The translations under genes were made by a program, and so were the position numbers. Source: Microbacterium sp. oral taxon 186 str. F0373 (GTDB lineage: Bacteria; Actinomycetota; Actinomycetes; Actinomycetales; Microbacteriaceae). From it: DNA of 64,000 bases. The first letter of the stretch is position 1. Every line of letters begins with the position of its first letter. Below are positions 1 through 64,000 of the stretch, in pieces. The notes beneath the pieces were generated by a model. That model saw only the letters and a program-made list of their open reading frames with translations. It searched no databases and was not told the DNA's origin. The DNA is taken from assembly GCF_000411455.1 (NCBI RefSeq), contig NZ_KE150457.1, positions 1,514,023 through 1,578,022 on the forward strand, read 5' to 3'.

Positions 1-3000
1 GCGTGACCGCGTTGATGCAGCTGGCGGCATATGCCGACCAGCTCGACCGTCTCGGCGCGCCGCGCAGCGGCCGGGTGGAACTGCTGCTCGGCGACGGCAC
101 GACCTCGACGCACACCGTCAGCGACCTCATGCCCGTCTTCCGGTTGCGCCGGCAGCGACTGCGCGCGCTCATCGTCGACCGTGACATCGCGGCCGGCGTC
201 GACGCTGCCCCGATCGGGTGGGGAGATGACCGCGGCGAACTGAGGATCGTCGCGTGCGGGCGGTGCGCGACGTGCGATGCGGAGGTGGTCGCGCACCGCG
301 ACCTGCTGCTGGTCGCGGGAATGCGCCCCGTGCAGCGCGATCGGCTGCGTGCGGCCGGTATCCGCACCATCGACGACCTGGCCGCCGCGACGGAAGCTCC
401 CGAGCGGATGTCGGGCGACACGTTCGCCGGACTGCGCACGCAGGCGCGTCTGCAGCTGGACAGCCCCGCAGGCGGCGTGGGCGAGACGGCCACCGCGTCC
501 ACGCCGCCGGTGCCGACCTTCGAGGTGGTCTTTCCGAAGGCGATCGGCGCGCTGCCCCGGCCCGACCGCGGCGACCTGTTCTTCGACTTCGAGGGCGATC
601 CGCTCTACACCGAAGCCGCCGACGCGGGGGGAGCGTCGTGGGGCATCGACTACCTGTTCGGGTGGGTCGACGACGACGAGCAGTACGCGGCACTGTGGGC
701 GCACTCGTTCGCAGAGGAGAAGCGGGCGCTCGAGGATTTCCTGGATGTGGTGGCGCTGCGCCGTCGCGCCCATCCCGGCATGCACATCTACCATTACGCG
801 CCGTACGAGCCGACGCACCTGCTGGCGATGGCCGCGCGGTACGGGGTGCGCGAGGCCGAGGTCGACACGCTGCTGCGTGAAGGCGTCTTCGTGGACCTCT
901 ATCCGATCGTCCGGCGCGCCCTGCGTGTGGGGTCGCGCTCGTACTCGATCAAGAAGCTCGAGCCGCTCTACATGGGCGCCGAGGTGCGCACCAGCGACGT
1001 GCAGCGCGGCGACGATTCGATTGTCAAGTACGTCGAAGCGCGCGAGCTGATGGCGGCGGGGGAGGATGCCGCGGGAGCGGCCATCCTCGATGACCTCGCC
1101 GACTACAACCGCTACGACTGCGTCTCGACGCGGCGCTTGCGCAACTGGCTCGTGGAGCGGGCCCGGGAGGCCAAGCTCCTGCCCTCCGCCGATGTCGACG
1201 CCGCAGAGCGTCCGTACGAGCCCTCGCCGCGTGCCGAGGCGCTCACGCGGATGGCCGGCGTCGCCGACACCGACGACGCGCCCGACGAGGCCGCGGTCAC
1301 CGCGCTGAAGCTCGCCGCGGCGGCGATCGACTACTACCCCCGCGAGGCGAAGACGTTCTGGGCGACGCATTTCCTGCGGCTGCGGGAGCCCGTCTCGATC
1401 TGGGAGGATACCCGCGACGTCGTCGTCTTCGACCATGATCGCTGCCGGGTCCTGACCGACTGGCACGTGCCGGAGGGCGGTCGCGTCCAGCGCCGGGTGC
1501 TCGAGCTGCGCGGCGACCTCGCGCCGGGAACGAAGCTGTCCGCGGGGGGATCGGTCTTCCTGCTGTACGAGCTGCCGACACCGTTCCCGATCGACACCAG
1601 CCCGCGATGGATCCACGCCGCGCGGTCGGTCCGCGTCGTCGACGTCCTCGATGACGGAATGGTCGTGGAGGAGAACTCCGTCCACGGATTCACCTGGCAG
1701 GAGCTGCCGATCGCCTCGACCCCGCCCGCGCCGCCTCAGGCCGGGTCGCAGCAGGCGGCGATCGATCACTGGGCCGACACAATCATCCAGGCGGCCCCGC
1801 TGCGCTCGGCGGACTTCCCGTTCGACCCCGCGACCGACCTGCTGCTGCGCAGAATCCCGCGCACGCGCTCGGGTACGCTCGCGCGCGGCGACGGTGACGC
1901 GGTCGACGAGATCGCCCGCGCCGTCGACGATCTCGACCGCAGCTATCTGGCCGTGCAAGGCCCGCCGGGCACCGGCAAGACCTACGTCGGTTCGCACGTG
2001 GTCGCGCGCCTGGTCCGCGAGAAGGGATACCGCGTCGGCGTGGTGGCGCAGTCGCACGCGGTCGTGGAGAACATGCTCGCGCGCATCGTCGATGCGGGGG
2101 TGCCGGGTGAGCGCGTCGCGAAGGCGACGAAGGGCGCGGCATCCGGTGCGGAGAGTTTCACCGCCATCGCGAAGGACGGCTATGCGGCCTTCGCCCAGGC
2201 ACACCCGGACGGGTTCGTCATCGGCGGTACGGCATGGGACCTGAGCCACCCCGGACGCGTGCCCCGCGCGAGTCTGGACCTGCTCGTCATCGACGAAGCC
2301 GGACAGTTCTCGCTCGCCTCGACCATCGCGGTGTCGGTCGCGGCGCAGCGACTGCTGCTGCTCGGCGATCCCCAGCAGCTGCCGCAGGTGAGCCAGGGCA
2401 CCCATCCCGAGCCGGTCGACACCTCCGCACTCGGATGGGTGATGGACGGCGTCGCGGTCGTCCCCGATGATCGCGGCTTCTTCCTCGCACAGACGCGGCG
2501 GATGCGCCCCGAGGTCGCCGCTCCCGTCTCCGAACTGTCCTACGACGGGCGACTCGCGGCGCATCCGTCCACCTCGGGGCGTCACCTCGACGGCGTTGCG
2601 GCCGGCGTCGTCCCCATGCCGCTGACCCACGCGGGCAACGCCACACAGTCGCCGGAGGAGGCCGACGCCGTCCTCGCCCTCGCTCGCGACCTCCTCGGGC
2701 GGGCGTGGACGCCATCCGAACAGGCGCGCCCGCGACCGCTCACGGCCGCGGATCTGATCGTCGTCACCCCGTACAACGCGCAGCAGGTGCTCGTCGAGTC
2801 CGTGCTGGCAGCGGCCGGGCTCGGGGAGATCCCGGTCGGAACGGTCGACAAGTTCCAGGGTCAGGAAGCTGCCGTCGCGATCGTGTCGCTCGCGGCATCC
2901 AGCGGCCGTGATGCACCGCGAGGGCTCGAGTTCCTCCTGCTGCAGAACCGTCTGAACGTGGCCATCTCGCGGGCCGAGCACACCGCGTTCGTCGTCTACG

Positions 3001-3092
3001 GTACGGGGCTGCTCGACGACCTGCCCCGCACTCCCGACGGTGTCGCCCGCCTCAGTGCCTTCGCCCGTCTCGTCGGCGCGGACGCGCCCTAG
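1..3092 (+). CDS. TM0106-type RecB-like nuclease / superfamily 1 helicase (5' end cut by window)
   Basis: Large protein with an N-terminal RecB-like/RNase H-like nuclease half and a C-terminal superfamily 1 helicase (UPF1/DNA2-like AAA) half. Counting from the GTG at position 3, Walker A GPPGTGKT is at residues 653-660 and the Walker B/DEAD-type IDEAG at 763-767. Late helicase motifs are visible as GDPQQLPQV, a VDKFQGQEA motif and NVAISRAEH near the C-terminus. An FFDFEGDP motif near residue 197 and YNRYDC near 370 fit the exonuclease-like part. Family members are about 1100-1200 residues, so roughly 100-150 N-terminal residues probably lie left of the window. A role in DNA repair or RNA/DNA processing is inferred from family only. 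Confidence 0.88.
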   Translation, partial: VTALMQLAAYADQLDRLGAPRSGRVELLLGDGTTSTHTVSDLMPVFRLRRQRLRALIVDRDIAAGVDAAPIGWGDDRGELRIVACGRCATCDAEVVAHRDLLLVAGMRPVQRDRLRAAGIRTIDDLAAATEAPERMSGDTFAGLRTQARLQLDSPAGGVGETATASTPPVPTFEVVFPKAIGALPRPDRGDLFFDFEGDPLYTEAADAGGASWGIDYLFGWVDDDEQYAALWAHSFAEEKRALEDFLDVVALRRRAHPGMHIYHYAPYEPTHLLAMAARYGVREAEVDTLLREGVFVDLYPIVRRALRVGSRSYSIKKLEPLYMGAEVRTSDVQRGDDSIVKYVEARELMAAGEDAAGAAILDDLADYNRYDCVSTRRLRNWLVERAREAKLLPSADVDAAERPYEPSPRAEALTRMAGVADTDDAPDEAAVTALKLAAAAIDYYPREAKTFWATHFLRLREPVSIWEDTRDVVVFDHDRCRVLTDWHVPEGGRVQRRVLELRGDLAPGTKLSAGGSVFLLYELPTPFPIDTSPRWIHAARSVRVVDVLDDGMVVEENSVHGFTWQELPIASTPPAPPQAGSQQAAIDHWADTIIQAAPLRSADFPFDPATDLLLRRIPRTRSGTLARGDGDAVDEIARAVDDLDRSYLAVQGPPGTGKTYVGSHVVARLVREKGYRVGVVAQSHAVVENMLARIVDAGVPGERVAKATKGAASGAESFTAIAKDGYAAFAQAHPDGFVIGGTAWDLSHPGRVPRASLDLLVIDEAGQFSLASTIAVSVAAQRLLLLGDPQQLPQVSQGTHPEPVDTSALGWVMDGVAVVPDDRGFFLAQTRRMRPEVAAPVSELSYDGRLAAHPSTSGRHLDGVAAGVVPMPLTHAGNATQSPEEADAVLALARDLLGRAWTPSEQARPRPLTAADLIVVTPYNAQQVLVESVLAAAGLGEIPVGTVDKFQGQEAAVAIVSLAASSGRDAPRGLEFLLLQNRLNVAISRAEHTAFVVYGTGLLDDLPRTPDGVARLSAFARLVGADAP

Positions 3093-3170
3093 ACTCGGCC
3101 TATCGGTCGACGCACACCGGTCGAGTTCCGCGGGGCAACACCTCCGCGACGTGGCGAACAGGAGCACGAC

Positions 3171-3470
3171 ATGAGCGATGAGATGCCCCGGCAGTTTGAG
3201 ATCGATCTGCCGCCGGAGGTGATCGCCGGCAGCTTCGCCGACTTCGCGAACGTGTGGCACACGCCCGACGTGTTCGTGATGGACTTCGTCTCTCTCGTGC
3301 GGCCTCCGCAGGCCGGGGCGGATGCCGACGGTGCGCCCGTCACGGTCGTGCCCGCTCGGGTGGTGCAGCGAGTGCGCATCCCCCCGCAGCAGGTGTTCGA
3401 GCTGGCGAAAGCGCTCACCCAGCAGCTGGAGTTCTGGGAGCAGGAGACCGGGCGACGCGCCGAAGGGTGA
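3171..3470 (+). CDS. DUF3467 family protein
   Basis: A 99-residue soluble protein. The core PPEVIAGSFADFANVWHTPDVFVMDF followed by a basic strand and VFELAKALTQQLEFWE matches the small DUF3467 family, whose function is unknown. The ATG is preceded by AGGAG at about 8 nt, an ordinary ribosome site. It sits 78 bp after the helicase gene. A TAGACT box overlapping the helicase stop codon (3089-3094) could be its own promoter. Confidence 0.8.
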   Translation: MSDEMPRQFEIDLPPEVIAGSFADFANVWHTPDVFVMDFVSLVRPPQAGADADGAPVTVVPARVVQRVRIPPQQVFELAKALTQQLEFWEQETGRRAEG

Positions 3471-3521
3471 CGATACCGTCGCCCGGGGCCGCGACCGGTC
3501 TCGACCGCGCGCCGGTCATCT

Positions 3522-3541
3522 TCGGGGGATATACTCCCCGA
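3522..3541 (+). promoter_or_regulatory. Palindrome enclosing the -10 box of the corA leader promoter
   Basis: A 6-bp inverted repeat (TCGGGG / CCCCGA) with TATACT (3530-3535) in its loop, the best -10 hexamer in this intergenic stretch. No convincing -35 is visible. A palindrome across a -10 box is where a repressor could bind; no regulator is identified. Confidence 0.45.
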
Positions 3542-3677
3542 GGCTCGTCCCCGTGCATCCGATCACGACGAGCCGCGATCAGAGGCGGTGAGACACCATG
3601 GCAGACGATAGTAGCCGCGCCGCGGTGCTCGCCGCCGGCATCCTCTCGTTCTGAGGCCGGCGCACCCGCGGCGTTTT
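3542..3677 (+). promoter_or_regulatory. Structured leader of corA with terminator-like nested hairpin
   Basis: The 307-bp gap before corA is not empty. Hairpin 1 pairs 3542-3549 with 3567-3574 (GGCTCGTC/GACGAGCC, 8 bp). A second structure pairs 3618-3625 with 3666-3673 (CGCCGCGG/CCGCGGCG, 8 bp) and encloses a 7-bp stem 3633-3639/3656-3662 (CGCCGGC/GCCGGCG). It is followed immediately by TTTT at 3674-3677, as in an intrinsic terminator. An 18-codon ORF runs into this structure. The layout resembles transcription attenuation or a metal-sensing leader; it does not match the M-box consensus by eye. Confidence 0.5.
3598..3654 (+). CDS. Possible 18-residue leader peptide upstream of corA
   Basis: ATG-to-TGA mini-ORF encoding MADDSSRAAVLAAGILSF. 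It is preceded by a purine-rich GAGGCGGTGAG stretch that could act as a ribosome site. Codons 7-18 lie inside the nested terminator-like hairpin, so ribosome position could decide whether that hairpin forms. Enterobacterial Mg2+ transporter leaders use short peptides in this way; the parallel here is inference. It could equally be a chance ORF, which comparison between species would settle. Confidence 0.4.
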   Translation: MADDSSRAAVLAAGILSF

Positions 3678-3777
3678 CGTGTGTGCCGTCCGCTCGGCAC
3701 GCTCCGACGTGCGCGCGATCCTTCGTGCGTGCCCGCCCCGCGGCGCTCGGCGACCGCGTGTCCACGAGGAGAGACCC

Positions 3778-4779
3778 ATGACCCTGATCGACAACGCCGT
3801 GTACAAGGACGGGGTGCGCGTTGCCACCCCCGCCTCGCTCGACGAGGCCTACGCCCTCCAGGAAGCCCACACGGGCTTCGCGTGGATCGGCCTGTACCGT
3901 CCGTCGGACGAGGAGCTGGCGTCCGTCGCGACAGAGTTCGAACTGCACCCGCTCGCCATCGAGGATGCGGCTCTGGGGCATCAGCGCTCCAAGGTCGAGC
4001 GTTACGGCGACACGCTGTTCGTGGTGCTGCGCCCCGCCCGCTACGACGACGAGCGCGAGGAGCTGGACATCGGCGAGCTGCATCTGTTCGTCGGCCCCGA
4101 CTTCGTGATCACCATCCGCCACGCCGAATCCCCCGATCTCGGAGCGGTGCGGCGGCGCCTCGAGCAGCAGCCGGAACTGTTGGCGCTGGGATCGGAGGCG
4201 TTGCTGTACGCCGTGCTCGACCGCGTCGTCGACGAGTACGAGCCGCTGGTCGCCGGCATCGAGAACGACATCGACGAGATCGAGGACGACCTGTTCGGAG
4301 ACGCCGACGACGATGCCCTCTCGCGCCGCATCTACGAGCTGTCCGGAGAGCTGAACCGCTTCTTCCGAGCCACCCACCCGCTGGTGCCGATCATCGAATG
4401 GCTGCAGCGCGGCCACGACGCCTACCACGTCGACATCGAGCTGCAGCGGCGGCTGCGCGACGTCCGCGACCATGCCCTCCGCGTCACGGAGCGCATCGAC
4501 GGCTTCCGTGCGGTGCTCGACAAGGCGCTCATCGTGCACTCCGCGCTCGTCTCCCGGCGGCAGACCGAGGTGAACCTGGCGCAGAACGAGCAGGTGAAGA
4601 AGATCTCCTCGTGGGCGGCGATCATCTTCGCGCCCACGCTGATCGGCACGGTGTACGGCATGAACTTCGACGTCATGCCCGAGCTGCACTGGGAGTACGG
4701 CTACCCCGTCGCTCTCGGCGTGATGGTGGCCTTCCCCACCGTGCTCTACCTGATCTTCAAGCGGCGGCGGTGGCTGTGA
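3778..4779 (+). CDS. corA: CorA family Mg2+/Co2+ transporter
   Basis: A 333-residue protein of the CorA/MIT family, a homopentameric inner-membrane channel for divalent cations. A long acidic, mostly helical cytoplasmic domain precedes two C-terminal membrane helices. The defining GMN selectivity motif is at residues 294-296, in the sequence TVYGMNFDVMPELHW, followed by the last membrane segment and a basic tail (FKRRRWL). The ATG at 3778 is chosen because GAGGAGAG lies about 6 nt upstream. An upstream in-frame extension to 3679 would run through the leader and has no family similarity. It stands alone and faces upp convergently. Confidence 0.93.
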   Translation: MTLIDNAVYKDGVRVATPASLDEAYALQEAHTGFAWIGLYRPSDEELASVATEFELHPLAIEDAALGHQRSKVERYGDTLFVVLRPARYDDEREELDIGELHLFVGPDFVITIRHAESPDLGAVRRRLEQQPELLALGSEALLYAVLDRVVDEYEPLVAGIENDIDEIEDDLFGDADDDALSRRIYELSGELNRFFRATHPLVPIIEWLQRGHDAYHVDIELQRRLRDVRDHALRVTERIDGFRAVLDKALIVHSALVSRRQTEVNLAQNEQVKKISSWAAIIFAPTLIGTVYGMNFDVMPELHWEYGYPVALGVMVAFPTVLYLIFKRRRWL

Positions 4780-4849
4780 GCCTCGCTCGTCCGTACCTTC
4801 GCGTCGCCTTCGGCATCCGATAGCGACGACACGGGGCGGATGAAGCCGC

Positions 4850-5482
<633 letters not shown>

Positions 5483-5488
5483 GATCTC

Positions 5489-5498
5489 AGCCTACGCT
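5489..5498. promoter_or_regulatory. Overlapping divergent -10 boxes for upp and tadA
   Basis: On the minus strand TAGGCT (reading 5494 to 5489) lies exactly 6 nt before the upp ATG. On the plus strand TACGCT (5493-5498) lies exactly 6 nt before the tadA ATG. The two hexamers share the TA at 5493-5494, so one 10-bp sequence can serve as -10 in both directions. Confidence 0.7.
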
Positions 5499-5504
5499 GA
5501 AGGG

Positions 5505-5972
5505 ATGAGCCTGCCCGTGCGTGCCGACGACGAGACGGTGATGCGTCGTGCCCTTGCACTGGCCGCTCGCGCGGCGGACGCGGGAGAGATCCCGGTGGGC
5601 GCGGTCGTCGTGGATGCCGGGGGTGCGGCGATCGGTGAAGGTCTCAACCTGCGGGAGGCGACCGCCGACCCCACCGCCCATGCGGAGGTCGTGGCCCTCC
5701 GGCAGGCCGCGGCATCCGTCGGGTCGTGGAACCTCGAGGGGTGCACGCTGACCGTGACCCTCGAGCCGTGTCTGATGTGCGCGGGCGCGATCCTGCAGGC
5801 TCGCGTCGGCCGGGTCGTGTTCGGCGCGTGGGACGAGAAGGCGGGCGCCGCGGGATCGGTGTACGACGTGCTACGTGACCGGCGGCTGCCGGTGCGGGCC
5901 GAAGTGGTTGGCGGCATCCTGGAGGACGACGCGCGCGCCCTGCTGCGCACCTTCTTCGACGCCCGCCGTTGA
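5505..5972 (+). CDS. tadA: tRNA adenosine(34) deaminase TadA
   Basis: A 155-residue zinc-dependent deaminase that converts A34 to inosine in tRNA-Arg(ACG). Zinc and catalytic residues are visible: H59-A-E61 and P88-C-L-M-C92. The start at 5505 fits the leaderless pattern (TACGCT, 6 nt, ATG). An ATG at 5481 in the same frame would add eight residues and overlap the upp start. Length fits bacterial TadA. Confidence 0.93.
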   Translation: MSLPVRADDETVMRRALALAARAADAGEIPVGAVVVDAGGAAIGEGLNLREATADPTAHAEVVALRQAAASVGSWNLEGCTLTVTLEPCLMCAGAILQARVGRVVFGAWDEKAGAAGSVYDVLRDRRLPVRAEVVGGILEDDARALLRTFFDARR

Positions 5973-5985
5973 GGAGGTCCCTGCC

Positions 5986-7098
5986 TCAGTCCGAGGAGCT
6001 GAGGATGATCGCCTCGGTGGGCGGGGCGGGGTCGGCCCGACGGCCGATGTAGCCGATGTTCTCCAGCAGGGCGCGACGGAACTCCGCGGGGCGCTCCAGG
6101 TGCGGCGCGTGGCCGACGCCCTCGAAGACCAGTTCGGTGACGGCGCCTCCCGCCGCTCGGTAGGCATCCAGCACGTCGCGGGTCTGCGACACCATCTCCT
6201 GCGCGGGTGCGGACGCGGCGCCCGGCCACCCCGGGATCACCCCGAGGGCGCCGAGGTGGTTGATGTCGAAGAAGGAGGCATCGGAGACGATCGCGTCGGC
6301 CGAGCCGCGCACCCAGAGGACGGGAGGCTTGGGGGTGATGTCCACGATGCTCGACGTGTTGAAGTACTGCGGCGCCATGGTGTTCAGCACGCCCAGGCGT
6401 CCGGCGGCGAACCCGGGCCAGTTCTCGCTGGTGACGCTGTCGCCGGGGTAGTTGCCGGTGGCCGTGGAGGTGGTGTTCATCGACTCCACCCAGATGTCCT
6501 CGTGCGCGCTCGTGTATCCCGGTGCGACATAGCCGGAGCGGAAGACGCTGCGCGGCGACGTCGGTGCCTCGTCGGTCATGTCGCGGTCGGTGAGTCGCTG
6601 CACGAAGTCGGGGTTGGCGCCGCCCGCGCCGCAGCCGGCGTCGTCGGCGGTCACCCGCGATCCGTCGCGGCGGGTGCCCCCGAAGCCGTAGGGCGAGACC
6701 GGCGCCTGCAGGGTGAGCGAGCGCACGGGGTGGTCGATGGCGTACTGCATGACCACGCCTCCTCCCATGGACCACCCGACGAGGTGCGCCGTGTCGATGC
6801 CCAGCACCTGCAGCGTGGCGAACACGTCGTCGCTGAAGTCGCGGACGCCGCGGGTGGCGTCGACGGGCGCGCTCTCGGTGTTGCCGAACCCGCGCAGATC
6901 GACGGCGATGATCCGCAGATCGCTGGGCAGATCCTGCATGAGCTCCTGCCAGAACAGGCTCGACGACACGTTGCCGTGGACCAGGATCACGGTCTGGTCC
7001 GCGGTCGCGGCCGGGTTGTCGCCGACGCGTTCGAGGATGCCGACGCGCAGCCGGTCGGTGTCGATGATCCGGGCGGTGATGCCGTCGAGGAGCGTCAT
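5986..7098 (-). CDS. Alpha/beta hydrolase
   Basis: A 370-residue alpha/beta-hydrolase-fold protein. The oxyanion-loop HGNVSSS, the nucleophile elbow GWSMGGG (Ser about residue 110), a late Asp (RGSADAIVSDASF) and the catalytic His in GVGHAPHLERP form a complete triad. It has no signal peptide, so it is cytosolic. The insert between elbow and cap is longer than in small esterases. Substrate cannot be read. The start is supported by TAGGAT (7105-7110) 6 nt upstream. The 279-bp gap towards proC shows no gene. Confidence 0.87.
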   Translation of the reverse strand: MTLLDGITARIIDTDRLRVGILERVGDNPAATADQTVILVHGNVSSSLFWQELMQDLPSDLRIIAVDLRGFGNTESAPVDATRGVRDFSDDVFATLQVLGIDTAHLVGWSMGGGVVMQYAIDHPVRSLTLQAPVSPYGFGGTRRDGSRVTADDAGCGAGGANPDFVQRLTDRDMTDEAPTSPRSVFRSGYVAPGYTSAHEDIWVESMNTTSTATGNYPGDSVTSENWPGFAAGRLGVLNTMAPQYFNTSSIVDITPKPPVLWVRGSADAIVSDASFFDINHLGALGVIPGWPGAASAPAQEMVSQTRDVLDAYRAAGGAVTELVFEGVGHAPHLERPAEFRRALLENIGYIGRRADPAPPTEAIILSSSD

Positions 7099-7377
7099 GA
7101 CCGCATCCTACTCCGCCGACCTGTCGTCATGAACGGACTCTCAGGTGAAGAGTCGGAGTGCGCCGAGCGGCGGACCCGACCATGCGTTCTCGTGGTCCCG
7201 AGGTGCGTACGGCCCTGCCGTACGGGTGGGTCTGCCGAGGGCCGTCAGGCTCTCTGCCCACCGCACGGCGGCGGCGACCCCGTCGATCACGGGTTCCCTC
7301 AGCTGGGAAACCGGCGCAGCCGAGCACGGGTGAGTGGTTTCTCTGCACGCCGCTCGTTCCTCTGCGAGGATGAGGGC

Positions 7378-8211
7378 ATGGCTTCCCCCCTCCCTTCGAT
7401 CGCGATCCTCGGTGCCGGCTCGATGGGAGGCGCGATCTTGCAGGGCCTCGTCCGCTCGGGTGATGCCCCCGCGATCACCGTGACCAACCGCACCGCCGTG
7501 CGCGCTGACGCCTTGGTGGGACTCGACGGCGTCACGAGCCTTTCGCTCGAGGCCGACGGCGACGCGAACACGGCTGCCGCCGCAGCCGCCGACATCGTGC
7601 TCATCGGTGTGAAGCCGGTGATGGTGCCCGATCTGCTCCGCGAGATCGCGCCCGTGCTGCGTCCGGGGACGATCATCGTGAGCCTCGCCGCGGGTGTCAC
7701 GATCGCGACATTCGCGTCCATCGTGGGTGAAGAGGTCTCGGTGATCCGCTCCATGCCGAACACCCCCGCGGTGGTCGGCAAGGCGGTGACCGGCCTGTCG
7801 GCGGGCCCCACGGCATCCGCGGACGAGCTGGCGCTGGTGCGCCGGCTGTTCGAGACGTGCGGGGCGGTCATCGAGGTGCCCGAGTCGCAGATCGACGCCC
7901 TGTCGACGATCTCGGGGTCGGGTCCGGCCTACTTCTTCCTGCTGGTCGAGGAGCTCACCGAGGCCGCGCGCGGCAAGGGTTTCTCCGACGCCGACGCGCG
8001 CCTGATGGCCGAGCAGACCTTCATCGGCGCCGCGGCGCTGCTGGATGCCACGGGGGAGGACCCCGCCGAGCTGCGGCGGCGCGTCACCAGTCCCAAGGGC
8101 ACGACCGAGCGTGCGATCGCGGTGCTGCAGGGCGCCCGCCTGGACGGCGTGTTCGCCGAAGCGACCGACGCCGCCCTCGCCCGCGCCAAGGAGATGGCCG
8201 TCGGCGCCTGA
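7378..8211 (+). CDS. proC: Pyrroline-5-carboxylate reductase
   Basis: A 277-residue NAD(P)H-dependent reductase for the last step of proline synthesis. The Rossmann motif GAGSMG is at residues 12-17. The C-terminal dimerisation domain carries SGSGPAYFFLLVEEL and RRRVTSPKGTTERAI, both signature stretches of the family. The ATG at 7378 is chosen because it begins directly at the beta-strand of the Rossmann fold; in-frame sequence further upstream covers unrelated DNA. It ends convergently with the AbiEi/DUF559-like gene, with a repeat element between them. Confidence 0.95.
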   Translation: MASPLPSIAILGAGSMGGAILQGLVRSGDAPAITVTNRTAVRADALVGLDGVTSLSLEADGDANTAAAAAADIVLIGVKPVMVPDLLREIAPVLRPGTIIVSLAAGVTIATFASIVGEEVSVIRSMPNTPAVVGKAVTGLSAGPTASADELALVRRLFETCGAVIEVPESQIDALSTISGSGPAYFFLLVEELTEAARGKGFSDADARLMAEQTFIGAAALLDATGEDPAELRRRVTSPKGTTERAIAVLQGARLDGVFAEATDAALARAKEMAVGA

Positions 8212-8269
8212 CCCCGCCGCTCCCTCCGCCCGCCCGCTTCGCCCGCCCGTCCGCCGCGTCCCCGCGCCC

Positions 8270-8338
8270 GCGAGAAACCACCTTCGGCACGAGAAACCAC
8301 CACTGCAGGTGCGTGTCGTCGCCGTTGTGGTTTCTCAC
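8270..8338. repeat. 69-bp four-arm palindromic element, copy 1
   Basis: Arms GCGAGAAACC (8270-8279) and CGAGAAACC (8290-8298) in forward sense, a degraded third arm at 8310-8318, and reverse arm GGTTTCTCAC (8329-8338). Arm spacing (10, 11, 10 nt) is identical to copies 2 and 3. The minus-strand neighbour takes its stop codon TGA from the last arm. It lies between convergent proC and that gene, so it may also end transcription. Confidence 0.8.
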
Positions 8339-9351
8339 TGCAGTTGGTGAGGGAGGGTGCGGGACGTCTGGCGCAGGCTCGCCAGTCCGGCGCGGTCGCG
8401 CGGGCGGACGAGCCGGACGGCCGCGCGCTGCAGGGCGGTCGCCAACGGCTCGACCCGCACCGCGTCCGCCATCTCCCAGCGTGCGACCGGATGCCCCGCG
8501 CGGCGCAGACGGTCCTCGCGGCGCTTCTCGTCGCGGAAGCGCCTCGCGGCGTCGGCGGGTGCTTCGCCGTCGTCGATGCCGTACTTGCCCCAGCCGTCGC
8601 TCTCGCCCACCGTGCGGCTCGACGGGAAGAGGAAGTCCGTGCGGTCCGTGACGCCCTCGTAGCGGAGCTCGGCCTGCAGCACCGGGTCTTCGAAGCCGCA
8701 CCAGCGGATGACGGCGCGGCTCACACTCTCGCCGGGCGACTCGGCGCGCGCGTCCGCGTGCGCCCAGGCCCACGCCAGCCGCGCGACGCCCCGGCGGGAG
8801 GCCTGCGACGCGGCGCGCTCCCGGAGGTCGTCGACGACGAGAGCGCCGCCCTGTCGGGGCGAGATCGCGGCATCCACGACGGCGAGCGCCTGCGCGGGCG
8901 GGAGCACGCGGGCGAGATCGATGACGGCATCCGTCGGCGAGGTGCACAGGATGCCGTCGACGCTCACGACCTCCCGCGCGTCCGTGCTGGTGTGCACGCA
9001 CACGTCGCCGAACCGTCGCGACGCCGTGCGGTCCGGATCGAACACGTGGATGTCGCGCGCCTCGCCGAACAGCGGCAGGCCGAGCAGCACCGCGGCGGAC
9101 TCCAGGCACAACACGGCATCCGGGTGGACGAGCGCGAAGGCGTGCACCCGCAGCGCATACCGCTGCCACGGCGCCAGCCGCGCCGCCGCGGCGGCATCCA
9201 CGTACACGCCGCGGCGCACCCGCACGAAGCCGGGACCGGCCACCGCCAGCCGCAGCACGCGGGCCTCGGCGGAGGTGACGAGCGGAAGCGGTGACCGGGT
9301 GGTGGCACGGTCCGTCGACAGGTGCGGCATCCGCAGATCATGCCCCGGCAC
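8335..9351 (-). CDS. AbiEi-like winged-helix / DUF559-type nuclease-fold protein
   Basis: A 338-residue protein of a type common and often multi-copy in Microbacteriaceae. The N-terminal part (VRRGVYVDAAAAARLAPWQRY) resembles the AbiEi antitoxin winged helix; AVLCLESAAVLLGLPL follows. The C-terminal third has a Vsr/DUF559-like pattern (ESVSRAVIRWCGFEDPVLQAEL, then RTDFLFP, E-S-D and GKY), consistent with a PD-(D/E)xK nuclease fold. Activity is not established. A start at the internal ATG of MPHLSTDR (seven residues later) is equally possible. The gene is bracketed by two copies of the same 69-bp element, and its stop codon lies in one of them. Confidence 0.7.
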   Translation of the reverse strand: MPGHDLRMPHLSTDRATTRSPLPLVTSAEARVLRLAVAGPGFVRVRRGVYVDAAAAARLAPWQRYALRVHAFALVHPDAVLCLESAAVLLGLPLFGEARDIHVFDPDRTASRRFGDVCVHTSTDAREVVSVDGILCTSPTDAVIDLARVLPPAQALAVVDAAISPRQGGALVVDDLRERAASQASRRGVARLAWAWAHADARAESPGESVSRAVIRWCGFEDPVLQAELRYEGVTDRTDFLFPSSRTVGESDGWGKYGIDDGEAPADAARRFRDEKRREDRLRRAGHPVARWEMADAVRVEPLATALQRAAVRLVRPRDRAGLASLRQTSRTLPHQLQ

Positions 9352-9431
9352 CCGCGCCGCCGCGGTCTCATCCCCACCCTTCCCGCGGTCATCCCCTCCC
9401 GCGCAGCCTGGGGAGGAGCCCCCGTGCGCCG

Positions 9432-9500
9432 GCGAGAAACCACCGGCGAGCCGAGAAACCGCGCGTGGCAGGGTTTCTCGCGCCGCAGATGGTTTCTCGC
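9432..9500. repeat. 69-bp four-arm palindromic element, copy 2
   Basis: The cleanest copy. Forward arms GCGAGAAACC (9432-9441) and CGAGAAACC (9452-9460) are followed by reverse arms GGTTTCTCG (9472-9480) and GGTTTCTCGC (9491-9500), with spacers of 10, 11 and 10 nt. It lies upstream of the AbiEi/DUF559-like gene and downstream of trkA. Confidence 0.85.
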
Positions 9501-9502
9501 GG

Positions 9503-9538
9503 GCGCGGAGGGCGCGGAGGGCGCGGAGGGCGCGGCGG
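9503..9538. repeat. Tandem 9-bp repeat
   Basis: Three perfect head-to-tail copies of GCGCGGAGG followed by a near copy (GCGCGGCGG), between repeat element copy 2 and the trkA stop codon. No function is apparent. Confidence 0.8.
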
Positions 9539-9553
9539 GGGCGGATGCCGCGG

Positions 9554-10225
9554 TCAGCGGTCGAGCGAGGCGAAACGCTCGATGTCGCTGTTGGTGCCCG
9601 ACACGATGATCAGGTCGTGGTTGGTCACCACGGTGTCGGCCTCGGCGTAGCGGAACGGCTTGCCCGGGCTCTTCACGCCGACGACGGTGACGCTGTACTT
9701 GCTGCGCACCCCCGACTCGTTCAGGCCGATGCCGCGGATGAACTTCGGCGGGTACATCTTGGCGAGGACGAAGTCGTCGTCGAAGCGGATGAAGTCGAGC
9801 ATTCGGCCGCTGACCAGGTGCGCGACGCGCTCGCCGGCCTCGCGCTCGGGGTAGATGACGTGATTCGCGCCGACGCGGGCGAGGATCTTGCCGTGGCTCT
9901 GGGAGACGGCTTTCGCCCAGATCTGCGGCACCTTCAGGTCGACGAGGTTCGCCGTGATGAGCACCGACGCCTCGATCGAGGAGCCGACGGCGACGACGGC
10001 CACCTGGAAGTCCTGGGCACCGATCTGCTTGAGCGCCTCGATGTTCTTGGCGTCGGCCTGCACCGTGTGGGTGACCCGCTCGGACCACTTCTGCACGAGC
10101 TCGAGGTTGTCGTCGATCGCGAGGACTTCGCGATCGAGGCGGTCGAGTTCGCCGGCGCACGCGGCTCCGAAACGGCCGAGGCCGATCACCAGGACGGGAG
10201 CATCGCTCCGGATCTGCTCAACCAA
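9554..10225 (-). CDS. trkA: K+ uptake regulatory subunit (TrkA/KtrA, RCK domains)
   Basis: A 223-residue cytosolic gating subunit of a Ktr/Trk potassium channel. An N-terminal RCK_N Rossmann domain (VLVIGLGRFGAACAGEL) binds nucleotide, and RCK_C follows after about residue 140. The single-RCK length is KtrA-like. The start is a TTG at 10225 preceded by AAAGG; it overlaps the stop codon of the channel gene by 8 nt (TTGGTTGA), implying coupled translation. An ORF extending further upstream has no similarity to the family. Confidence 0.9.
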   Translation of the reverse strand: MVEQIRSDAPVLVIGLGRFGAACAGELDRLDREVLAIDDNLELVQKWSERVTHTVQADAKNIEALKQIGAQDFQVAVVAVGSSIEASVLITANLVDLKVPQIWAKAVSQSHGKILARVGANHVIYPEREAGERVAHLVSGRMLDFIRFDDDFVLAKMYPPKFIRGIGLNESGVRSKYSVTVVGVKSPGKPFRYAEADTVVTNHDLIIVSGTNSDIERFASLDR

Positions 10226-11660
10226 CGATCGGCCTTTCGACGGGCAGCGAGTAGTGCTGCGATCGGTTCGTCGCGGCGACGGCCGCGGCGAGAGTGACGG
10301 TACCCACGCGCCCCATGAACATCGTCGCCGCCATGACGTAGACGGCGAGATCGGGCAGGTCCTGCGTGATACCGGTGGACAGGCCCACGGTCGCGAAGCC
10401 CGAGACGACGTCGAAGAGCACGTACTCGACGGGATATCTCGTGATCTGCGCGATCGTGATGGTCGACACCGCGACGATCGTCGAGCCCCAGGCGACGACG
10501 GACAGGGCGACGCGCTGCACATCGCTGGGGATGCGGCGGCCGAACGCCTGCACGCTCGGTCGTCCCTTGGCCTCGGACCAGACGGCGAGGGCGAGGACGG
10601 CGAGGGTGGTCACTTTGATGCCGCCGGCGGTGGATGCCGAGCCGCCGCCGATGAACATGAGCATCGAGCCCACGACGAGAGACGATCCGTGCAGCTGCCC
10701 GATGTCGACGATGGAGAAGCCCCCCGAGCGCGTCATCGCGGACAGGAAGAATGCTTGGAAGGTCGTGTCCCAGGCATCCATCCCGCCGAACGTCTTCGGG
10801 TTGTCGTACTCGAGCAGCAGGAACACTGCGGCACCGGCGAAGAACAGGATGACCGTCGTGATCAGGGTGAGCTTGGCGTGCAGCGACCAGCGGCGGACGT
10901 GGAGGTGGTGGCGCCACAGCGCGAAGATGACGGGGAAGCCGATGGAGCCCAGGAACACCCCCGCCATCAGAAGCGTCAGGAAGAGGTAGTTGTGCGCGAA
11001 CGGGGCGATGCCCTCGGCGTTCGGCGCGAAGCCGGTGTTGGTGAACGACATCGCCGCGTAGTACGGCGCCTCCCACAGTGCGCTCAACGGATCGACACCG
11101 CTCGCGAGCAGCGACGGATACAGCAGCACCGCGAGTCCTGCCTCGATCACGAGGGTCGACAACGCCACGGTGGCCAGGAGCTGGCCGACCTCGCCCAGGC
11201 GCACCGCCTGGCCCTCGTTGACGGGTCCGCCGTGGGCGCGCAGGGGGTTCGTGTCGCCCGCGGCGATCAGCTTCGCCCGCAGGCCCAGGCGCTTGGAGAT
11301 CACCAGGCCCAGAATGGATGCCAGGGTCAGGACCCCCATCGCGCCCACGTTCACGCCGATGTAGACGATCAGGTGACCGAACGCGCTCCAGTGCGTGCCC
11401 ATGTTGACGGTCGAAAGCCCCGTCACGCAGATCGTCGACACCGCGGTGAACAGGGCATCGGCGAACGGCGTGACCCGACCGTCGGCGGATGCCGCGGGCA
11501 GCGAGAACAGTGCGGTGAACAGCAGGATCAGCGCGAGGAAGATGCCGACGGCGAACCGCGACGGCGATGCCGTGGTCGCGTCGCGCAGTCGATCACGGGT
11601 GGCTGCGAGTGAGGTGCGCAGGGAGCGCCATGCACGGGCACCCGCGGTGTCGCCCGTCAT
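10218..11660 (-). CDS. trkH: K+ channel subunit (TrkH/KtrB family)
   Basis: A 480-residue integral membrane protein of the Trk/Ktr/HKT family with four M1-P-M2 repeats. Filter-like segments are seen as STICVTGLSTVNMG, MSFTNTGFAPNAEG, SAMTRSGGFSIVDIG and SGFATVGLSTGITQ, each carrying the selectivity Gly. Length fits KtrB. GAGGGG lies just before the ATG. It is the first gene of a two-gene operon with trkA. Confidence 0.93.
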   Translation of the reverse strand: MTGDTAGARAWRSLRTSLAATRDRLRDATTASPSRFAVGIFLALILLFTALFSLPAASADGRVTPFADALFTAVSTICVTGLSTVNMGTHWSAFGHLIVYIGVNVGAMGVLTLASILGLVISKRLGLRAKLIAAGDTNPLRAHGGPVNEGQAVRLGEVGQLLATVALSTLVIEAGLAVLLYPSLLASGVDPLSALWEAPYYAAMSFTNTGFAPNAEGIAPFAHNYLFLTLLMAGVFLGSIGFPVIFALWRHHLHVRRWSLHAKLTLITTVILFFAGAAVFLLLEYDNPKTFGGMDAWDTTFQAFFLSAMTRSGGFSIVDIGQLHGSSLVVGSMLMFIGGGSASTAGGIKVTTLAVLALAVWSEAKGRPSVQAFGRRIPSDVQRVALSVVAWGSTIVAVSTITIAQITRYPVEYVLFDVVSGFATVGLSTGITQDLPDLAVYVMAATMFMGRVGTVTLAAAVAATNRSQHYSLPVERPIVG

Positions 11661-11730
11661 GGTCCGCCCCTCTCTGACGAAGAACCGTTGACATGGTACT
11701 CCGCGCCGCGGCGCGGGCTAACCTATCGTC

Positions 11731-12138
11731 ATGGCGGACATCTTCGACGTGATCGCCGACGGTACCCGTCGGGACATTCTGCAGCTTCTGCGCGAGCGCG
11801 CGTCGGCGGGCGAGCATGGCACGAGTGTGTCCCACATCGTCACCGACCTGGGCGTCAGCCAGCCCACGGTCTCCAAGCACCTCAAGGTGCTCCGTGAGGC
11901 CGAGCTGGTGACGGTGCGCGAAGAGGGCCAGCACCGCTATTACAGCCTGTCGCCGGCGCCGCTGGACGCGGTCGATGACTGGCTCGTCCCCTTCCTGGAC
12001 GAAGATCTCCTTCCCGCCCCCGCGGGCCCCTCGACGCTTCCCGAGCCCGCGGTCGCGGCGGCCGACCTGGTCGGGCGCGCGGCGGCATCCGCGAAGCATG
12101 CGTGGGACAGTGCCTTCAAGCGCTTCCCCGGTCGTTGA
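11731..12138 (+). CDS. ArsR-family winged-helix regulator
   Basis: A 135-residue DNA-binding protein. A winged helix of ArsR type covers residues 5-75, with the recognition helix region TDLGVSQPTVSKHLKVLREAEL (about 38-59) and wing VREEGQHRYYSL. There is no ArsR-type metal-binding cysteine motif, so this is the metal-free class. The C-terminal 50 residues are Ala/Pro-rich. It is leaderless: TAACCT at 11719-11724 lies 6 nt from the ATG. Target genes are unknown. Confidence 0.88.
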   Translation: MADIFDVIADGTRRDILQLLRERASAGEHGTSVSHIVTDLGVSQPTVSKHLKVLREAELVTVREEGQHRYYSLSPAPLDAVDDWLVPFLDEDLLPAPAGPSTLPEPAVAAADLVGRAAASAKHAWDSAFKRFPGR

Positions 12139-12165
12139 ACACACGAGTCACACCGATCACACGGG

Positions 12166-12195
12166 TTTACACGCGGCGCACAGAGACCCTAATGT
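12166..12195 (+). promoter_or_regulatory. Sigma-70-type promoter of the HTH gene
   Basis: TTTACA (12166-12171), an 18-nt spacer and TAATGT (12190-12195). Transcription would start about 45 nt before the ATG at 12247. It is the best complete -35/-10 pair in the window. Confidence 0.55.
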
Positions 12196-12246
12196 TGGTT
12201 CACAGCAATGCGGAGGCACCGCATCGGGTATCGGTGGGGGAATGGG

Positions 12247-12438
12247 ATGCCGGACCTTTCTGACGTGCGTTTTCTGACGGTCGCGGAAGTGGCCGAGATC
12301 ATGCGCGTGTCGAAGATGACCGTGTACCGCCTGGTGCACGCCGGCGAGCTCCCGGCCGTGCGATTCGGTCGCAGTTACCGCGTGCCCGAGACGGCCGTCA
12401 CCGAGGCCGTGCAACGTCCTATCGCCGACGTCGGCTAG
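12247..12438 (+). CDS. Small excisionase/MerR-like helix-turn-helix protein
   Basis: A 63-residue DNA-binding protein. It is almost entirely one winged HTH of the MerR/excisionase type: FLTVAEVAEIMRVSKMTVYRLVHAGELPAVRFGRSYRVPETAVTEAV. This conserved actinobacterial protein is generally not a phage excisionase but a chromosomal regulator resembling BldC. ATG 12247 is preferred over one 39 nt upstream because the family begins just before the 'FLTVAEVA' strand. It is followed by the bS22 gene, as in many actinobacteria. Confidence 0.85.
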   Translation: MPDLSDVRFLTVAEVAEIMRVSKMTVYRLVHAGELPAVRFGRSYRVPETAVTEAVQRPIADVG

Positions 12439-12520
12439 ACTGATCCGAGGGCATTTTTCGAGATGCCCGTTCCCGGACGCGGCCACCCGCGTCCAGACCC
12501 CTGACATAGTGAGGTTTTCC
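12436..12520 (+). promoter_or_regulatory. Promoter and two-hairpin leader of the bS22 gene
   Basis: TAGACT (12436-12441) overlaps the stop codon of the HTH gene, placing a transcript start near 12448. The leader then holds hairpin 1, GGGCAT/ATGCCC (12449-12454 with 12463-12468, T-rich loop), and hairpin 2, GGACGCGG/CCGCGTCC (12475-12482 with 12487-12494, CCAC loop). Two compact hairpins before a ribosomal-protein start could be a feedback target. Confidence 0.5.
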
Positions 12521-12619
12521 GTGGGTTCTGTCATCAAGAAGCGCCGCAAGCGCATGGCGAAGAAGAAGCACCGCAAGCTGCTTCGCAAGACTCGCCACCA
12601 GCGCCGCAACAAGAAGTAA
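12521..12619 (+). CDS. 30S ribosomal protein bS22 (AURKAIP1/COX24-like)
   Basis: A 32-residue extremely basic peptide beginning GSVIKKRRKRMAKKKHRKLL and ending RRNKK. It closely matches the actinobacterial small-subunit protein bS22 found in mycobacterial ribosomes near the decoding centre. It starts with GTG; a GAGG ribosome site lies 7-10 nt upstream. The small size makes it easy to miss. It has its own promoter and leader. Confidence 0.92.
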   Translation: MGSVIKKRRKRMAKKKHRKLLRKTRHQRRNKK

Positions 12620-12648
12620 TTCGTCGCGGCACGCTGCAAACGACACCG

Positions 12649-12687
12649 AGCGCCTGTCTCCGAGATCATCGATCCGGGACGGGCGCT
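12649..12687 (+). terminator. Hairpin after the bS22 gene
   Basis: Arms AGCGCCTGTC (12649-12658) and GACGGGCGCT (12678-12687) pair over 10 positions with one G-U. No long U-run follows, so termination is likely but not certain. Confidence 0.45.
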
Positions 12688-12713
12688 TCGTGTTCTCCGG
12701 CAGAATGGATGCC

Positions 12714-12983
12714 GTGACCACCCTCACGATCATCTCCAAACCGGACTGTCACCTGTGCGATGTCGCACGGGAGATCGTGGAGGGCGTGGTCGCTGACCTG
12801 CCCGAAGACGCCGTCGACGTTCAGGAGCTGTCGATCACGGATGACCCCGCGCTGTACGCGCAGTGGTGGGAGAAGATCCCCGTCGTCCTGATCGACGATC
12901 GCCTGCACGCCCATTGGCGTCTCTCGCCCGAGCGCCTTCGTGCCGCGCTCGCCGCCCCCGACCGAGAGGACACCCCTCGATGA
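12714..12983 (+). CDS. Glutaredoxin-family thiol protein
   Basis: An 89-residue thioredoxin-fold protein (DUF836/glutaredoxin-like). The redox motif C-H-L-C is at residues 12-15 (KPDCHLCD), and the cis-proline strand KIPVVLIDD follows. Starts at ATG 12705 or GTG 12714 are both possible; GTG is preferred because CAGAAT lies 7 nt before it, like the leaderless promoters elsewhere in this window. Its stop overlaps the next gene's start (ATGA). Confidence 0.85.
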   Translation: MTTLTIISKPDCHLCDVAREIVEGVVADLPEDAVDVQELSITDDPALYAQWWEKIPVVLIDDRLHAHWRLSPERLRAALAAPDREDTPR

Positions 12984-13282
12984 CCCTTCGCCACGTCGTC
13001 GCCTTCCGCATGGCCGCCGCCGATGCGGACGACCGTGCCGCGCACGCCGCGGAAGCGGCCCGCAGGCTCAACGCCCTCGCGGGCGTGGTGCCGACGCTGC
13101 GGGCGATGAGCGCGGGCGCCAACATCCTCTTCCCCGGCCAGAACTGGGATCTCGTGCTCGTCGCCGACTTCGACGACGTCGCGGGTCTGGACGCGTATCA
13201 GGTGCACCCCGCCCACGAGCACGTCGCGGCGTTCATCGGCACGATCCGCGCCGAGCGGGTCGCCGTCGACGTGGAGATCTGA
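12980..13282 (+). CDS. Dabb-domain (stress-responsive A/B barrel) protein
   Basis: A 100-residue dimeric alpha/beta-barrel protein. It begins with the family motif LRHVVAFRM and ends with the HPAHEHVAAFIGTIRAERVAVDVE strand-helix typical of Dabb domains. Specific function is unknown. It is translationally coupled to the glutaredoxin gene by an ATGA overlap. It faces the acyl-CoA synthetase gene convergently. Confidence 0.88.
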   Translation: MTLRHVVAFRMAAADADDRAAHAAEAARRLNALAGVVPTLRAMSAGANILFPGQNWDLVLVADFDDVAGLDAYQVHPAHEHVAAFIGTIRAERVAVDVEI

Positions 13283-13291
13283 GCCGGCGCC

Positions 13292-15028
13292 TTAGCGGAA
13301 GTCGCGGTCGCTGAACTCGCCGGCGGGCCGTTCGACCGATGCGGCTTCGGCCGCGCGCAACTCGACGCGGCGGATCTTGCCCGAGATCGTCTTCGGGAGC
13401 TCCTCCACGAACTCCAGCCGACGCACGCGCTGGTAGGCCGACAGGCGGGCGCGCGCATGCGCGAAGATCTCGCCGGCAGCGGCGCGCGGGTCGCCGGTGG
13501 CCGCTGCGCTCAAGCGCACGAAGGCCTTCGGCACCGCGAGGCGAAGCGGATCGGGGCTCGGGACGACGGCGGCCTCGACGACCGCCGGATGCTCCAGCAG
13601 CACCGACTCGAGCTCGAACGGCGAGATCTTGTAGTCGGAGGCCTTGAATACGTCATCGCTGCGCCCGACATACGAGAGGTAGCCGTCCTCGTCGCGGGAC
13701 GCGATGTCGCCGGTGTGGTACAGCCCGTCGTGCAGGGCACGAGCGGTGCGCTCCGGGGCATCGTGATACCCGTCCATGAGCCCCAGGATGGGCGTGGACA
13801 CGTCGAGGCAGATCTCGCCCTCGTCCACGCCGCGTTGGCCGGTCTCGGGATCGACGAGCACAACGGGGTAGCCGGGCAGAGGCCGTCCCATCGATCCGTC
13901 CTTGACCACCTGGCCCGGTGAGTTTCCGATCGCGCACGTCATCTCCGTCTGACCGTATCCGTCGCGGATCGTCGGGCCCCAGGCGGCGCGCACCCGCGAG
14001 ATCACCTCGGGGTTCAGCGGCTCCCCGGCCCCCAGCAGCTCGCGGGGCGGCTTCGTGAGCAGGCCGAGGTCGGCCTGGATCAGCATCCGCCACACCGTCG
14101 GCGGGGCGCAGAAGGTGGTCACCTGGTGGGTGTCCATCACCTGCATGAGCGTGGCGGCGTCGAAGCGTTCGTACGTGTAGACGAACACCGTCGCCTCGGC
14201 GAGGAAAGGCGCGAAGAAGTTGCTCCAGGCGTGCTTTCCCCAGCCGGGCGAGGAGATGTTCATGTGGACGTCGCCGGGGCGCAGCCCCAGCCACCAGAGT
14301 GTCGAGAGGTGGCCCACCGGGTAGGAGACGTGCGTGTGGCGCACGAGCTTCGGGGTGGCGGAGGTGGTGCCGGAGGTGAAGTACAGCAGATTGAGGTCGT
14401 CGGCCGGCGTCGGCCCCGACGGGACGAACACCGCCGTGACCGTGTGCGAGCCGTCGAACGAGACCCAGTCCGCCGGCGCACCGGCGCCGACGGCGATGCG
14501 CAGGATGCCGGCGGTCGCGGCATCCACCGCGCTCGCCGTTTCGCTCGGGGCGATGACCGCGCGGGCGCCGCTGTGCGCGATGCGGTAGGCGAGATCGTCG
14601 GACGAGAGGAGGGTCGTGGTGGGGATGGCGACGGCGCCGAGCTTGGTGAGGCCGAGCATGACCTCCCACAGCTCGATCGTGTTGCCGAGCATCACGATGA
14701 CGTGATCGCCGCGCTGGAGTCCCTGCTGTGCGAGCCAGACGGCGACGGCGTCGGAGCGGCGGGAGAGCTCGCCGTAGCTCCACGAGCGCGCCGTGAGGTC
14801 GGCGTCGACGATCGTGACGGCGGCGCGGTCGGGGTGCTCGCCGGCGACCACGTCGAACCACTCCAGTGCGAAGTTGAAGGCGGACAGCTCCGGCCAGGCG
14901 AAGCCGGACACGGCGCCGTCGTAGTCGTCGCGGTGCGCGAACAGGTGATCGCGTGCGGCGCGCACCTTCTCGGTGGCGTCGGTGGCGGGTCGGATGGGGG
15001 AAGTCGTCATGTCATCCGCGTGAGGCAC
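13292..15028 (-). CDS. AMP-binding acyl-CoA synthetase
   Basis: A 578-residue adenylate-forming enzyme. It shows the AMP-binding P-loop LLYFTSGTTSATPKLV, the A5 motif GYGQTEMTC, the A7/A8 region YHTGDIASRDEDGYLSYVGRSDDVFK, and the catalytic Lys motif LPKTISGKIRRVELR. The arrangement is closest to medium-chain or acetyl-type acyl-CoA synthetases (ACSM/Acs-like). Substrate is not readable. GTG 15028 is chosen over ATG 15010 because TAGCCT lies exactly 6 nt before it, the standard leaderless spacing here. Confidence 0.9.
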   Translation of the reverse strand: MPHADDMTTSPIRPATDATEKVRAARDHLFAHRDDYDGAVSGFAWPELSAFNFALEWFDVVAGEHPDRAAVTIVDADLTARSWSYGELSRRSDAVAVWLAQQGLQRGDHVIVMLGNTIELWEVMLGLTKLGAVAIPTTTLLSSDDLAYRIAHSGARAVIAPSETASAVDAATAGILRIAVGAGAPADWVSFDGSHTVTAVFVPSGPTPADDLNLLYFTSGTTSATPKLVRHTHVSYPVGHLSTLWWLGLRPGDVHMNISSPGWGKHAWSNFFAPFLAEATVFVYTYERFDAATLMQVMDTHQVTTFCAPPTVWRMLIQADLGLLTKPPRELLGAGEPLNPEVISRVRAAWGPTIRDGYGQTEMTCAIGNSPGQVVKDGSMGRPLPGYPVVLVDPETGQRGVDEGEICLDVSTPILGLMDGYHDAPERTARALHDGLYHTGDIASRDEDGYLSYVGRSDDVFKASDYKISPFELESVLLEHPAVVEAAVVPSPDPLRLAVPKAFVRLSAAATGDPRAAAGEIFAHARARLSAYQRVRRLEFVEELPKTISGKIRRVELRAAEAASVERPAGEFSDRDFR

Positions 15029-15034
15029 TCGGTC

Positions 15035-15040
15035 AGGCTA
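15035..15040 (-). promoter_or_regulatory. -10 box deciding the start of the acyl-CoA synthetase gene
   Basis: TAGCCT on the minus strand, separated by 6 nt from the GTG whose first base is 15028. The downstream ATG at 15010 has no such signal and no clear ribosome site. Confidence 0.6.
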
Positions 15041-15097
15041 CGCCCTGAGTGATCCGTCCGGCGGTATGCGACGCCGGCGACGCGCTGTCGGAACTCG

Positions 15098-16291
15098 TCA
15101 GGCGGGGCGCTCGGCGCCGTCGTCGGCGGCGCCGGGGACGATGGGGATCGCCTGCGTGAACGCGCGGGCGCGCTGTTCCGCCTCGGGGGATCCGGTGAAC
15201 AGTCCGGTCGAGCCGGTGTCGGGGGCGGTCTCTCCCTGTGCCGATGCGGCCGGCGGGGTCTCGGCATCCTCGATCAGCACACGCTGCACAGGGAGAGCCC
15301 CGGGCGTCTCACGGTGCACCCAGTCGACCAGGTGCTCGCGCACGTAGCAGCGCAGGTCGAACAGCGTCGGCGCATCGATCGCCGTGACCAGCACCCGCAC
15401 GCGGACGAATCCGTTCGTCGCATCGGTGACCTGCAGAACAGACGCGCGCCGGTCCCACAGCGGGGTCTGCTCGAGAACCCGCGCGAGCTCCTCGCGCATG
15501 CGCGCCGGCGACACGCGCCAGTCCAGGTCGAGCTCGACGGAGCCCAGCAGCTCGCTGCCGGTGCGCGTCCAGTTCTGGAACGGCTTGGTGGTGAAGTACG
15601 TGCAGGGAAGCACGAGCCGGCGGTCGTCCCAGATGTCGACGACGACGTAGCTGAGCGTGATCTCCCCGATCCGGCCCCACTCTCCCTCCACCACGACGAC
15701 GTCGTCCACGCGCAGCGCGTCGCTGAAGACGAGCTGCACGCCGGCGAAGATGTTGGCCAGCACCGACTGCGCGGCCAGTCCCGCGACGACCGAGGCGATG
15801 CCGGCCGAGGCGAGCACGCTCGCGCCGACGGCGCGGACGGCGGGGAAGGTCAGGAGCATCGCACCGATCGCGATGATGACGATCAACGCGATGGCCAGCC
15901 GGCGCAGGATGAGAACCTGGGTCCTGATCCGCCGGGCGACCCGGTTGTTCGGGACGTCGATGCGATAGCGGCCGAGCGCGACGTCGCCGGCGAAGGCGAC
16001 CAGCCCGGCGAGCAGCCACGCGCTGGCGAGGATCGAGGCGATCGTGAAGAGCTGGCTGACCAGCGGCATCCACGTGGCGTCGCCGGGAGCGACCACCGCG
16101 ACCGCGATCCACAGTGCGAACACCAGGATGAGCACGCGGAACGGCCGTCGGCCGTGGCGGATGAGGCGCGTCGGCCAGTCGGCGCGCCGTGCCATGAGGC
16201 GAACGATCAGCGTGATCGCGACGGTGAACAGCAGCGCCGCAACCACCGCGATGGCCACGCCGATGGCGAGTTCGAGCCAGTTGTCCCACAT
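15098..16291 (-). CDS. Mechanosensitive ion channel of the MscS family
   Basis: A 397-residue membrane protein. Four hydrophobic helices precede the pore-lining stretch ASVLASAGIASVVAGLAAQSVLANIFAGVQLVFSDALRVDD, the MscS signature. A soluble beta domain follows (VVVEGEWGRIGEITLSYVVVDIWDDRRLVLPCTYF). The last 50 residues are disordered and acidic. A GAAGGAG site precedes the ATG. The likely role is a pressure-release valve during osmotic downshift. Confidence 0.92.
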   Translation of the reverse strand: MWDNWLELAIGVAIAVVAALLFTVAITLIVRLMARRADWPTRLIRHGRRPFRVLILVFALWIAVAVVAPGDATWMPLVSQLFTIASILASAWLLAGLVAFAGDVALGRYRIDVPNNRVARRIRTQVLILRRLAIALIVIIAIGAMLLTFPAVRAVGASVLASAGIASVVAGLAAQSVLANIFAGVQLVFSDALRVDDVVVVEGEWGRIGEITLSYVVVDIWDDRRLVLPCTYFTTKPFQNWTRTGSELLGSVELDLDWRVSPARMREELARVLEQTPLWDRRASVLQVTDATNGFVRVRVLVTAIDAPTLFDLRCYVREHLVDWVHRETPGALPVQRVLIEDAETPPAASAQGETAPDTGSTGLFTGSPEAEQRARAFTQAIPIVPGAADDGAERPA

Positions 16292-16407
16292 GGACGTCTC
16301 CTTCGGTGGGGGAGCATCCAGGCTAGGCGCGGCGCCGGGGTGCGAGGCAAATCCGGTGCGGACTGTCAGTCGGTCGGTGGATGTCGAGGTCCGCGGGCGT
16401 CCGGCAC

Positions 16408-17511
16408 TCAGACCCGCCGCACGGTGACGGGCGCGGGAACCAGTCTCACCCGCACGCGCTGGCCGTACTCCAGCCGCTCCTCGGCGCTATGCTGGGCGTG
16501 CACCATGATGCCGTCGGTGGTACGCAGCACCGTCCGCCGGAAGCTGCCCAGGAAAGTGCTCTCCTCCACCTGTGCGCTGACGCCGGCATCGGATGCGGAC
16601 GACGTGTCGGGTGCCACGCGGACGTTCTCCGGGCGTACGAGCGCCTCGACCGGACCCTCGGCCGGGTCGCCTTGTATGGGTAGGCGCGTGCCCCACACCG
16701 TGACGCTGCTACCGGTGGCGAGCCCTGGAAGGGCGCTGGAGAGCCCCACGAAGGCGGCGACGGCGGGCGTCTGCGGGCGCAGATACAGATCTTCCGGCGT
16801 TCCGATCTGCTCGATGCGTCCGCTGTCCATGACGGCGATGCGGTCGGATACGGCCAGCGCCTCCTCCTGGTCGTGCGTGACGAAGACCGTCGTGATGCCC
16901 AGGCGCAGCTGCAGACGGCGGATCTCATCGCGCAGCTGGACGCGCACCTTGGCATCGAGCGCCGACAGCGGCTCGTCCAGCAGCAGCACGCGCGGCTCGG
17001 TGACGAGAGCGCGGGCGAGCGCGACACGCTGTTGCTGGCCGCCGGACAGCTGATGCGGGAAGCGGTCGGCCAGGTTCGCGAGGCCGACGAGCTCGAGCGC
17101 TGCGGCGGCCCGCGCCGCCGCAGCGGCGCGGGCGACTCCTCGCCGGCGCAGCCCGAAAGCGGTGTTCTCGAGCACCCGCAGGTGCGGGAACAGCGAGTAC
17201 GACTGGAACACCATGCCGATGTCACGCTTGTTCGTGGGCACACGCGAGACGTCGCGGCCGCCCAGCATCACCGATCCGCTGTCGGCGGTTTCGAGACCGG
17301 CGAGCACACGGAGGGCCGTCGTCTTACCGCATCCCGACGGTCCGAGCAGCGAGACGAACTCTCCGGGAGCGACGTCGAGGTCGACCCCGTGCAGTACGCG
17401 TGTCCCGCCGAAGCTCTTCACGATGCTCTGCAGCTGCACGCGCGTGCCGGTGCCGGCCCCGGTGAGCAGCAGGTTGTCGGCGGTGCGGGGGAGGGCTCGG
17501 TCGATGGTCAT
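16408..17511 (-). CDS. ABC importer ATP-binding protein (Fe3+/polyamine type)
   Basis: A 367-residue ATPase with Walker A GPSGCGKTT, the Q-loop VFQSYSLFPHL, signature LSGGQQQR, Walker B VLLLDEPLSALD and switch H in THDQEEAL, all intact. A TOBE-like regulatory domain occupies the last 100 residues (EALVRPENVRV). It belongs to the PotA/FbpC/PhnT group. Its ATG overlaps the stop of the second permease (ATGA). It is the last gene of a four-gene operon. Confidence 0.92.
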   Translation of the reverse strand: MTIDRALPRTADNLLLTGAGTGTRVQLQSIVKSFGGTRVLHGVDLDVAPGEFVSLLGPSGCGKTTALRVLAGLETADSGSVMLGGRDVSRVPTNKRDIGMVFQSYSLFPHLRVLENTAFGLRRRGVARAAAAARAAAALELVGLANLADRFPHQLSGGQQQRVALARALVTEPRVLLLDEPLSALDAKVRVQLRDEIRRLQLRLGITTVFVTHDQEEALAVSDRIAVMDSGRIEQIGTPEDLYLRPQTPAVAAFVGLSSALPGLATGSSVTVWGTRLPIQGDPAEGPVEALVRPENVRVAPDTSSASDAGVSAQVEESTFLGSFRRTVLRTTDGIMVHAQHSAEERLEYGQRVRVRLVPAPVTVRRV

Positions 17512-18302
17512 GGACGGGCCTTTCGCGTGCCGCGCGCGGCACGGCCGATGAGGAGCAGGAGGGTGAAGGCCAGCACGAGCGCCAGCAGAGTGAAGATCGC
17601 GGGGGTATAGGGATCTTGTTTCTGCACGACCACCATGGCGGTCTGGAAGACCTGACGGTTGAGCAGGGAGGCGATGGTGAACTCGCCGAGCACGACGGCG
17701 ATCGAGATGAGCGACGCCGCCAGGAGCCCCTGTCGCAGGTTGGGCGCGAGCACCCGCACGATCACGGCTGTCCAGCCGGCGCCGAGCGACCGTGCCGCCT
17801 CGGCGAGCGTGCGGAGATCGACGGCGTCGATCGACGCCTGGATCGCGCGATAGGCGAAGGGAAGCACGGTGATGCCGTAGGCGAACGCCAGCGTCCACGC
17901 GCCGGTACCGAACAGCCGGCCGATCTGCTGATAGATCGGCGCCAGACCCACGACCAGCACGATCGCCGGGATCGAGATGGGCAGCAGGACGGCGAATTCG
18001 AACGCCCGCCGCAACCGGGCAAAGCGCAGCGCGACCAGCACCATCGTCGGCGCCAGCAGCAGCAGCACGATGGCCACCGTCACCACGCAGAGCACGAGGG
18101 AGTTACCCAGGCCCGTCCACAGCGGCTTGAGGGCGGCGACGGTGTGCGGATCGAATAGGCCCGTCCATCGGCTCCACGAGAGGCTGCCATCCGGCATCCG
18201 CAACGTGTAGATCAGGGTCGAGACGAGTGGGATCGCGAAGAACGCTCCGACGACGATGCCGACGATCGCGCGGGTGAGGGGCGAAGGGGTGAGTCGATTC
18301 AT
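17508..18302 (-). CDS. ABC importer permease 2
   Basis: A 264-residue inner-membrane protein with six predicted helices. The EAA coupling loop is LRTLAEAARSLGAGWTAVIVRVLAPNL, near residue 180. It belongs to the PotC/FbpB-like type I permease family. The ATG overlaps the upstream permease stop (ATGA at 18299-18302), and its own stop overlaps the ATPase start. Confidence 0.92.
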   Translation of the reverse strand: MNRLTPSPLTRAIVGIVVGAFFAIPLVSTLIYTLRMPDGSLSWSRWTGLFDPHTVAALKPLWTGLGNSLVLCVVTVAIVLLLLAPTMVLVALRFARLRRAFEFAVLLPISIPAIVLVVGLAPIYQQIGRLFGTGAWTLAFAYGITVLPFAYRAIQASIDAVDLRTLAEAARSLGAGWTAVIVRVLAPNLRQGLLAASLISIAVVLGEFTIASLLNRQVFQTAMVVVQKQDPYTPAIFTLLALVLAFTLLLLIGRAARGTRKARP

Positions 18303-19207
18303 GCCTGGTACCACCGAGCTGCGCGCCGCTGGACAGCGGAGTAGACGAACATGACGATGCCGACCACGACGATCATCCCGAGGGCCAGCGCGCCGGCGAG
18401 GTTCTCGCGCCCGAGCACCGTCTCGCTCGTCAGCGCGCTGCGGATGCGTAGCGGCACGATCTCGGCTCCTTGGCTGGCAAGGGCGGCCGCGGTGGCGTAC
18501 GACGAGAACGCATTGGCGAACAGCAGCAGCAGGCTCGCGAAGAAGGAGGGCGCCAGCACGGGGATGCCGACATAGCTCCAGAACGCGCGGCGCGAGCCCC
18601 CGAGCGTGAGCGTCGCTTCGGCCCACTGCGGACGCAGCGCCGAGAGGGCTGGCATGAACGTGATGACCATGAGCGGGATCTGGAAGTAGATGTACGGCAG
18701 GACCAATCCCGGCAGGTCGTACAGCCAGGTGCCGTTGGCGAAGATGTCGATGCCGAACGCGTCGAGCAGAAACAACCTGACGACGCCTTGCAGGCCGATC
18801 GTCGCGATGAACGCGAAGGCCAGCATGACGCCGCCGAACTGCGCGAGCACACCGGCCGCGGCATCCACTGCCGAGCGGACGAGGCCTTCGGGATGAAGGC
18901 CGAGCATCGCGTAGCAGACCAGTGCGCCCGCGAGTGCGCCGATGACCGCGGTCAGCAGGGACAGGCCCGCCGAGTTGGCGAAGGTCTCGACGATCAATGG
19001 ATCGCCGAGCGCCGTGATGTTGTCCCAGGTGAACGCGCCGCGGCGATCGAAGAACCCCGAAGCGACCGCGAGTACCGAGGGCAATGCGAGAAACAGCAGC
19101 ACGTAGGCGGCGAACGGAACCAGGCCCAGCCACGACCACGAACCGCGACGGGCGGGGGTGGATGCGGATGCCGCGGCATCCACCCCCGCCGTGGTGACGA
19201 CGGTCAC
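18299..19207 (-). CDS. ABC importer permease 1
   Basis: A 302-residue inner-membrane protein. The EAA loop reads PQWAEATLTLGGSRRAFWSYVGIPVLAPSF. It has an N-terminal Ala/Ser-rich cytoplasmic tail, then six helices. The GTG at 19207 is chosen because it overlaps the stop of the binding-protein gene (GTGA). A longer in-frame ORF reaching 19423 would lie inside that gene. Confidence 0.9.
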   Translation of the reverse strand: MTVVTTAGVDAAASASTPARRGSWSWLGLVPFAAYVLLFLALPSVLAVASGFFDRRGAFTWDNITALGDPLIVETFANSAGLSLLTAVIGALAGALVCYAMLGLHPEGLVRSAVDAAAGVLAQFGGVMLAFAFIATIGLQGVVRLFLLDAFGIDIFANGTWLYDLPGLVLPYIYFQIPLMVITFMPALSALRPQWAEATLTLGGSRRAFWSYVGIPVLAPSFFASLLLLFANAFSSYATAAALASQGAEIVPLRIRSALTSETVLGRENLAGALALGMIVVVGIVMFVYSAVQRRAARWYQA

Positions 19208-20334
19208 TGGACCGCCGTCGCCCACTTCTGACCGAGCAGCGTGCCGGCAGCCTTGGACTGCGCCTCGGTGGGAACCACCGTGTCGGCCGGAGCCTTTGGC
19301 AGCGCCGCGGCGAGGGTCGCATCGATGGTGCCGGCCGTGGTCATCGCGGCCATGCGGGCCGGGCGGGCGCCACCCTTGAGCCAGAGGTTCTGCACCTCGT
19401 CGCTGTAGAGGAACTCCTGCCACAGGCGGGCTGCCGCGGGGTGGGGAGCCGTCTTGTTGATGGCTTGGTTGTAGTAGCCGGCGTAGCCGGTGCCGTCGAA
19501 GACGACGACCTTCCAGTTCGGGTTGTCCTTGCGGTGTGCCGCGTTGAGGTAGTCCCAGTCGAAGACTACGGGTGTTTCGCCGCTGGCCACCGTGGAGGTC
19601 GTCACGTCGACCTTCAGCAGGTTGCCGGCCTTCTGCAGCGAGCTGAAGAAGTCGATGCCGGGCTGGAAGTCGTCGAGCGTTCCGCCGGACTGCACGGTGG
19701 CCATTCCGACCGCCGCGAAGGCCGCTCCGGCCTGGGTGGGGTCGCCGTTGAGCGCGACCGCGCCCTTATAGGTCGGGCTGAGCAGATCGGTGAGCTTGGT
19801 CGGGGCCGGGAACTTGGAGGAGTCGTAGCCGATCGACATGTACCCGCCGTAGTCGCCGACGAACAGGCCGGACGGATCCTTCAGGGTGTCGGGCACGTCG
19901 GCCCACGTCTGAACCTTGTAGGGAGCGAAGCGGTCGGTGTTCTGGAGGGTGACCGACAGGCCCAGATCGAACACGTCCGGCGCGGTGTCGAGGCCCTCAT
20001 TCGTCTTGGCCGCCTGGATCTCTTCGGCGCTCGAGGCGTCGGGCGACTGCTCGTTGACGGTGATATCGGGATAGCGCTGCGAGAACAGCGAGATGATCTC
20101 GCCGTAGTTTGCCCAGTCGTGCGGCAGTGCGATCACGTTGAGCTGGCCCTCTGCCTTGGCGGCCTTCTCCAGGTCGGCGAAGGTGCCGAAATCGGCGACG
20201 CTCGTCGCGGCGGATGCCGAGGTGCCTCCGCTGGTGGCGGCCTCCGACGTGCCGGCGCACGCACTGAGGGCGAGGGCTGCGACGGCTGCGACGGCCGTGA
20301 CCGCGATCGTGCGGCGCGCAAGGGTTCGGGACAT
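19204..20334 (-). CDS. ABC importer substrate-binding lipoprotein
   Basis: A 376-residue extracytoplasmic binding protein. The signal peptide has the lipobox LSAC (Cys about residue 26), so it is anchored to the outer face of the membrane. The fold is that of the PotD/AfuA cluster (LNVIALPHDWANYGEIISLF, then PDVFDLGLSV, WDYLNAAHRKDNPNWKVVVFDG). Ligand could be a polyamine, Fe3+, phosphonate or thiamine-like compound; nothing in the sequence decides. It is the first gene of the four-gene ABC operon. Confidence 0.9.
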   Translation of the reverse strand: MSRTLARRTIAVTAVAAVAALALSACAGTSEAATSGGTSASAATSVADFGTFADLEKAAKAEGQLNVIALPHDWANYGEIISLFSQRYPDITVNEQSPDASSAEEIQAAKTNEGLDTAPDVFDLGLSVTLQNTDRFAPYKVQTWADVPDTLKDPSGLFVGDYGGYMSIGYDSSKFPAPTKLTDLLSPTYKGAVALNGDPTQAGAAFAAVGMATVQSGGTLDDFQPGIDFFSSLQKAGNLLKVDVTTSTVASGETPVVFDWDYLNAAHRKDNPNWKVVVFDGTGYAGYYNQAINKTAPHPAAARLWQEFLYSDEVQNLWLKGGARPARMAAMTTAGTIDATLAAALPKAPADTVVPTEAQSKAAGTLLGQKWATAVQ

Positions 20335-20431
20335 GCTGTTCCTCTCGGGTCATCCCCGCGGGCACGACGATGCGTGCGGCGCGAGGGGGATGCGAGGAAC
20401 GTACGGCTGCGCCGTGTCGAGCATTCGGAGC

Positions 20432-20491
20432 GGCGGTGAACCGCCGGTGACGGAGCGGTGACGTCTTGCGGGTCGCGGGGGGACGTCACCG
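20432..20491. repeat. Inverted repeats between aspS and the ABC operon
   Basis: Two perfect inverted repeats: GGCGGT/ACCGCC (20432-20437 with 20440-20445) and the 10-bp CGGTGACGTC/GACGTCACCG (20456-20465 with 20482-20491, 16-nt loop). On the minus strand they follow aspS and precede the binding-protein gene. They may be the aspS terminator or an operator. Confidence 0.5.
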
Positions 20492-20502
20492 CGGACTGTC
20501 GG

Positions 20503-21843
20503 TCAGGGGGCGAGGCGCGTCGGCCCGCGGAAGAGGAACGTCACCTCGCGGATCGAGTCCTGGCCGAGCATGAGCATCAGCACGCGCGCGAGGCCCATGC
20601 CGAAGCCGCCGTGGGGCGGGATGCCGTAGCGGAAGAAGTCGAGGTAGTGCTCGAGCCCCTCCAGCGACAGGCCCTTCTCGAGCGCCTGTGCTTCGAGCAC
20701 CTCGATGCGGTGCTCGCGCTGCGCGCCCGTGGTGATCTCGGTGCCCTGGAACAGCAGATCGTAGCTGTTCGTGAGCCCGGTCTCGGGGTTGCGCATGTGG
20801 TAGAACGGGCGGATCTCGGGGTGGTAGTCGGTGATGAACACGAACTGGTGCCCGTAGGTCTCCCGCACATGCGCCGAGATCTGACGCTCGCCCTCGGGGT
20901 CGAGGTCGCCGTCGGTGCGGGGGATGTCGTAGCCGCGGGCCTTGACGATCTCGCGCGCCTCGGCGAGCGGGATGCGCGGGAAGGGGAGCGCCGGCACGAC
21001 GACGTCGATGCCGAACAGCTCGGCGATCTCGTCGCCGTGCTTGTCCTTGACGGCCTGGAAGGCGGCCGCGAGGAGTTCTTCCTGCATCGCCGCGACGTCT
21101 TCGTACGAGTCGATCCAGCTGATCTCGGCGTCGATCGAGGTGAACTCGGTCGCGTGTCGGCTCGTGAAGCTCGGGTCGGCGCGGAAGACGTCGCCGATCT
21201 CGAACACCTTGCCGAAGCCGGCGGCCTGCGCCATCTGCTTGAAGTGCTGCGGGCTCTGCGCGAGGTAGGCCGTCTGGTCGCCGAAATACTCCAGGGCGAA
21301 CAGCTCGGCGTTGCCCTCGGCGGGGGTCGACATGAGCTTGGGGGAGTGGATCTCGACGTAGTCGCGCTCGATCCAGTAGGTGCGCATCGCGTGCTCGAGC
21401 GTCGTCTGGATGCGGAAGACGAGGTTGTTGCGGCGCTGACGCAGGTCGATGAAGCGCCAGTCCATGCGCTTGTCGAGGCCGCTGTCGGCGGCGATCGGTG
21501 TCTCGGGCAACGCCGCGGCGGCGATCTCCAGCGTCGCGATCTTGATCTCGACGCCGCCGAGCTTGACCCGCTCGTCGTGCTTGAGCTGACCGGTGACCGT
21601 CAGGAAGGTGCCGGTGGACAGTTCCGAGATCAGCGCGGTGAGCGCGAGAGCCGCGGCATCCTGCTCCGCCCCCTCCGGGTCGGGACGGGTCGCCGGGTTG
21701 ACGAGCTGGACGGCGCCGGTCTCGTCGCGGAGGATGACGAACTGCACCTTCTTCTGATCGCGGACGGTCTCCACCCATCCGGACACCGAAACGGTGCCGT
21801 CTTCGCGGGACTGCAGCTGGCTGACGAGGGTGCGTTCACTCAC
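20503..21843 (-). CDS. aspS: Aspartyl-tRNA synthetase, archaeal-type (probably nondiscriminating)
   Basis: A 446-residue class II synthetase. An N-terminal OB anticodon-binding fold (VSVSGWVETVRDQKKVQFVILRDETGAVQLV) precedes the catalytic core. Motif 2 (FEIGDVFRADPSFTSRHATEFTSIDAEISW) and motif 3 (HGGFGMGLARVLMLMLG) are complete. There is no bacterial GAD insertion, so this is the shorter archaeal-type enzyme. Such enzymes often charge both tRNA-Asp and tRNA-Asn; that is inferred. The start GTG follows TAGACT by 8 nt. Confidence 0.93.
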   Translation of the reverse strand: MSERTLVSQLQSREDGTVSVSGWVETVRDQKKVQFVILRDETGAVQLVNPATRPDPEGAEQDAAALALTALISELSTGTFLTVTGQLKHDERVKLGGVEIKIATLEIAAAALPETPIAADSGLDKRMDWRFIDLRQRRNNLVFRIQTTLEHAMRTYWIERDYVEIHSPKLMSTPAEGNAELFALEYFGDQTAYLAQSPQHFKQMAQAAGFGKVFEIGDVFRADPSFTSRHATEFTSIDAEISWIDSYEDVAAMQEELLAAAFQAVKDKHGDEIAELFGIDVVVPALPFPRIPLAEAREIVKARGYDIPRTDGDLDPEGERQISAHVRETYGHQFVFITDYHPEIRPFYHMRNPETGLTNSYDLLFQGTEITTGAQREHRIEVLEAQALEKGLSLEGLEHYLDFFRYGIPPHGGFGMGLARVLMLMLGQDSIREVTFLFRGPTRLAP

Positions 21844-21920
21844 GAGGCACCAGTCTACGTGGGTGGGGTGTCCCGGCATCCGCCCAGGTTCTCATCACCC
21901 GCCCTCGCTACCGTCGACGT

Positions 21921-22577
21921 ATGGCGATGGCATCCGACGGCTCCTGGCTCACCACCCTCGTCGACGCCGTGGTCGGCCTCATGAACCTCATCGGGGCGCC
22001 CGGCGCGGGGCTCGCGATCGCCCTCGAGAACCTGTTCCCGCCGCTTCCCAGCGAGGTCATCCTGCCGATGGCGGGACTGGCCGCCGCCCGCGGATCGTTC
22101 TCGCTGTTCGAGGCCCTCGCCTGGACTACCGCCGGCTCGGTCGCGGGCGCCTTCGCGCTCTACGCCCTGGGCGCGTGGCTCGGCACCGATCGCCTCCGCG
22201 CGCTCGTGCGACGGATGCCGCTGCTGAAGGTCGATGACGTCGACCGCACCGTCGCGTGGTTCCATCGGCACGGGGGCAAAGCCGTGTTCTTCGGTCGCAT
22301 GCTGCCGATCTTCCGGAGCCTCATCTCGATCCCCGCGGGCGTCACGCGCATGCCGCTGTGGCGCTTCGGCCCGCTGACGCTGGCGGGATCGTTCATCTGG
22401 AATGCCGTCTTCGTCTTGTCGGGGTATCTGCTGGGCGATCAGTGGCACATCGTCGAGGAGTACGCGGGCGTGCTGCAGTACGCGGTGATCGGCGTCGCCG
22501 CCGCAGCGCTGGTCTGGTTCACGGTGAACCGCGTGCGGCAGGTGCGGGGCGTGGCGGCAGACAGCGACCCGGCCTGA
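21921..22577 (+). CDS. DedA-family membrane protein
   Basis: A 218-residue DedA/SNARE-associated (VTT) membrane protein. Motifs are ENLFPPLPSEVILPMAGLAA, the FFGRMLPIFRSLISIPAGVTRM segment with the conserved Arg, and GSFIWNAVFVLSGYLLGDQW. DedA proteins are thought to translocate lipid carriers and support membrane homeostasis. It is leaderless, with TACCGT at 21909-21914, 6 nt from the ATG. It diverges from aspS. Confidence 0.9.
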   Translation: MAMASDGSWLTTLVDAVVGLMNLIGAPGAGLAIALENLFPPLPSEVILPMAGLAAARGSFSLFEALAWTTAGSVAGAFALYALGAWLGTDRLRALVRRMPLLKVDDVDRTVAWFHRHGGKAVFFGRMLPIFRSLISIPAGVTRMPLWRFGPLTLAGSFIWNAVFVLSGYLLGDQWHIVEEYAGVLQYAVIGVAAAALVWFTVNRVRQVRGVAADSDPA

Positions 22578-22644
22578 ACGTCCGCCGCCCGGGCCGGTTC
22601 CGCTCTCAGCCCGGCCACAGATCTGTCCCGCGTAGACTGACGGG

Positions 22645-23274
22645 GTGCCCGCTGATCGCCTCCACCTCGTGCGCCACGGCGAGGTCCACAACCCGGGGCG
22701 GGTGCTGTACGGACGACTTCCGAACTTCCGGTTGAGTGCCGCGGGGCGCGAGATGGCCCGCAGTGCCGCTGCCTACGTGCAGGGGTCGGGCCGGCCGGTG
22801 AGCGCCCTCTACGCCTCGCCGTTGCAGCGCACCCGGGAGTCGGCGGAGCCCTTCGCCGAGGCCTTCGCGCTCGACCCGATCATCGATGAGCGCGTCATCG
22901 AGCCCACCAACGTCTTCGAGGGCAAGCGCATGACACGGGCCGTGCTCAATCCCCTCAACTGGCGACACCTCGCGCGCCCCGAGATCCCCAGCTGGGGCGA
23001 GCCGTACACCGAGGTCGTCGCCCGCATGGATGCCGCGATGAACGAAGCCTGGAACGATGCCGACGGGGGCGACGTCGTCATCGTCTCCCACCAGCTGCCG
23101 ATCTGGGTCACGCATCTGTCGGTGGCCGGTCAGCCGCTGCGCCACGACCCGCGCAAGCGCCGCTGTGCCCTCTCGAGCATCACCAGTTTCGAGCGCGCCG
23201 GCGATCGCTGGCGCGAAGTCGACTACGCCGAGCCGGCCTCGACGGCTCACGCGGTGGATGTGGGAGCGGTATGA
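22645..23274 (+). CDS. Histidine-phosphatase family protein
   Basis: A 209-residue phosphoglycerate-mutase-like phosphatase. The catalytic RHGE motif (LHLVRHGEVHNP) is near the N-terminus, the second catalytic His is in VIVSHQLPIWV, and ASPLQRTRESAE lies between them. It is leaderless with TAGACT 6 nt from the GTG. It is the first gene of the cytochrome c biogenesis operon, overlapping the next gene by ATGA. In actinobacteria this phosphatase often sits here, but its substrate is unknown. Confidence 0.9.
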   Translation: MPADRLHLVRHGEVHNPGRVLYGRLPNFRLSAAGREMARSAAAYVQGSGRPVSALYASPLQRTRESAEPFAEAFALDPIIDERVIEPTNVFEGKRMTRAVLNPLNWRHLARPEIPSWGEPYTEVVARMDAAMNEAWNDADGGDVVIVSHQLPIWVTHLSVAGQPLRHDPRKRRCALSSITSFERAGDRWREVDYAEPASTAHAVDVGAV

Positions 23275-23882
23275 AGCATCGGACGATCGCTCGCGTCGCG
23301 GCATCCCTTCTCGCCCTGGCGCTCGGCGCGGGCCTGGCGGGGTGCAGCAGCGCGAATGACGACCTCGCCAACCAGTACAAGCAGGGCGACGGCAAGGGCT
23401 ACATCTCCGGCGACGGCAGCGTGCAGGAGATCGCGCCCGCCGACCGCGGCGGTGCGGTCTCGTTCAGCGGCACCGCGGTCGACGGTGCAACCGTCACCAA
23501 CGCCGACTACGCCGACAAGGTGCTGGTCCTCAACTTCTGGTACGCCAACTGCGGACCCTGCCGCGCCGAGGCGCCCACCCTCGAGAGCACGTACCAGGCG
23601 GTACAGCCCGCGGGCGCGCAGTTCCTCGGTGTGAACATCTACGACGGCCCCGAGGGTGCGAAAGCGTTCGACGAGAAGTACGGCATCACCTACCCGTCGC
23701 TGCTCGCCAAGGACGACGCCGACCTCAAGCTCGCGTTCGCGTCGTGGACGCCGCTGCAGTCGGTGCCGATCACCCTCGTGCTCGACCGGCAGGGCCGCGT
23801 CGCGGCGCGATTCATCGGCCGCGTCGAGAGCGAATCGATCCTCAAGACGATCATCAACGACGTCGTCGCGGAGACCACGTGA
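23271..23882 (+). CDS. TlpA/ResA-like thiol-disulfide lipoprotein
   Basis: A 203-residue membrane-anchored thioredoxin-like protein. The signal peptide ends in the lipobox LAGC. The active site is WYANCGPC, and the cis-proline is in LQSVPITLVLD. By analogy with ResA it keeps the apocytochrome c haem-binding cysteines reduced outside the membrane. It overlaps the genes before and after it (ATGA, GTGA). Confidence 0.92.
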   Translation: MKHRTIARVAASLLALALGAGLAGCSSANDDLANQYKQGDGKGYISGDGSVQEIAPADRGGAVSFSGTAVDGATVTNADYADKVLVLNFWYANCGPCRAEAPTLESTYQAVQPAGAQFLGVNIYDGPEGAKAFDEKYGITYPSLLAKDDADLKLAFASWTPLQSVPITLVLDRQGRVAARFIGRVESESILKTIINDVVAETT

Positions 23883-24631
23883 GCGACGTCGTCTTCAGCG
23901 GCGCGCTCTGGCTCGCGATCCCCATCGCGATGCTCGCGGGCCTGGTGTCCTTCCTGTCGCCGTGCGTGCTGCCGCTCGTGCCCGGCTATCTCGGGTTCCT
24001 CGGCGGTGCCTCCGGCGGTGTCGGCGGTCGTAGCGGTCGCCCCACCCGCACGGGCCGCGGTCGGCTGCTGCTGGGCGTGGTGCTGTTCATCGCCGGCTTC
24101 ACGGTGGTCTTCGTCGCGATGGGCGTGCTGGCGGGCACGCTGGGACGCTTCTTCATCCAGCACGGCGAGACCCTGACCCGTGTGCTGGGTGTCGTCGTCA
24201 TCGTCATGGGGCTGGTGTTCCTCGGCGTCTTCGGCTTCGCGCAGCGGACGATGAAGCCGCAGGTGCGCAGCGGCCTGGGACTGGTCGGCGCACCGCTGCT
24301 GGGCGTCGCGATGGGCATCGGCTGGGCGCCCTGCATCGGCCCGACTTACGCGGCGATCCTCTCGATCTCCCTCACCCAGGCCGACCCGACCCGCGCGGTG
24401 CTGCTCGCCGTTGCCTACTCGCTGGGTCTCGGCATCCCGTTCCTGCTGCTCGCGGTGGGCTTCGGCTGGGCGACCCGCTCGGTGGCGTTCCTGCGTCGTC
24501 ACATCCGCGCCGTCAACATCGTCGGCGGCGTGCTTCTGATCGTGCTCGGCCTGCTCATGGTCACCGGGCTCTGGACCGCGGCGATGTCGCAGCTGACGGG
24601 GGTGATCGGCGGTGTCGAACTCCCGCTCTGA
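23879..24631 (+). CDS. ccdA: CcdA-type cytochrome c biogenesis membrane protein
   Basis: A 250-residue protein with about six membrane helices. It carries both redox cysteines: FLSPCVLPLVPGYLGF in the first helix and GWAPCIGPTYAAIL in the fourth. CcdA passes electrons from cytosolic thioredoxin to the ResA-like protein. The GTG at 23879 overlaps the resA-like stop (GTGA). It overlaps resB by 20 nt. Confidence 0.93.
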   Translation: MSDVVFSGALWLAIPIAMLAGLVSFLSPCVLPLVPGYLGFLGGASGGVGGRSGRPTRTGRGRLLLGVVLFIAGFTVVFVAMGVLAGTLGRFFIQHGETLTRVLGVVVIVMGLVFLGVFGFAQRTMKPQVRSGLGLVGAPLLGVAMGIGWAPCIGPTYAAILSISLTQADPTRAVLLAVAYSLGLGIPFLLLAVGFGWATRSVAFLRRHIRAVNIVGGVLLIVLGLLMVTGLWTAAMSQLTGVIGGVELPL

Positions 24632-26381
24632 CGGCACGGGCGCCAGCGACCCGCTGCGCCCGGCGGACCACGCGGATGCCGAGGTTCCCGCCGCGGGCAT
24701 CGCCCAGCCGCAGCTGGGCGTGATCGGCTGGCTGCGGTGGGGCTGGCGGCAGCTGACGAGCATGCGCACGGCGCTCGTGCTGCTGCTGCTGCTCGCCATC
24801 GCGGCGATCCCCGGGTCGATCGTGCCGCAGCGCACCGCCGACCCCAACGGCGTGCTGCAGTACAAGACCGACAACCCGGGCCTGTTCCCGATCCTCGACG
24901 GTCTGCAGCTGTTCGACGTGTACTCGTCGGTGTGGTTCTCGGCGATCTACATCCTGCTGTTCATCTCGCTGATCGGCTGCGTGATCCCGCGCACCAAGCA
25001 CCACTTCAACGCGCTGCGTGCCCGCCCGCCGCGGACGCCCGCGCGTCTGTCGCGCCTGGACGACCACGCCGAGGCGGAGCGCATCGTCGCCCCGGGACAG
25101 GATGCCGCGGCGGCCGCCGTCGCCGCGGTCGAGCTCGCCCAGGCGCAGCTGCGCAAGGCCGGCTACCGCGTCGAGCGCTACGACACCGCTGCCACGGCGA
25201 AGCGGCCCGCGACGGCATCCGTGTCGGCCGAACGCGGCTACGCCCGTGAGACCGGCAATCTCGTCTTCCACGCTGCGCTCGTCGGCGTGCTCATCTCGGT
25301 CGGCGTCGGGGGCGGCCTCACCTACACGGGCCAGACCGTCATCGTCGAGGGCGACAGCTTCGTCAACTCCCTCGGCCTCGGCTACACCTCGTTCAACCCC
25401 GGTCGCTTCGTCGACACGAACGCGCTGCCGCCGTATTCGCTGACGCTCGACAGCTTCGACGTGAACTACGTGCCGGTCGGGCAGGCGGGCCAGGGGCAGG
25501 CCGGCGACTTCGCCGCCAATCTCACCACCCGCGAGCCGGGCCACGACCCCCAGCAGCGGACCGTGCGGGTCAACCACCCCGTCGACATGGCAGGCGACCG
25601 GGTCTATCTCATGGGCAACGGTTACGCGCCGACCATCACGGTGCGAAACCCCGCGGGGGATGTCGTGCTGCACGAGGACGTCGAGTTCCTGCCGCAGGGC
25701 GCGACGATGACCTCGCTCGGCGTCATCAAGATTCCCGACGGGCTGTCGCAGCAGGTCGGTCTCGTGGGCTTCTTCTATCCCACGGCGGCGAAACTGCACT
25801 CGGGCGCGTTGACATCGGCCTACCCGGCGCTGGCGAACCCCGTTCTCACCCTCGACGTGTACACGGGCGACCTCGGCATCGACGACGGCACGCCCCGCAA
25901 CGTCTACGCGCTCGATGTCAGCGGCATGACGCAGCTGACCGGCCGCAAGATCAACGTCCCCTCGCTCGAGCTCGCGCCGGGCCAGACCGTTGACCTGCCG
26001 AACGGCCTCGGCACGATCACGTTCGACGACGCGAAGGCCAGCGGCGCTCGCGAGCAGGTCAAGCGCTACGTGTCCCTGTCGATCCACCGCGACGTCGGCG
26101 CCCCCTGGGTGCTCGGCTTCGCGATCGTCGCCCTCACGGGGCTGCTCGCGGCGCTGTTCATCCCGCGCCGGCGCATGTGGGTCAAGGCCACGCCGGGTGA
26201 CGGCGTCGTGCACCTCGAGTACGCGGGTCTCGCGCGCGGCGAGGACCCCGCGATCGCAGTGGCGGTCGCCGACCTCGTCCGCGACCACGGCGCCGCGATG
26301 GATGCCGCGGGCACCGCCGGGTCGGCGCGTGCGCAGGGCGCGGCATCCGCGGGTCAGGACGGCGGCGCCGGCCGGTCGTGA
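24612..26381 (+). CDS. resB: ResB-type cytochrome c biogenesis protein
   Basis: A 589-residue System II haem-lyase component. After an acidic cytoplasmic N-terminus there are two early helices (MRTALVLLLLLAIAAIPGSIVPQ and SAIYILLFISLIGCVIP), a third near residue 220, a large extracytoplasmic domain, and a final helix ending in FIPRRRMWVK. The GTG start lies inside ccdA. ResB and CcsB together export and attach haem to apocytochromes c. Confidence 0.93.
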   Translation: MSNSRSDGTGASDPLRPADHADAEVPAAGIAQPQLGVIGWLRWGWRQLTSMRTALVLLLLLAIAAIPGSIVPQRTADPNGVLQYKTDNPGLFPILDGLQLFDVYSSVWFSAIYILLFISLIGCVIPRTKHHFNALRARPPRTPARLSRLDDHAEAERIVAPGQDAAAAAVAAVELAQAQLRKAGYRVERYDTAATAKRPATASVSAERGYARETGNLVFHAALVGVLISVGVGGGLTYTGQTVIVEGDSFVNSLGLGYTSFNPGRFVDTNALPPYSLTLDSFDVNYVPVGQAGQGQAGDFAANLTTREPGHDPQQRTVRVNHPVDMAGDRVYLMGNGYAPTITVRNPAGDVVLHEDVEFLPQGATMTSLGVIKIPDGLSQQVGLVGFFYPTAAKLHSGALTSAYPALANPVLTLDVYTGDLGIDDGTPRNVYALDVSGMTQLTGRKINVPSLELAPGQTVDLPNGLGTITFDDAKASGAREQVKRYVSLSIHRDVGAPWVLGFAIVALTGLLAALFIPRRRMWVKATPGDGVVHLEYAGLARGEDPAIAVAVADLVRDHGAAMDAAGTAGSARAQGAASAGQDGGAGRS

Positions 26382-26420
26382 CCGGTCCGGCGCGTAGCAC
26401 GCCGACGTAGACTGATCGTC

Positions 26421-27509
26421 ATGCCCGACGGCCTCCCTCTCGACGAAATCTCCCGGCTCCTCGTCTGGACCGCAGTGGCGATCTACGCGCTCGCGTTCAT
26501 CGCCTACGCGATCGACCTCGGGCGCCGCTCCGACATCGCGATCCAGCAGAAGGATGCCGCGAAGCAGCGTGAACTCGTCGGCGCGGGCGCGGGCGTCTCG
26601 GCATCCGCATCCACTGCTCTCGGCGGGTCTCTCGACGAGATGCGGGCCGAGCAGCAGGCGGCCAAGGCGGAGCTGGAAGCGCCGCTCGCCCGCCGCGCGC
26701 GCTACCTGTGGGCGCGCATCGGAACCTCGTTGACGGTGCTCGGCTTCCTCTTCCACGTCGCCGGCGACGTGCTGCGCGGCGTCGCCTCGGGGCGTGTGCC
26801 GTGGTCGAACATGTACGAGTTCGCCCTGACCGGCACGATGCTGATCGTCGCGGTCTACCTGGTGGTGCTGTTCAAGTACGACCTGCGCTTCCTGGGCACC
26901 TTCATCACCGGGCTCGTGGTCGTGCTGCTGGGCGGCACCGTGATCTGGTTCTACACCGCCGTCGTCCCGCTGTCCGACCCGCTGAAGAGCGTGTGGCTGG
27001 TGATCCACGTGTTCGTCGCGTCGCTGGCCACCGCGCTGTTCGCCCTTGCCTTCGCGCTGTCGGTGCTCCAGCTGATGCAGACCCGCCGCGAGCGGCTGGC
27101 GATCGCCGCCCTGTCGGCGCCGGAGGAGGGCGGAGCCGCTGCGGCCACCTCCACGCCGCGCCGCCGTGGCCTGCGCTTCCTGCGGACGCTGCCGGCCGGC
27201 GATGTCCTGGAGGCTCTCGCCTACCGCTTCACGATCATCGGCTTCATCTTCTGGACCTTCACCCTCATCGCCGGATCGATCTGGGCCAACGACGCGTGGG
27301 GACGCTACTGGGGCTTCGACACGAAGGAAGTGTGGACCTTCGTCATCTGGGTGCTCTACGCCGGTTACATCCACGCGCGGGCGACGCGCGGCTGGCGAGG
27401 CACCCGCTCGGCGTGGCTGTCCATCGTCGGCTTCGCCGCGGTGATGTTCAACTTCACGATCGTGAACCTCTTCTTCAAAGGCCTGCACGTCTACAGCGGC
27501 CTGAACTGA
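26421..27509 (+). CDS. ccsB: CcsB-type cytochrome c biogenesis protein (haem export)
   Basis: A 362-residue multi-pass protein of the CcmF/CcsA haem-handling superfamily. The WWD-type signature is WGRYWGFDTKEVWTFVIWVLYAGYIHAR. Conserved His residues lie in VIHVFVASLATALF and in FHVAGDVLRG. It is leaderless in appearance: TAGACT at 26408-26413 is 7 nt from the ATG, so it may be transcribed separately from resB. It ends the operon and faces the YhgE gene. Confidence 0.94.
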   Translation: MPDGLPLDEISRLLVWTAVAIYALAFIAYAIDLGRRSDIAIQQKDAAKQRELVGAGAGVSASASTALGGSLDEMRAEQQAAKAELEAPLARRARYLWARIGTSLTVLGFLFHVAGDVLRGVASGRVPWSNMYEFALTGTMLIVAVYLVVLFKYDLRFLGTFITGLVVVLLGGTVIWFYTAVVPLSDPLKSVWLVIHVFVASLATALFALAFALSVLQLMQTRRERLAIAALSAPEEGGAAAATSTPRRRGLRFLRTLPAGDVLEALAYRFTIIGFIFWTFTLIAGSIWANDAWGRYWGFDTKEVWTFVIWVLYAGYIHARATRGWRGTRSAWLSIVGFAAVMFNFTIVNLFFKGLHVYSGLN

Positions 27510-27537
27510 GCCCGCGCCGCCGCCGGCGCGCGCGTTC

Positions 27538-27590
27538 AGTTGGCGCGCGCGCCGGCATCCGGGGGACTCTTTCCGGCGCCCGCGCCAACT
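27538..27590. terminator. Inverted repeat between convergent ccsB and YhgE genes
   Basis: Outer arms AGTTGGCGCG (27538-27547) and CGCGCCAACT (27581-27590) are perfect, with an inner GCGCCGG/CCGGCGC pair. The location between two converging stop codons suits a bidirectional terminator. Confidence 0.55.
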
Positions 27591-27620
27591 CAGCCCTTCG
27601 CGGGTCGGCTGGGCGGGGTG

Positions 27621-29582
27621 TCAGGCCAGGGCGGGGGGTGCGGCGAGCAATGCCCGCGTGTTCGCCGTCCGGCGGCGGGTCACCGCGATCGTCGTCGCGA
27701 CGAACGCCAGTGCCGCCCACGCGATCATGCCGGCGAGCCCCGCACCGAGCCCACCGGCGGACGTGATCGTCGCCAGCAGCGCGGTGTAGGCGGGGGCGGT
27801 GGGCATGACTGCGGCGACCGAGGCGAGGATGCCGGGGATGGTCGAGACGATGCCGGTCGCCACCGCGAGCACCCCCACGAGCGTCGAGATCCAGCGGCCC
27901 GCGCCGCCGAAGATCGCGACCAGCGCCTGGTTGACCGCCGCGAACGAGACGCCCGCGACGACGGCGAGCCCGGCGAATGCGAACCAGGTGCCGGCGTCGT
28001 AGTTCGCCGCGATCTGGGCGACACCCGCGACGAGCAGGCCCTGGGCTGCCCCGATGCCGGCGGCCGGGGCGAGACTGCGCAGCGCCAGGAGCACGGACGG
28101 CCGCCGCGAGCTCAGCGCATGCCGCGGCACGGCCTGAAGCGCGATGAACGATCCGAGGCCGCCGAACCACAGCGCGAGAATCGCCAGGAGCGGGATCGCC
28201 GACGCGCCGAAGAGGTTGGTTCCGATGCCGTCCGCGCTCACCGGGTTCGCGACGACCTTGGCGGTCGCGTCGGCCTGCTGCTGCGAGTAGGTGGGGATCT
28301 GCGAGACCGCCGAGTCCAGGCCCTGCGCCAGCGAGCTGGATCCGGTGGCGAGCTGGTTCACACCGGTGCTGAGCTGGGTCGCGCCGTCGGCGAGCTGCGA
28401 AGCTCCGTCGGCGAGCTGTGAGGCGCCCGTCGACAGCCCGGTGGCGCCGGTGGCGGCCTGGCCGATGCCGCCGGCGAGCTGGCCGAGGCCGGACTGCAGC
28501 GACTGCGCCCCTCCGGCGAGCTGGTTCACGCCCTTGACCGCCTCGGGGACGGCCTCGTTCTTCAGGCCGTTCGCGTAGCCCGCGGCGTAGCCGGCGTTCG
28601 TCGCGGAGCTCTGGACGTCCGTCGCCAACGTCAGCAGCGCGGCGCAGGTGGGCGTCTGCACCGGCGACGCCGGGTTGCAGGCGTTCTCCACGAGCTGCTT
28701 CTGGTACTTCGCCGCGAGCTCTTGCGTCGCCGTCGCCGCCGCCGACGCGTACTGCGCCGTGGTCGACACCGTGCCGCCGAGAGTGTTCGGAGTCGTGGCG
28801 GTGAACTGCGCCGACAGCTGGTTCAGCCCGTCGACGAGCTGACCGGCTCCGGCTGCGGAGCCGGTGGCCCCGGTCGCCAGCTTGTCGAGACCCGACGACA
28901 GGTCGCTCGCCCCCGTGCCGAGCTGACCTGCGCCCGAGGCGAGAGCGGTCGCACCGCTGGGCAGCTGAGCGGCGCCGGTAGCCGCCTGCTGCGCGCCGCT
29001 GGCGAGCTGGTCGGCACCGCCGGCGGCCTGACCGAGCTGGTCGTGCAGGTTCGTGAAGCCCATGAGCACGTTGGTGAGGTACTGCTGTGACACGGCGCTG
29101 CCGAACACGGATGCCGCGGTCTGCGTGATCGTCGCGGTGATCGCGCCGTCGACGACGCGGCCGTCCGGAGCGGTCTGGACCTGGATCGTGGCCTTCTCGG
29201 GCGTCTTCCCCGGTGCGGTCGAGGTCGCGGCGGCGGAGAAGTTCTCCGGAATCGTGACCACCGCGTCGTAGCTGCCGTTGGCGAGGCCCGCGGCCGCGTC
29301 GTCGGTGTTGGAGATCACCCAGTCGAGGTTGCTGGGCACATCGGGGGAGCCTTCCACCAGACCCGCGGTGAGCTGGCGGCCCAGCGGAGCCGTCTGCCCG
29401 TTGATCGTGACCGGCTTGTCGTTGTTCACGATCGCGGCGCGCACGTTGTCGAGGCGCTCGGTGGGATTGTAGAGCGCCGCGAGCAGGATGCCGCCGATCA
29501 GCACGGGCAGCAGGAGCACGCCGAGCAGCGTGAGCCAGGTGACGGGGCGACGGGAGCGGGCGCGTTCGAGGGAGAGAGTCAT
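27621..29582 (-). CDS. YhgE/Pip-family ABC-2-like membrane protein
   Basis: A 653-residue protein. One N-terminal membrane helix (WLTLLGVLLLPVLIGGILLAALYN) is followed by a long extracytoplasmic domain and five or six C-terminal helices. The middle (about residues 180-420) is a run of Gly/Ala/Leu-rich heptad-like repeats ('QLASGAQQAATGAAQL', 'QLADGASQLADGATQL'), the hallmark of YhgE/Pip proteins. They belong to the ABC-2 transporter clan and are linked to surface or secretion functions. The ATG overlaps the MMPL stop (ATGA), so both are made together. Confidence 0.9.
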   Translation of the reverse strand: MTLSLERARSRRPVTWLTLLGVLLLPVLIGGILLAALYNPTERLDNVRAAIVNNDKPVTINGQTAPLGRQLTAGLVEGSPDVPSNLDWVISNTDDAAAGLANGSYDAVVTIPENFSAAATSTAPGKTPEKATIQVQTAPDGRVVDGAITATITQTAASVFGSAVSQQYLTNVLMGFTNLHDQLGQAAGGADQLASGAQQAATGAAQLPSGATALASGAGQLGTGASDLSSGLDKLATGATGSAAGAGQLVDGLNQLSAQFTATTPNTLGGTVSTTAQYASAAATATQELAAKYQKQLVENACNPASPVQTPTCAALLTLATDVQSSATNAGYAAGYANGLKNEAVPEAVKGVNQLAGGAQSLQSGLGQLAGGIGQAATGATGLSTGASQLADGASQLADGATQLSTGVNQLATGSSSLAQGLDSAVSQIPTYSQQQADATAKVVANPVSADGIGTNLFGASAIPLLAILALWFGGLGSFIALQAVPRHALSSRRPSVLLALRSLAPAAGIGAAQGLLVAGVAQIAANYDAGTWFAFAGLAVVAGVSFAAVNQALVAIFGGAGRWISTLVGVLAVATGIVSTIPGILASVAAVMPTAPAYTALLATITSAGGLGAGLAGMIAWAALAFVATTIAVTRRRTANTRALLAAPPALA

Positions 29583-32470
29583 GCGGAGATCACCTGCGTG
29601 GGAGAGTCGGCGGTGCCGGTGGTGAGGGCCAGTGCGGTCACGCTCTGGCGGTGGGCGTCGGCGAGCACGTCGAGGGCGGGGCCCTCGCGACGGGCGGAGG
29701 CGACGATGGTGAGCGGATGGGCGGGAGCACCGCTGCGGGTGGTGCGGGCGGCGGCGCGCTCCTGTGCGTCGCGCAGCAGCGCGGCAGCCTGATCGCGATC
29801 GGCGCCGGTCAAGGTGTCGAGACCGTCGATGACGACCATCGTGGTTCCGCCGGCGAGCGCCCGGCGCAGCTCCGTGAGGGGAGCGGTGGCGCCGTCGAGC
29901 AGTGCGACACCGACGTGCGCGCGCACCCAGGCGCCGCGTCCGGGCAGCAGGTGACCCGCGACGCGCAGGCGTCCTTCGCTCGGGTCGACTCGACCCGCGA
30001 CGGTGAGGACGAAGGCGCGACCGGCGCGCGGATCGGCCGCGGTCGCCAGGAGCGTGCCGCCCTGCTCGAGCCGGATGGAGGAGGTGCGGAACAGCGTGAT
30101 GTCGCCGACCCCCTTGCCGCCCTCGACGCGGACGGACAGGTCGTCTGCGGCCAGCGCGCCGGTGTAGTCGGGCTCCGGCCACGCGGTCAGTGCGAGCTCG
30201 CGCTCGACGGCCTCGCCCTCGATGTCGAAGTGCGGCAGTGCGCGGTCGAGCCACCTCGGCATCCACCATGCCTTCTCGCCCAGCAGCGCCATGATCGCCG
30301 GTCCGAGCGTCATACGCACGAGGAAGGCATCGACGGCGATGCCGACGGCGAGTCCGAGCGCGATCGGTTTGATCGACGTATCGCCTTCGGGGATGAAGGC
30401 CGCGAAGACCGCGAACATGATGACCGCGGCGGCGGTCACCACGCGCGCCGACGCCGTGAAGCCGCTGCGCACCGCCCCGACGGCCGTCTGCCGATCGGCC
30501 CGTCCGCCGCGAGCGCGTCGGGTGTGCACGTAGTCCTCGCGCATGCGGGAGACGAGGAAGACCTCGTAGTCCATCGCGAGCCCGAACAGCACGCCCATGA
30601 GGATGATCGGCATGAAGCTGATCACCGGACCGGTGCGCGTCACGTGCAGCGCGTCGGCCAGCCAGCCCCACTCGAACACCGCCGCGACGGCGCCGAATGC
30701 GGCGAGGATCGACAGCAGGTAGCCCAGGGTCGCCTTCAGCGGCACCCAGATCGAGCGGAACACGATCATCAGCAGGATGAACGACAGGCCGACGACGAAA
30801 AGGCCGAACGGCAGCAGGGCGGCCCCCAGGCGGTCGGAGATGTCGATCGCGATCGCCGTGAAGCCGGTGACCTTGAGGTCGATGCCGTACTTCTGCAGCC
30901 ATTCGTCGTGGTGGGCGCGCAGCTCCCGCACGAGGTCGGCCGTCTGCGGGGCATCCGGTGCCGTGGTCGGCACGATCTGGACGAGACCCGTGTCGGCGGT
31001 CTGGTTCGGAGTGGCGAGGGCGACCGTCTTCACGCCGGGGATCTTCTCGACGTCGGCCTTCAGGTCCGCCATGAGCGTCAGCGGGTCGGTCGAGGTGACG
31101 ATCGTGCCGGCGAGGATGAGTGGTCCGTTCGCGCCCGGCCCGAAGTGCTCGGCGGTCAGGTCGTAGGCCTGCCGCGCTTCGCTGGAGGCGGGCTGCATGC
31201 CGGCATTCGGCAGGGCGAGCTGCAGGCTCGACGCGGGAATCGCCGCGATGCCGAGCACCAGGATCACGGACAGGGCGCTGACGACCGGATGCCGCGTCAC
31301 GAGCGCCACCCACGGGTTCGTCTTCTTCGAAGCTGCCGACGCCGCCGGTGCGGCGCTGTCCTCGGCATCCCCCCGCGTGCGCGCCGCGCGGCGACGGCGC
31401 CCGAACGGGATGCCGCGCCCCAGACCCCGCGGCCAGCCGGCGACGCGGCCCTTGGCGAAGCCGAGGAGCGCCGGGGTGAGGGTGACGGCGACGGCGACCG
31501 CGACGGCGACGGCGCCCGCGGCGGCCAGACCCATCGTGGTGAGGAAGGGGATGCCGGCAAAACCCAGACCGACGAGGGCGATCAGCACCGTGACACCGGC
31601 GAACATGACGGCGGAGCCGGCCGTCCCGGTCGCGCGCGCGGCGGACTCCTCGGGATCGATACCGGCGCGCACCTGGTCTTGATGTCGCGCGACGATGAAC
31701 AGCGCGTAGTCGATGCCGACGGCCAACCCGAGCATGATCGCGAGCATCGGCGTCGTGGAGGACACCGTCGCGAAGGCCGTCGAGGCGAAGATCAGCACGA
31801 CCGAGAGCACCACCCCGATGATCGCGCTGACGAGGGGGAACCACGCGACGGCGAGGGAGCGGAACGTGATGATCAGCACGAACAGCGCCACGAGCACGCC
31901 GATGATCTCCGTCACCGACAGGCTGGGCAGCGAGGTCGAGAACAGATCGCCACCGACGACGACCGTAGATCCGGCCGGCAGGGCTGCGCCGAGACTCGTC
32001 GCCATGTCTTGAAGGGCGGTCTTCGTGGCGGCGGGGACATTGGTGACGCTGCCCTCGAACTGCAGGCGGATGAGCGCGGCCTGGCCGTCGTCGCTGACCA
32101 TGCCGGTCACGTTCTTGTTGAACGGATCGGTGACCGCCAGCACGCCGTCGAGCTTTCCGAGATCGGTGACGGTCGTCGCGATCTGGTCGTTGTAGGGCGC
32201 GTCGTCGACGTGCTGACCGGGCGCCGCCACGATCACGTACTGCGCACTGGTGCCGGCGGCCTGAGGGAAGGTGCGGTTGAGAAGCTCCAGGCCCTCCTGC
32301 CCTTCGGTCCCTGGGATGGAGAAGGAGTTGTCGAACCCCTTCACGGCGCCGGTGGCGACACCCACCCCGACGGCGCCGCCGATCACGCCCAGCAGCAGCA
32401 GCCACGACACGAGAACGCGCCAGGAGTGGCGGTACGACCAGCGGCCGAGCGAAAACAGAAGTGTGGACAC
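29579..32470 (-). CDS. MMPL/RND-family exporter with degenerate ABC-ATPase-like tail
   Basis: A 963-residue exporter with two repeats of RND-type helices (ALFIVARHQDQVRAGIDPEESAARA and DYEVFLVSRMREDYVHTR are the classic loops). Around residue 735 a soluble tail of about 230 residues begins (ALAADDLSVRVEGGKGVGDI). It reads like an ABC nucleotide-binding domain whose Walker A is lost (LLATAADPRAGRAFVL), while a Walker-B-like MVVIDGLDTL remains. GTG 32470 is chosen because the sequence VSTLLFSLGRWSYRHSW is the usual MMPL start. Drug or lipid export is possible; the TetR neighbour suggests inducible efflux. Confidence 0.88.
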   Translation of the reverse strand: MSTLLFSLGRWSYRHSWRVLVSWLLLLGVIGGAVGVGVATGAVKGFDNSFSIPGTEGQEGLELLNRTFPQAAGTSAQYVIVAAPGQHVDDAPYNDQIATTVTDLGKLDGVLAVTDPFNKNVTGMVSDDGQAALIRLQFEGSVTNVPAATKTALQDMATSLGAALPAGSTVVVGGDLFSTSLPSLSVTEIIGVLVALFVLIITFRSLAVAWFPLVSAIIGVVLSVVLIFASTAFATVSSTTPMLAIMLGLAVGIDYALFIVARHQDQVRAGIDPEESAARATGTAGSAVMFAGVTVLIALVGLGFAGIPFLTTMGLAAAGAVAVAVAVAVTLTPALLGFAKGRVAGWPRGLGRGIPFGRRRRAARTRGDAEDSAAPAASAASKKTNPWVALVTRHPVVSALSVILVLGIAAIPASSLQLALPNAGMQPASSEARQAYDLTAEHFGPGANGPLILAGTIVTSTDPLTLMADLKADVEKIPGVKTVALATPNQTADTGLVQIVPTTAPDAPQTADLVRELRAHHDEWLQKYGIDLKVTGFTAIAIDISDRLGAALLPFGLFVVGLSFILLMIVFRSIWVPLKATLGYLLSILAAFGAVAAVFEWGWLADALHVTRTGPVISFMPIILMGVLFGLAMDYEVFLVSRMREDYVHTRRARGGRADRQTAVGAVRSGFTASARVVTAAAVIMFAVFAAFIPEGDTSIKPIALGLAVGIAVDAFLVRMTLGPAIMALLGEKAWWMPRWLDRALPHFDIEGEAVERELALTAWPEPDYTGALAADDLSVRVEGGKGVGDITLFRTSSIRLEQGGTLLATAADPRAGRAFVLTVAGRVDPSEGRLRVAGHLLPGRGAWVRAHVGVALLDGATAPLTELRRALAGGTTMVVIDGLDTLTGADRDQAAALLRDAQERAAARTTRSGAPAHPLTIVASARREGPALDVLADAHRQSVTALALTTGTADSPTQVISA

Positions 32471-32519
32471 GGGGTGCTCCGGTTCAGACGTTCGGGACAG
32501 TGACGGACAGGGAATGTTC

Positions 32520-32552
32520 GATACACCGCTGTATCCGATACACAGATGTATC
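32520..32552. promoter_or_regulatory. Two tandem TetR-type operators
   Basis: GATACACCGCTGTATC (32520-32535) and GATACACAGATGTATC (32537-32552) share the perfect palindrome GATACA-N4-TGTATC, with centres 17 bp apart. They lie between the divergent MMPL and TetR genes and overlap a minus-strand TAGGAT (-10, 32550-32555) for the MMPL operon. They are the natural binding sites of the adjacent TetR protein. Confidence 0.8.
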
Positions 32553-32646
32553 CTAAGAGCAGAGATTGGTGCAATCCTGAGCACTCGATGTGAACTGAGA
32601 CGCGACAGCGACGACGACGCCGCCGTCGTCAACGGAGGGAGGGACA

Positions 32647-33306
32647 GTGACCGACGTCGCCGACCGCACGGATGCCGGCCGCCCGCCCAGCCAGCGCCGA
32701 GAGCAGACCCGCGCTCGCCTGCTGGATGCCGCCCACGAGGTCTTCTCGGAGGTCGGCATGGACGCCGCCTCCGTGGAGGCGATCTGCGAACGGGCCGGCT
32801 TCACGCGCGGCGCGTTCTACTCGAACTTCGAGTCCAAGGATGAGCTGTTCCTGGCGCTCGTCACGCGCCTCTCCGACGCCAAGCTGGACGCGGTGGAGAG
32901 CCGGGTGCAGCGCCTCTCACCCGATGGCCAGATCGACATCTCCGATCTCGTCGGTCACCTCGGGGCGCCCTTCGGTGAGGAGATGGACCCCCACCTGCTG
33001 ACCGAGATCCGCGCCCAGGCTCTGCGCGATGAGCGTCTGGCCGACGCTTTCCTCACGCTGCAGCGACGCGTACTCGAGCGGATCGAGGGCTTTCTCCAGC
33101 ACATCGTCGCCACCTACGGGCTCACGCTCCGGATGCCGATCCCCGATGCGGCGCGCGTGCTTCTGGACGTCTCGAATGAGACCTGCACGACGGCCACCCT
33201 GGAGGGCAAGTCCTCCGATCGCATCACGGACGACCTTCGTCGCCGTATCGAAGCCCTCGTGCCGGCGATCGTCGCCGACGGCGGCGCCGCGGTCTTCCGC
33301 TCCTAA
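32647..33306 (+). CDS. TetR-family repressor
   Basis: A 219-residue regulator. The N-terminal TetR HTH is RARLLDAAHEVFSEVGMDAASVEAICERAGFTRGAFYSNFESKDELFLAL, complete. The C-terminal ligand domain is of its own type. A GGAGGGAGGG ribosome site precedes the GTG. It is divergent from the MMPL-YhgE operon across two matching palindromic operators, so it most likely represses that operon and perhaps itself. Confidence 0.93.
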   Translation: MTDVADRTDAGRPPSQRREQTRARLLDAAHEVFSEVGMDAASVEAICERAGFTRGAFYSNFESKDELFLALVTRLSDAKLDAVESRVQRLSPDGQIDISDLVGHLGAPFGEEMDPHLLTEIRAQALRDERLADAFLTLQRRVLERIEGFLQHIVATYGLTLRMPIPDAARVLLDVSNETCTTATLEGKSSDRITDDLRRRIEALVPAIVADGGAAVFRS

Positions 33307-33312
33307 ACGCTC

Positions 33313-34290
33313 CTAGATCAGCGCAGCGCAGCGCTCGAGGCGTTCGAGCCACCAGGTGCGACGATCGGGGGATGCCGCGTGGCGGGCCAGGAGCGCGGCA
33401 TCCGGTGTCACACGCCTGACCGGCAGGCTGCCGTCGACGGGCCGCAGCGGTGCGCGCGTGACGTCGGCGGCGAGCAGCGATGCCGTACCGAGGCCGCAGT
33501 CGTAGGGCAGTTCAGGGAGCGCGGCCGCCAAGGTCACACCCATCGCTAGGCCGATGCTCGTGTCGAGGGCGCTGGAGACGACCGCGGGAAGGCCCGCGTC
33601 GGCGACGATCGACACGGCGCGCGCGACCCCGCCGAGCGGCTGCGTTTTGACGACGAGCAGGTCGGCGGCGCCCCGGCGCGCGACGTCGAGGGGGTCCGCC
33701 GCCTTGCGCACCGATTCGTCGGCGGCGATGGGCAGGTCCCAGTCGGCGAGGCGCTCGCGCAGCTCGGCGAGCTCGTCGACCGACGCGCAGGGCTGCTCGA
33801 GGTACTCCAGGTCGAACCCGGCGAGGGCGTGGGCGGCATGTTCGGCCTCATCGACGTTCCAGCCGCCGTTCGCGTCGACTCGCACGCGACCCTCGGGACC
33901 CATCGCCGCCCGCACCGCGCGCACCCGCGCGACATCGTCGGCGAGCGTCTGCCCGCGCTCGGCGACCTTGACCTTCGCGGTGCGGCAGCCGTCGAAGCGG
34001 GCCAGCACCGCCGGCACGTCCGCCGCCGCGACGGCGGGGACGGTCGCGTTCACCGGAACGCGATCGCGCACCGGCTCGGGCTGGCGCTGCCAGCCGTAGT
34101 CGATCGCGGCCGCCAGCCAGACGGCGGCTTCCGCGTCGTCGTACTCGAGGAACGGCGAGAACTCCGTCCATCCTTCGGGGCCTTCGAACAGCACGGCCTC
34201 GCGGTGCTCGACACCGCGGAAGCGCGTGACGAGGGGGAGTGAGACCACGTGCGCCGTCGAGAGGAGATCGTCGACGGACGGCGTCGTCAC
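33313..34290 (-). CDS. menC: o-Succinylbenzoate synthase
   Basis: A 325-residue enolase-superfamily enzyme that dehydrates SHCHC to o-succinylbenzoate in menaquinone synthesis. The Lys acid/base motif is TAKVKVAE; metal ligands are in RVDANGGW, EYLEQPC and AADES; the second Lys is VVKTQPLGG. The GTG at 34290 overlaps the stop of a 53-residue upstream ORF (GTGA). The only men gene left of 44 kb, 10 kb from menB. Confidence 0.92.
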   Translation of the reverse strand: MTTPSVDDLLSTAHVVSLPLVTRFRGVEHREAVLFEGPEGWTEFSPFLEYDDAEAAVWLAAAIDYGWQRQPEPVRDRVPVNATVPAVAAADVPAVLARFDGCRTAKVKVAERGQTLADDVARVRAVRAAMGPEGRVRVDANGGWNVDEAEHAAHALAGFDLEYLEQPCASVDELAELRERLADWDLPIAADESVRKAADPLDVARRGAADLLVVKTQPLGGVARAVSIVADAGLPAVVSSALDTSIGLAMGVTLAAALPELPYDCGLGTASLLAADVTRAPLRPVDGSLPVRRVTPDAALLARHAASPDRRTWWLERLERCAALI

Positions 34291-34448
34291 GGAATGAAGT
34301 TCACGTAACGCGCTTGGCTGACGGCGAGGTGCTGGGCCTGCAGCATCTCCTGCTCGCGGCTGGGCTTTCGCGCGTTGCGCTGATCGTGGGTCTCGGACGG
34401 GCCGAGCACGGCGTCGCGGATGCGGGTGAAGATCGTTCGGATCGACAT
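34287..34448 (-). CDS. 53-residue protein coupled to menC (unknown)
   Basis: Small ORF starting MSIRTIFTRIRDAVLG and ending QARYVNFIP. The ribosome site AAAGGAGG, 5 nt from the ATG, is one of the best in the window, which argues for real translation. The stop overlaps the menC start (GTGA), so it can drive menC by translational coupling. The N-terminal half can form a basic amphipathic helix; no membrane segment or known domain is seen. Function unknown. Confidence 0.7.
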   Translation of the reverse strand: MSIRTIFTRIRDAVLGPSETHDQRNARKPSREQEMLQAQHLAVSQARYVNFIP

Positions 34449-34505
34449 GATGCCTCCTTTCATCCACCTTGTCACACGACGCCGCCGCACAGAAGGCGGT
34501 GACCG

Positions 34506-34511
34506 TAGAAT
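34506..34511 (+). promoter_or_regulatory. -10 box of metH
   Basis: TAGAAT, 6 nt before the GTG of metH, implies a leaderless transcript. Only 69 bp separate metH from the divergent small gene, so no room exists for a cobalamin riboswitch. Confidence 0.55.
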
Positions 34512-34517
34512 CGGGCG

Positions 34518-37500
34518 GTGACCGCCTCGATCGCCGCCGCCCGCTTCGCGCTCGACATCGACGGTGTGCCCCGCACCGCCCGCGCACAGGCGCTGCTCGA
34601 CACCCTGTCGGAGCGGGTCGTGATCGCCGACGGCGCGATGGGAACGATGCTGCAGCGCCACGATCTGCAGATCGACACGGACTTTCACGGCCTCGAGGGC
34701 TGCAACGAGATCCTCAACGTCACACGTCCCGATGTGGTCGGTGCGATCCACGACGCCTACTTCGCCGTCGGCGTGGATGCCGTGGAGACGAACACGTTCG
34801 GGGCTAACTGGTCGAACCTGTCGGACTACGGCATCGACGACCGCATCACGGAGCTCGCCGCCGCGGGCGCGCGGATCGCGCGCGAGCGCGCCGAGGCGGC
34901 CGAGGCGGTCGACGGACGGATGCGCTGGGTGCTCGGGTCGATGGGGCCCGGGACGAAGCTGCCGAGCCTCGGCCACACCACCTACGCCCATCTGAAGGAG
35001 ACGTTCGCGCTTCAGGCGGAAGGCCTCATCGACGGGGGAGCAGACGCCTTCCTCGTCGAGACGAGCCAGGACCTGCTGCAGACCAAGGCGGCGATCAACG
35101 GCTGCAAGCAGGCGATCGTGGCGCGGGGCATCCGCCTGCCGATCTTCGTCGAGGTGACGGTGGAGACGACGGGCGCGATGCTCATGGGCTCCGAGATCGG
35201 GGCGGCGCTCACGGCGCTGGAGCCGCTGGGCGTCGACGCCATCGGCCTCAACTGCGCGACGGGACCGGCCGAGATGAGCGAGCACCTGCGCCACCTCTCG
35301 AAGCACTCATCGGTGACGATCGCGTGCATGCCCAATGCCGGGCTGCCGGTGCTGACCGCCGACGGTGCGCACTATCCCTTGACACCGGCGGAGCTCGCGA
35401 CCGCGCACGAGCAGTTCGTCCGCGAGTTCGGGATCGGGCTCATCGGCGGATGCTGCGGCACCACGCCCGAGCACCTCGCCGCGGTCGTGGAGCGGGTGGG
35501 CCGGCTCTCCGTGGCGACCCGCACCCCTGACCGCGAGACACCGCCGGGGCACCGAGACACCGAGAGTGCACCGGTGTCTCGGCGCGAGAACGGTGTCTCG
35601 CTGGCGTCAGCGATCGAGACCGAGCCGGGCGTCGCGTCGCTGTATCAGCACGTGCCGTTCCGGCAGGATGCCAGCCACCTCGCGATCGGGGAGCGGACCA
35701 ACGCGAACGGGTCGAAGGCGTTCCGCGAAGCGATGCTCGAGGGCCGGTGGGAGGACTGCGTCGAGATCGCCCGTGGGCAGATCCGCGTCGGCGCGCATCT
35801 GCTGGACGTGTGTGTCGACTACGTCGGGCGCGACGGCGTCGCGGACATCCGCGAGGTGGTGTCGCGGTTCGCCTCGGCATCCACTCTTCCGCTCGTGATC
35901 GACTCGACCGAGCCCGCCGTCATCCAGGCGGGGCTGGAACTGATCGGCGGGCGGCCCGTCGTGAACTCCGTCAACTACGAGGACGGCGACGGCCCGGCAT
36001 CCCGCTTCGGGCGCATCATGCCGCTCGTCAAGGAGCACGGCACCGCGGTGATCGCGCTGACGATCGACGAACAGGGGCAGGCGCGCACCGCCGAAGACAA
36101 GCTGCGCATCGCCTCGCGCCTGGTCGACGAGCTCGTCGGTGCGTGGGGCATGCGGGTCGAGGACATCATCGTCGACTGCCTGACCTTTCCGATCGCCACG
36201 GGCCAGGAGGAGACCCGGCGGGACGGGATCGAGACCATCGAGGCGATCCGCGGCCTCGTGGCGAAGTACCCGGGCATCAACACGACGCTCGGCGTCTCGA
36301 ACGTCTCGTTCGGGCTCAACCCCGCCGCCCGCTCGGTGCTCAACTCCGTGTTCCTGCACGAGGCGACGCAGGCGGGGCTGACCAGTGGCATCATCGACGC
36401 CGCGAAGATCGTGCCGTTGGCCTCCCTCCCCGACGAGCAGCGGAGGGTCGCGCTCGACCTCGTCTGGGACCGGCGCGAATGGGATGCCGACGGCACCCTC
36501 ACCTACGACCCGCTGGCAAGGATGCTCGACCTGTTCGCCGGGGTCGACACGGCGGCCCTCCGCGACCAGCGCGCCGCAGAGCTCGCGGCGCTCCCGGTCG
36601 GCGAGCGACTCGAGCGCCGGATCATCGACGGGGAGCTCAAGGGTCTCGAGGCCGACCTCGACCTGGCGCGCGCCGGCGATGCGGATGCCGCGCCGCTCAG
36701 CCCGCTGCAGATCATCAACGACCACCTGCTGGAGGGCATGAAGGTCGTCGGCGAACGGTTCGGATCGGGCCAGATGCAGCTGCCGTTCGTGCTGCAGTCC
36801 GCCGAAGTGATGAAGACCGCGGTCGCCCTGCTCGAGCCGCACATGGAGAAGACCGACGAGGCAGGCAAGGGCACGATCGTGCTGGCGACCGTCCGCGGCG
36901 ACGTACACGACATCGGCAAGAACCTCGTCGACATCATCCTGACGAACAACGGCTACACGGTGATCAACCTGGGCATCAAGCAGCCGATCGCCGACATCAT
37001 CGCCGCCGCCGAGGAACACGACGCCGATGTGATCGGGCTCTCGGGGCTGCTCGTCAAGTCGACCGTCGTGATGAAGGAGAACCTCGAGGAGCTCATGGCC
37101 CGAGGCCTCGGCACGAGGTGGCCGGTCATCCTCGGCGGCGCGGCTCTCACCCGCGCATACGTCGAACAGGATCTCGCGGAGCTCTTCGAGGGCGAGGTCC
37201 GCTACGCGAAGGACGCGTTCGAGGGGCTCGCCCTCATGGAGCCGCTCGTGCGGATCGCGCGCGGCGAAGCACCGGATGCCGTCGGCCTGCCGCCGCTGAA
37301 GAAGCGCATCCATGCGGCGGGGTCGCGTCTGACCCTCACCGAGCCCGAGGCGATGCCGGCGCGGTCGGACGTGGCATCCGACAATCCCGTGCCCGCCCCG
37401 CCGTTCTGGGGGACGCGCATCGTCCGCGGCATCGCGCTCGCCGACTACGCCGCGTTCCTCGACGAGCGGGCGACCTTCATGGGGCAGTGGGGGCTGAAGC

Positions 37501-38249
37501 CCGGCCGCGGCGAGGGCGGACGGTCGTATGAGCAGCTCGTCGAGACCGAGGGCCGGCCGCGCCTGCGGTACTGGCTCGACCGCATCCTCGCCGAGCGCAT
37601 GCTCGACGCCTCGGTCGCCTACGGGTACTTCCCGGTCGTGTCGGAGGGCGATGACATCGTCGTGCTGCACCACGGCGACGACCCGACCGGCCTGCTCGGG
37701 CGGGCGGGACTGCTGGCGCCAGACGGCGGGTCGGGCGGCGCGCTCGGAGCCGACCGGCTGCGCTTCCACTTCCCGCGCCAGCGCCGCGACCGGCACCTGA
37801 ACCTCGCCGACTTCGTACGCTCACGCGCGTCGGGACAGATCGACGTCCTGCCGGTGCAGCTCGTGACCGCCGGAGCGGCGATCGACGCCGTGACCGCGAA
37901 GATGTTCGCGGAGGACCGCTACCGCGACTACTACGAGCTGAACGGGCTGGTCATGCAGCTGACCGAGGCGCTCGCCGAGTTCTGGCACGCCCGCATCCGC
38001 GCCGAGCTCGGTTTCGCCGCGGAAGACCCGGCCGACACCGCGGGATTGTTCACGCTCGACTACCGCGGCGCGCGGTTCTCGCTCGGCTACCCGGCCTGTC
38101 CCGACATGGAGGACCGCCGCAAGGTCGTCGAGCTGCTGCGTCCGGAGCGGATGGGCGTCGAGCTCAGCGAAGAGCTGCAGCTGCACCCCGAGCAGTCCAC
38201 CGACGCGTTCGTGTTCCACCACCCCGAGGCGACCTACTTCTCGGTCTGA
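34518..38249 (+). CDS. metH: Cobalamin-dependent methionine synthase
   Basis: A 1243-residue cytosolic enzyme transferring methyl from methyltetrahydrofolate to homocysteine through cobalamin. Order: homocysteine domain (residues about 30-335; Zn ligands in NCATG and GGCCGTTPEH), pterin domain (about 365-650; IGERTNANGSKAF), cap and B12 domain (about 690-900; DVHDIGKN holds the cobalt-ligating His), and the AdoMet reactivation domain (about 930-1243). Residues 340-362, in the linker between the first two domains, are encoded by a 69-bp repeat element. GTG start, leaderless promoter. Confidence 0.95.
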   Translation: MTASIAAARFALDIDGVPRTARAQALLDTLSERVVIADGAMGTMLQRHDLQIDTDFHGLEGCNEILNVTRPDVVGAIHDAYFAVGVDAVETNTFGANWSNLSDYGIDDRITELAAAGARIARERAEAAEAVDGRMRWVLGSMGPGTKLPSLGHTTYAHLKETFALQAEGLIDGGADAFLVETSQDLLQTKAAINGCKQAIVARGIRLPIFVEVTVETTGAMLMGSEIGAALTALEPLGVDAIGLNCATGPAEMSEHLRHLSKHSSVTIACMPNAGLPVLTADGAHYPLTPAELATAHEQFVREFGIGLIGGCCGTTPEHLAAVVERVGRLSVATRTPDRETPPGHRDTESAPVSRRENGVSLASAIETEPGVASLYQHVPFRQDASHLAIGERTNANGSKAFREAMLEGRWEDCVEIARGQIRVGAHLLDVCVDYVGRDGVADIREVVSRFASASTLPLVIDSTEPAVIQAGLELIGGRPVVNSVNYEDGDGPASRFGRIMPLVKEHGTAVIALTIDEQGQARTAEDKLRIASRLVDELVGAWGMRVEDIIVDCLTFPIATGQEETRRDGIETIEAIRGLVAKYPGINTTLGVSNVSFGLNPAARSVLNSVFLHEATQAGLTSGIIDAAKIVPLASLPDEQRRVALDLVWDRREWDADGTLTYDPLARMLDLFAGVDTAALRDQRAAELAALPVGERLERRIIDGELKGLEADLDLARAGDADAAPLSPLQIINDHLLEGMKVVGERFGSGQMQLPFVLQSAEVMKTAVALLEPHMEKTDEAGKGTIVLATVRGDVHDIGKNLVDIILTNNGYTVINLGIKQPIADIIAAAEEHDADVIGLSGLLVKSTVVMKENLEELMARGLGTRWPVILGGAALTRAYVEQDLAELFEGEVRYAKDAFEGLALMEPLVRIARGEAPDAVGLPPLKKRIHAAGSRLTLTEPEAMPARSDVASDNPVPAPPFWGTRIVRGIALADYAAFLDERATFMGQWGLKPGRGEGGRSYEQLVETEGRPRLRYWLDRILAERMLDASVAYGYFPVVSEGDDIVVLHHGDDPTGLLGRAGLLAPDGGSGGALGADRLRFHFPRQRRDRHLNLADFVRSRASGQIDVLPVQLVTAGAAIDAVTAKMFAEDRYRDYYELNGLVMQLTEALAEFWHARIRAELGFAAEDPADTAGLFTLDYRGARFSLGYPACPDMEDRRKVVELLRPERMGVELSEELQLHPEQSTDAFVFHHPEATYFSV
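35533..35601. repeat. 69-bp four-arm palindromic element, copy 3, in frame within metH
   Basis: Forward arms GCGAGACACC (35533-35542) and CGAGACACC (35553-35561), reverse arms GGTGTCTCG (35573-35581) and GGTGTCTCGC (35592-35601); spacers 10, 11 and 10 nt. Geometry and length equal copies 1 and 2, but the core is GAGACACC in all four arms. At 69 nt it adds 23 codons without breaking the metH frame. Confidence 0.85.
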
Positions 38250-38273
38250 ACGGGGCGCGGCATCCGTCGCCGT

Positions 38274-38837
38274 TCAGCTTTGCGGCAGGGCGGCGACGTG
38301 GGCGGCGATGCGGGCGAACACCGTCTGCTGGGCGGCGTACGACGCGCGCCAATCGCCGGGGATCAGCAGGCTGTGGTCGGCCTCGGCGACCTCGGCGACG
38401 TGCGCCCGAGTGCCGTCGATGCGGTCGCGGCGCCAGGCGGCATCCGCTGTTCCCGCCACGACGAGGTGATCCTCGGATGCCGCGTTCAGCGCCTGCGCGA
38501 CGACGTCGTGATGCACCAACGGGGTGAGCCAGACACCCGGGATGCCGGCGGCGATCGCGAGCGGTGCGGCGAAGGTGCCCAGCGACTTGGCGACGACGAG
38601 GTCGGGGACGCCCTCGAGTAGCGCTGTCACGTCTGCCCAGGCTCGGCGGCCGAACGCGGCCGGATCGTCGGCTGCGGCATCCGTCCACGCGACGGCGTAC
38701 ACGTTCCAGCCCGTCTCGGCGAGCATCAGTCCGCTCCAGTGAAGCAGGGGCGCCTGCGCCGTGTAGCCGCGCCCAGGGAGCAGGACCGCCGTGCGGGCGG
38801 CATCCGCGTCGGGGGTGAGGCGGTGCAGGACGACCAT
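38274..38837 (-). CDS. Small alpha/beta-hydrolase-like protein
   Basis: A 187-residue soluble protein with a short alpha/beta hydrolase core. VLLPGRGYTAQAPLL gives the oxyanion turn, LVVAKSLGTFAAPLA is the nucleophile elbow (K-S-L-G in place of G-x-S-x-G), and HSLLIPGDW carries the late His. It looks like the dienelactone-hydrolase/KANL3-type group. Substrate unknown. It is leaderless, with TAGCAT 6 nt before the ATG. Confidence 0.8.
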   Translation of the reverse strand: MVVLHRLTPDADAARTAVLLPGRGYTAQAPLLHWSGLMLAETGWNVYAVAWTDAAADDPAAFGRRAWADVTALLEGVPDLVVAKSLGTFAAPLAIAAGIPGVWLTPLVHHDVVAQALNAASEDHLVVAGTADAAWRRDRIDGTRAHVAEVAEADHSLLIPGDWRASYAAQQTVFARIAAHVAALPQS

Positions 38838-38846
38838 TCCGCGATG

Positions 38847-39344
38847 CTAGCGGCCCGCGGCTGGGGTCCGGCGGCGGAGCAGGACCCACGCTCCGACGGC
38901 GATCAGCGCGACGAGCGCCGCGAAGCTCAGGGCGTACAGCGGTCCGGCCCACGGCGAGTAATCGCCGCCGTTGATCTGGAACGTGTCGGCCATCCCCATG
39001 CCGATGTCGAACGATGCCCAGAAGTAGCCGGGGGCCCCGAGCGCGATGAGTGCGAGGTAGACGCTCGCGACCGAGGTGATGGAGAGGTCACGGCGGCGGA
39101 CGGTGACGATGAACGCGGCGATCGCGAGGAGGGGGCCGATCGCGAGGGTGATGTAGACGCGGAGCGGGCCCGACCACTGTCCTGCCGCCGTCATCGCGTC
39201 GTGGATCTCCCCGACCGTGTACCCGGGCATCGCGGCGAGCGGGTTCACGATCAGGACGTGGACCGCCGCCCAGGCGGCGTAGGCCACCACGAGCACCGTT
39301 CCTGCGACGGCGAGGGCGAGGTTTCGCCGCTGATGCGCATCCAT
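38847..39344 (-). CDS. Four-helix membrane protein of unknown function
   Basis: A 165-residue protein with four hydrophobic segments: LALAVAGTVLVVAYAAWAAV, ITLAIGPLLAIAAFIVTV, SVASVYLALIALGAPGYFW and PLYALSFAALVALIAVGAWVLL. There is a short extracytoplasmic loop after the first and a basic C-terminus. No family recognised. ATG 39344 is preferred because CAAGAT lies 6 nt upstream; longer in-frame sequence is not membrane-like. Confidence 0.72.
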   Translation of the reverse strand: MDAHQRRNLALAVAGTVLVVAYAAWAAVHVLIVNPLAAMPGYTVGEIHDAMTAAGQWSGPLRVYITLAIGPLLAIAAFIVTVRRRDLSITSVASVYLALIALGAPGYFWASFDIGMGMADTFQINGGDYSPWAGPLYALSFAALVALIAVGAWVLLRRRTPAAGR

Positions 39345-39417
39345 GCCGTCATCTTGCCGGAGATGCCGCCACGACGGCATCCTCCCCGCGCGAACGGCGA
39401 AGCGCGGCGGCCGGGTG

Positions 39418-39825
39418 TCAGCCGACGCGGGCGCCGCACATGCCACACACGCCCGTGGCGGGCACCTGCACGAAGCAGTCGGGGCAGAGCACGGCCTCGC
39501 GCTCGGGGATGATCGGTGCGGGCGCCTTGCGCGGCGCCGCCGAGCCGGCGGCGGCGCGCGTGCGGCGAGCGCGTTCGGGTGCTGCCGCGGCTACGGGTGC
39601 GAGCTTCGCGGCCGGCTTGTGGTCGGCGCAGTAGAACCGCACGAAGCCGGCGGGGTTCGTCGGATGCCGGTGCTTCACCACCCACAGCGCCTCGCGCGGC
39701 CACGGCTCACTCGTGGGACCGCAGCCGGAGCATCGCGTGGCATCGCCGGGCACGGCCTCGGCTGCGGCGACAGGCAGCTCGAAGGGGGGGGCATCGCGCC
39801 AGTCCGAGGAGTTCCTGATCTGCAC
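39418..39825 (-). CDS. Zinc-ribbon-like protein of unknown function
   Basis: A 135-residue protein with three cysteine pairs: C-S-G-C near residue 30, a C-A-D-H turn near 64, and C-P-D-C / C-G-M-C at the C-terminus, joined by an Ala/Pro/Arg-rich linker. Paired cysteines suggest zinc binding. GTG 39825 is chosen for the ribosome site GGAAGGA 6 nt upstream. A C8 tract (39784-39791) lies near the start and reads in frame. Similar proteins are common in Microbacteriaceae; function unknown. Confidence 0.68.
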   Translation of the reverse strand: MQIRNSSDWRDAPPFELPVAAAEAVPGDATRCSGCGPTSEPWPREALWVVKHRHPTNPAGFVRFYCADHKPAAKLAPVAAAAPERARRTRAAAGSAAPRKAPAPIIPEREAVLCPDCFVQVPATGVCGMCGARVG

Positions 39826-39857
39826 GATTCGTCCTTCCGGCGGCATCCTCGGGTGGA

Positions 39858-40187
39858 TCACGCCGTGCCCCATTCTCCCACGCCCGGTGGATGCGCGTGC
39901 CCCGCCTCACCGGCCGCGACGACGCAGAAGCGGTTGCCTTCAGGGTCCTCCATGATGATGTCGTCGGCATCCGGTGGCTGCTTGTCCCCGTGCACCCGAC
40001 AGGCCCCGAGCGCTTCGAGCCGGCGCACCTCGGCATCCTGATCATCCGCGCACAGATCTCGCGGGTGCAGCAGTGCGAAGCCGTCGCCGACGGGCTCGCG
40101 CGCCGCGTAGTCGAGCGCCGCCGTCCAGAACGCGATCTCGCCGGGGAGGTCGTCGACGCGGATCACCACCGATCCGACGGTGAGCAT
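39858..40187 (-). CDS. VOC (glyoxalase/bleomycin resistance) family protein
   Basis: A 109-residue single vicinal-oxygen-chelate domain. VVIRVDDLPGEIAFWTAALDY opens the fold and IIMEDPEGNRFCVV closes it; the usual metal-ligand positions are partly replaced, so enzymatic activity is uncertain. The ATG overlaps the stop of the acetyltransferase gene by one base (TGATG). Confidence 0.85.
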   Translation of the reverse strand: MLTVGSVVIRVDDLPGEIAFWTAALDYAAREPVGDGFALLHPRDLCADDQDAEVRRLEALGACRVHGDKQPPDADDIIMEDPEGNRFCVVAAGEAGHAHPPGVGEWGTA

Positions 40188-40660
40188 CAGTCGCGGCTTC
40201 CGTTGCGCGCCGCTTCGGCCCGGTCGCCCAGGGGCTCCAGGAGGCAGTCGTAGCGCTGTCTGGTCGGCCAGCGCCGGTCGCGTGGCGCGTCTGCGACGAC
40301 GAAGCCGAGGCGACGGTAGAAATCGACGGCGTCGTCATCGGTGCTCGCATACAGGGGTCGCGTCGTGTCGGCGCGGCGCGCGGCATCCACGAGACGGGAA
40401 CCGAGCCCCGTTCCGCGTGCCTCGTGTGCGACGGCGATGTAGTGCAGATCGGTGCGGTCTTCGCCGTGCGTGTCGGCCCCGAACGCGGCGAAGCCGAGCA
40501 CGCTGCCGTCGACCGTCCCGACGACGGTCATGGTGGGCAGCTCGACGTCGCGGATGCGGATGAGGGCGTCGGTGTCGAGACCCGCAGCCTCCCCGAGCAG
40601 GGCGAGGAATCCGTCGGTGTCGATCTCCTCGGCCGTCAAACGCCGCACCGTTGCCGTCAC
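40187..40660 (-). CDS. GNAT-family N-acetyltransferase
   Basis: A 157-residue GNAT. The acetyl-CoA-binding motif A is HYIAVAHEARGTGLGSRLVDAA (R-G-x-G-L-G), and motif B is DDDAVDFYRRLGF. Acceptor unknown. GTG 40660 overlaps the EcfS stop (GTGA). It also has TACAGT 6 nt upstream, so it can be both coupled and separately transcribed. With the present sequence the T-A-A frame runs open into this gene. Confidence 0.88.
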   Translation of the reverse strand: MTATVRRLTAEEIDTDGFLALLGEAAGLDTDALIRIRDVELPTMTVVGTVDGSVLGFAAFGADTHGEDRTDLHYIAVAHEARGTGLGSRLVDAARRADTTRPLYASTDDDAVDFYRRLGFVVADAPRDRRWPTRQRYDCLLEPLGDRAEAARNGSRD

Positions 40661-41632
40661 GATTCGACTGTAGCGAGAGCACTCCGAGGGCGTGCGCCGG
40701 GGCCCTGTGGTGGCGCGGCTGCCACCGGCTTCGCCCGGCGCAGGCAGCGCAGCACGGCGCGACCGACGAGACAGATCCCGATGATCGTGGTGAGCGCGCG
40801 CACCGTGTCCCAGCTGAGGGTCGAGGTCACGAGCGAGTAGACGAGGAAGGCGCCCAGATTCTGCGGCAGTGGCGCCCCCGGAACATACGAGATCGATGTT
40901 CCGGCGCCGACGGCGAACGGCCAGAACCACATGTTCATGATCAGCCCGAACGCGTACGCGGCGGCGGCGCCGTAGCCCACGAGCATCGCGATCTCCGCCC
41001 CACCGCGCACGCGCCGCGGCAGGAGCCCCGCGCCGGCCGCGACCCACGCACAGGCGAACATCTGGAACGGCAGCCACGGCCCGACGCCTCCCCACAGCAA
41101 CGCCGACAGCCCCACGGATGCCGCGCCCAGCAGCAGCCCGAAACGAGCGCCGTAGGCGCGGCCGGCGAGGATGAGGAGCACGAACAGCGCCTCCACGCCG
41201 CCGACGCCGGTGCTCGCGACGCGCACGGCCGCCCCAATGGCGGCGAGGACCGCCAGCAGCGCCAGCGTCTGGGCGGAGCGGACTGTCGTGTCGAGCGCCG
41301 CGAGGGTGGCGAGCGCTGCCAGGGGCGCGAGGGCCAGCGCGATCGGCCCGACGGCGGCCTGCGCCTGTGCGGGGAGGGCGGTCGCGGCGAGCGGCCAGAC
41401 AAACGCGGCAGCGGCGACGACGTTCGCGGCGACCAGCGCGACGGTCAGCGCGGGGCGTGGCCGCGGTGCCCGGGCGGTGGTCCGCGCTCGTGTGTTCCGA
41501 ACTCCTCCGATCTCGTCCGGTTCGGAGGTTCTCGCCGCCTCCGAGGGATGCGCGCGCGCGGAGTGGAGGAGTTCGGCAGGCGGTCGATGCGTGGCGCCGC
41601 GGTCTTCGCCCGGCGCGGTCGCCGGCGCGGTC
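40657..41632 (-). CDS. ECF transporter S component (no start codon of its own)
   Basis: Membrane substrate-capture subunit. Helices run from LTVALVAANVVAAAAFVWPL through GGVEALFVLLILAGRAYGARFG and the highly conserved LSALLWGGVGPWLPFQMFACAWVAAGAGLL, to a last helix near TIIGICLVGRAVL. The first ATG/GTG/TTG in frame is GTG 41226, which would delete the first helices. The frame stays open upstream to the C8 tract at 41633 without any start. The natural reading is a fusion to the T-A-A protein, out of frame in this sequence. Ligand is unknown. Confidence 0.72.
41497..41576. repeat. Nested inverted repeat in the T-A-A/S linker
   Basis: Outer arms CCGAACTCCTCC (41497-41508) and GGAGGAGTTCGG (41565-41576), 12 bp and perfect; inner arms CGGAGG (41523-41528) and CCTCCG (41538-41543). 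It falls in the poorly conserved linker between the second ATPase and the S component. Confidence 0.75.
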
Positions 41633-41640
41633 GGGGGGGG
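41633..41640. other. C8/G8 homopolymer at the T-A-A to S frameshift point
   Basis: Eight G on the plus strand (C8 in the gene). Seven C would read T-A-A straight into the S component (…T-A-S-A-P-P-T-A-P-A-T-A-P…); eight do not. The tract may be a sequencing or assembly error, a slippage site, or a real mutation. Confidence 0.75.
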
Positions 41641-43579
41641 CGGAGGCGGTGCCCGTGGCGGACAGACGACCGGCGTCCATGCCGAGCACCACGTCGGCGC
41701 GGGAGATCACCACGGAGTCGTGGGTCGCGACGAGCACGGCGGTCCCGGCCGCCGCGATGCGCGTAACGGCGGCATCGACCATCCGCCGTGCGTCGTGGTC
41801 GAGTCCGCGTGTCGGTTCGTCGACCAGCAGCACCCGGGGGCGCGCTGCCGTCTGGATCGCGAGCGCCAGGCACCGCCGCTGGCCTGCGGACAGGTCGCGC
41901 GGATGCCGAGGCCCCAGCAGCCGGGCCCGCTCGCCGCGTCCGAGCAGCGCGGCCACGCGGGCGATGGTGGTCCCGACCGGCAGGTGCGCCCGCCGGTCGG
42001 CGCGGCGACATTCCGCGGCGACCGTGTCGCGCACGAACAGCGCGTCGGCGTCGTCGGGCACCAGCCGCACGTCGCGAGCGTGCGCGCCCGTGGCGAGGGC
42101 GACCAGAAGGCTCGACTTGCCGGCTCCGTTGGGCCCGACCAGCGCCACCACCTCGCCCGGGTGCAGCGTCACGGCGACATCGTCGACGGCCAGGCGCTGC
42201 CCGTAGCGGACGGTCACCCGCGTCGAGAGCGCCGGTTCACAACTCCGGAGATCCGTAGCGGTCGCGGCCCGCGACGGCCCTTCGACGGGGAGGGGAGGCG
42301 GAAAATTCGGAGTTGTGAACGGCGCGGGTCGGGTGGTGACGGTCGCGGGCGTCGCTGCGGACGCCGCGGTGAGATGCAGCCACACGTCCGCGACGCCGGT
42401 GAGCTCGGCGCCGCGGTGCTCGGCGACGATCACGCACATGCCGGCCTCGTGCGCGAGTGCGCCCAGCAGCGTCACGATCCGGGAGCGCGCGGTGCGGTCG
42501 AGGTCGGCGAGCGGTTCATCCACGAGCAGCAACAGCGGCTGCTCGATGATGGCGGCGGCGATGGCGACGAGCGTCGCCTGGCCGGCCGAGAGCTCCCGCA
42601 GCGGCCGGTCGAGCAGTTCGGCGACACCCACCCGACCGGCGACGTCGCGGACGCGCTCGTCGACGAGCATGCGGGCGAGCCCTCGCAGCTCCAGCGCCAG
42701 CCCGATCTCATCGCGCACGGTCGTCGTCGCGAAGCCGACGCGGGGGTTCTGCAGCACCACACCGACGAGCCGCGACAGGTCGCGCGGCGGCGTGTCGGCG
42801 CGATCGTGCCCCGCGATCGACAGGCCACCGTCGAGCCACCCGCCGTCGAGGTGGGTGTGCAGCCCGCTCAGCGCGCGCAGCAGCGTGGTCTTACCCGATC
42901 CGGTGGCGCCGGTGATCACCGTCAGCGAGCCGGCGCGGATGCCGTCGCCGGCCCGATCCGCCCCGACGCTCCACCCGTCGACGGACGCGACCGCGTCGCC
43001 GGCGAAGCCGAGGGTGAGAGGTGCGAGGGCGACCGGGCGGCGGCAGTCGCCCTCGAGCCCGCGACCGGCGTAGCCGCGCAACTCCAGCGACGCTCCGACG
43101 GCGGTGGCCCGCTCGATCGTCGCCTCGAGCAGCGGCGCCAGCGCGCGGATGCCCGCGCCGAACCCGCGCTCGCCGCGCAGGCGTTGCGCGCGCCGGGCCG
43201 TGCGTGCCGCGTCGGCGAGCGACGGAAGCGTGGCCCACGCGATCGACAGCGCCCGCGCGAGCCCCTGGAAGGGACCGCGCCGTGCCCCGCGCGCGAGCAG
43301 TCGCGGCAGATCGAGCAGTGCGCTGAGCACCCCGAAGGCGATGATCGTCAGCGCGATCGGCAGCGCGCCGACGACGGCCGACGCCAGCCCGTCGGCCGTG
43401 ACCGGGCCGAACATCTGGACGTGGGCGAGAGGCGGCGCGAGCCGCCACACCGGCAGCGGCAGCAGCACCGTGCCGCTGCCGTCCACGCCGTGGAAGAGCA
43501 CCCGGTACACGACCCGGACCGCCACGAAGCCGACCGCCAGCGCGAGGGCGGCGCGCAGGGGACCGGGGCGGAAGCTCAC
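41633..43579 (-). CDS. ECF importer fused T-A-A protein (EcfT plus two EcfA ATPases)
   Basis: Single chain. EcfT membrane scaffold spans about residues 1-200 (coupling region ASLELRGYAGRG near 163). ATPase 1: Walker A GATGSGKTT 224-232, LSAGQ 330-334, Walker B LLLVDEP 350-356. ATPase 2: GPNGAGKSS 482-490, LSAGQ 563-567, LLVDEP 584-589, switch His in VATHD. ECF importers take up vitamins or metals. The GTG start has TAATCT 6 nt upstream. At the C8 tract the frame leaves the S component and then stays open by chance to 40187, ending inside the acetyltransferase; the end given here is the tract. Confidence 0.82.
42235..42320. repeat. Inverted repeat in the linker between the two EcfA domains
   Basis: Perfect 13-bp arms GTTCACAACTCCG (42235-42247) and CGGAGTTGTGAAC (42308-42320), with an inner GTCGCGG/CCGCGAC pair. 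It encodes about residues 420-449, the Pro/Ala-rich linker between the two ATPases. Confidence 0.78.
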
Positions 43580-43623
43580 GCGCCGAGATTACGCGCGTCG
43601 GCAGCGATCAGCGGCGGTCGCGT

Positions 43624-44160
43624 TCACGCCGCCGGTGAGGCGGGGACACCGTCGAGGGTGAAGAGCAGCTCGACGCTCTCACCCGGTTGCGCCGTCAGCG
43701 TCGACAGGCCCTCCTGCGCATAGTCCCAGGTGCCGCCGTCGGTCTTGGTCCACAGAGCCCAATACGCGAAGGCCGCGGGCATCGATTCGCACTTCTCGAT
43801 GTACGCGGGGTCCTTTGTCGAGCCGACCGGCTCGGATGCCGAGGGCAGCCCGTTCACGCGGCAGATGACCTGGTCGCCGTACTGCTTCGTGCCCTCGATG
43901 GTCGTGCCGACGTACGTCAGCGCGTTCGAGATCGTCACGGGTCCTGTCCCGATGATGCACCAGGTCTCGGACGAGCCGCCCTTGAGTGCCGACGAATCGA
44001 CCGTCAGCGTGACACCCTCCGACCCGGTGCAGGCGGTGCTGGTCGGAGTCGGTGTGGGCGTGGGCGATGCGTCAGCACCACCGGTCGACGCGCAGGCAGA
44101 CAGGCCGAGCGCGAGGGCGCCGGCGGCGAGCAGGGTCAGGATGCGGGGAGTCGACGTCAC
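43624..44160 (-). CDS. Lipoprotein with DUF4430/transcobalamin-like domain
   Basis: A 178-residue exported protein. The signal peptide ends in the lipobox LSAC, then a Pro/Thr linker (TPTPTPTS). The folded part resembles DUF4430, the domain named for transcobalamin's C-terminal end: ALTYVGTTIEGTKQYGDQVICRVNGLPSASEP and YWALWTKTDGGTWDYAQEGLSTL. Such lipoproteins often accompany actinobacterial ECF importers. Leaderless: TACGCT 6 nt before the GTG. It is upstream of and co-directional with the ECF genes, but separated by its own promoter and theirs. Confidence 0.75.
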   Translation of the reverse strand: MTSTPRILTLLAAGALALGLSACASTGGADASPTPTPTPTSTACTGSEGVTLTVDSSALKGGSSETWCIIGTGPVTISNALTYVGTTIEGTKQYGDQVICRVNGLPSASEPVGSTKDPAYIEKCESMPAAFAYWALWTKTDGGTWDYAQEGLSTLTAQPGESVELLFTLDGVPASPAA

Positions 44161-44229
44161 CGCTCCAGCGTAGGGGGAGCGGAAGGTGCGTCCCGGCCGG
44201 ATCACGGCGCCCGCGCGTAGGCTGGGCGG

Positions 44230-45141
44230 GTGACCGACTCCTTCGTCTCCGAGCTGTTCGATCCCGCGGAGTGGATGCTCGCTGCGGGTGCGGACGCGTA
44301 CACCGACATCACGGCGCACGTCTCGCGCGACGGTCGCATCGCGCGCATCGCGTTCGACCGCCCCGAGGTGCGAAACGCCTTCCGCCCGCGCACCGTCGAC
44401 GAGCTCTACCGCGCCCTCGACATCGCCCGCCAGGACCCGCGCATCGGGGTCGTGCTGCTGACAGGCAACGGTCCGAGCCCGAAGGACGGCGGGTGGGCGT
44501 TCTGCTCGGGCGGCGACCAGCGCATCCGCGGTCGCGACGGCTACACGTACGCCGCCGACGACGCGACCGCTCCCGACCCGGCCCGCGCGGGCCGCCTCCA
44601 CATCCTCGAGGTGCAGCGCCTCATCCGTTTCATGCCCAAGGTCGTCATCGCGGTGATCCCGGGGTGGGCGGCAGGCGGGGGGCACTCGCTGCACATCGTG
44701 TGCGACCTGTCGATCGCGAGCGCCGAGCACGGCCGTTTCAAGCAGACGGATGCCGATGTCGGATCGTTCGACGCGGGTTACGGCTCGGCATACATGGCCC
44801 GCCAGGTCGGCCAGAAGATCGCCCGTGAGGTGTTCTTCCTCGCCGAGGAGTACTCGGCTGCGCGTGCCTACGAGATGGGTGCGGTCAACCGCGTCGTGCC
44901 GCATGCCGAGCTCGAGCGCGAAGCGGTCGCGATGGCGCGGACCATCCTCGGCAAGTCGCCGACGGCGATCCGCATGCTCAAGTTCGCGTTCAACGCGATC
45001 GATGACGGGATGGTCGGCCAGCAGGTGTTCGCGGGGGAGGCGACCCGACTCGCCTACGGCACCGACGAAGCCGTCGAAGGACGCGACGCCTTCCTGCAGA
45101 AGCGCGATCCCGACTGGTCGCCGTACCCGTACCACTACTGA
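44230..45141 (+). CDS. menB: 1,4-Dihydroxy-2-naphthoyl-CoA synthase
   Basis: A 303-residue crotonase-fold enzyme closing the second ring of the menaquinone head group. It carries the oxyanion/active-site loop FCSGGDQRIRG, IPGWAAGGGHSLHIVCDLSIAS and TDADVGSFDAGYGSAYMARQVG, all MenB signatures, and ends in DWSPYPYHY. It is leaderless: TAGGCT 6 nt before the GTG. It heads the menB-menE pair and diverges from the lipoprotein gene. Confidence 0.95.
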   Translation: MTDSFVSELFDPAEWMLAAGADAYTDITAHVSRDGRIARIAFDRPEVRNAFRPRTVDELYRALDIARQDPRIGVVLLTGNGPSPKDGGWAFCSGGDQRIRGRDGYTYAADDATAPDPARAGRLHILEVQRLIRFMPKVVIAVIPGWAAGGGHSLHIVCDLSIASAEHGRFKQTDADVGSFDAGYGSAYMARQVGQKIAREVFFLAEEYSAARAYEMGAVNRVVPHAELEREAVAMARTILGKSPTAIRMLKFAFNAIDDGMVGQQVFAGEATRLAYGTDEAVEGRDAFLQKRDPDWSPYPYHY

Positions 45142-45158
45142 CCTCCCCGGAGACGAAC

Positions 45159-46325
45159 GTGCGCCTGGAGAGGGTCGACGCGACGGATGCCCGCGCGGTG
45201 CTGCGCGGTCTGCGCTCGGCGGTGCTCGGCGCCGGGCCCGCGATCGCGCTCGGCGGAGAGGACGACCTGCCTCGGGACGTGCCGGCCGGAACGGCGGTGG
45301 TGGTCACCACGTCCGGTTCCAGCGGCTACCCGAAGGCCGTGGCGCTCAGCCGGTCGGCGCTGACGGCGTCGGCGATGGCGACGTCCGCGCGCATCGGCAG
45401 CGGATCGTGGCTGCTCGCGCTGGCTCCCGGCTACATCGCCGGTGTGCAGGTGCTGGTGCGCGCGCTCGTCGCGGGCAACGAGCCCGCGGTCGTCGCGGGA
45501 CCGTTTCGTACCGCGTCGTTCGTGGCGGCGGCATCCTCGATGGCGTCCAGTCGTGGGGGCGAGCGGGTGCCGACGTTCACCTCGCTCGTCCCCGCACAGC
45601 TGCAGACGCTTCTCGACGACCCCGCCGGATGCCGCGCGCTCGCCGGCTTCGCGGCGGTGCTCGTGGGTGGGCAGGCCCTGCCGCCGGCGCTCGCTGCCCG
45701 CGCGGACGAGGCCGGCATCCGTGTCGTGCGCACCTACGGATCGAGCGAGACGGCCGGCGGCTGCGTGTACGACGGCATCCCGCTCGACGGCGTGGACGTG
45801 CGGATCGTCGACGGAGAGGTGCAGGTGTCGGGGCCGACTCTCGCGGACGGCTACCTCGGCGACCCGGCGCGCACCGCCGCCGCGTTCGTGCGCGACGAGG
45901 CGGGTGTGCGCTGGTATCGCACCGGCGACGCCGGTCGCTTCGACGGTCGGCTGACGGTCACCGGCCGCCGCGACAACGTCATCGTGTCGGGTGGAGTCAA
46001 CGTCTCGCTCGACCGTGTCGAGCGGATCGTCCGCACCCTGCCCGGATTCGTCGATGCGGTCGTGGTGCCGGTCGCCGACGAGCGCTGGGGTGAGGCATCG
46101 ATCGTCGTGGCTGCGGGGGTGACGTCGGATGCCGCGGCTGCAGAGGCCGATCCCGACCTGCCGGCCGTCCGCGACCTCGTCGGCGATGAGCTCGGCGCCC
46201 CGGCGCGGCCGCGTGCCATCCTTCGAGTGCCGCGACTGCCGACGCTCTCCAGCGGTAAGCCCGACCGGGCCGCCCTCACGGCGCTCGCGCGCACGTGGGC
46301 GGAGCGCGCCGGCGGCAGCCGCTGA
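45159..46325 (+). CDS. menE: o-Succinylbenzoate-CoA ligase
   Basis: A 388-residue adenylate-forming enzyme activating o-succinylbenzoate. The P-loop is VVVTTSGSSGYPKAVALS; A5 is TYGSSETAGG; GRRDNVIVSGGVNVSLDRVE and LPTLSSGKPDRAAL give the hinge and catalytic Lys. Shorter than typical AMP ligases, as actinobacterial MenE usually is. It follows menB by 17 bp with a GGAG site. Confidence 0.93.
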   Translation: MRLERVDATDARAVLRGLRSAVLGAGPAIALGGEDDLPRDVPAGTAVVVTTSGSSGYPKAVALSRSALTASAMATSARIGSGSWLLALAPGYIAGVQVLVRALVAGNEPAVVAGPFRTASFVAAASSMASSRGGERVPTFTSLVPAQLQTLLDDPAGCRALAGFAAVLVGGQALPPALAARADEAGIRVVRTYGSSETAGGCVYDGIPLDGVDVRIVDGEVQVSGPTLADGYLGDPARTAAAFVRDEAGVRWYRTGDAGRFDGRLTVTGRRDNVIVSGGVNVSLDRVERIVRTLPGFVDAVVVPVADERWGEASIVVAAGVTSDAAAAEADPDLPAVRDLVGDELGAPARPRAILRVPRLPTLSSGKPDRAALTALARTWAERAGGSR

Positions 46326-46380
46326 CGCGGGGCGTCGCCGTCACAGCGGATCCATGCCCATCCGGGCATAGGATTCTGGC

Positions 46381-47364
46381 GTGGCAGGCAGCACCCGGAA
46401 GAAGAAGTCGCGCGCGGCGCATCACCCGAAGCAGAAGCCGCGCGGCAACCCGCAGCGCGCGCGGGTGTCGGGCGACCCCGCGCACGTGACGCGGGCCACC
46501 GCGCGCGACTGGATCGGCGCCGCGCGCCTGCGGACGCTCCCGCTCGCCGTCGCGCCTGTGGTCATCGGCACGGGTGCGGCCCGGCTCGATGATGCGCCGC
46601 TGCGCTGGGTGCTGGCCCTGTGCTGCCTGATCGTCGCGGTCGCGATCCAGATCGGCGTCAATTACGCGAACGACTACAGCGACGGCATCCGCGGCACCGA
46701 CGATCACCGCGTCGGCCCCGCCCGCCTCACCGCCTCGCGCCGGGCGAAGCCGCGCACCGTTCTCACGGTCGCCCTGGTCTTCTTCGCCATCGCGGCCGTG
46801 GCGGGCCTCGCCATCATCATCCGTACCGGTTACTGGTGGATGGCCCTCATCGGGGCGGCCTGCCTCGTCGCCGCGTGGTTCTACACCGGCGGAAAGCGGC
46901 CCTACGGCTACGCGGGACTCGGAGAGCTGTTCGTCTTCGTCTTCTTCGGTCTCGTCGCCACCGTGGGCACCACGTTCGTCCAGATCGGCACCGTCCCGCA
47001 GGAGAGCTGGTTCGGCGGCGTGATCGCCGGCCTGCTGGCCTGCGGCGTGCTGCTGGCGAACAACCTCCGCGACATCGATCAGGACCGCCTCGCCGGCAAG
47101 CGCACCCTCACCGTGCGCATCGGTCGCCGTGCGACGCAGGTGCTGTTCACGGCGCTCGTCGTCGTCGCCTTCGCACTGATCGCCGTCCTCGCGCTGTTCT
47201 ACCCGCTGGCGTGGCTGGCGATGCTCGCGCTGATCCCCGCGGCGTGCGCTGTGCTGATCGTCTGGACCTACCGCGCACCGCGCGAGCTGGTCGTCGCGCT
47301 CGGGCTGACCTCGCTCACCTCGCTGGCCCTGTCGATTCTGCTTTACTGGGCCTTCATCGGCTGA
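46381..47364 (+). CDS. menA: 1,4-Dihydroxy-2-naphthoate polyprenyltransferase
   Basis: A 327-residue UbiA-family membrane enzyme attaching the isoprenoid tail. The first Asp-rich motif is NYANDYSDGIRGTDD and the second is NNLRDIDQDRLAGKRTL; about eight helices. The first 40 residues are an unusually basic cytoplasmic tail (STRKKKSRAAHHPKQK). It is leaderless with TAGGAT 6 nt before the GTG. Confidence 0.94.
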   Translation: MAGSTRKKKSRAAHHPKQKPRGNPQRARVSGDPAHVTRATARDWIGAARLRTLPLAVAPVVIGTGAARLDDAPLRWVLALCCLIVAVAIQIGVNYANDYSDGIRGTDDHRVGPARLTASRRAKPRTVLTVALVFFAIAAVAGLAIIIRTGYWWMALIGAACLVAAWFYTGGKRPYGYAGLGELFVFVFFGLVATVGTTFVQIGTVPQESWFGGVIAGLLACGVLLANNLRDIDQDRLAGKRTLTVRIGRRATQVLFTALVVVAFALIAVLALFYPLAWLAMLALIPAACAVLIVWTYRAPRELVVALGLTSLTSLALSILLYWAFIG

Positions 47365-47394
47365 GCACACGCCCTCGCGGGGCGCCCGACGGGC

Positions 47395-47673
47395 TCACTC
47401 CGAGGGCGTCGAGGTGACCTGGTCGGCCGCGGCATCCTCGGCGTCCTCGTCGCGGTCGCGACGGGTGCGGCGCCGCGCGGCGAGACCCGCGGTCAGATCG
47501 TCCAGCGGGCGACGCAGGAACAGCACCGAGAGGCTGAGCCCGATGAGGGCCGCGAAGATCGCCGACAGCCAGTAGTACTCCTGCATGATCGGGAAGAGCA
47601 TCATGAGCGCGAACGGCACCACGAACACCAGCAGACGAAGGACGGTGTAGACGAGGGCCGAACGGACACGCAT
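47395..47673 (-). CDS. DUF4229 small membrane protein
   Basis: A 92-residue protein with two hydrophobic helices (LVYTVLRLLVFVVPFALMML and LSAIFAALIGLSLSVLFL), then LRRPLDDLTAGLAARR and an acidic tail. It matches DUF4229, regularly found beside menA in actinobacteria. Function unknown. Leaderless: TAGGCT 6 nt before the ATG. Convergent with menA. Confidence 0.87.
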   Translation of the reverse strand: MRVRSALVYTVLRLLVFVVPFALMMLFPIMQEYYWLSAIFAALIGLSLSVLFLRRPLDDLTAGLAARRRTRRDRDEDAEDAAADQVTSTPSE

Positions 47674-47748
47674 GCGTCCAGCCTACGCGCGCGGCGTCGC
47701 GGAGCCGACCTCGGATCTCGCGGTGTTCGCGCCGCCTAGGATGGAAGG

Positions 47749-48156
47749 GTGGTGCGCATTCTGCTGCCTCTGGCGCTGTTGCTGATCGCCTTCTGGGTGT
47801 ACAGCATCGTCGACTGCGCCCTGCAGCCGCCCACGCGTCACCGCGGCGTCAGCAAGCCGCTGTGGATCGTGATCGTCGTGCTGCTTCCCGTCATCGGCGG
47901 CCTGATGTGGTTCGTCGTGGGTCGCGGCCGCGCGCAGCGCCAGAGCGCCTTCCGGGCGCCGGACGACAACCCCGACTTCCTCGGGAGCCTGCGCAACGTC
48001 TCGATCGCCGATCAGGACGAGCGCATCCGCCGCCTCGAGGAAGAGCTCGCCGCGCTTGACGCGGAAGCCCCAGACCCCGACCGCGGCCCGCAGACACGTC
48101 CGCCGGTGACCGGCGATGACGACCCGGACGAGCACCGTCGCGGCAGCGTCGCCTGA
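47749..48156 (+). CDS. PLDc_N-domain membrane protein
   Basis: A 135-residue protein with two helices (ILLPLALLLIAFWVYSIVDCAL and PLWIVIVVLLPVIGGLMWFVVG), the PLD nuclease N-terminal (PLDc_N) domain. A helical, charged cytoplasmic tail follows. It is leaderless (TAGGAT, 6 nt, GTG). It ends 1 bp before menD, so it probably shares its transcript. Confidence 0.87.
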   Translation: MVRILLPLALLLIAFWVYSIVDCALQPPTRHRGVSKPLWIVIVVLLPVIGGLMWFVVGRGRAQRQSAFRAPDDNPDFLGSLRNVSIADQDERIRRLEEELAALDAEAPDPDRGPQTRPPVTGDDDPDEHRRGSVA

Positions 48157-48157
48157 C

Positions 48158-49963
48158 ATGGACGACAGCGCTCTGGTCGGTCGGGCACCGGCGACGGATG
48201 CCGCGGCCGCCCTTCTGGGCCGGTTGGCCGAGCTCGGGGTCGCGCACATCGTCGTCAGCCCCGGGTCGCGCTCGCAGGCGCTCGCGCTGGTCGCCGCCGA
48301 GTTGGAGAGTCGTGGCGACGTGCGCGTGCACGTCCGCATCGACGAACGCGTCGCCGGGTTCACGGCGCTGGGCATCGGCCGCGAGTCGGGCATGCCCGCC
48401 GCCGTCGTGTGCACCTCCGGCACGGCGGTCGCGAACCTGCTGCCCGCGGCTCTCGAAGCGCATCACGCCGGAGTGCCGCTGCTCCTGCTCACCGCCGACC
48501 GTCCGCCGGAGCTGCGCGGTGTGGGCGCCAACCAGACGACGCGCCAACCCGGCATGTTCGCGCCGAACATGCGCCTGGAAGAAGACCTGCCCGTCCCCGA
48601 CGCGCTCGATGTGGACGGCACCGGCGAGCAGTCGATGATGCTCCGTCGCGTCGCGGAGGACGCGGTCGCCGCCGCTCTGGGCACGGGTACGCGCCAGGCC
48701 GGACCGGTGCACCTGAACCTTCCGTTGCGCGAGCCGCTCGCCGGCGCGCTGCCGCCGTGGCTGGGCGCCACCGAGCTCGACCTGCCCGCTCCGGCGCTCG
48801 GCCCCGACGTCGCCGGCGACGAGCTGAGCACGACCGAGCCGTCGGGAGCGCTGTACCAGGGCGGTGGCGGCATCGGCGAGGCGAACCATCCCGCCGATCC
48901 CGAGCTCGACCCGCACGTGCTCGTGCGCGGTCCCCGCACCGTGGTGATCGCCGGCGCCGACGCCGGACCCGCCGCCGAAGCACTCGCCCACGCGGGCGGA
49001 TGGCCGCTGATCGCCGAGATCGTCAGCGGCGCCCGCTTCGGCCGCAACCTCGTGCACGGCTACCGCGGGCTGCTGCGCGACCCGGAGCTCGGCGGGCGCA
49101 TCGAACGCGCCGTCGTCTTCGGCCATCCGACGCTCACGCGTGAGGTCACGGCGCTGCTGTCGCGTGCCGAGGTCGAGGTGCTCGCCGTGCGCGGGCCGGG
49201 AGAGCCCCTGAATCTCAACGGCGTCTCGGCATCCGTCGACGCCGTCGTGGCCGCCGTCGGCGACATGGACCGCGACTGGTTCGGCGCCTGGATGCGGGCC
49301 TCGCGCGGGGCGGCCGTCGATCTCGCCCCGCCGGCTCCGAATGCCGCCGCGCTGTCGTCCGCGGTGCCGGCCGAGCGCCTCGGCGCCATCGCGTCCGAGC
49401 TCGCCGTCGCGCGCGCCCGGATCGATCGGGTGGGCCTCGTGGATGCCGTGTGGCGGGCGACCTGGCCGCACGACCGCCTGTTCTTCGCTTCGTCGCGCCT
49501 CGTGCGTGTGGCTGACGGCGTGCTCGGCGGAAAGAAGGTGCCGGTCCACGCCAACCGCGGTCTCGCCGGCATAGACGGCACCATCGCAACCGGCATGGGG
49601 ATCGCGATCGCGAGCCAGACCGGCGGCGACGTCGGCGTGACCCGCGTGCTGACCGGAGATCTCGCGTTCCTCTACGACGTGGGGGCGCTCTTGCTGCCGG
49701 TCGGTGAGACAGCGCCGCGGCTGCAGGTCGTCGTCGGCAACGACGGCGGGGGCACGATCTTCGACGGCCTCGAGGTCGCCGAGATCGCCGGGCCCGACGC
49801 CATGCAACGCGTGCTGTACACGCCGCAGGACGTGGATCTGGCCCCGCTGGCCGCCGCGTACGGCTGGGAGTACGTGCGCGTCGCCACGCGCGCCGAGCTC
49901 GATCAGGCCCTCACCGCCCGCGTCGTCGGGCGACAGATCATCGAAGTCGCCCTCGCTCGCTGA
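48158..49963 (+). CDS. menD: 2-Succinyl-5-enolpyruvyl-6-hydroxy-3-cyclohexene-1-carboxylate synthase
   Basis: A 601-residue ThDP enzyme joining isochorismate and 2-oxoglutarate. The N-terminal VVSPGSRSQALALVAAEL holds the catalytic region, and FTALGIGRESGMPAAVVCTSGTAVANLLPA is the family signature. The ThDP site is LTGDLAFLYDVGALL with NDGGGTIFDGLE. ATG 48158 is preferred over an ATG 42 nt upstream that lies inside the previous gene. Confidence 0.94.
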   Translation: MDDSALVGRAPATDAAAALLGRLAELGVAHIVVSPGSRSQALALVAAELESRGDVRVHVRIDERVAGFTALGIGRESGMPAAVVCTSGTAVANLLPAALEAHHAGVPLLLLTADRPPELRGVGANQTTRQPGMFAPNMRLEEDLPVPDALDVDGTGEQSMMLRRVAEDAVAAALGTGTRQAGPVHLNLPLREPLAGALPPWLGATELDLPAPALGPDVAGDELSTTEPSGALYQGGGGIGEANHPADPELDPHVLVRGPRTVVIAGADAGPAAEALAHAGGWPLIAEIVSGARFGRNLVHGYRGLLRDPELGGRIERAVVFGHPTLTREVTALLSRAEVEVLAVRGPGEPLNLNGVSASVDAVVAAVGDMDRDWFGAWMRASRGAAVDLAPPAPNAAALSSAVPAERLGAIASELAVARARIDRVGLVDAVWRATWPHDRLFFASSRLVRVADGVLGGKKVPVHANRGLAGIDGTIATGMGIAIASQTGGDVGVTRVLTGDLAFLYDVGALLLPVGETAPRLQVVVGNDGGGTIFDGLEVAEIAGPDAMQRVLYTPQDVDLAPLAAAYGWEYVRVATRAELDQALTARVVGRQIIEVALAR

Positions 49964-50004
49964 ACGTCCTGGCCCTCTCCGCCTGCCCGCGCCATGATGT
50001 GGGG

Positions 50005-50868
50005 ATGACCGCGAGAAGCCAGAAGAACTGGAACGCCGATCCCGCCGACCTCCTGCGCGCCGGCCCGGGGTTCCGCCTCGCCGACCTCGATCCGGCATCC
50101 ACCCCGGGCTATGACGGCGACAAGGACCACGGGCAGAGCGACCTCGAGGCGGGCGCGGACGAGCTCGACGAGCTGCAGGAGCGCCTCTACGCGCAGAGCC
50201 GTATCGAGGAGGGGGCTCCGGCGGTGCTGCTCGTGCTGCAGGCGATGGACTCCGCCGGCAAAGGCGGCATCGTCCGCCACGTCGTCGGAGCGGTCGATCC
50301 GCAGGGCATCGCGCTCGCCGCGTTCAAGAAGCCCACGCCGGAGGAGCTCGCGCACGACTTCCTGTGGCGAATCGAGAAGCGGGTGCCCGAACCCGGATTC
50401 ATCGGAGTGTTCGACCGGTCGCACTACGAGGATGTGCTCATCGGGCGGGTGCGCGCGCTCGCCCCTGCCGAGGAGATCGAGCGCCGCTACGACGCCATCG
50501 TCGCCTTCGAGAAGGGGCTCGTCGATCGCGGCATCCGGATCGTCAAGGTGATGCTGCACATCTCGGCCGACGAGCAGAGGGATCGGCTGCGGGAGCGGCT
50601 GGAGCGGCCCGACAAGCACTGGAAGTACAACCCCGGCGACGTCGACGAGCGGCGCCGGTGGGACGAGTACATGGCGGCGTATCAGACGGTGTTCGAGCGC
50701 ACCTCGACGCCCGAAGCCCCGTGGTTCGTCGTGCCCGCGAACCGCAAGTGGTACGCGCGCCTCGCCGTCCAGGCGCTGCTGCTGGACGCGCTCGAGGACA
50801 TCGATCCGCACTGGCCCGTCGCCGACTTCGACGTGGATGCCGAGAAGAAGCGCCTCGCCGACAGCTGA
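50005..50868 (+). CDS. Polyphosphate kinase 2 family protein
   Basis: A 287-residue PPK2 (class I-like, single domain) kinase transferring phosphate between polyphosphate and nucleotides. Walker A is LVLQAMDSAGKGGIVRHV; Walker B is IGVFDRSHYEDVLIGRV; the lid helix region is RLRERLERPDKHWKYNPGDVDERRRWDEY. The ATG at 50005 follows CATGAT by 6 nt. Which nucleotide it uses cannot be told. Confidence 0.9.
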   Translation: MTARSQKNWNADPADLLRAGPGFRLADLDPASTPGYDGDKDHGQSDLEAGADELDELQERLYAQSRIEEGAPAVLLVLQAMDSAGKGGIVRHVVGAVDPQGIALAAFKKPTPEELAHDFLWRIEKRVPEPGFIGVFDRSHYEDVLIGRVRALAPAEEIERRYDAIVAFEKGLVDRGIRIVKVMLHISADEQRDRLRERLERPDKHWKYNPGDVDERRRWDEYMAAYQTVFERTSTPEAPWFVVPANRKWYARLAVQALLLDALEDIDPHWPVADFDVDAEKKRLADS

Positions 50869-50879
50869 CTCGAAACGCC

Positions 50880-52142
50880 CTACGCCAGGGCGTCGACGAT
50901 CGGGCGGAACTTCACCCGGGTCTCGAGCATCTCCGCCTCGGGGTCGCTGCCGGCGACGATCCCCGCGCCGGCGTGCGCGCGGAACGGGATGCCGTCGGCA
51001 TCCGCCGCCGCGAGATCGAACTGAGCCCCGCGCAGCGCGATCGCCCATTCGCCATCGCCGTTCGCGTCGACCCACCCGACGGGTCCGGCGTAGCGGCCGC
51101 GGTCGAACGGCTCGATGCGACGGATCGCGGCCAAAGCGGCCGCCGTCGGCGTTCCCGCGACGGCGGCGGTCGGGTGCAGGACGCCGAGCAGGTCGAGGGC
51201 GGAGGTCTCGGGCGCTGTCGTGGCCTCCACATCGGTCGCGAGGTGCCACACGTTCGGCAGTGCGAGAGTGAACGGCTGCTCGGCGGCCGCCAGCGCGGTC
51301 GCGTGCGGCGAGAGGGCATCGACGAGACTGCGCACGGCGTACTGGTGCTCGGCGAGGTCCTTCGCACTCGTCGCCAGGCGCAGCGCCGCCTCACGATCGG
51401 CATCCGGACCCGACCCCCGGGCGACGGTGCCGGCCAGCACGCGCGCGGTCACCTGGCCGCCGGAGACGGTGACGAGTGTTTCGGGGCTCGCGCCGATGAG
51501 CCCGTGCACGGCGTAGACCCACGTGTCGGGGTACGCGGAGGCGAGCGAGCGCGCGAGTCGGCGCAGGTCGGCGCCGGCGGGAACGGTGCCGGCCAGCTCC
51601 CGCGCGAGCACGACTTTGCTGACCTCGCCGGAGGCGATGGCGGCGAGCCCGGCACGGACCGCATCCTGATAGCCCTCCGGGGTCAGGGCGCCCGGTCCGA
51701 CCGCGGCCGACCAGTGCGGGCCGTAGCCGATGGCCCGGGGCTCGTCGGGCTCGGGAGCGCCGTCGTCGGGCAGCACCCAGGTCACCCACGTGCGACCGTC
51801 GCGCGCGCCGACCGTCATCCGCGGCACCGTCAGCACCGCGGTCGCGGACGACTGCGCATCGAACGGCAACGCGCCGAAGGCGATCAGACCGCTGCCGGGA
51901 ACGCCGACGTGGTCGTCCACCGTGGCCGCGGCGGCGACGCGGCGCCAGCGGTCGGCGAGCGTCGCGGCATCCGCTGCCGGTACCTCGATGCGCAGCGCCG
52001 AGCCGACGCCCACCAGCCACGATCCGCGACGCGCCCACACCAGGGGGTCGGCCGGGTCGGCGTATTCGAGGAGGTCGTCGAGCTCCGCGATCTCCCGGCT
52101 CACGATGCGCAGACGGGGCGGGAAGAGCGGCGCGGAACTCAC
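50880..52142 (-). CDS. menF: Isochorismate synthase
   Basis: A 420-residue chorismate-binding enzyme, first committed step to menaquinone. Motifs are SKVVLARELAG, SPETLVTVSGGQVTARVLAGT, LHPTAAVAGTPTAAALAAI and GRYAGPVGWVDANGDGEWAIALR, with GAGIVAGSDPEAE at the end. It could also serve siderophore synthesis, but the men genes around it favour menaquinone. Leaderless: TAGGCT (52149-52154) 6 nt before the GTG. Confidence 0.92.
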   Translation of the reverse strand: MSSAPLFPPRLRIVSREIAELDDLLEYADPADPLVWARRGSWLVGVGSALRIEVPAADAATLADRWRRVAAAATVDDHVGVPGSGLIAFGALPFDAQSSATAVLTVPRMTVGARDGRTWVTWVLPDDGAPEPDEPRAIGYGPHWSAAVGPGALTPEGYQDAVRAGLAAIASGEVSKVVLARELAGTVPAGADLRRLARSLASAYPDTWVYAVHGLIGASPETLVTVSGGQVTARVLAGTVARGSGPDADREAALRLATSAKDLAEHQYAVRSLVDALSPHATALAAAEQPFTLALPNVWHLATDVEATTAPETSALDLLGVLHPTAAVAGTPTAAALAAIRRIEPFDRGRYAGPVGWVDANGDGEWAIALRGAQFDLAAADADGIPFRAHAGAGIVAGSDPEAEMLETRVKFRPIVDALA

Positions 52143-52213
52143 CCGATCAGCCTAATCCGCCGGTCGACCACCGGAGTCGGGCGACGAAGGTCATGGCGGG
52201 TTAGGCTCCGGCT

Positions 52214-52771
52214 ATGACCGATCGACCCGCGCCCGGCACCCCGCTCGTCTTCCGCTGGCGCAAGTGGGACGGTGCGCCGCACTGGGAGCACGACTGCGTC
52301 TACCTCGGCAGCGACGTCCACGGCGATTGGGTGGGCCAGCGCGACGGCTGGCGCAGCGCCCGACCGGGCCTCGACACGGTCAGCGAGGGCGACAACGTCA
52401 CCCTGATCCCGCCGAGCGGCGAGTACGCTGCCACCCTCAACGCGACCCACCCGCGCATCGCGATCTACATCGATGTCGCGTGGGATCTGCGCTGGGATGC
52501 CGCGGCGGACCCCGACGGCATCCCGAGCCCCACGGGCATCGACATGGATCTCGACGTCGTGCGTGCCCGCGACGGGCGCGGAATCTGGATCGACGACCGC
52601 GACGAGTGGGAGGAGCACCGCGTGCAGTACGGGTATCCCCTGGACATCGTCGAGCGGCTCGAACGCGTCGCCCTCGAGCTCGAGGTCGAAGTTGGCGCCG
52701 AACGGGCGCCGTACGACGAGGCGACGGCGGCGCGCTGGCTCGCCGTTCTCGCGGCGCTGCCGCCGCGCTGA
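52214..52771 (+). CDS. DUF402 domain protein
   Basis: A 185-residue protein of the DUF402 (FomD/nucleotide phosphatase-like) family. The characteristic core IAIYIDVAWDLRW…DMDLDVVRARDGRGIWIDDRDEWEEH holds the acidic metal-binding residues. Some relatives hydrolyse nucleotides; the activity here is unproven. Leaderless with TAGGCT 6 nt before the ATG, divergent from menF. Confidence 0.85.
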   Translation: MTDRPAPGTPLVFRWRKWDGAPHWEHDCVYLGSDVHGDWVGQRDGWRSARPGLDTVSEGDNVTLIPPSGEYAATLNATHPRIAIYIDVAWDLRWDAAADPDGIPSPTGIDMDLDVVRARDGRGIWIDDRDEWEEHRVQYGYPLDIVERLERVALELEVEVGAERAPYDEATAARWLAVLAALPPR

Positions 52772-52810
52772 GCGCCGCCGCGGTGTCGGCAGCGCGCCTA
52801 GGATCGAAGG

Positions 52811-53524
52811 GTGAGTGAGCACCGCGCCGACCTGGGCAAGGATCCGTCCCGCGTGAGCGGCATGTTCGACGAGGTCGCGGCCGGCTACGACCGCACCAAC
52901 ACCGTGCTGAGCCTCGGCAACGACCGGCTGTGGCGCATCGCCACGACGCGGGCCATCGCTCCGCGGCCCGGCCAGCGCATCCTCGATCTCGCCGCCGGAA
53001 CCGGCGCGAGTTCGGTCGCCCTGGCGCGCAGCGGCGCAGAGGTGGTGGCCGGCGACTTCTCGCCCGGCATGATCGCCGAGGGCCGCCGTCGGCACGGGCA
53101 CGTGCCCAACGTCACGTTCGTCGAAGCCGACGCGATGGCATTGCCATTCTCCGATGGAGAGTTCGACGTCGTCACCATCTCGTTCGGCCTGCGCAACATC
53201 AATGACCCGAAGAAGGCGCTCGCCGAGATGCTGCGGGTGACCGCCCCCGGCGGCATGCTGCTGGTGTGCGAGTTCTCGCACCCGCAGAACCCCGCGTTCG
53301 CGAGCCTCTACCGCTTCTACAACGACCGGATCCTGCCGACCGTCGCCCGCACCGTGAGCTCGAATGCCGACGCGTACGACTACCTCAACGAGTCGATCAA
53401 GGACTGGCCCGATCAGGTGACGCTCTCGTCGTGGATCCGCGACGCCGGCTGGACCCGCGTCGCCCACCGCGACCTCACCTTCGGCATCGTCGCCCTGCAC
53501 CGCGCCGTCAAGCCGCTCGTCTGA
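52811..53524 (+). CDS. menG: Demethylmenaquinone methyltransferase
   Basis: A 237-residue SAM methyltransferase completing menaquinone (UbiE/MenG). Motif I is [15 protein letters not shown]; the family signatures [17 protein letters not shown] and [23 protein letters not shown] are complete. Leaderless: TAGGAT 6 nt before the GTG. Followed by a long inverted repeat and the prenyl synthase gene. Confidence 0.95.
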
Positions 53525-53527
53525 GGC

Positions 53528-53615
53528 CGTTTCGACTCGCTGCGCTCGCTCGACGACCGGGCGGGGGAGCGCCTCCCGGTCGTCGAGCGAGGCGCGCAGC
53601 GCCCGAGTCGAAACG
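53528..53615. repeat. 88-nt long inverted repeat (probable terminator hairpin)
   Basis: Outer arms CGTTTCGACTCG (53528-53539)/CGAGTCGAAACG (53604-53615) and perfect 17-bp inner arms 53545-53561/53575-53591. The 'TTTCGACTCGCTGCGCTCGCTC' word type recurs in many Microbacteriaceae intergenic regions. It lies right after menG and likely ends its transcript. Confidence 0.8.
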
Positions 53616-53657
53616 CGTCCGCGACCGCGCGTGCGGCGGCCCGGGTAGGCTGGGAGG

Positions 53658-54719
53658 GTGACTGCGAGCTCCTCCGCTGCCGGTGCGCGATTGACGGCCA
53701 ACCTCGGTCTGACCGAGCGTGTGCTCGCCGGTCCCCGGATGCGCAAGCTGCTCGCCGTCGTCGAGGACGGCCTCGACCGTGTCGAGGACACCCTCGCCCG
53801 TGAGCTGCGCGTCAGCGACGCCCTCGCCGATGCCACCACCCGCTATCTCTACGAGGCAGGCGGCAAGCGGGTGCGGCCCATGCTCACCCTGCTCACCGCG
53901 CAGCTGGGTGAAGGCACCACAGAGAACGTCATCACGGGTGCCACGGCCCTGGAGATGACCCATCTGGGCTCGCTGTATCACGACGACGTCATGGACGGCG
54001 CGGACGTGCGTCGCGGGGTGCCCAGCGCCCACGCCGTCTGGGGCAACAACGTCGCCATCCTCACCGGCGACCTCATGTTCTCGCGCGCCAGCCAGCTCAT
54101 GGCGCAGATCGGCGAACGCGCGATCCGTCTGCAGGCCGACACGTTCGAGCGTCTCGTCCTCGGACAGATGCACGAGACGGTCGGCGCTCAGGCCGGGGAG
54201 GACCCCGTCGAGTTCTACCTCCAGGTGCTGGCCGACAAGACCGGATCGCTGATCGCGGCATCCGCTCAGGCCGGCATCCTGTTCTCGGACGCGCCGTCGG
54301 AGTACCGCCGCCCCGCGCTGGAGTACGGCGAGAAGGTCGGCGTGGCCTTCCAGCTGCTCGACGACGTCATCGACCTCTCCGACGATCCCACCGAGACCGG
54401 CAAGGTCCCCGGCACCGACCTGCGTGCCGGCGTTCCGACCATGCCCTACCTGCTCCTCGCCCGGGCCGCCGACCCGGCCTCACGCGCGTTGAAGGCCACG
54501 ATCGACGACGGTGTGGCGCGCATCGCCGACGGGGCAGACCCCGCGATCCTCGATGAGGCGATGCAGCAGCTGCGTGCGCACGCCGTGACGGCCGAGACCC
54601 GCGCGAAGGCGTACGAGTGGGCGGATGCCGCGATCGCGGCGATCGATCCGCTTCCGGCCGGGCCGGTGCGCGACGCGCTCGTGAAGCTCGCCCACGTCAT
54701 CGTCGACCGCTCCAGCTGA
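53658..54719 (+). CDS. Polyprenyl (E)-diphosphate synthase
   Basis: A 353-residue trans-prenyltransferase building the side chain for menaquinone. First Asp-rich motif LYHDDVMDGADVRRG, second DDVIDLSDD, plus GGKRVRPMLTLL and the FQLLDDV region. Chain length cannot be set with certainty. Leaderless: TAGGCT 6 nt before the GTG. Its place next to menG supports the quinone role. Confidence 0.92.
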   Translation: MTASSSAAGARLTANLGLTERVLAGPRMRKLLAVVEDGLDRVEDTLARELRVSDALADATTRYLYEAGGKRVRPMLTLLTAQLGEGTTENVITGATALEMTHLGSLYHDDVMDGADVRRGVPSAHAVWGNNVAILTGDLMFSRASQLMAQIGERAIRLQADTFERLVLGQMHETVGAQAGEDPVEFYLQVLADKTGSLIAASAQAGILFSDAPSEYRRPALEYGEKVGVAFQLLDDVIDLSDDPTETGKVPGTDLRAGVPTMPYLLLARAADPASRALKATIDDGVARIADGADPAILDEAMQQLRAHAVTAETRAKAYEWADAAIAAIDPLPAGPVRDALVKLAHVIVDRSS

Positions 54720-54783
54720 TCGCGTCTCGACCCGGGCCTGCCGGCCCTCGCCCCACGACCGGATGAACACGAAGGACACACCC

Positions 54784-56157
54784 ATGACCAAGCTGAGGCT
54801 GGCCATCGTCGGCGCGGGCCCCGCCGGCATCTACGCGGCGGACATCCTGTTGAAAGCCGAGCGCAAGTTCGACGTCTCGATCGACCTGTTCGACCACCTC
54901 CCGGCTCCCTACGGACTCGTGCGCTACGGCGTCGCCCCCGACCATCCCCGTATCAAGGGGATCATCACGGCCCTGCGCGACGTGCTCGATCGCGGCGACA
55001 TCCGCATCTTCGGCAACGTCCGCTTCGGTGAGGACATCACGCTCGACGATCTGAAGCAGCACTACAACGCCGTCATCTTCGCGACCGGTGCGATCAAGGA
55101 CGCCGACCTCGACATCCCCGGCATCGACGCGGCCGGCTCGTTCGGCGCGGCCGACTTCGTCAGCTGGTACGACGGCCACCCGGACTTCCCGCGCGAGTGG
55201 CCGCTGGATGCGGCATCCGTCGCCGTGATCGGCAACGGCAACGTCGCGCTGGACGTCGCCCGTGTGCTCGCCAAGCACGCCGCAGACCTGCTCGTCACCG
55301 AGATCCCCGCGAACGTGCAGGCGGGTCTGGAGGCCTCGCAGGTCACCGACGTGCACGTGTTCGGTCGACGCGGCCCCGCCCAGGTGAAGTTCACGCCGCT
55401 GGAGCTGCGCGAACTCGGCGAGCTGCGCGACGTCGACATGGTCGTCTACGACGAGGACTTCGACTACGACGAGGCATCGCGGGCGGCCGTCGCCAGCAAC
55501 AAGCAGGTCATGGTCATCGACCGGGTGCTGCAGTCGTGGCGTCAGCGGCCGGGCGTCAACAACGCCGGAGGCGAGGCGTCGCGCCGGCTACACCTGCACT
55601 TCTGGGCCAAGCCCGTCGAGGTCAAGACCGATGAGACCGGCCGCGTGGCGGCTCTGGTCTACGAGCGCACGCGACCCGACGCCGAGGGCGGCGTGGTCGG
55701 CACCGGCGAGCTGCGCGAGGTGCCGATTCAGCAGCTGTACCGCGCGGTCGGCTACTTTGGATCGCCCCTGCCGGGCGTGCCGTTCGACAAGAAGCACGGC
55801 GTGATCCCCAATCACGAGGGACAGGTGCTGCACAAGGACTCCAACGAGCGCGTGCCCGGCGTGTACGCGACCGGCTGGATCAAGCGGGGCCCCGTGGGAC
55901 TCATCGGCCACACGAAGTCCGACGCGATGGAGACGATCAGCCATCTCATCAACGACCAGGCGTCGTGGTGGCAGCCGGCCGATCCCTCTGTCGAGGCGAT
56001 TCCGGCGCTGCTGGCCTCGCGCGGGGTCGCCTGGACGGATCTGGACGGGTGGCACCGCCTCGACGAGCACGAGGTCGCCCTCGGCGCCCCGCACGAGCGC
56101 GCGCGCATCAAGGTCGTCGACCGCGACGAGATGGTCCGGGTCTCGCGCGGCGAGTAG
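54784..56157 (+). CDS. fprA: Ferredoxin/adrenodoxin-type NADP+ reductase (FprA)
   Basis: A 457-residue FAD flavoprotein like mycobacterial FprA. FAD motif VGAGPAGIYAADIL at the N-terminus, then FDHLPAPYGLVRYGVAPDHPRIKGI, the NADP motif IGNGNVALDVARVL, FGRRGPAQVKFTPLELREL and the end block GVYATGWIKRGPVGLIGHTKSDAMET. ATG 54784 has AAGGA upstream; an ATG 21 nt earlier lacks one. It moves electrons between NADPH and ferredoxin; its partner here is not visible. Confidence 0.93.
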   Translation: MTKLRLAIVGAGPAGIYAADILLKAERKFDVSIDLFDHLPAPYGLVRYGVAPDHPRIKGIITALRDVLDRGDIRIFGNVRFGEDITLDDLKQHYNAVIFATGAIKDADLDIPGIDAAGSFGAADFVSWYDGHPDFPREWPLDAASVAVIGNGNVALDVARVLAKHAADLLVTEIPANVQAGLEASQVTDVHVFGRRGPAQVKFTPLELRELGELRDVDMVVYDEDFDYDEASRAAVASNKQVMVIDRVLQSWRQRPGVNNAGGEASRRLHLHFWAKPVEVKTDETGRVAALVYERTRPDAEGGVVGTGELREVPIQQLYRAVGYFGSPLPGVPFDKKHGVIPNHEGQVLHKDSNERVPGVYATGWIKRGPVGLIGHTKSDAMETISHLINDQASWWQPADPSVEAIPALLASRGVAWTDLDGWHRLDEHEVALGAPHERARIKVVDRDEMVRVSRGE

Positions 56158-56174
56158 GCCGCCGGCGCACCTCG

Positions 56175-56240
56175 GGAGGAGATTTCGCGTCGGGAGGTCG
56201 TTTTCGCGGCATCCGTCCTCCCCGGGGTGAAATCTCCTCC
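56175..56240. repeat. Four-arm inverted repeat between fprA and the next hydrolase gene
   Basis: Outer arms GGAGGAGATTTC (56175-56186) and GAAATCTCCTCC (56229-56240), perfect. Second copies GGAGG (56193) and CCTCC (56217) lie 18-19 nt inside, so the layout resembles the 69-bp elements with a different core word. Confidence 0.7.
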
Positions 56241-56300
56241 GCTCCTGCGGCCGCGGCCGGCGTCGATGCTTCGCACGGGGCCCGCGGATAGGCTGGCGGC

Positions 56301-57257
56301 ATGGCGGGCGAGTGGGGTGCGGACATCCTCGGGCCGGGCTTCGAACAGCTCACGCTCGAGCTCGATGCGGACGCCGGTCCCGCCACGCTCGTGCGCTCCC
56401 TCCCGCGGATGCCGTGGCTGCGGCCGCTGAACGGCGTGGACGTGCTGTACGTACACGGGTGGTCGGACTACTTCTTCCAGACGGAACTGGCGCGGTTCTG
56501 GACCGGGCTGGGTGCCCGGTTCTACGCCCTGGATCTGCACGGGTACGGGCGGAGCCTGCGTCCGGGGCAGACGCCCGGATATGTCACGACGCTCGACGAC
56601 TACGATCCCGACATCGCCGCCGCCCTCGCCGCGATGGGCACGCACGATCGGGCCCGGCTGCTCGTGCTGCTCGGGCACTCGACGGGCGGGCTCACCCTCA
56701 GCCTCTGGGCGGCGCGGCATCCCGGCGCGGCCTCCGCCGTCGTGCTCAACAGCCCGTGGCTCGAGTTGCAGACCGGTGCGATCGGGCGTCAGGCCATCGC
56801 GCCGATCATCGCGATGCGCGCCCGCATCGATCCCCTCGGCGCGCACCCGGTCGTCGATCTCGGCTTCTACACGCGGGCGCAGCGCGAGCTGGGCACCCTG
56901 CCCGACAGTCCCGAAGGGTGGCGGCCCGAGCGGGGCTTTCCGACTCATCCGGGATGGCTCGCCGCTGTGATGAGGGGCCACGCCGCCGTCGCCGGGGGGC
57001 TGACGATCGACGCTCCCGTGCTCACCCTGCTCTCGGCCGCGTCGACCACGCCGCTGCAGTGGACGCCCGAGATGACGTCTACTGACAGCGTGCTGGTGGT
57101 CGCCGATATCGCCCGGGCGGCGACGCGACTGGGGCCGCTCGTGACGATCGCGCACATCGAGGGTGCGATCCACGATGTGTTCCTGTCGGCGCCGGCGTCG
57201 ACGGATGCCGCGTACGGCGTGCTGCGCCGGTGGCTCGTCTCGGGCGCGCTCGGCTGA
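56301..57257 (+). CDS. Alpha/beta hydrolase (monoglyceride-lipase-like)
   Basis: A 318-residue soluble hydrolase of the Hydrolase_4/lysophospholipase type. VLYVHGWSDYFFQ is the oxyanion turn, LLGHSTGGLTLSLWAARHP carries the nucleophile Ser, and IEGAIHDVFLSAP the late His; the Asp is probably near STDSVLVV. Substrate unknown. Leaderless: TAGGCT 6 nt before the ATG. Confidence 0.87.
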   Translation: MAGEWGADILGPGFEQLTLELDADAGPATLVRSLPRMPWLRPLNGVDVLYVHGWSDYFFQTELARFWTGLGARFYALDLHGYGRSLRPGQTPGYVTTLDDYDPDIAAALAAMGTHDRARLLVLLGHSTGGLTLSLWAARHPGAASAVVLNSPWLELQTGAIGRQAIAPIIAMRARIDPLGAHPVVDLGFYTRAQRELGTLPDSPEGWRPERGFPTHPGWLAAVMRGHAAVAGGLTIDAPVLTLLSAASTTPLQWTPEMTSTDSVLVVADIARAATRLGPLVTIAHIEGAIHDVFLSAPASTDAAYGVLRRWLVSGALG

Positions 57258-57266
57258 CCCGCCCGC

Positions 57267-58625
57267 TCAGCCGCCGAGCAGCGAGGGATGGGTCACGCGC
57301 CACCCGTCGTCGGGCGGCGCGATCGTTCCCCGCACGGCCACCGCGACGCTGGCGCTGCGCCCGCCGGAGGTCCAGGTCGCGATCCCGACCTGCTGACCGT
57401 CTTCGCCGGTCGGCGGGATCGTCAGCGTGATCGAGGCGGTGATCGGCGTGTCCGACCAGGTGAGCAGGCTCTCATCGCGCGACAGCACGAGCTGCGCCTC
57501 GCCGCCCCAGGGGCTGGTCACCGTGCCGACGGGCGTTCCCGCTTTCGCAACCGGGACCAGGTGCACGCCGGCGGCGACGCTGCGCAGTGCCGCCGTGACG
57601 TCGGCATCCACCTGCTCCCGCGATTGCCCGTCCAGCGAGACGCCGACGATCTTGAGCGGTTCGCCCAGGCCGGGGTTGCTCGTCGCGGTGTAGAGCAGGG
57701 CGAACGTCCCGGCGCCGAGGTTGCCGGTCTTCAGGCCGGTGACGCCGTCGCTGCCGAGCAGATCGTTGGTGTTGTCGACCTCTCCGACCGTCGGCACGGT
57801 GGCAGACGGCATCGACGTGATCCGGGCGAGGGCCGGGTCGGCTGCGGCGAGCTGTCCGATGGCGAGCAGATCGCTGGGCGTGCTCGTGTTGCGCTCATCG
57901 ATGCCGGTGGGCTCCACGATCGTCGTTCCGTTCAACTGGTGAGCCTGGAGCCACGTGCGCGTCGCGGACACGTAGCCCGAACGCGACCCGAATGCCCACA
58001 TCGCCACCGCATCGGCGTAGTTGCTCGCGGACGGCAGCAGCATGGTGGTCAGGGCGTCGCGCAGCGACATGGAGCTGCCGGTCGGCATGGCGGCCACGGT
58101 GGCGCCGAGCACGTAGTACTGGTCGTAGAGGGCGTGGTCGGCCTTGTCGAACGTGATCGTCGGGCCGGGGTCGTCGGCATTCTGCAGGGGATGCGCGTCG
58201 AGCACGACGAGCGCGGTGATCAGCTTGCTGATGCTCGCGATCGGTCGCGGCTGGTCGTCACCGCTCACCGCGTGCAGTCCTGCCGCACCCAGGTCGCCTG
58301 CGGCGCCGACGACCGAGATCGCGGCGGCCCGCCCCGAGGGCATCGTCAGAGCAGCCGGGGCGCCCGGGGCCACGGTCGGAACGCGTGTCATCGTCTCGAG
58401 AGCGGGCAGCGGCGCGGAGAGGGCCCACGCCGTGTAGCCGCCGGCGCCGGCGACGATCGCGAGCACGATACCCGCGGCGATCAGCCAGCCGCGCGTCCGG
58501 CGCCGGCGACGACGGCGCAGGCGCTCGGCATCCGCGTCGGACATCGGCGCGCGCGAGGCACCGCCGGGGGCCGAGGCCATCAGGTCGGCGAAGTCGTCGA
58601 GTCCGTCATGGTGCGGCGTGCTCAT
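57267..58625 (-). CDS. D-Ala-D-Ala carboxypeptidase-like serine hydrolase (S11 type)
   Basis: A 452-residue membrane-anchored penicillin-binding-protein-like enzyme. A basic cytoplasmic tail (RLRRRRRRRTRG) and one membrane helix (GWLIAAGIVLAIVAGAGGYTAWAL) precede the catalytic domain. The three active-site motifs are S-x-x-K in IASISKLI, S-x-N in LPSASNYADAV and K-T-G in GLKTGNLG. It probably trims peptidoglycan stem peptides outside the membrane. The 286-bp gap to the divergent gene shows no further feature. Confidence 0.88.
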   Translation of the reverse strand: MSTPHHDGLDDFADLMASAPGGASRAPMSDADAERLRRRRRRRTRGWLIAAGIVLAIVAGAGGYTAWALSAPLPALETMTRVPTVAPGAPAALTMPSGRAAAISVVGAAGDLGAAGLHAVSGDDQPRPIASISKLITALVVLDAHPLQNADDPGPTITFDKADHALYDQYYVLGATVAAMPTGSSMSLRDALTTMLLPSASNYADAVAMWAFGSRSGYVSATRTWLQAHQLNGTTIVEPTGIDERNTSTPSDLLAIGQLAAADPALARITSMPSATVPTVGEVDNTNDLLGSDGVTGLKTGNLGAGTFALLYTATSNPGLGEPLKIVGVSLDGQSREQVDADVTAALRSVAAGVHLVPVAKAGTPVGTVTSPWGGEAQLVLSRDESLLTWSDTPITASITLTIPPTGEDGQQVGIATWTSGGRSASVAVAVRGTIAPPDDGWRVTHPSLLGG

Positions 58626-58911
58626 CGGCACCGCCGCACGATGTCCGGACGGGCCGAGCGGGTCAGTGCGACGGCGAGAGAGCTCACCCTGCGAGCGTAT
58701 CCCGTGAGTGTCGTGGGCCTGGAGCGCGGCGGGGGGATCTCCGCGGCGGTGGCGACGGGGGACGGGCGCATACCGTGTCGGCGGGCGTTTCGGCAACCCT
58801 TCCGGGTATCGGGTCCGGTCGTGTCAAGATTCTGGAGCGGACCTCCGATCCGATCGGGCCACGGCTCCGAACAAGAGGCAGCCACGCCCGTCCCGAAGGA
58901 GAGTCCTGCCC

Positions 58912-59520
58912 GTGAGAGAAGTCTCGACTGCGCCTCTCGCCGATCTCTCGGCCTACCGCAACGTCACCGACCTGCTGATGCGTCGTGTCGACGACGCTCC
59001 CGAACACGTCGCCTTCGACGTGCGCGAGGGAGCGGGGTGGCGGCCGGTGACGACGGCGGAGTTCGCCGCGGAGGTGCGCGCGGTCGCCAAGGGGCTGCTG
59101 GCCGACGGCCTCCGACCGGGTGATGCCGTCGCGATCATGGCGCCGACGCGTTACGAGTGGGCCGTCGCCGACCTGTTCCGGACCCCTCTCGGGCGTCTGT
59201 GGCAGCGGAACAACGCCGGCGAGGAGTGGCGTCGTATCCGCGAGGCGGTCGGCCTGCCGTCCGAGGTCACGTTGCACACGCTGCGGCACACGTACGCGTC
59301 GAACCTCATCGCGTCCGGCTGTGACGTCGTCACGGTGCAGCGCGCTCTGGGGCACGCTCAGCCGAGCATCACGCTGAACACGTACTCGCATCTGTGGCCG
59401 TCAGCGGAGGACAAGACGCGCGCCGCGACCGCCAATTTCATGGCCGCTGTGATGAGTTCTGCGGACTCTCGGCGGACTGACGGGAAGAAACCCCAGGTCA
59501 GCGGGTATCCTTACCGGTAG
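58912..59520 (+). pseudogene. Truncated long-chain acyl-CoA synthetase fused to tyrosine-recombinase tail
   Basis: A 202-codon chimera with an intact frame. Residues 1-88 are the N-terminus of a FadD/FAA1-type synthetase (YRNVTDLLMRRVDDAPEHVAFDVR, then DAVAIMAPTRYEWAVADL). The remaining 500 or so residues, including the AMP-binding site, are absent. From about residue 89 it is the C-terminus of a phage-type integrase with H122-x-x-R125, H148 and Tyr158 (NTYSHLW) but no N-terminal domains or first catalytic Arg. The junction is near 59170-59180. GTG 58912 has GAAGGAGAG upstream. It overlaps the yajQ stop by 10 nt. Neither half should work. Confidence 0.85.
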
Positions 59521-59999
59521 TTGACGAACTGCAGGTCGACGTCGAGGTCGGCCGCCTTCAGCATCCGCTGCACTTCCTGCAGGTCGTCGCGCGACTTGGA
59601 CTGCACGCGCAACTCATCGCCCTGGATCTGCGCCTTGACCGACTTGGGTCCCTCGTCGCGGATGAGCTTGGTGATCTTCTTCGCGTTCTCGGAGGAGATC
59701 CCCTCCTTGAGCGTGGAGGTGATGCGGTACTCCTTGCCGGAGGCCTGCGGCTCACCCGACTCGAGCGACTTCAGGGAGATGCCCCGCTTGATCAGCTTCG
59801 ACTGGAACACGTCCAGCACGGCCTTCGCGCGCTCTTCGCTGTTGGCCTTGATGAGGATCGCCTCGCCGCTCCAGTCGATCGACGCGTCAGTGCCCTTGAA
59901 GTCGTAGCGCTGCTCGACCTCTTTGCGGGCCTGGTTGAGCGCGTTGTCCGCCTCCTGGCGGTCGATCTTGGAGACGATGTCGAAAGAGGAGTCAGCCAT
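59511..59999 (-). CDS. yajQ: YajQ-family nucleotide-binding protein
   Basis: A 162-residue protein that is complete: it opens [33 protein letters not shown] and ends QFVNYR, as in the family. Two ferredoxin-like domains. Some YajQ proteins bind cyclic di-GMP; others bind RNA. The ATG is 7 nt from TAGACT on the minus strand. The last 10 nt are shared with the chimeric fadD/integrase ORF. Confidence 0.95.
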
Positions 60000-60085
60000 G
60001 CGTGGCAGTCTAATCGCGCGCGCTCGCGCGGGCCGAGGATGCCGAGGGCCGGCCGCTCATCGTGCGACCCCCATAGGGTCGAATC

Positions 60086-60952
60086 ATGTACACCGGCTTC
60101 GTCGCTCCCGCCGATGATGTCGTCGACGATGTCGTCGCCCGCGCGCTGGGCGCCGCAGGGGAGCGGGTGCCGCGCCGCGACTGGCAGCGCGTGGAGCACG
60201 GTTCGGCGAATCTCGTGGTGCTCGCCGGACGTGTGGCGGTGCGAGTGGCGCGCACCGCGGACGCGGCATCCGAGGCCCTCCGCGCGCAGCGTCTCATCGA
60301 CGCCCTCCCGCCTCTGCCCTTCGCGGTGCCGCGCTCCGCGGCGCCGGCGATCGATGACCGTGCCGCGGGCGGTGTGGTCGCGATCGCGCAGGAGCGCGTC
60401 GACGGCGAGCCGCATCCGAGCGGCAGCGGCGACGCCGTAGCGCTCCGACGCCTCCTCGACGCCCTTCGCGAGACCGACCTCACCTCGCTTCGGACGAACC
60501 TGGCTCATCGACACACCTTCTTCGGCGGCGGGGAGGGGCTGCGCCTCATGACCGGTGATGCCGTCGCGATGCTCGCTCCGACGGCCCGTGAGGGCGCTCG
60601 CCGCGTCGCCGATGCCTTCGTCGGGCTCGCGCCGCACGGTGATGTGCTGACGCATGGCGACCTGGCCGGCAGCAACGTGCTGTGGACCGATGGCGTCGCC
60701 TCCACAGTTTCGGGGCTGATCGATTGGGATCTCGCTGCCGCCGACGACGAGGCGAAGGACGTGGCGGCGCTCGCGACATGGCATGGGTGGGATCTCGTGG
60801 CGCAGATCGTGCCACCCGAAGTCACCCACCGCGCACGTGTCACGGCGGCGACCTACCCTCTGCAGCTCCTGTGCTTCGCGATCGCGGGAGGCCGCCCCGC
60901 GACGGAGATCGAGCGCGCCCTCACGAGGGCCAACGACACGTACGCGAGCTGA
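60086..60952 (+). CDS. Aminoglycoside-phosphotransferase-family kinase
   Basis: A 288-residue APH/choline-kinase-like protein. The Brenner motif is LTHGDLAGSNVLW (H-G-D-x4-N), and the metal-binding DFG equivalent is LIDWDLAAADDEAKDVAAL. It lacks features that would name an antibiotic; small-molecule kinase is the safe reading. Leaderless: TAGGGT 6 nt before the ATG. Confidence 0.85.
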   Translation: MYTGFVAPADDVVDDVVARALGAAGERVPRRDWQRVEHGSANLVVLAGRVAVRVARTADAASEALRAQRLIDALPPLPFAVPRSAAPAIDDRAAGGVVAIAQERVDGEPHPSGSGDAVALRRLLDALRETDLTSLRTNLAHRHTFFGGGEGLRLMTGDAVAMLAPTAREGARRVADAFVGLAPHGDVLTHGDLAGSNVLWTDGVASTVSGLIDWDLAAADDEAKDVAALATWHGWDLVAQIVPPEVTHRARVTAATYPLQLLCFAIAGGRPATEIERALTRANDTYAS

Positions 60953-60990
60953 CCGGCCCGGCGCGGCGGACCGGTTCGTAGACTGGACGG

Positions 60991-61476
60991 ATGCAGCCGC
61001 TCACGGAGAACCAGGTGCGCGCCGCCCTCGTCAACGCGACACCCGACGAGCTCGACCGCGTGGGTGTTCCGCTCTCTCTCGTGCTCGCCGACTGGGATCA
61101 TCTCGATTTCCTCGCGTGGTCCGACCCGGACTTCCGAGGTCGGGGCTACATGATCGTCGAGCGCGACGGCGTGCCCACCGGGATCGTGCTGCGCGCGGCA
61201 TCCGGGTCCCGTCCGCGCGCGGCGATGTGCAACCTCTGCCACACGATGCAGCCCGGCAATCAGGTCGCCCTGTTCACGGCGCGACGGGCGGGGGATGCCG
61301 GGGCTCGCGGTGACAGTGTCGGCACCTACATCTGCGCCGATCTGGGCTGCCACGAGAACGTCCGCCTCGCGGCGCCGCTCGCGCCGAGCGAGGTGCGTGC
61401 CAGCGTCGACCGCCGCATCGACGGGACGCGCCACCGCGTGGAGGCCTTCGTCGAGCGGGTCGTGGCGCCGGTCTGA
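60991..61476 (+). CDS. FBP-domain protein (FusB-like EF-G-binding zinc finger)
   Basis: A 161-residue protein of the FBP_C/FusB type. The C-terminal treble-clef zinc site is C-N-L-C (near residue 74) and C-A-D-L-G-C (near 113). FusB proteins bind EF-G and rescue it from fusidic acid; a chromosomal copy may act in ribosome recycling. Leaderless: TAGACT 6 nt before the ATG. Confidence 0.82.
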   Translation: MQPLTENQVRAALVNATPDELDRVGVPLSLVLADWDHLDFLAWSDPDFRGRGYMIVERDGVPTGIVLRAASGSRPRAAMCNLCHTMQPGNQVALFTARRAGDAGARGDSVGTYICADLGCHENVRLAAPLAPSEVRASVDRRIDGTRHRVEAFVERVVAPV

Positions 61477-61574
61477 CGCCGGATGCGGCCTCTGGTTTTT
61501 GGGAACGCGTGCGGCCGGGTAAGATGGTTGATCGCGCCTCCGGTCGACTGTAAAAGCCGGGCGGGTGCGCACTT

Positions 61575-61656
61575 GGCGAGTTACCCAAGCGGCCAAAGGG
61601 ATCTGACTGTAAATCAGCCGTCTTCGACTTCGGGGGTTCGAATCCCTCACTCGCCA
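61575..61656 (+). tRNA. tRNA-Tyr (GTA)
   Basis: 82 nt. The acceptor stem GGCGAGT pairs with ACTCGCC, with A as discriminator and no encoded CCA. The anticodon GTA (61609-61611) sits in loop CTGTAAA. The long variable arm makes it class II, as tRNA-Tyr is in bacteria; the T-loop GGTTCGAATCC is canonical. Confidence 0.95.
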
Positions 61657-61663
61657 CCCACCG

Positions 61664-61689
61664 AAAGGCCCCGCAGATGCGGGGCCTTT
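61664..61689 (+). terminator. Terminator of tRNA-Tyr
   Basis: Perfect 11-bp stem AAAGGCCCCGC/GCGGGGCCTTT with AGAT loop and T-rich 3' side, 8 nt after the tRNA. Confidence 0.85.
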
Positions 61690-61768
61690 CCTGGTCTGCG
61701 CTCTCCACGCGGCCCGACCCCCGTGACAGGATGGGGGCACGGCTGGATGCCCGACGAAGGGGAGAGAC

Positions 61769-62806
61769 ATGACCGAACCGACGAGTTCGCCGCAGTCCAA
61801 CAAGATCCTGCGCGCGACGATCTGGGTCGCGATCGGCGCTCTGATCGCCGCCGCGCTCGTGTGCGTGGTCTGGGTGCTGATCGGAGACTCGAACGGCATC
61901 GTCGGCAAGGCGTTCCTGACGATCCTGCTGCTCGCGGGCTTCGCGGGCGTGGCGATCGCCGAGTCGAACATGGCCCAGAGTCGGCCCACCTGGCTCGCGC
62001 TGACGAGCATGATCTCGTGGGTGCTGATCCTGCTGGTCGGGGCGTTCCTCATCTGGATGCCGACCAGTGGCTACTTCGGCGTCGGTGCCGAGCGGGTGTT
62101 CAAGTTCATCGTCATCGCGCTCATCGTCCAGGGCGCTCTCCTGCACGCCCGCCTCTTCCTCAAGGCGTTCCAGCGCCACCAAACGACCTTCACCTCGATC
62201 GTCACCTACGTGACCATCGGCCTCGTCGTCATCCTCATGGTGATGCTGGTGCTGCCGCTCATGACCGACGAGTTCGTCACCTACCGTCCGCTCTACTGGC
62301 GCGTGGTCGTCGCGCTCGCGATCCTGTCGGCGGTGGGCACGGCGCTCCTGCCGCTGGTCAACGCCCTCTTCGCCCCGAAGCGTCCGCGCCCGCACCTCAC
62401 CGCCCCCTACGGTGCCGCCCCCTACGGCGCGGCTCCCTACGGCGCGGCGCCCTACGGCACGGCTCCTTACGGTTCGGCCCCGCTCTCCGTAGCGGCGCCC
62501 GCGGCGCCGGCTCCCGCGCCCGCTGCCCCCGCTCAGCCGCCGGCTGCCCCGGCTCAGCCGCCCGCGCCGGCACCGGCACCCGCTCCGGCGGCATCCGCAC
62601 CGTGGCCCACCTTCGCCGACGGCGTCACGCCGCTGCCGGTGTTCCCCGACGGCTCGCCGGACTGGAACGCCTACTACACGGGTCAGCCCTCGCCCGGCGC
62701 ACGCTTCTGGTTCACGGAGGGCGCAAGCGCCCCGACGGCTCCGGCCGCGCAGGGGCACGACGGGTACCCGCCGGCCCCGCCGCTGCCGCCCCAGCAGCAC
62801 AGCTGA
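61769..62806 (+). CDS. Membrane protein with Pro/Ala/Tyr repeat tail (unknown)
   Basis: A 345-residue protein. Six hydrophobic helices lie within residues 1-205 (for example TIWVAIGALIAAALVCVVWVL and VVILMVMLVLPLM). A low-complexity tail follows: five near-perfect AAPYG units (about 212-236), then Pro/Ala runs, and a folded-looking end FPDGSPDWNAYYTG. The tail's 15-nt DNA repeat could change length by slippage. A GGGGAGAG site precedes the ATG. No family recognised. Confidence 0.78.
   Translation: MTEPTSSPQSNKILRATIWVAIGALIAAALVCVVWVLIGDSNGIVGKAFLTILLLAGFAGVAIAESNMAQSRPTWLALTSMISWVLILLVGAFLIWMPTSGYFGVGAERVFKFIVIALIVQGALLHARLFLKAFQRHQTTFTSIVTYVTIGLVVILMVMLVLPLMTDEFVTYRPLYWRVVVALAILSAVGTALLPLVNALFAPKRPRPHLTAPYGAAPYGAAPYGAAPYGTAPYGSAPLSVAAPAAPAPAPAAPAQPPAAPAQPPAPAPAPAPAASAPWPTFADGVTPLPVFPDGSPDWNAYYTGQPSPGARFWFTEGASAPTAPAAQGHDGYPPAPPLPPQQHS
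62402..62476 (+). repeat. 15-bp coding tandem repeat (AAPYG units)
   Basis: Five imperfect 15-bp units around CCCTACGGCGCGGCT, coding for AAPYG repeats in the membrane protein tail. Confidence 0.85.
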
Positions 62807-62809
62807 GGG

Positions 62810-64000
62810 TCAGTCGAGCATCTCCAGCGCCGCCATCGCGGCGTTGTGGCCGCCGATGCCGCTGACGGCGCCGCCGCGACGCGCGCCCGAGCCGCACATC
62901 AGCACCCGCTCGTGCGCCGTCGCCACGCCCCAGCGCTCGGCCGCCGTCTCGAGCGGCTCGTCGTCGCCCGCCCACGGCCACGACAACGGCCCGTGGAAGA
63001 TGTCGCCGGCGGTCATGCCGAGCGATCCCTCCAGGTCCGTGGTCGTCCGCGCTTCGATGCACGGCGAGCCGTCGGGCGCGACGTACAGGCAGTCGGCGAG
63101 CGGTTCGGCGAGCACCGCGTCGAGCGAGCGGGTCGCGGCATCCACGAGCGTCGACCGGTAGTCGGCGCTCGAGAAGCCGGCGGCCAGTCGGTGCGGAACC
63201 TGCAGCCCGAAGAGCGTCAGCGTCTGGGCTCCCGACTGCTGCAGGGCCGGCCCGAGGATCGACGGGTCGGTGAGGGAGTGGCAGTAGATCTCGGCGGGAA
63301 GGGGACGCGGGATGCCGCCGTCCACCGCGGCCGCGTAGGCGTCGTCGAGCTGGGTCATCGTCTCGTTGACGTGGAACGTGCCGGCGAAGGCCGCTTCGGG
63401 CGAGACCGTCGTGTCACGCAGACGCGGCAGATGTGACAGCAGCATGTTGACCTTCAGCTGCGCGCCTTCGGGGGCCGCGTCGTCCGCGGGGTCCGCCGCG
63501 TCGCCGAGGAGCCGATCGAGCACCGCGGGGCTCACGCCGCTGAGAACCAGGCGTCCGGTGAGGATCTCGCCCGAGGCGAGCGTCACGGTGCCGCCGGGCG
63601 CGACCGCGCTCACGGTCGCATTGACGCGGATCTCGGCGCCCGCGCGGCGCGCCGCGTTCTCGAGCGCGGCGCTCACTCGGCCCATGCCGCCGACGGGGAC
63701 GTCCCAGTCGCCGGTGCCGCCGCCGACCACGTGGTAAAGGAAGCAGCGGTTCTGGCGCAGGGAGGGATCGTCGGCCCAGGAGAAGGTGCCGATGAGACCG
63801 TCGGTGAGGGCGATGCCGCGCGCGATGTCGGTGCCCAGCCCGTCGCGCAGCAGGCCGCCCAGCGGTCGCGTCGTGAGCGCGTCCCAGAGCGCGGTGTCGG
63901 CGACCTCCGCTAGCATCTCGCCCGCGCGGCGCAGGGGCTCTGTCACCGAGGGGAAGACGGTCGCAGCGAGCGGGAGGAGGCGGTCGGTGAACGCCTCGAA
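62810..64000 (-). CDS. FAD-dependent oxidoreductase, PYROXD2/CrtI-like (5' end cut by window)
   Basis: The C-terminal about 396 residues of a phytoene-desaturase-like flavoprotein; the N-terminal FAD dinucleotide motif lies beyond the window's right edge. Recognisable pieces are RCFLYHVVGGGTGDWDVPVGGMGRVSAALENAARRAGAEI, VLSGVSPAVLDRLLGD, DIFHGPLSWPWAG and the closing GSGARRGGAVSGIGGHNAAMAALEML, which covers the flavin end. It is closer to PYROXD2-type proteins than to true carotenoid desaturases; substrate unknown. Confidence 0.85.
   Translation of the reverse strand, partial: FEAFTDRLLPLAATVFPSVTEPLRRAGEMLAEVADTALWDALTTRPLGGLLRDGLGTDIARGIALTDGLIGTFSWADDPSLRQNRCFLYHVVGGGTGDWDVPVGGMGRVSAALENAARRAGAEIRVNATVSAVAPGGTVTLASGEILTGRLVLSGVSPAVLDRLLGDAADPADDAAPEGAQLKVNMLLSHLPRLRDTTVSPEAAFAGTFHVNETMTQLDDAYAAAVDGGIPRPLPAEIYCHSLTDPSILGPALQQSGAQTLTLFGLQVPHRLAAGFSSADYRSTLVDAATRSLDAVLAEPLADCLYVAPDGSPCIEARTTTDLEGSLGMTAGDIFHGPLSWPWAGDDEPLETAAERWGVATAHERVLMCGSGARRGGAVSGIGGHNAAMAALEMLD

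Follow-up and report, generated by a model that had tools for sequence, protein, structure and literature searches.

Introduction

Explanations of palindromic repeats in bacteria have centred on REPs and a single transposase class. In REP/REPIN systems with RAYT (REPtrons), short palindromes with genome-specific words lie 3' of genes, and copies of the repeat bracket the gene for the enzyme, a Y1 transposase. REPs are palindromes of 20-40 bp tagged with GTAG or CGTC. Some REPs sit within genes (PMC3733652). Rickettsia palindromic elements (RPEs) are palindromic repeats found in frame within conserved genes; they are ~150 bp long, and nearly half lie within ORFs (PMC10969869). AbiEi antitoxins bind inverted repeats and regulate their own expression through them (abstract of PMC7319586).

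Here we describe a repeat found in a window of 64,000 nucleotides from Microbacterium sp. oral taxon 186 str. F0373. It shares with REPs the short palindromes, genome-specific words, position 3' of genes and bracketing of an enzyme gene. In contrast to REPs, it has four boxes at a 19-bp pitch over 65-69 bp, its arm words are untagged, and the bracketed gene encodes an AbiEi-like/Vsr-type protein in place of a Y1 transposase. Like an RPE, it occurs in frame within a conserved gene, metH. Unlike RPEs, it is coding only in metH (1/22 F0373 copies; 0/137 named copies), and the parallel with RPEs drawn in the initial annotation is therefore weak. A literature search of open-licence papers found no prior description of the repeat or of its pairing with a gene.

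Results

A four-arm repeat in frame in metH

We found that metH contains the 69-bp four-arm element that had been reported there, in frame within the linker that joins the homocysteine and folate domains. The gene (34518..38249, + strand) encodes 1243 residues. The repeat (35533..35601; dyad-symmetric, no strand assigned) encodes residues 340-361, and the Pfam domains on either side are S-methyl_trans (35-327) and Pterin_bind (391-626). Four arms of 8 bp, arranged ++--, span 35535-35599. Arm 1 (outer, 35535..35542) and arm 2 (inner, 35554..35561) read GAGACACC on the + strand; arm 3 (inner, 35573..35580) and arm 4 (outer, 35592..35599) are inverted, on the - strand, and read GGTGTCTC on +. All three gaps measure 11 bp, which gives a pitch of 19 bp, and GC flanking each end brings the total to 69 bp.

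The four-arm pattern, with up to 3 mismatches allowed, occurred three times in the window and not at all in each of 100 dinucleotide shuffles. The occurrences at 9434 and 35535 have no mismatches, and that at 8272 has 3, its third arm being decayed. The two copies outside metH flank gene 1 (8335..9351, - strand), which encodes a 338-aa AbiEi-like plus Vsr/homing-endonuclease-type protein. One copy (8270..8338, no strand assigned) overlaps the 3' end of gene 1 and also lies 3' of a convergent proC-like gene (7330-8211). The other (9432..9500, no strand assigned) is 82 bp upstream of gene 1 and has four intact GAGAAACC arms.

The metH copy had been described as identical to these copies in length and spacing, with a changed core in every arm. 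Length and spacing do agree, although the copy at 8272 has three intact arms and not four. The word GAGACACC is present in all four metH arms, but it is not peculiar to metH; it is the mark of one of two repeat subfamilies in the F0373 genome.

The metH segment is very probably an insertion

The segment had been proposed to be an in-frame insertion that some relatives would lack. Alignment of MetH from relatives bears this out. Between two conserved motifs, the linker has 66 residues in F0373 and in two other genomes that carry the copy (G197 and G276), versus 38-40 residues in 14 of 56 Microbacterium linkers, all 14 motif-free; nine linkers have exactly 38. The 56 linkers are a non-random sample, consisting of the 30 best metH matches, 20 picked from the same list, some for unusual length, and 2 and 4 from two other searches. 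By motif content, 17 hold TTTCG...CTCAACGACC, seven the four-arm repeat (assigned by hand), four a CTCGACAAGCTC-type motif, one CTCGATACAC, and 27 none. Linker length alone is no proof of insertion, because 10 of the 56 are motif-free and yet 47-70 residues long, among them that of M. hominis (68).

The linker of bin.43 (G046) has 60 residues, equal to 38 + 22. The bin.43 metH exceeds empty linkers by 66 bp, with flanks too diverged for a target-site duplication to be read. A tree of metH flanks from six carriers (G372 left out) requires at least three gains or losses. The repeat is in one common frame in F0373, G197 and G276 and in G046, G294, G372 and G365; this would fit one old insertion with later losses. 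We conclude that the metH segment is very probably an in-frame insertion, in a linker that tolerates extra residues.

The metH copy of G372 (L216:1975-2112) has a new word. Its outer arms, GAGACGGG and CCCGTCTC, are altered together, and the spacing is unchanged.

A dispersed repeat family of Microbacterium

The 69-base palindrome is a dispersed repeat family, with some twenty copies per genome in many species of Microbacterium. Copies are 65-69 bp long and have arms of the form GA(G/T/A)A(A/C)AC(C/G), with Y at -1 (97%) and R at +1 (99%). The F0373 genome had 20 copies when up to 3 mismatches were allowed, and none of a reversed-pattern control. Among 99 Microbacterium genomes, 43 had at least one copy, with a maximum of 30 and no match to the reversed control in any genome, and among 245 genomes of the family outside the genus a single one had one weak match. 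A looser scan of named genomes gave at least 115 stretches. Among the 80 matches listed, 74 were from named Microbacterium, and M. testaceum StLB037 was one of the strains with copies; the other six were from Actinomycetota SZAS-4 (2), Microthrixaceae, Brevibacterium renqingii, Actinomycetales SN12 and Microbacteriaceae PS02344. We rejected membership in the RAYT systems: PF01797 (Y1_Tnp) was absent from all repeat-bearing genomes of the 99 sampled, with no match in F0373 and one genome positive in the genus (G041, which has 0 copies).

Gene context, called with a custom gene finder, was determined for 137 named copies. As with REPs, copies lay between convergent (57) or co-oriented, tandem (57) genes; 9 were between divergent genes, 2 overlapped a gene end, 12 were at locus edges and none was inside a gene. 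For comparison, 80% of random 65-mers fell inside genes. The metH copy was the only coding copy in F0373 (1/22), G197 (1/17) and G276 (1/18).

Whole 19-bp units have been gained, as G197 has five arms at a site with four in F0373 and G276. At another site (L257:925-1027), G197 has a six-arm array, two 19-bp units more than its four-arm orthologue in G276. A separate difference in G276 (L297:742-9963; G276:C1:1975603-1984824) consists of two similar copies around 9.2 kb of genes that by eye are of secreted or surface type; both flanks of this site are adjacent around one copy in F0373 and G197.

Copies were in excess in the origin half of G197, G276, G071, G034 and G004, with p<0.05 only for G276, G071 and G004. 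The origin half held 7/12 copies in G067, 4/8 in G084, 4/8 in G031 and 3/11 in G070, and 58/84 when pooled (G276 excluded; some lengths rounded). We claim no matS- or Noc-like role in chromosome position for the copies.

Repeat copies bracket gene 1 and its homologues

We found that copies of the repeat bracket homologues of gene 1. Nine homologues were present among the 821 genes of 115 named loci, and eight of the nine directly adjoin a copy; the baseline is 220/821 genes. When the 6722 ORFs of all fetched loci were searched with a profile, 22 of them matched at E <=1e-4. Where both sides were visible, copies bracketed the gene in 14/14 loci (13 intact genes and one broken, L099), which represent at most 11 independent cases, because gene 1 of F0373, G197, G276 and M. 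hominis is one locus, and fewer still if other genes share a genomic place. The bracketing is REP-like, with a different enzyme. In truncated loci, a copy was on the visible side in 6/6. One weak homologue (L150, E 5.4e-13) had no copy nearby; copy-less homologues would be missed, because most loci were fetched for holding a copy. The upstream bracketing copy was 41-136 bp from the gene or overlapped the start of the longest ORF.

The gene was seen in four genomic settings (gene names by eye): proC-trkA in the window, M. hominis and bin.43; map-infA in SZAS-4 and M. saccharophilum; secE/nusG-rplK (L141, RURRCA19A); and a setting of its own at L162. We predicted beforehand that a homologue would lie between the two copies of other pairs spaced 1.1-1.25 kb apart. 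This was true of three of five pairs (G067, G004 and G036); the other two (G084 and G033 C46) enclosed other genes. Control loci, three with pairs at other spacing and three with single copies, had a homologue in 0/6.

In M. esteraromaticum GN8-5 (L099:2029-3167), the gene is broken into two ORFs, and copies are still present on both sides. At L323 (G084:C1:79000-83000), three GAGACAC-type copies ~1.2 kb apart lie around membrane-protein-like genes and not a nuclease gene.

The repeat word matches the protein subfamily

The word of the bracketing copies matches the subfamily of the bracketed protein. The bracketing word was of the GAGAAACC type for ten proteins, GAGACAC for five and GATAAACG for three. 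On the protein tree these words require 2 changes, the minimum, compared with a shuffled mean of 7.3 and a value as low in 0/200 shuffles, a statistic that near-copies help. The GAGACAC proteins had weak support as one clade (61/5).

Gene 1 is a candidate partner of the GAGAAACC word. A second gene, gene 2 (contig C2, about 20.94-21.98 kb; L020), is bracketed on both sides by GAGACAC copies, and the metH copy bears the gene 2 word. This is why the metH arms differ together from the copies at 8-9 kb. Recognition by a protein had been among the explanations offered for the shared change, and the tracking of arm word with the subfamily of the nuclease-like protein supports it.

Gene 1 is predicted to join an AbiEi-like half to a nuclease-like half

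PADLOC AbiEi profiles matched residues 28-211 of the gene 1 protein (best E 3.6e-8) and all of the five proteins searched (the other four at E 6.8e-9 to 1.4e-12). An AlphaFold2 model built from 8 sequences had a mean pLDDT of 85.3 and pTM of 0.83. Modelled residues 21-200 resembled AbiEi 6y8q (Z 7.6, rmsd 5.9, 163 aligned), with a Z < 8 that may reflect a common arrangement. In the C-terminal half, modelled residues 205-314 resembled the homing endonuclease I-Bth0305I (Z 10.0, rmsd 3.1, 94 aligned) and residues 203-311 resembled Vsr (Z 8.8, rmsd 2.8, 104 aligned); other structural matches were 3hrl (Z 9.4) and TnsA (Z 6.9). D239, E250, D252 and K256 are invariant in 8/8 proteins and would fit a nuclease site.

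The C-terminal half is thus predicted to have the fold of Vsr and I-Bth0305I. Unlike in those proteins, the putative nuclease half is fused to an AbiEi-like half and tied to a dispersed repeat. The N-terminal half is like AbiEi antitoxins by profile and predicted fold; unlike for AbiEi, no AbiEii-type toxin was recognised by eye among the neighbours, and the sites are dispersed genome-wide. Foldseek with the model gave nothing at E <=0.001 (nuclease fold probability 0.84, E 0.94). Searches with the protein gave nothing above cut-off in Pfam and NCBIfam, nothing at E <0.05 among PDB sequences, and no match in plasmids.

Arms are constrained and gaps drift

The repeat is under arm-specific constraint. 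In orthologous copies, which were gathered by arm pattern with a bias toward conserved arms, divergence between F0373 and G197 (15 copies) was 2.7% in arms (~3.3% with one flank-placed copy added), 9.5% in gaps and 10.8% in non-coding flanks. Between F0373 and G276 (13 copies) it was 3.6%, 17.9% and 17.9%, respectively. Gaps drift as non-coding DNA does, and arms evolve 3 to 5 times more slowly than gaps (arm/gap ratio, 95% range: 0.16-0.48 for G197 and 0.10-0.34 for G276). These counts leave out the metH pair (coding flanks), four F0373 sites with no orthologous two-flank site with a copy in G197 (L005, L011, L012 and L014), L003 (flank-placed; 4/32 arm differences by eye) and L264 versus G197 (extra unit). 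The slow evolution of the arms, together with the tracking of word with protein subfamily, gives strong support to the earlier suggestion that arm identity is essential.

The initial annotation also held that the four arms change together, and this was correct in part. Among 22 F0373 copies, arm position 5 was C in all arms of 9, A in all arms of 6 and mixed in 7. The 15 uniform copies exceed the shuffled mean of 2.8 (maximum 10), but the 7 mixed copies, and outer-arm and inner-arm words that differ in other species, show some arms varying independently. Among the named copies (87 distinct), arm 1 agreed with arm 4 in 70 at position 3 and in 81 at position 5; for arm 2 with arm 3 the corresponding counts were 67 and 64, and for the remaining arm pairings 47-53.

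Pairing of the gaps was strong across the genus. By Watson-Crick counts within genomes, pairing inside a copy was no greater than between copies in F0373 and G197 and was greater in G276. With G.T allowed, z for columns 16-19 was >0 in 9 of ten genomes (1.3-3.9), and z for columns 9-15 was -0.7 to 1.3 in nine genomes and 2.8 in G276; the ten include F0373, G197 and G276, which have orthologous copies and two subfamilies in common. At columns 16-19, pairing was kept by two-sided change in only 2 of 17 changed orthologue pairs, which argues against a hairpin. One-sided changes and the lack of a G.T excess (counts given below) fit a DNA-level site better than an RNA.

A second repeat family in G049

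The TTTCG motif is dispersed in G049 (26 matches in 200 kb, 0 reversed), and this second family, TTTCG...CTCAACGACC, fits the RPE parallel better than the four-arm repeat does. Within the 200 kb, its palindromes are in frame in three more genes (L314:14633-16294, L320:19164-20000 and L321:8859-9725), by eye an HsdM-like methylase, a CcdA-like membrane protein and a triosephosphate-isomerase-like protein. Dense arrays of TTTCG repeats in both orientations, many ~120 bp apart, occupy L316:1318-9480.

Discussion

We think it probable that the repeats serve the bracketed proteins as recognition arrays and make up a REP-like system that lacks the REP transposase. The word of the metH copy is that of gene-bracketing copies, and for this reason repeat and gene look like halves of a new kind of element. 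The four-box DNA array would be the recognition site of the repeat-associated protein. The AbiEi-like half would bind the arms and the nuclease half would cut DNA, and the array could spread through cutting and repair-templated copying. We put forward only tentatively that the bracketed nuclease spreads the repeats. We hold with the same reserve the fuller proposal of an independent counterpart of REP-RAYT, in which the AbiEi-derived half recognises palindromes, cutting and repair spread them, and words and enzymes co-diverge, with two such systems in F0373 and one copy in MetH.

The bracketing copies might instead be operators of the AbiEi-like gene, and the dispersed copies regulatory sites kept by the host. 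One bracketing copy is upstream of the gene, at the distances given above, AbiEi autoregulates through inverted repeats (abstract of PMC7319586), and the arms are constrained. Nevertheless, the second bracketing copy is at the 3' end of the gene, few dispersed copies lie at divergent promoters (9 of 137), and the nuclease half is left unexplained. We regard this explanation as unlikely.

It is also improbable that an unrelated transposase spreads the array in MITE-like fashion, with the nuclease gene as a passenger or favoured landing place. The repeat is dispersed and dyad-symmetric, shows presence/absence differences, and lies 3' of genes as REPs do, and two of the predicted copy pairs enclose other genes. 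However, a passenger would not be expected to show two-sided bracketing in 14/14 loci or a word that goes with its protein subfamily. In addition, the one Y1_Tnp-bearing genome among the 99 of the genus is copy-free, viral contigs had no match to a loose exact four-arm pattern, and BLAST of the metH copy (metH word only) found no match in plasmids and phages.

A hairpin formed in RNA at the 3' ends of transcripts, acting as terminator or stabiliser, would account for strong predicted folding (metH copy -47.2 kcal/mol, z -6.5), the position of copies soon after stop codons and copy-specific complementarity at columns 16-19, but it is very improbable in view of similar G.T and A.C counts on the transcribed strand (arms 15/11, columns 16-19 23/21; 72 oriented copies), mostly one-sided changes in orthologue pairs (43 and 66, versus 2 and 5 Watson-Crick-to-Watson-Crick) and an Rfam search with the repeat that gave no match.

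If the repeats are indeed recognition arrays of the proteins that they bracket, then systems of a repeat plus a dedicated enzyme arose more than once, and the AbiEi fold may have a role beyond toxin-antitoxin pairs. The bracketed AbiEi-like/Vsr-type gene is now named as the candidate for a test. The MetH linker, in which repeat motifs of four kinds were seen in frame, serves as a natural archive of repeats becoming protein.
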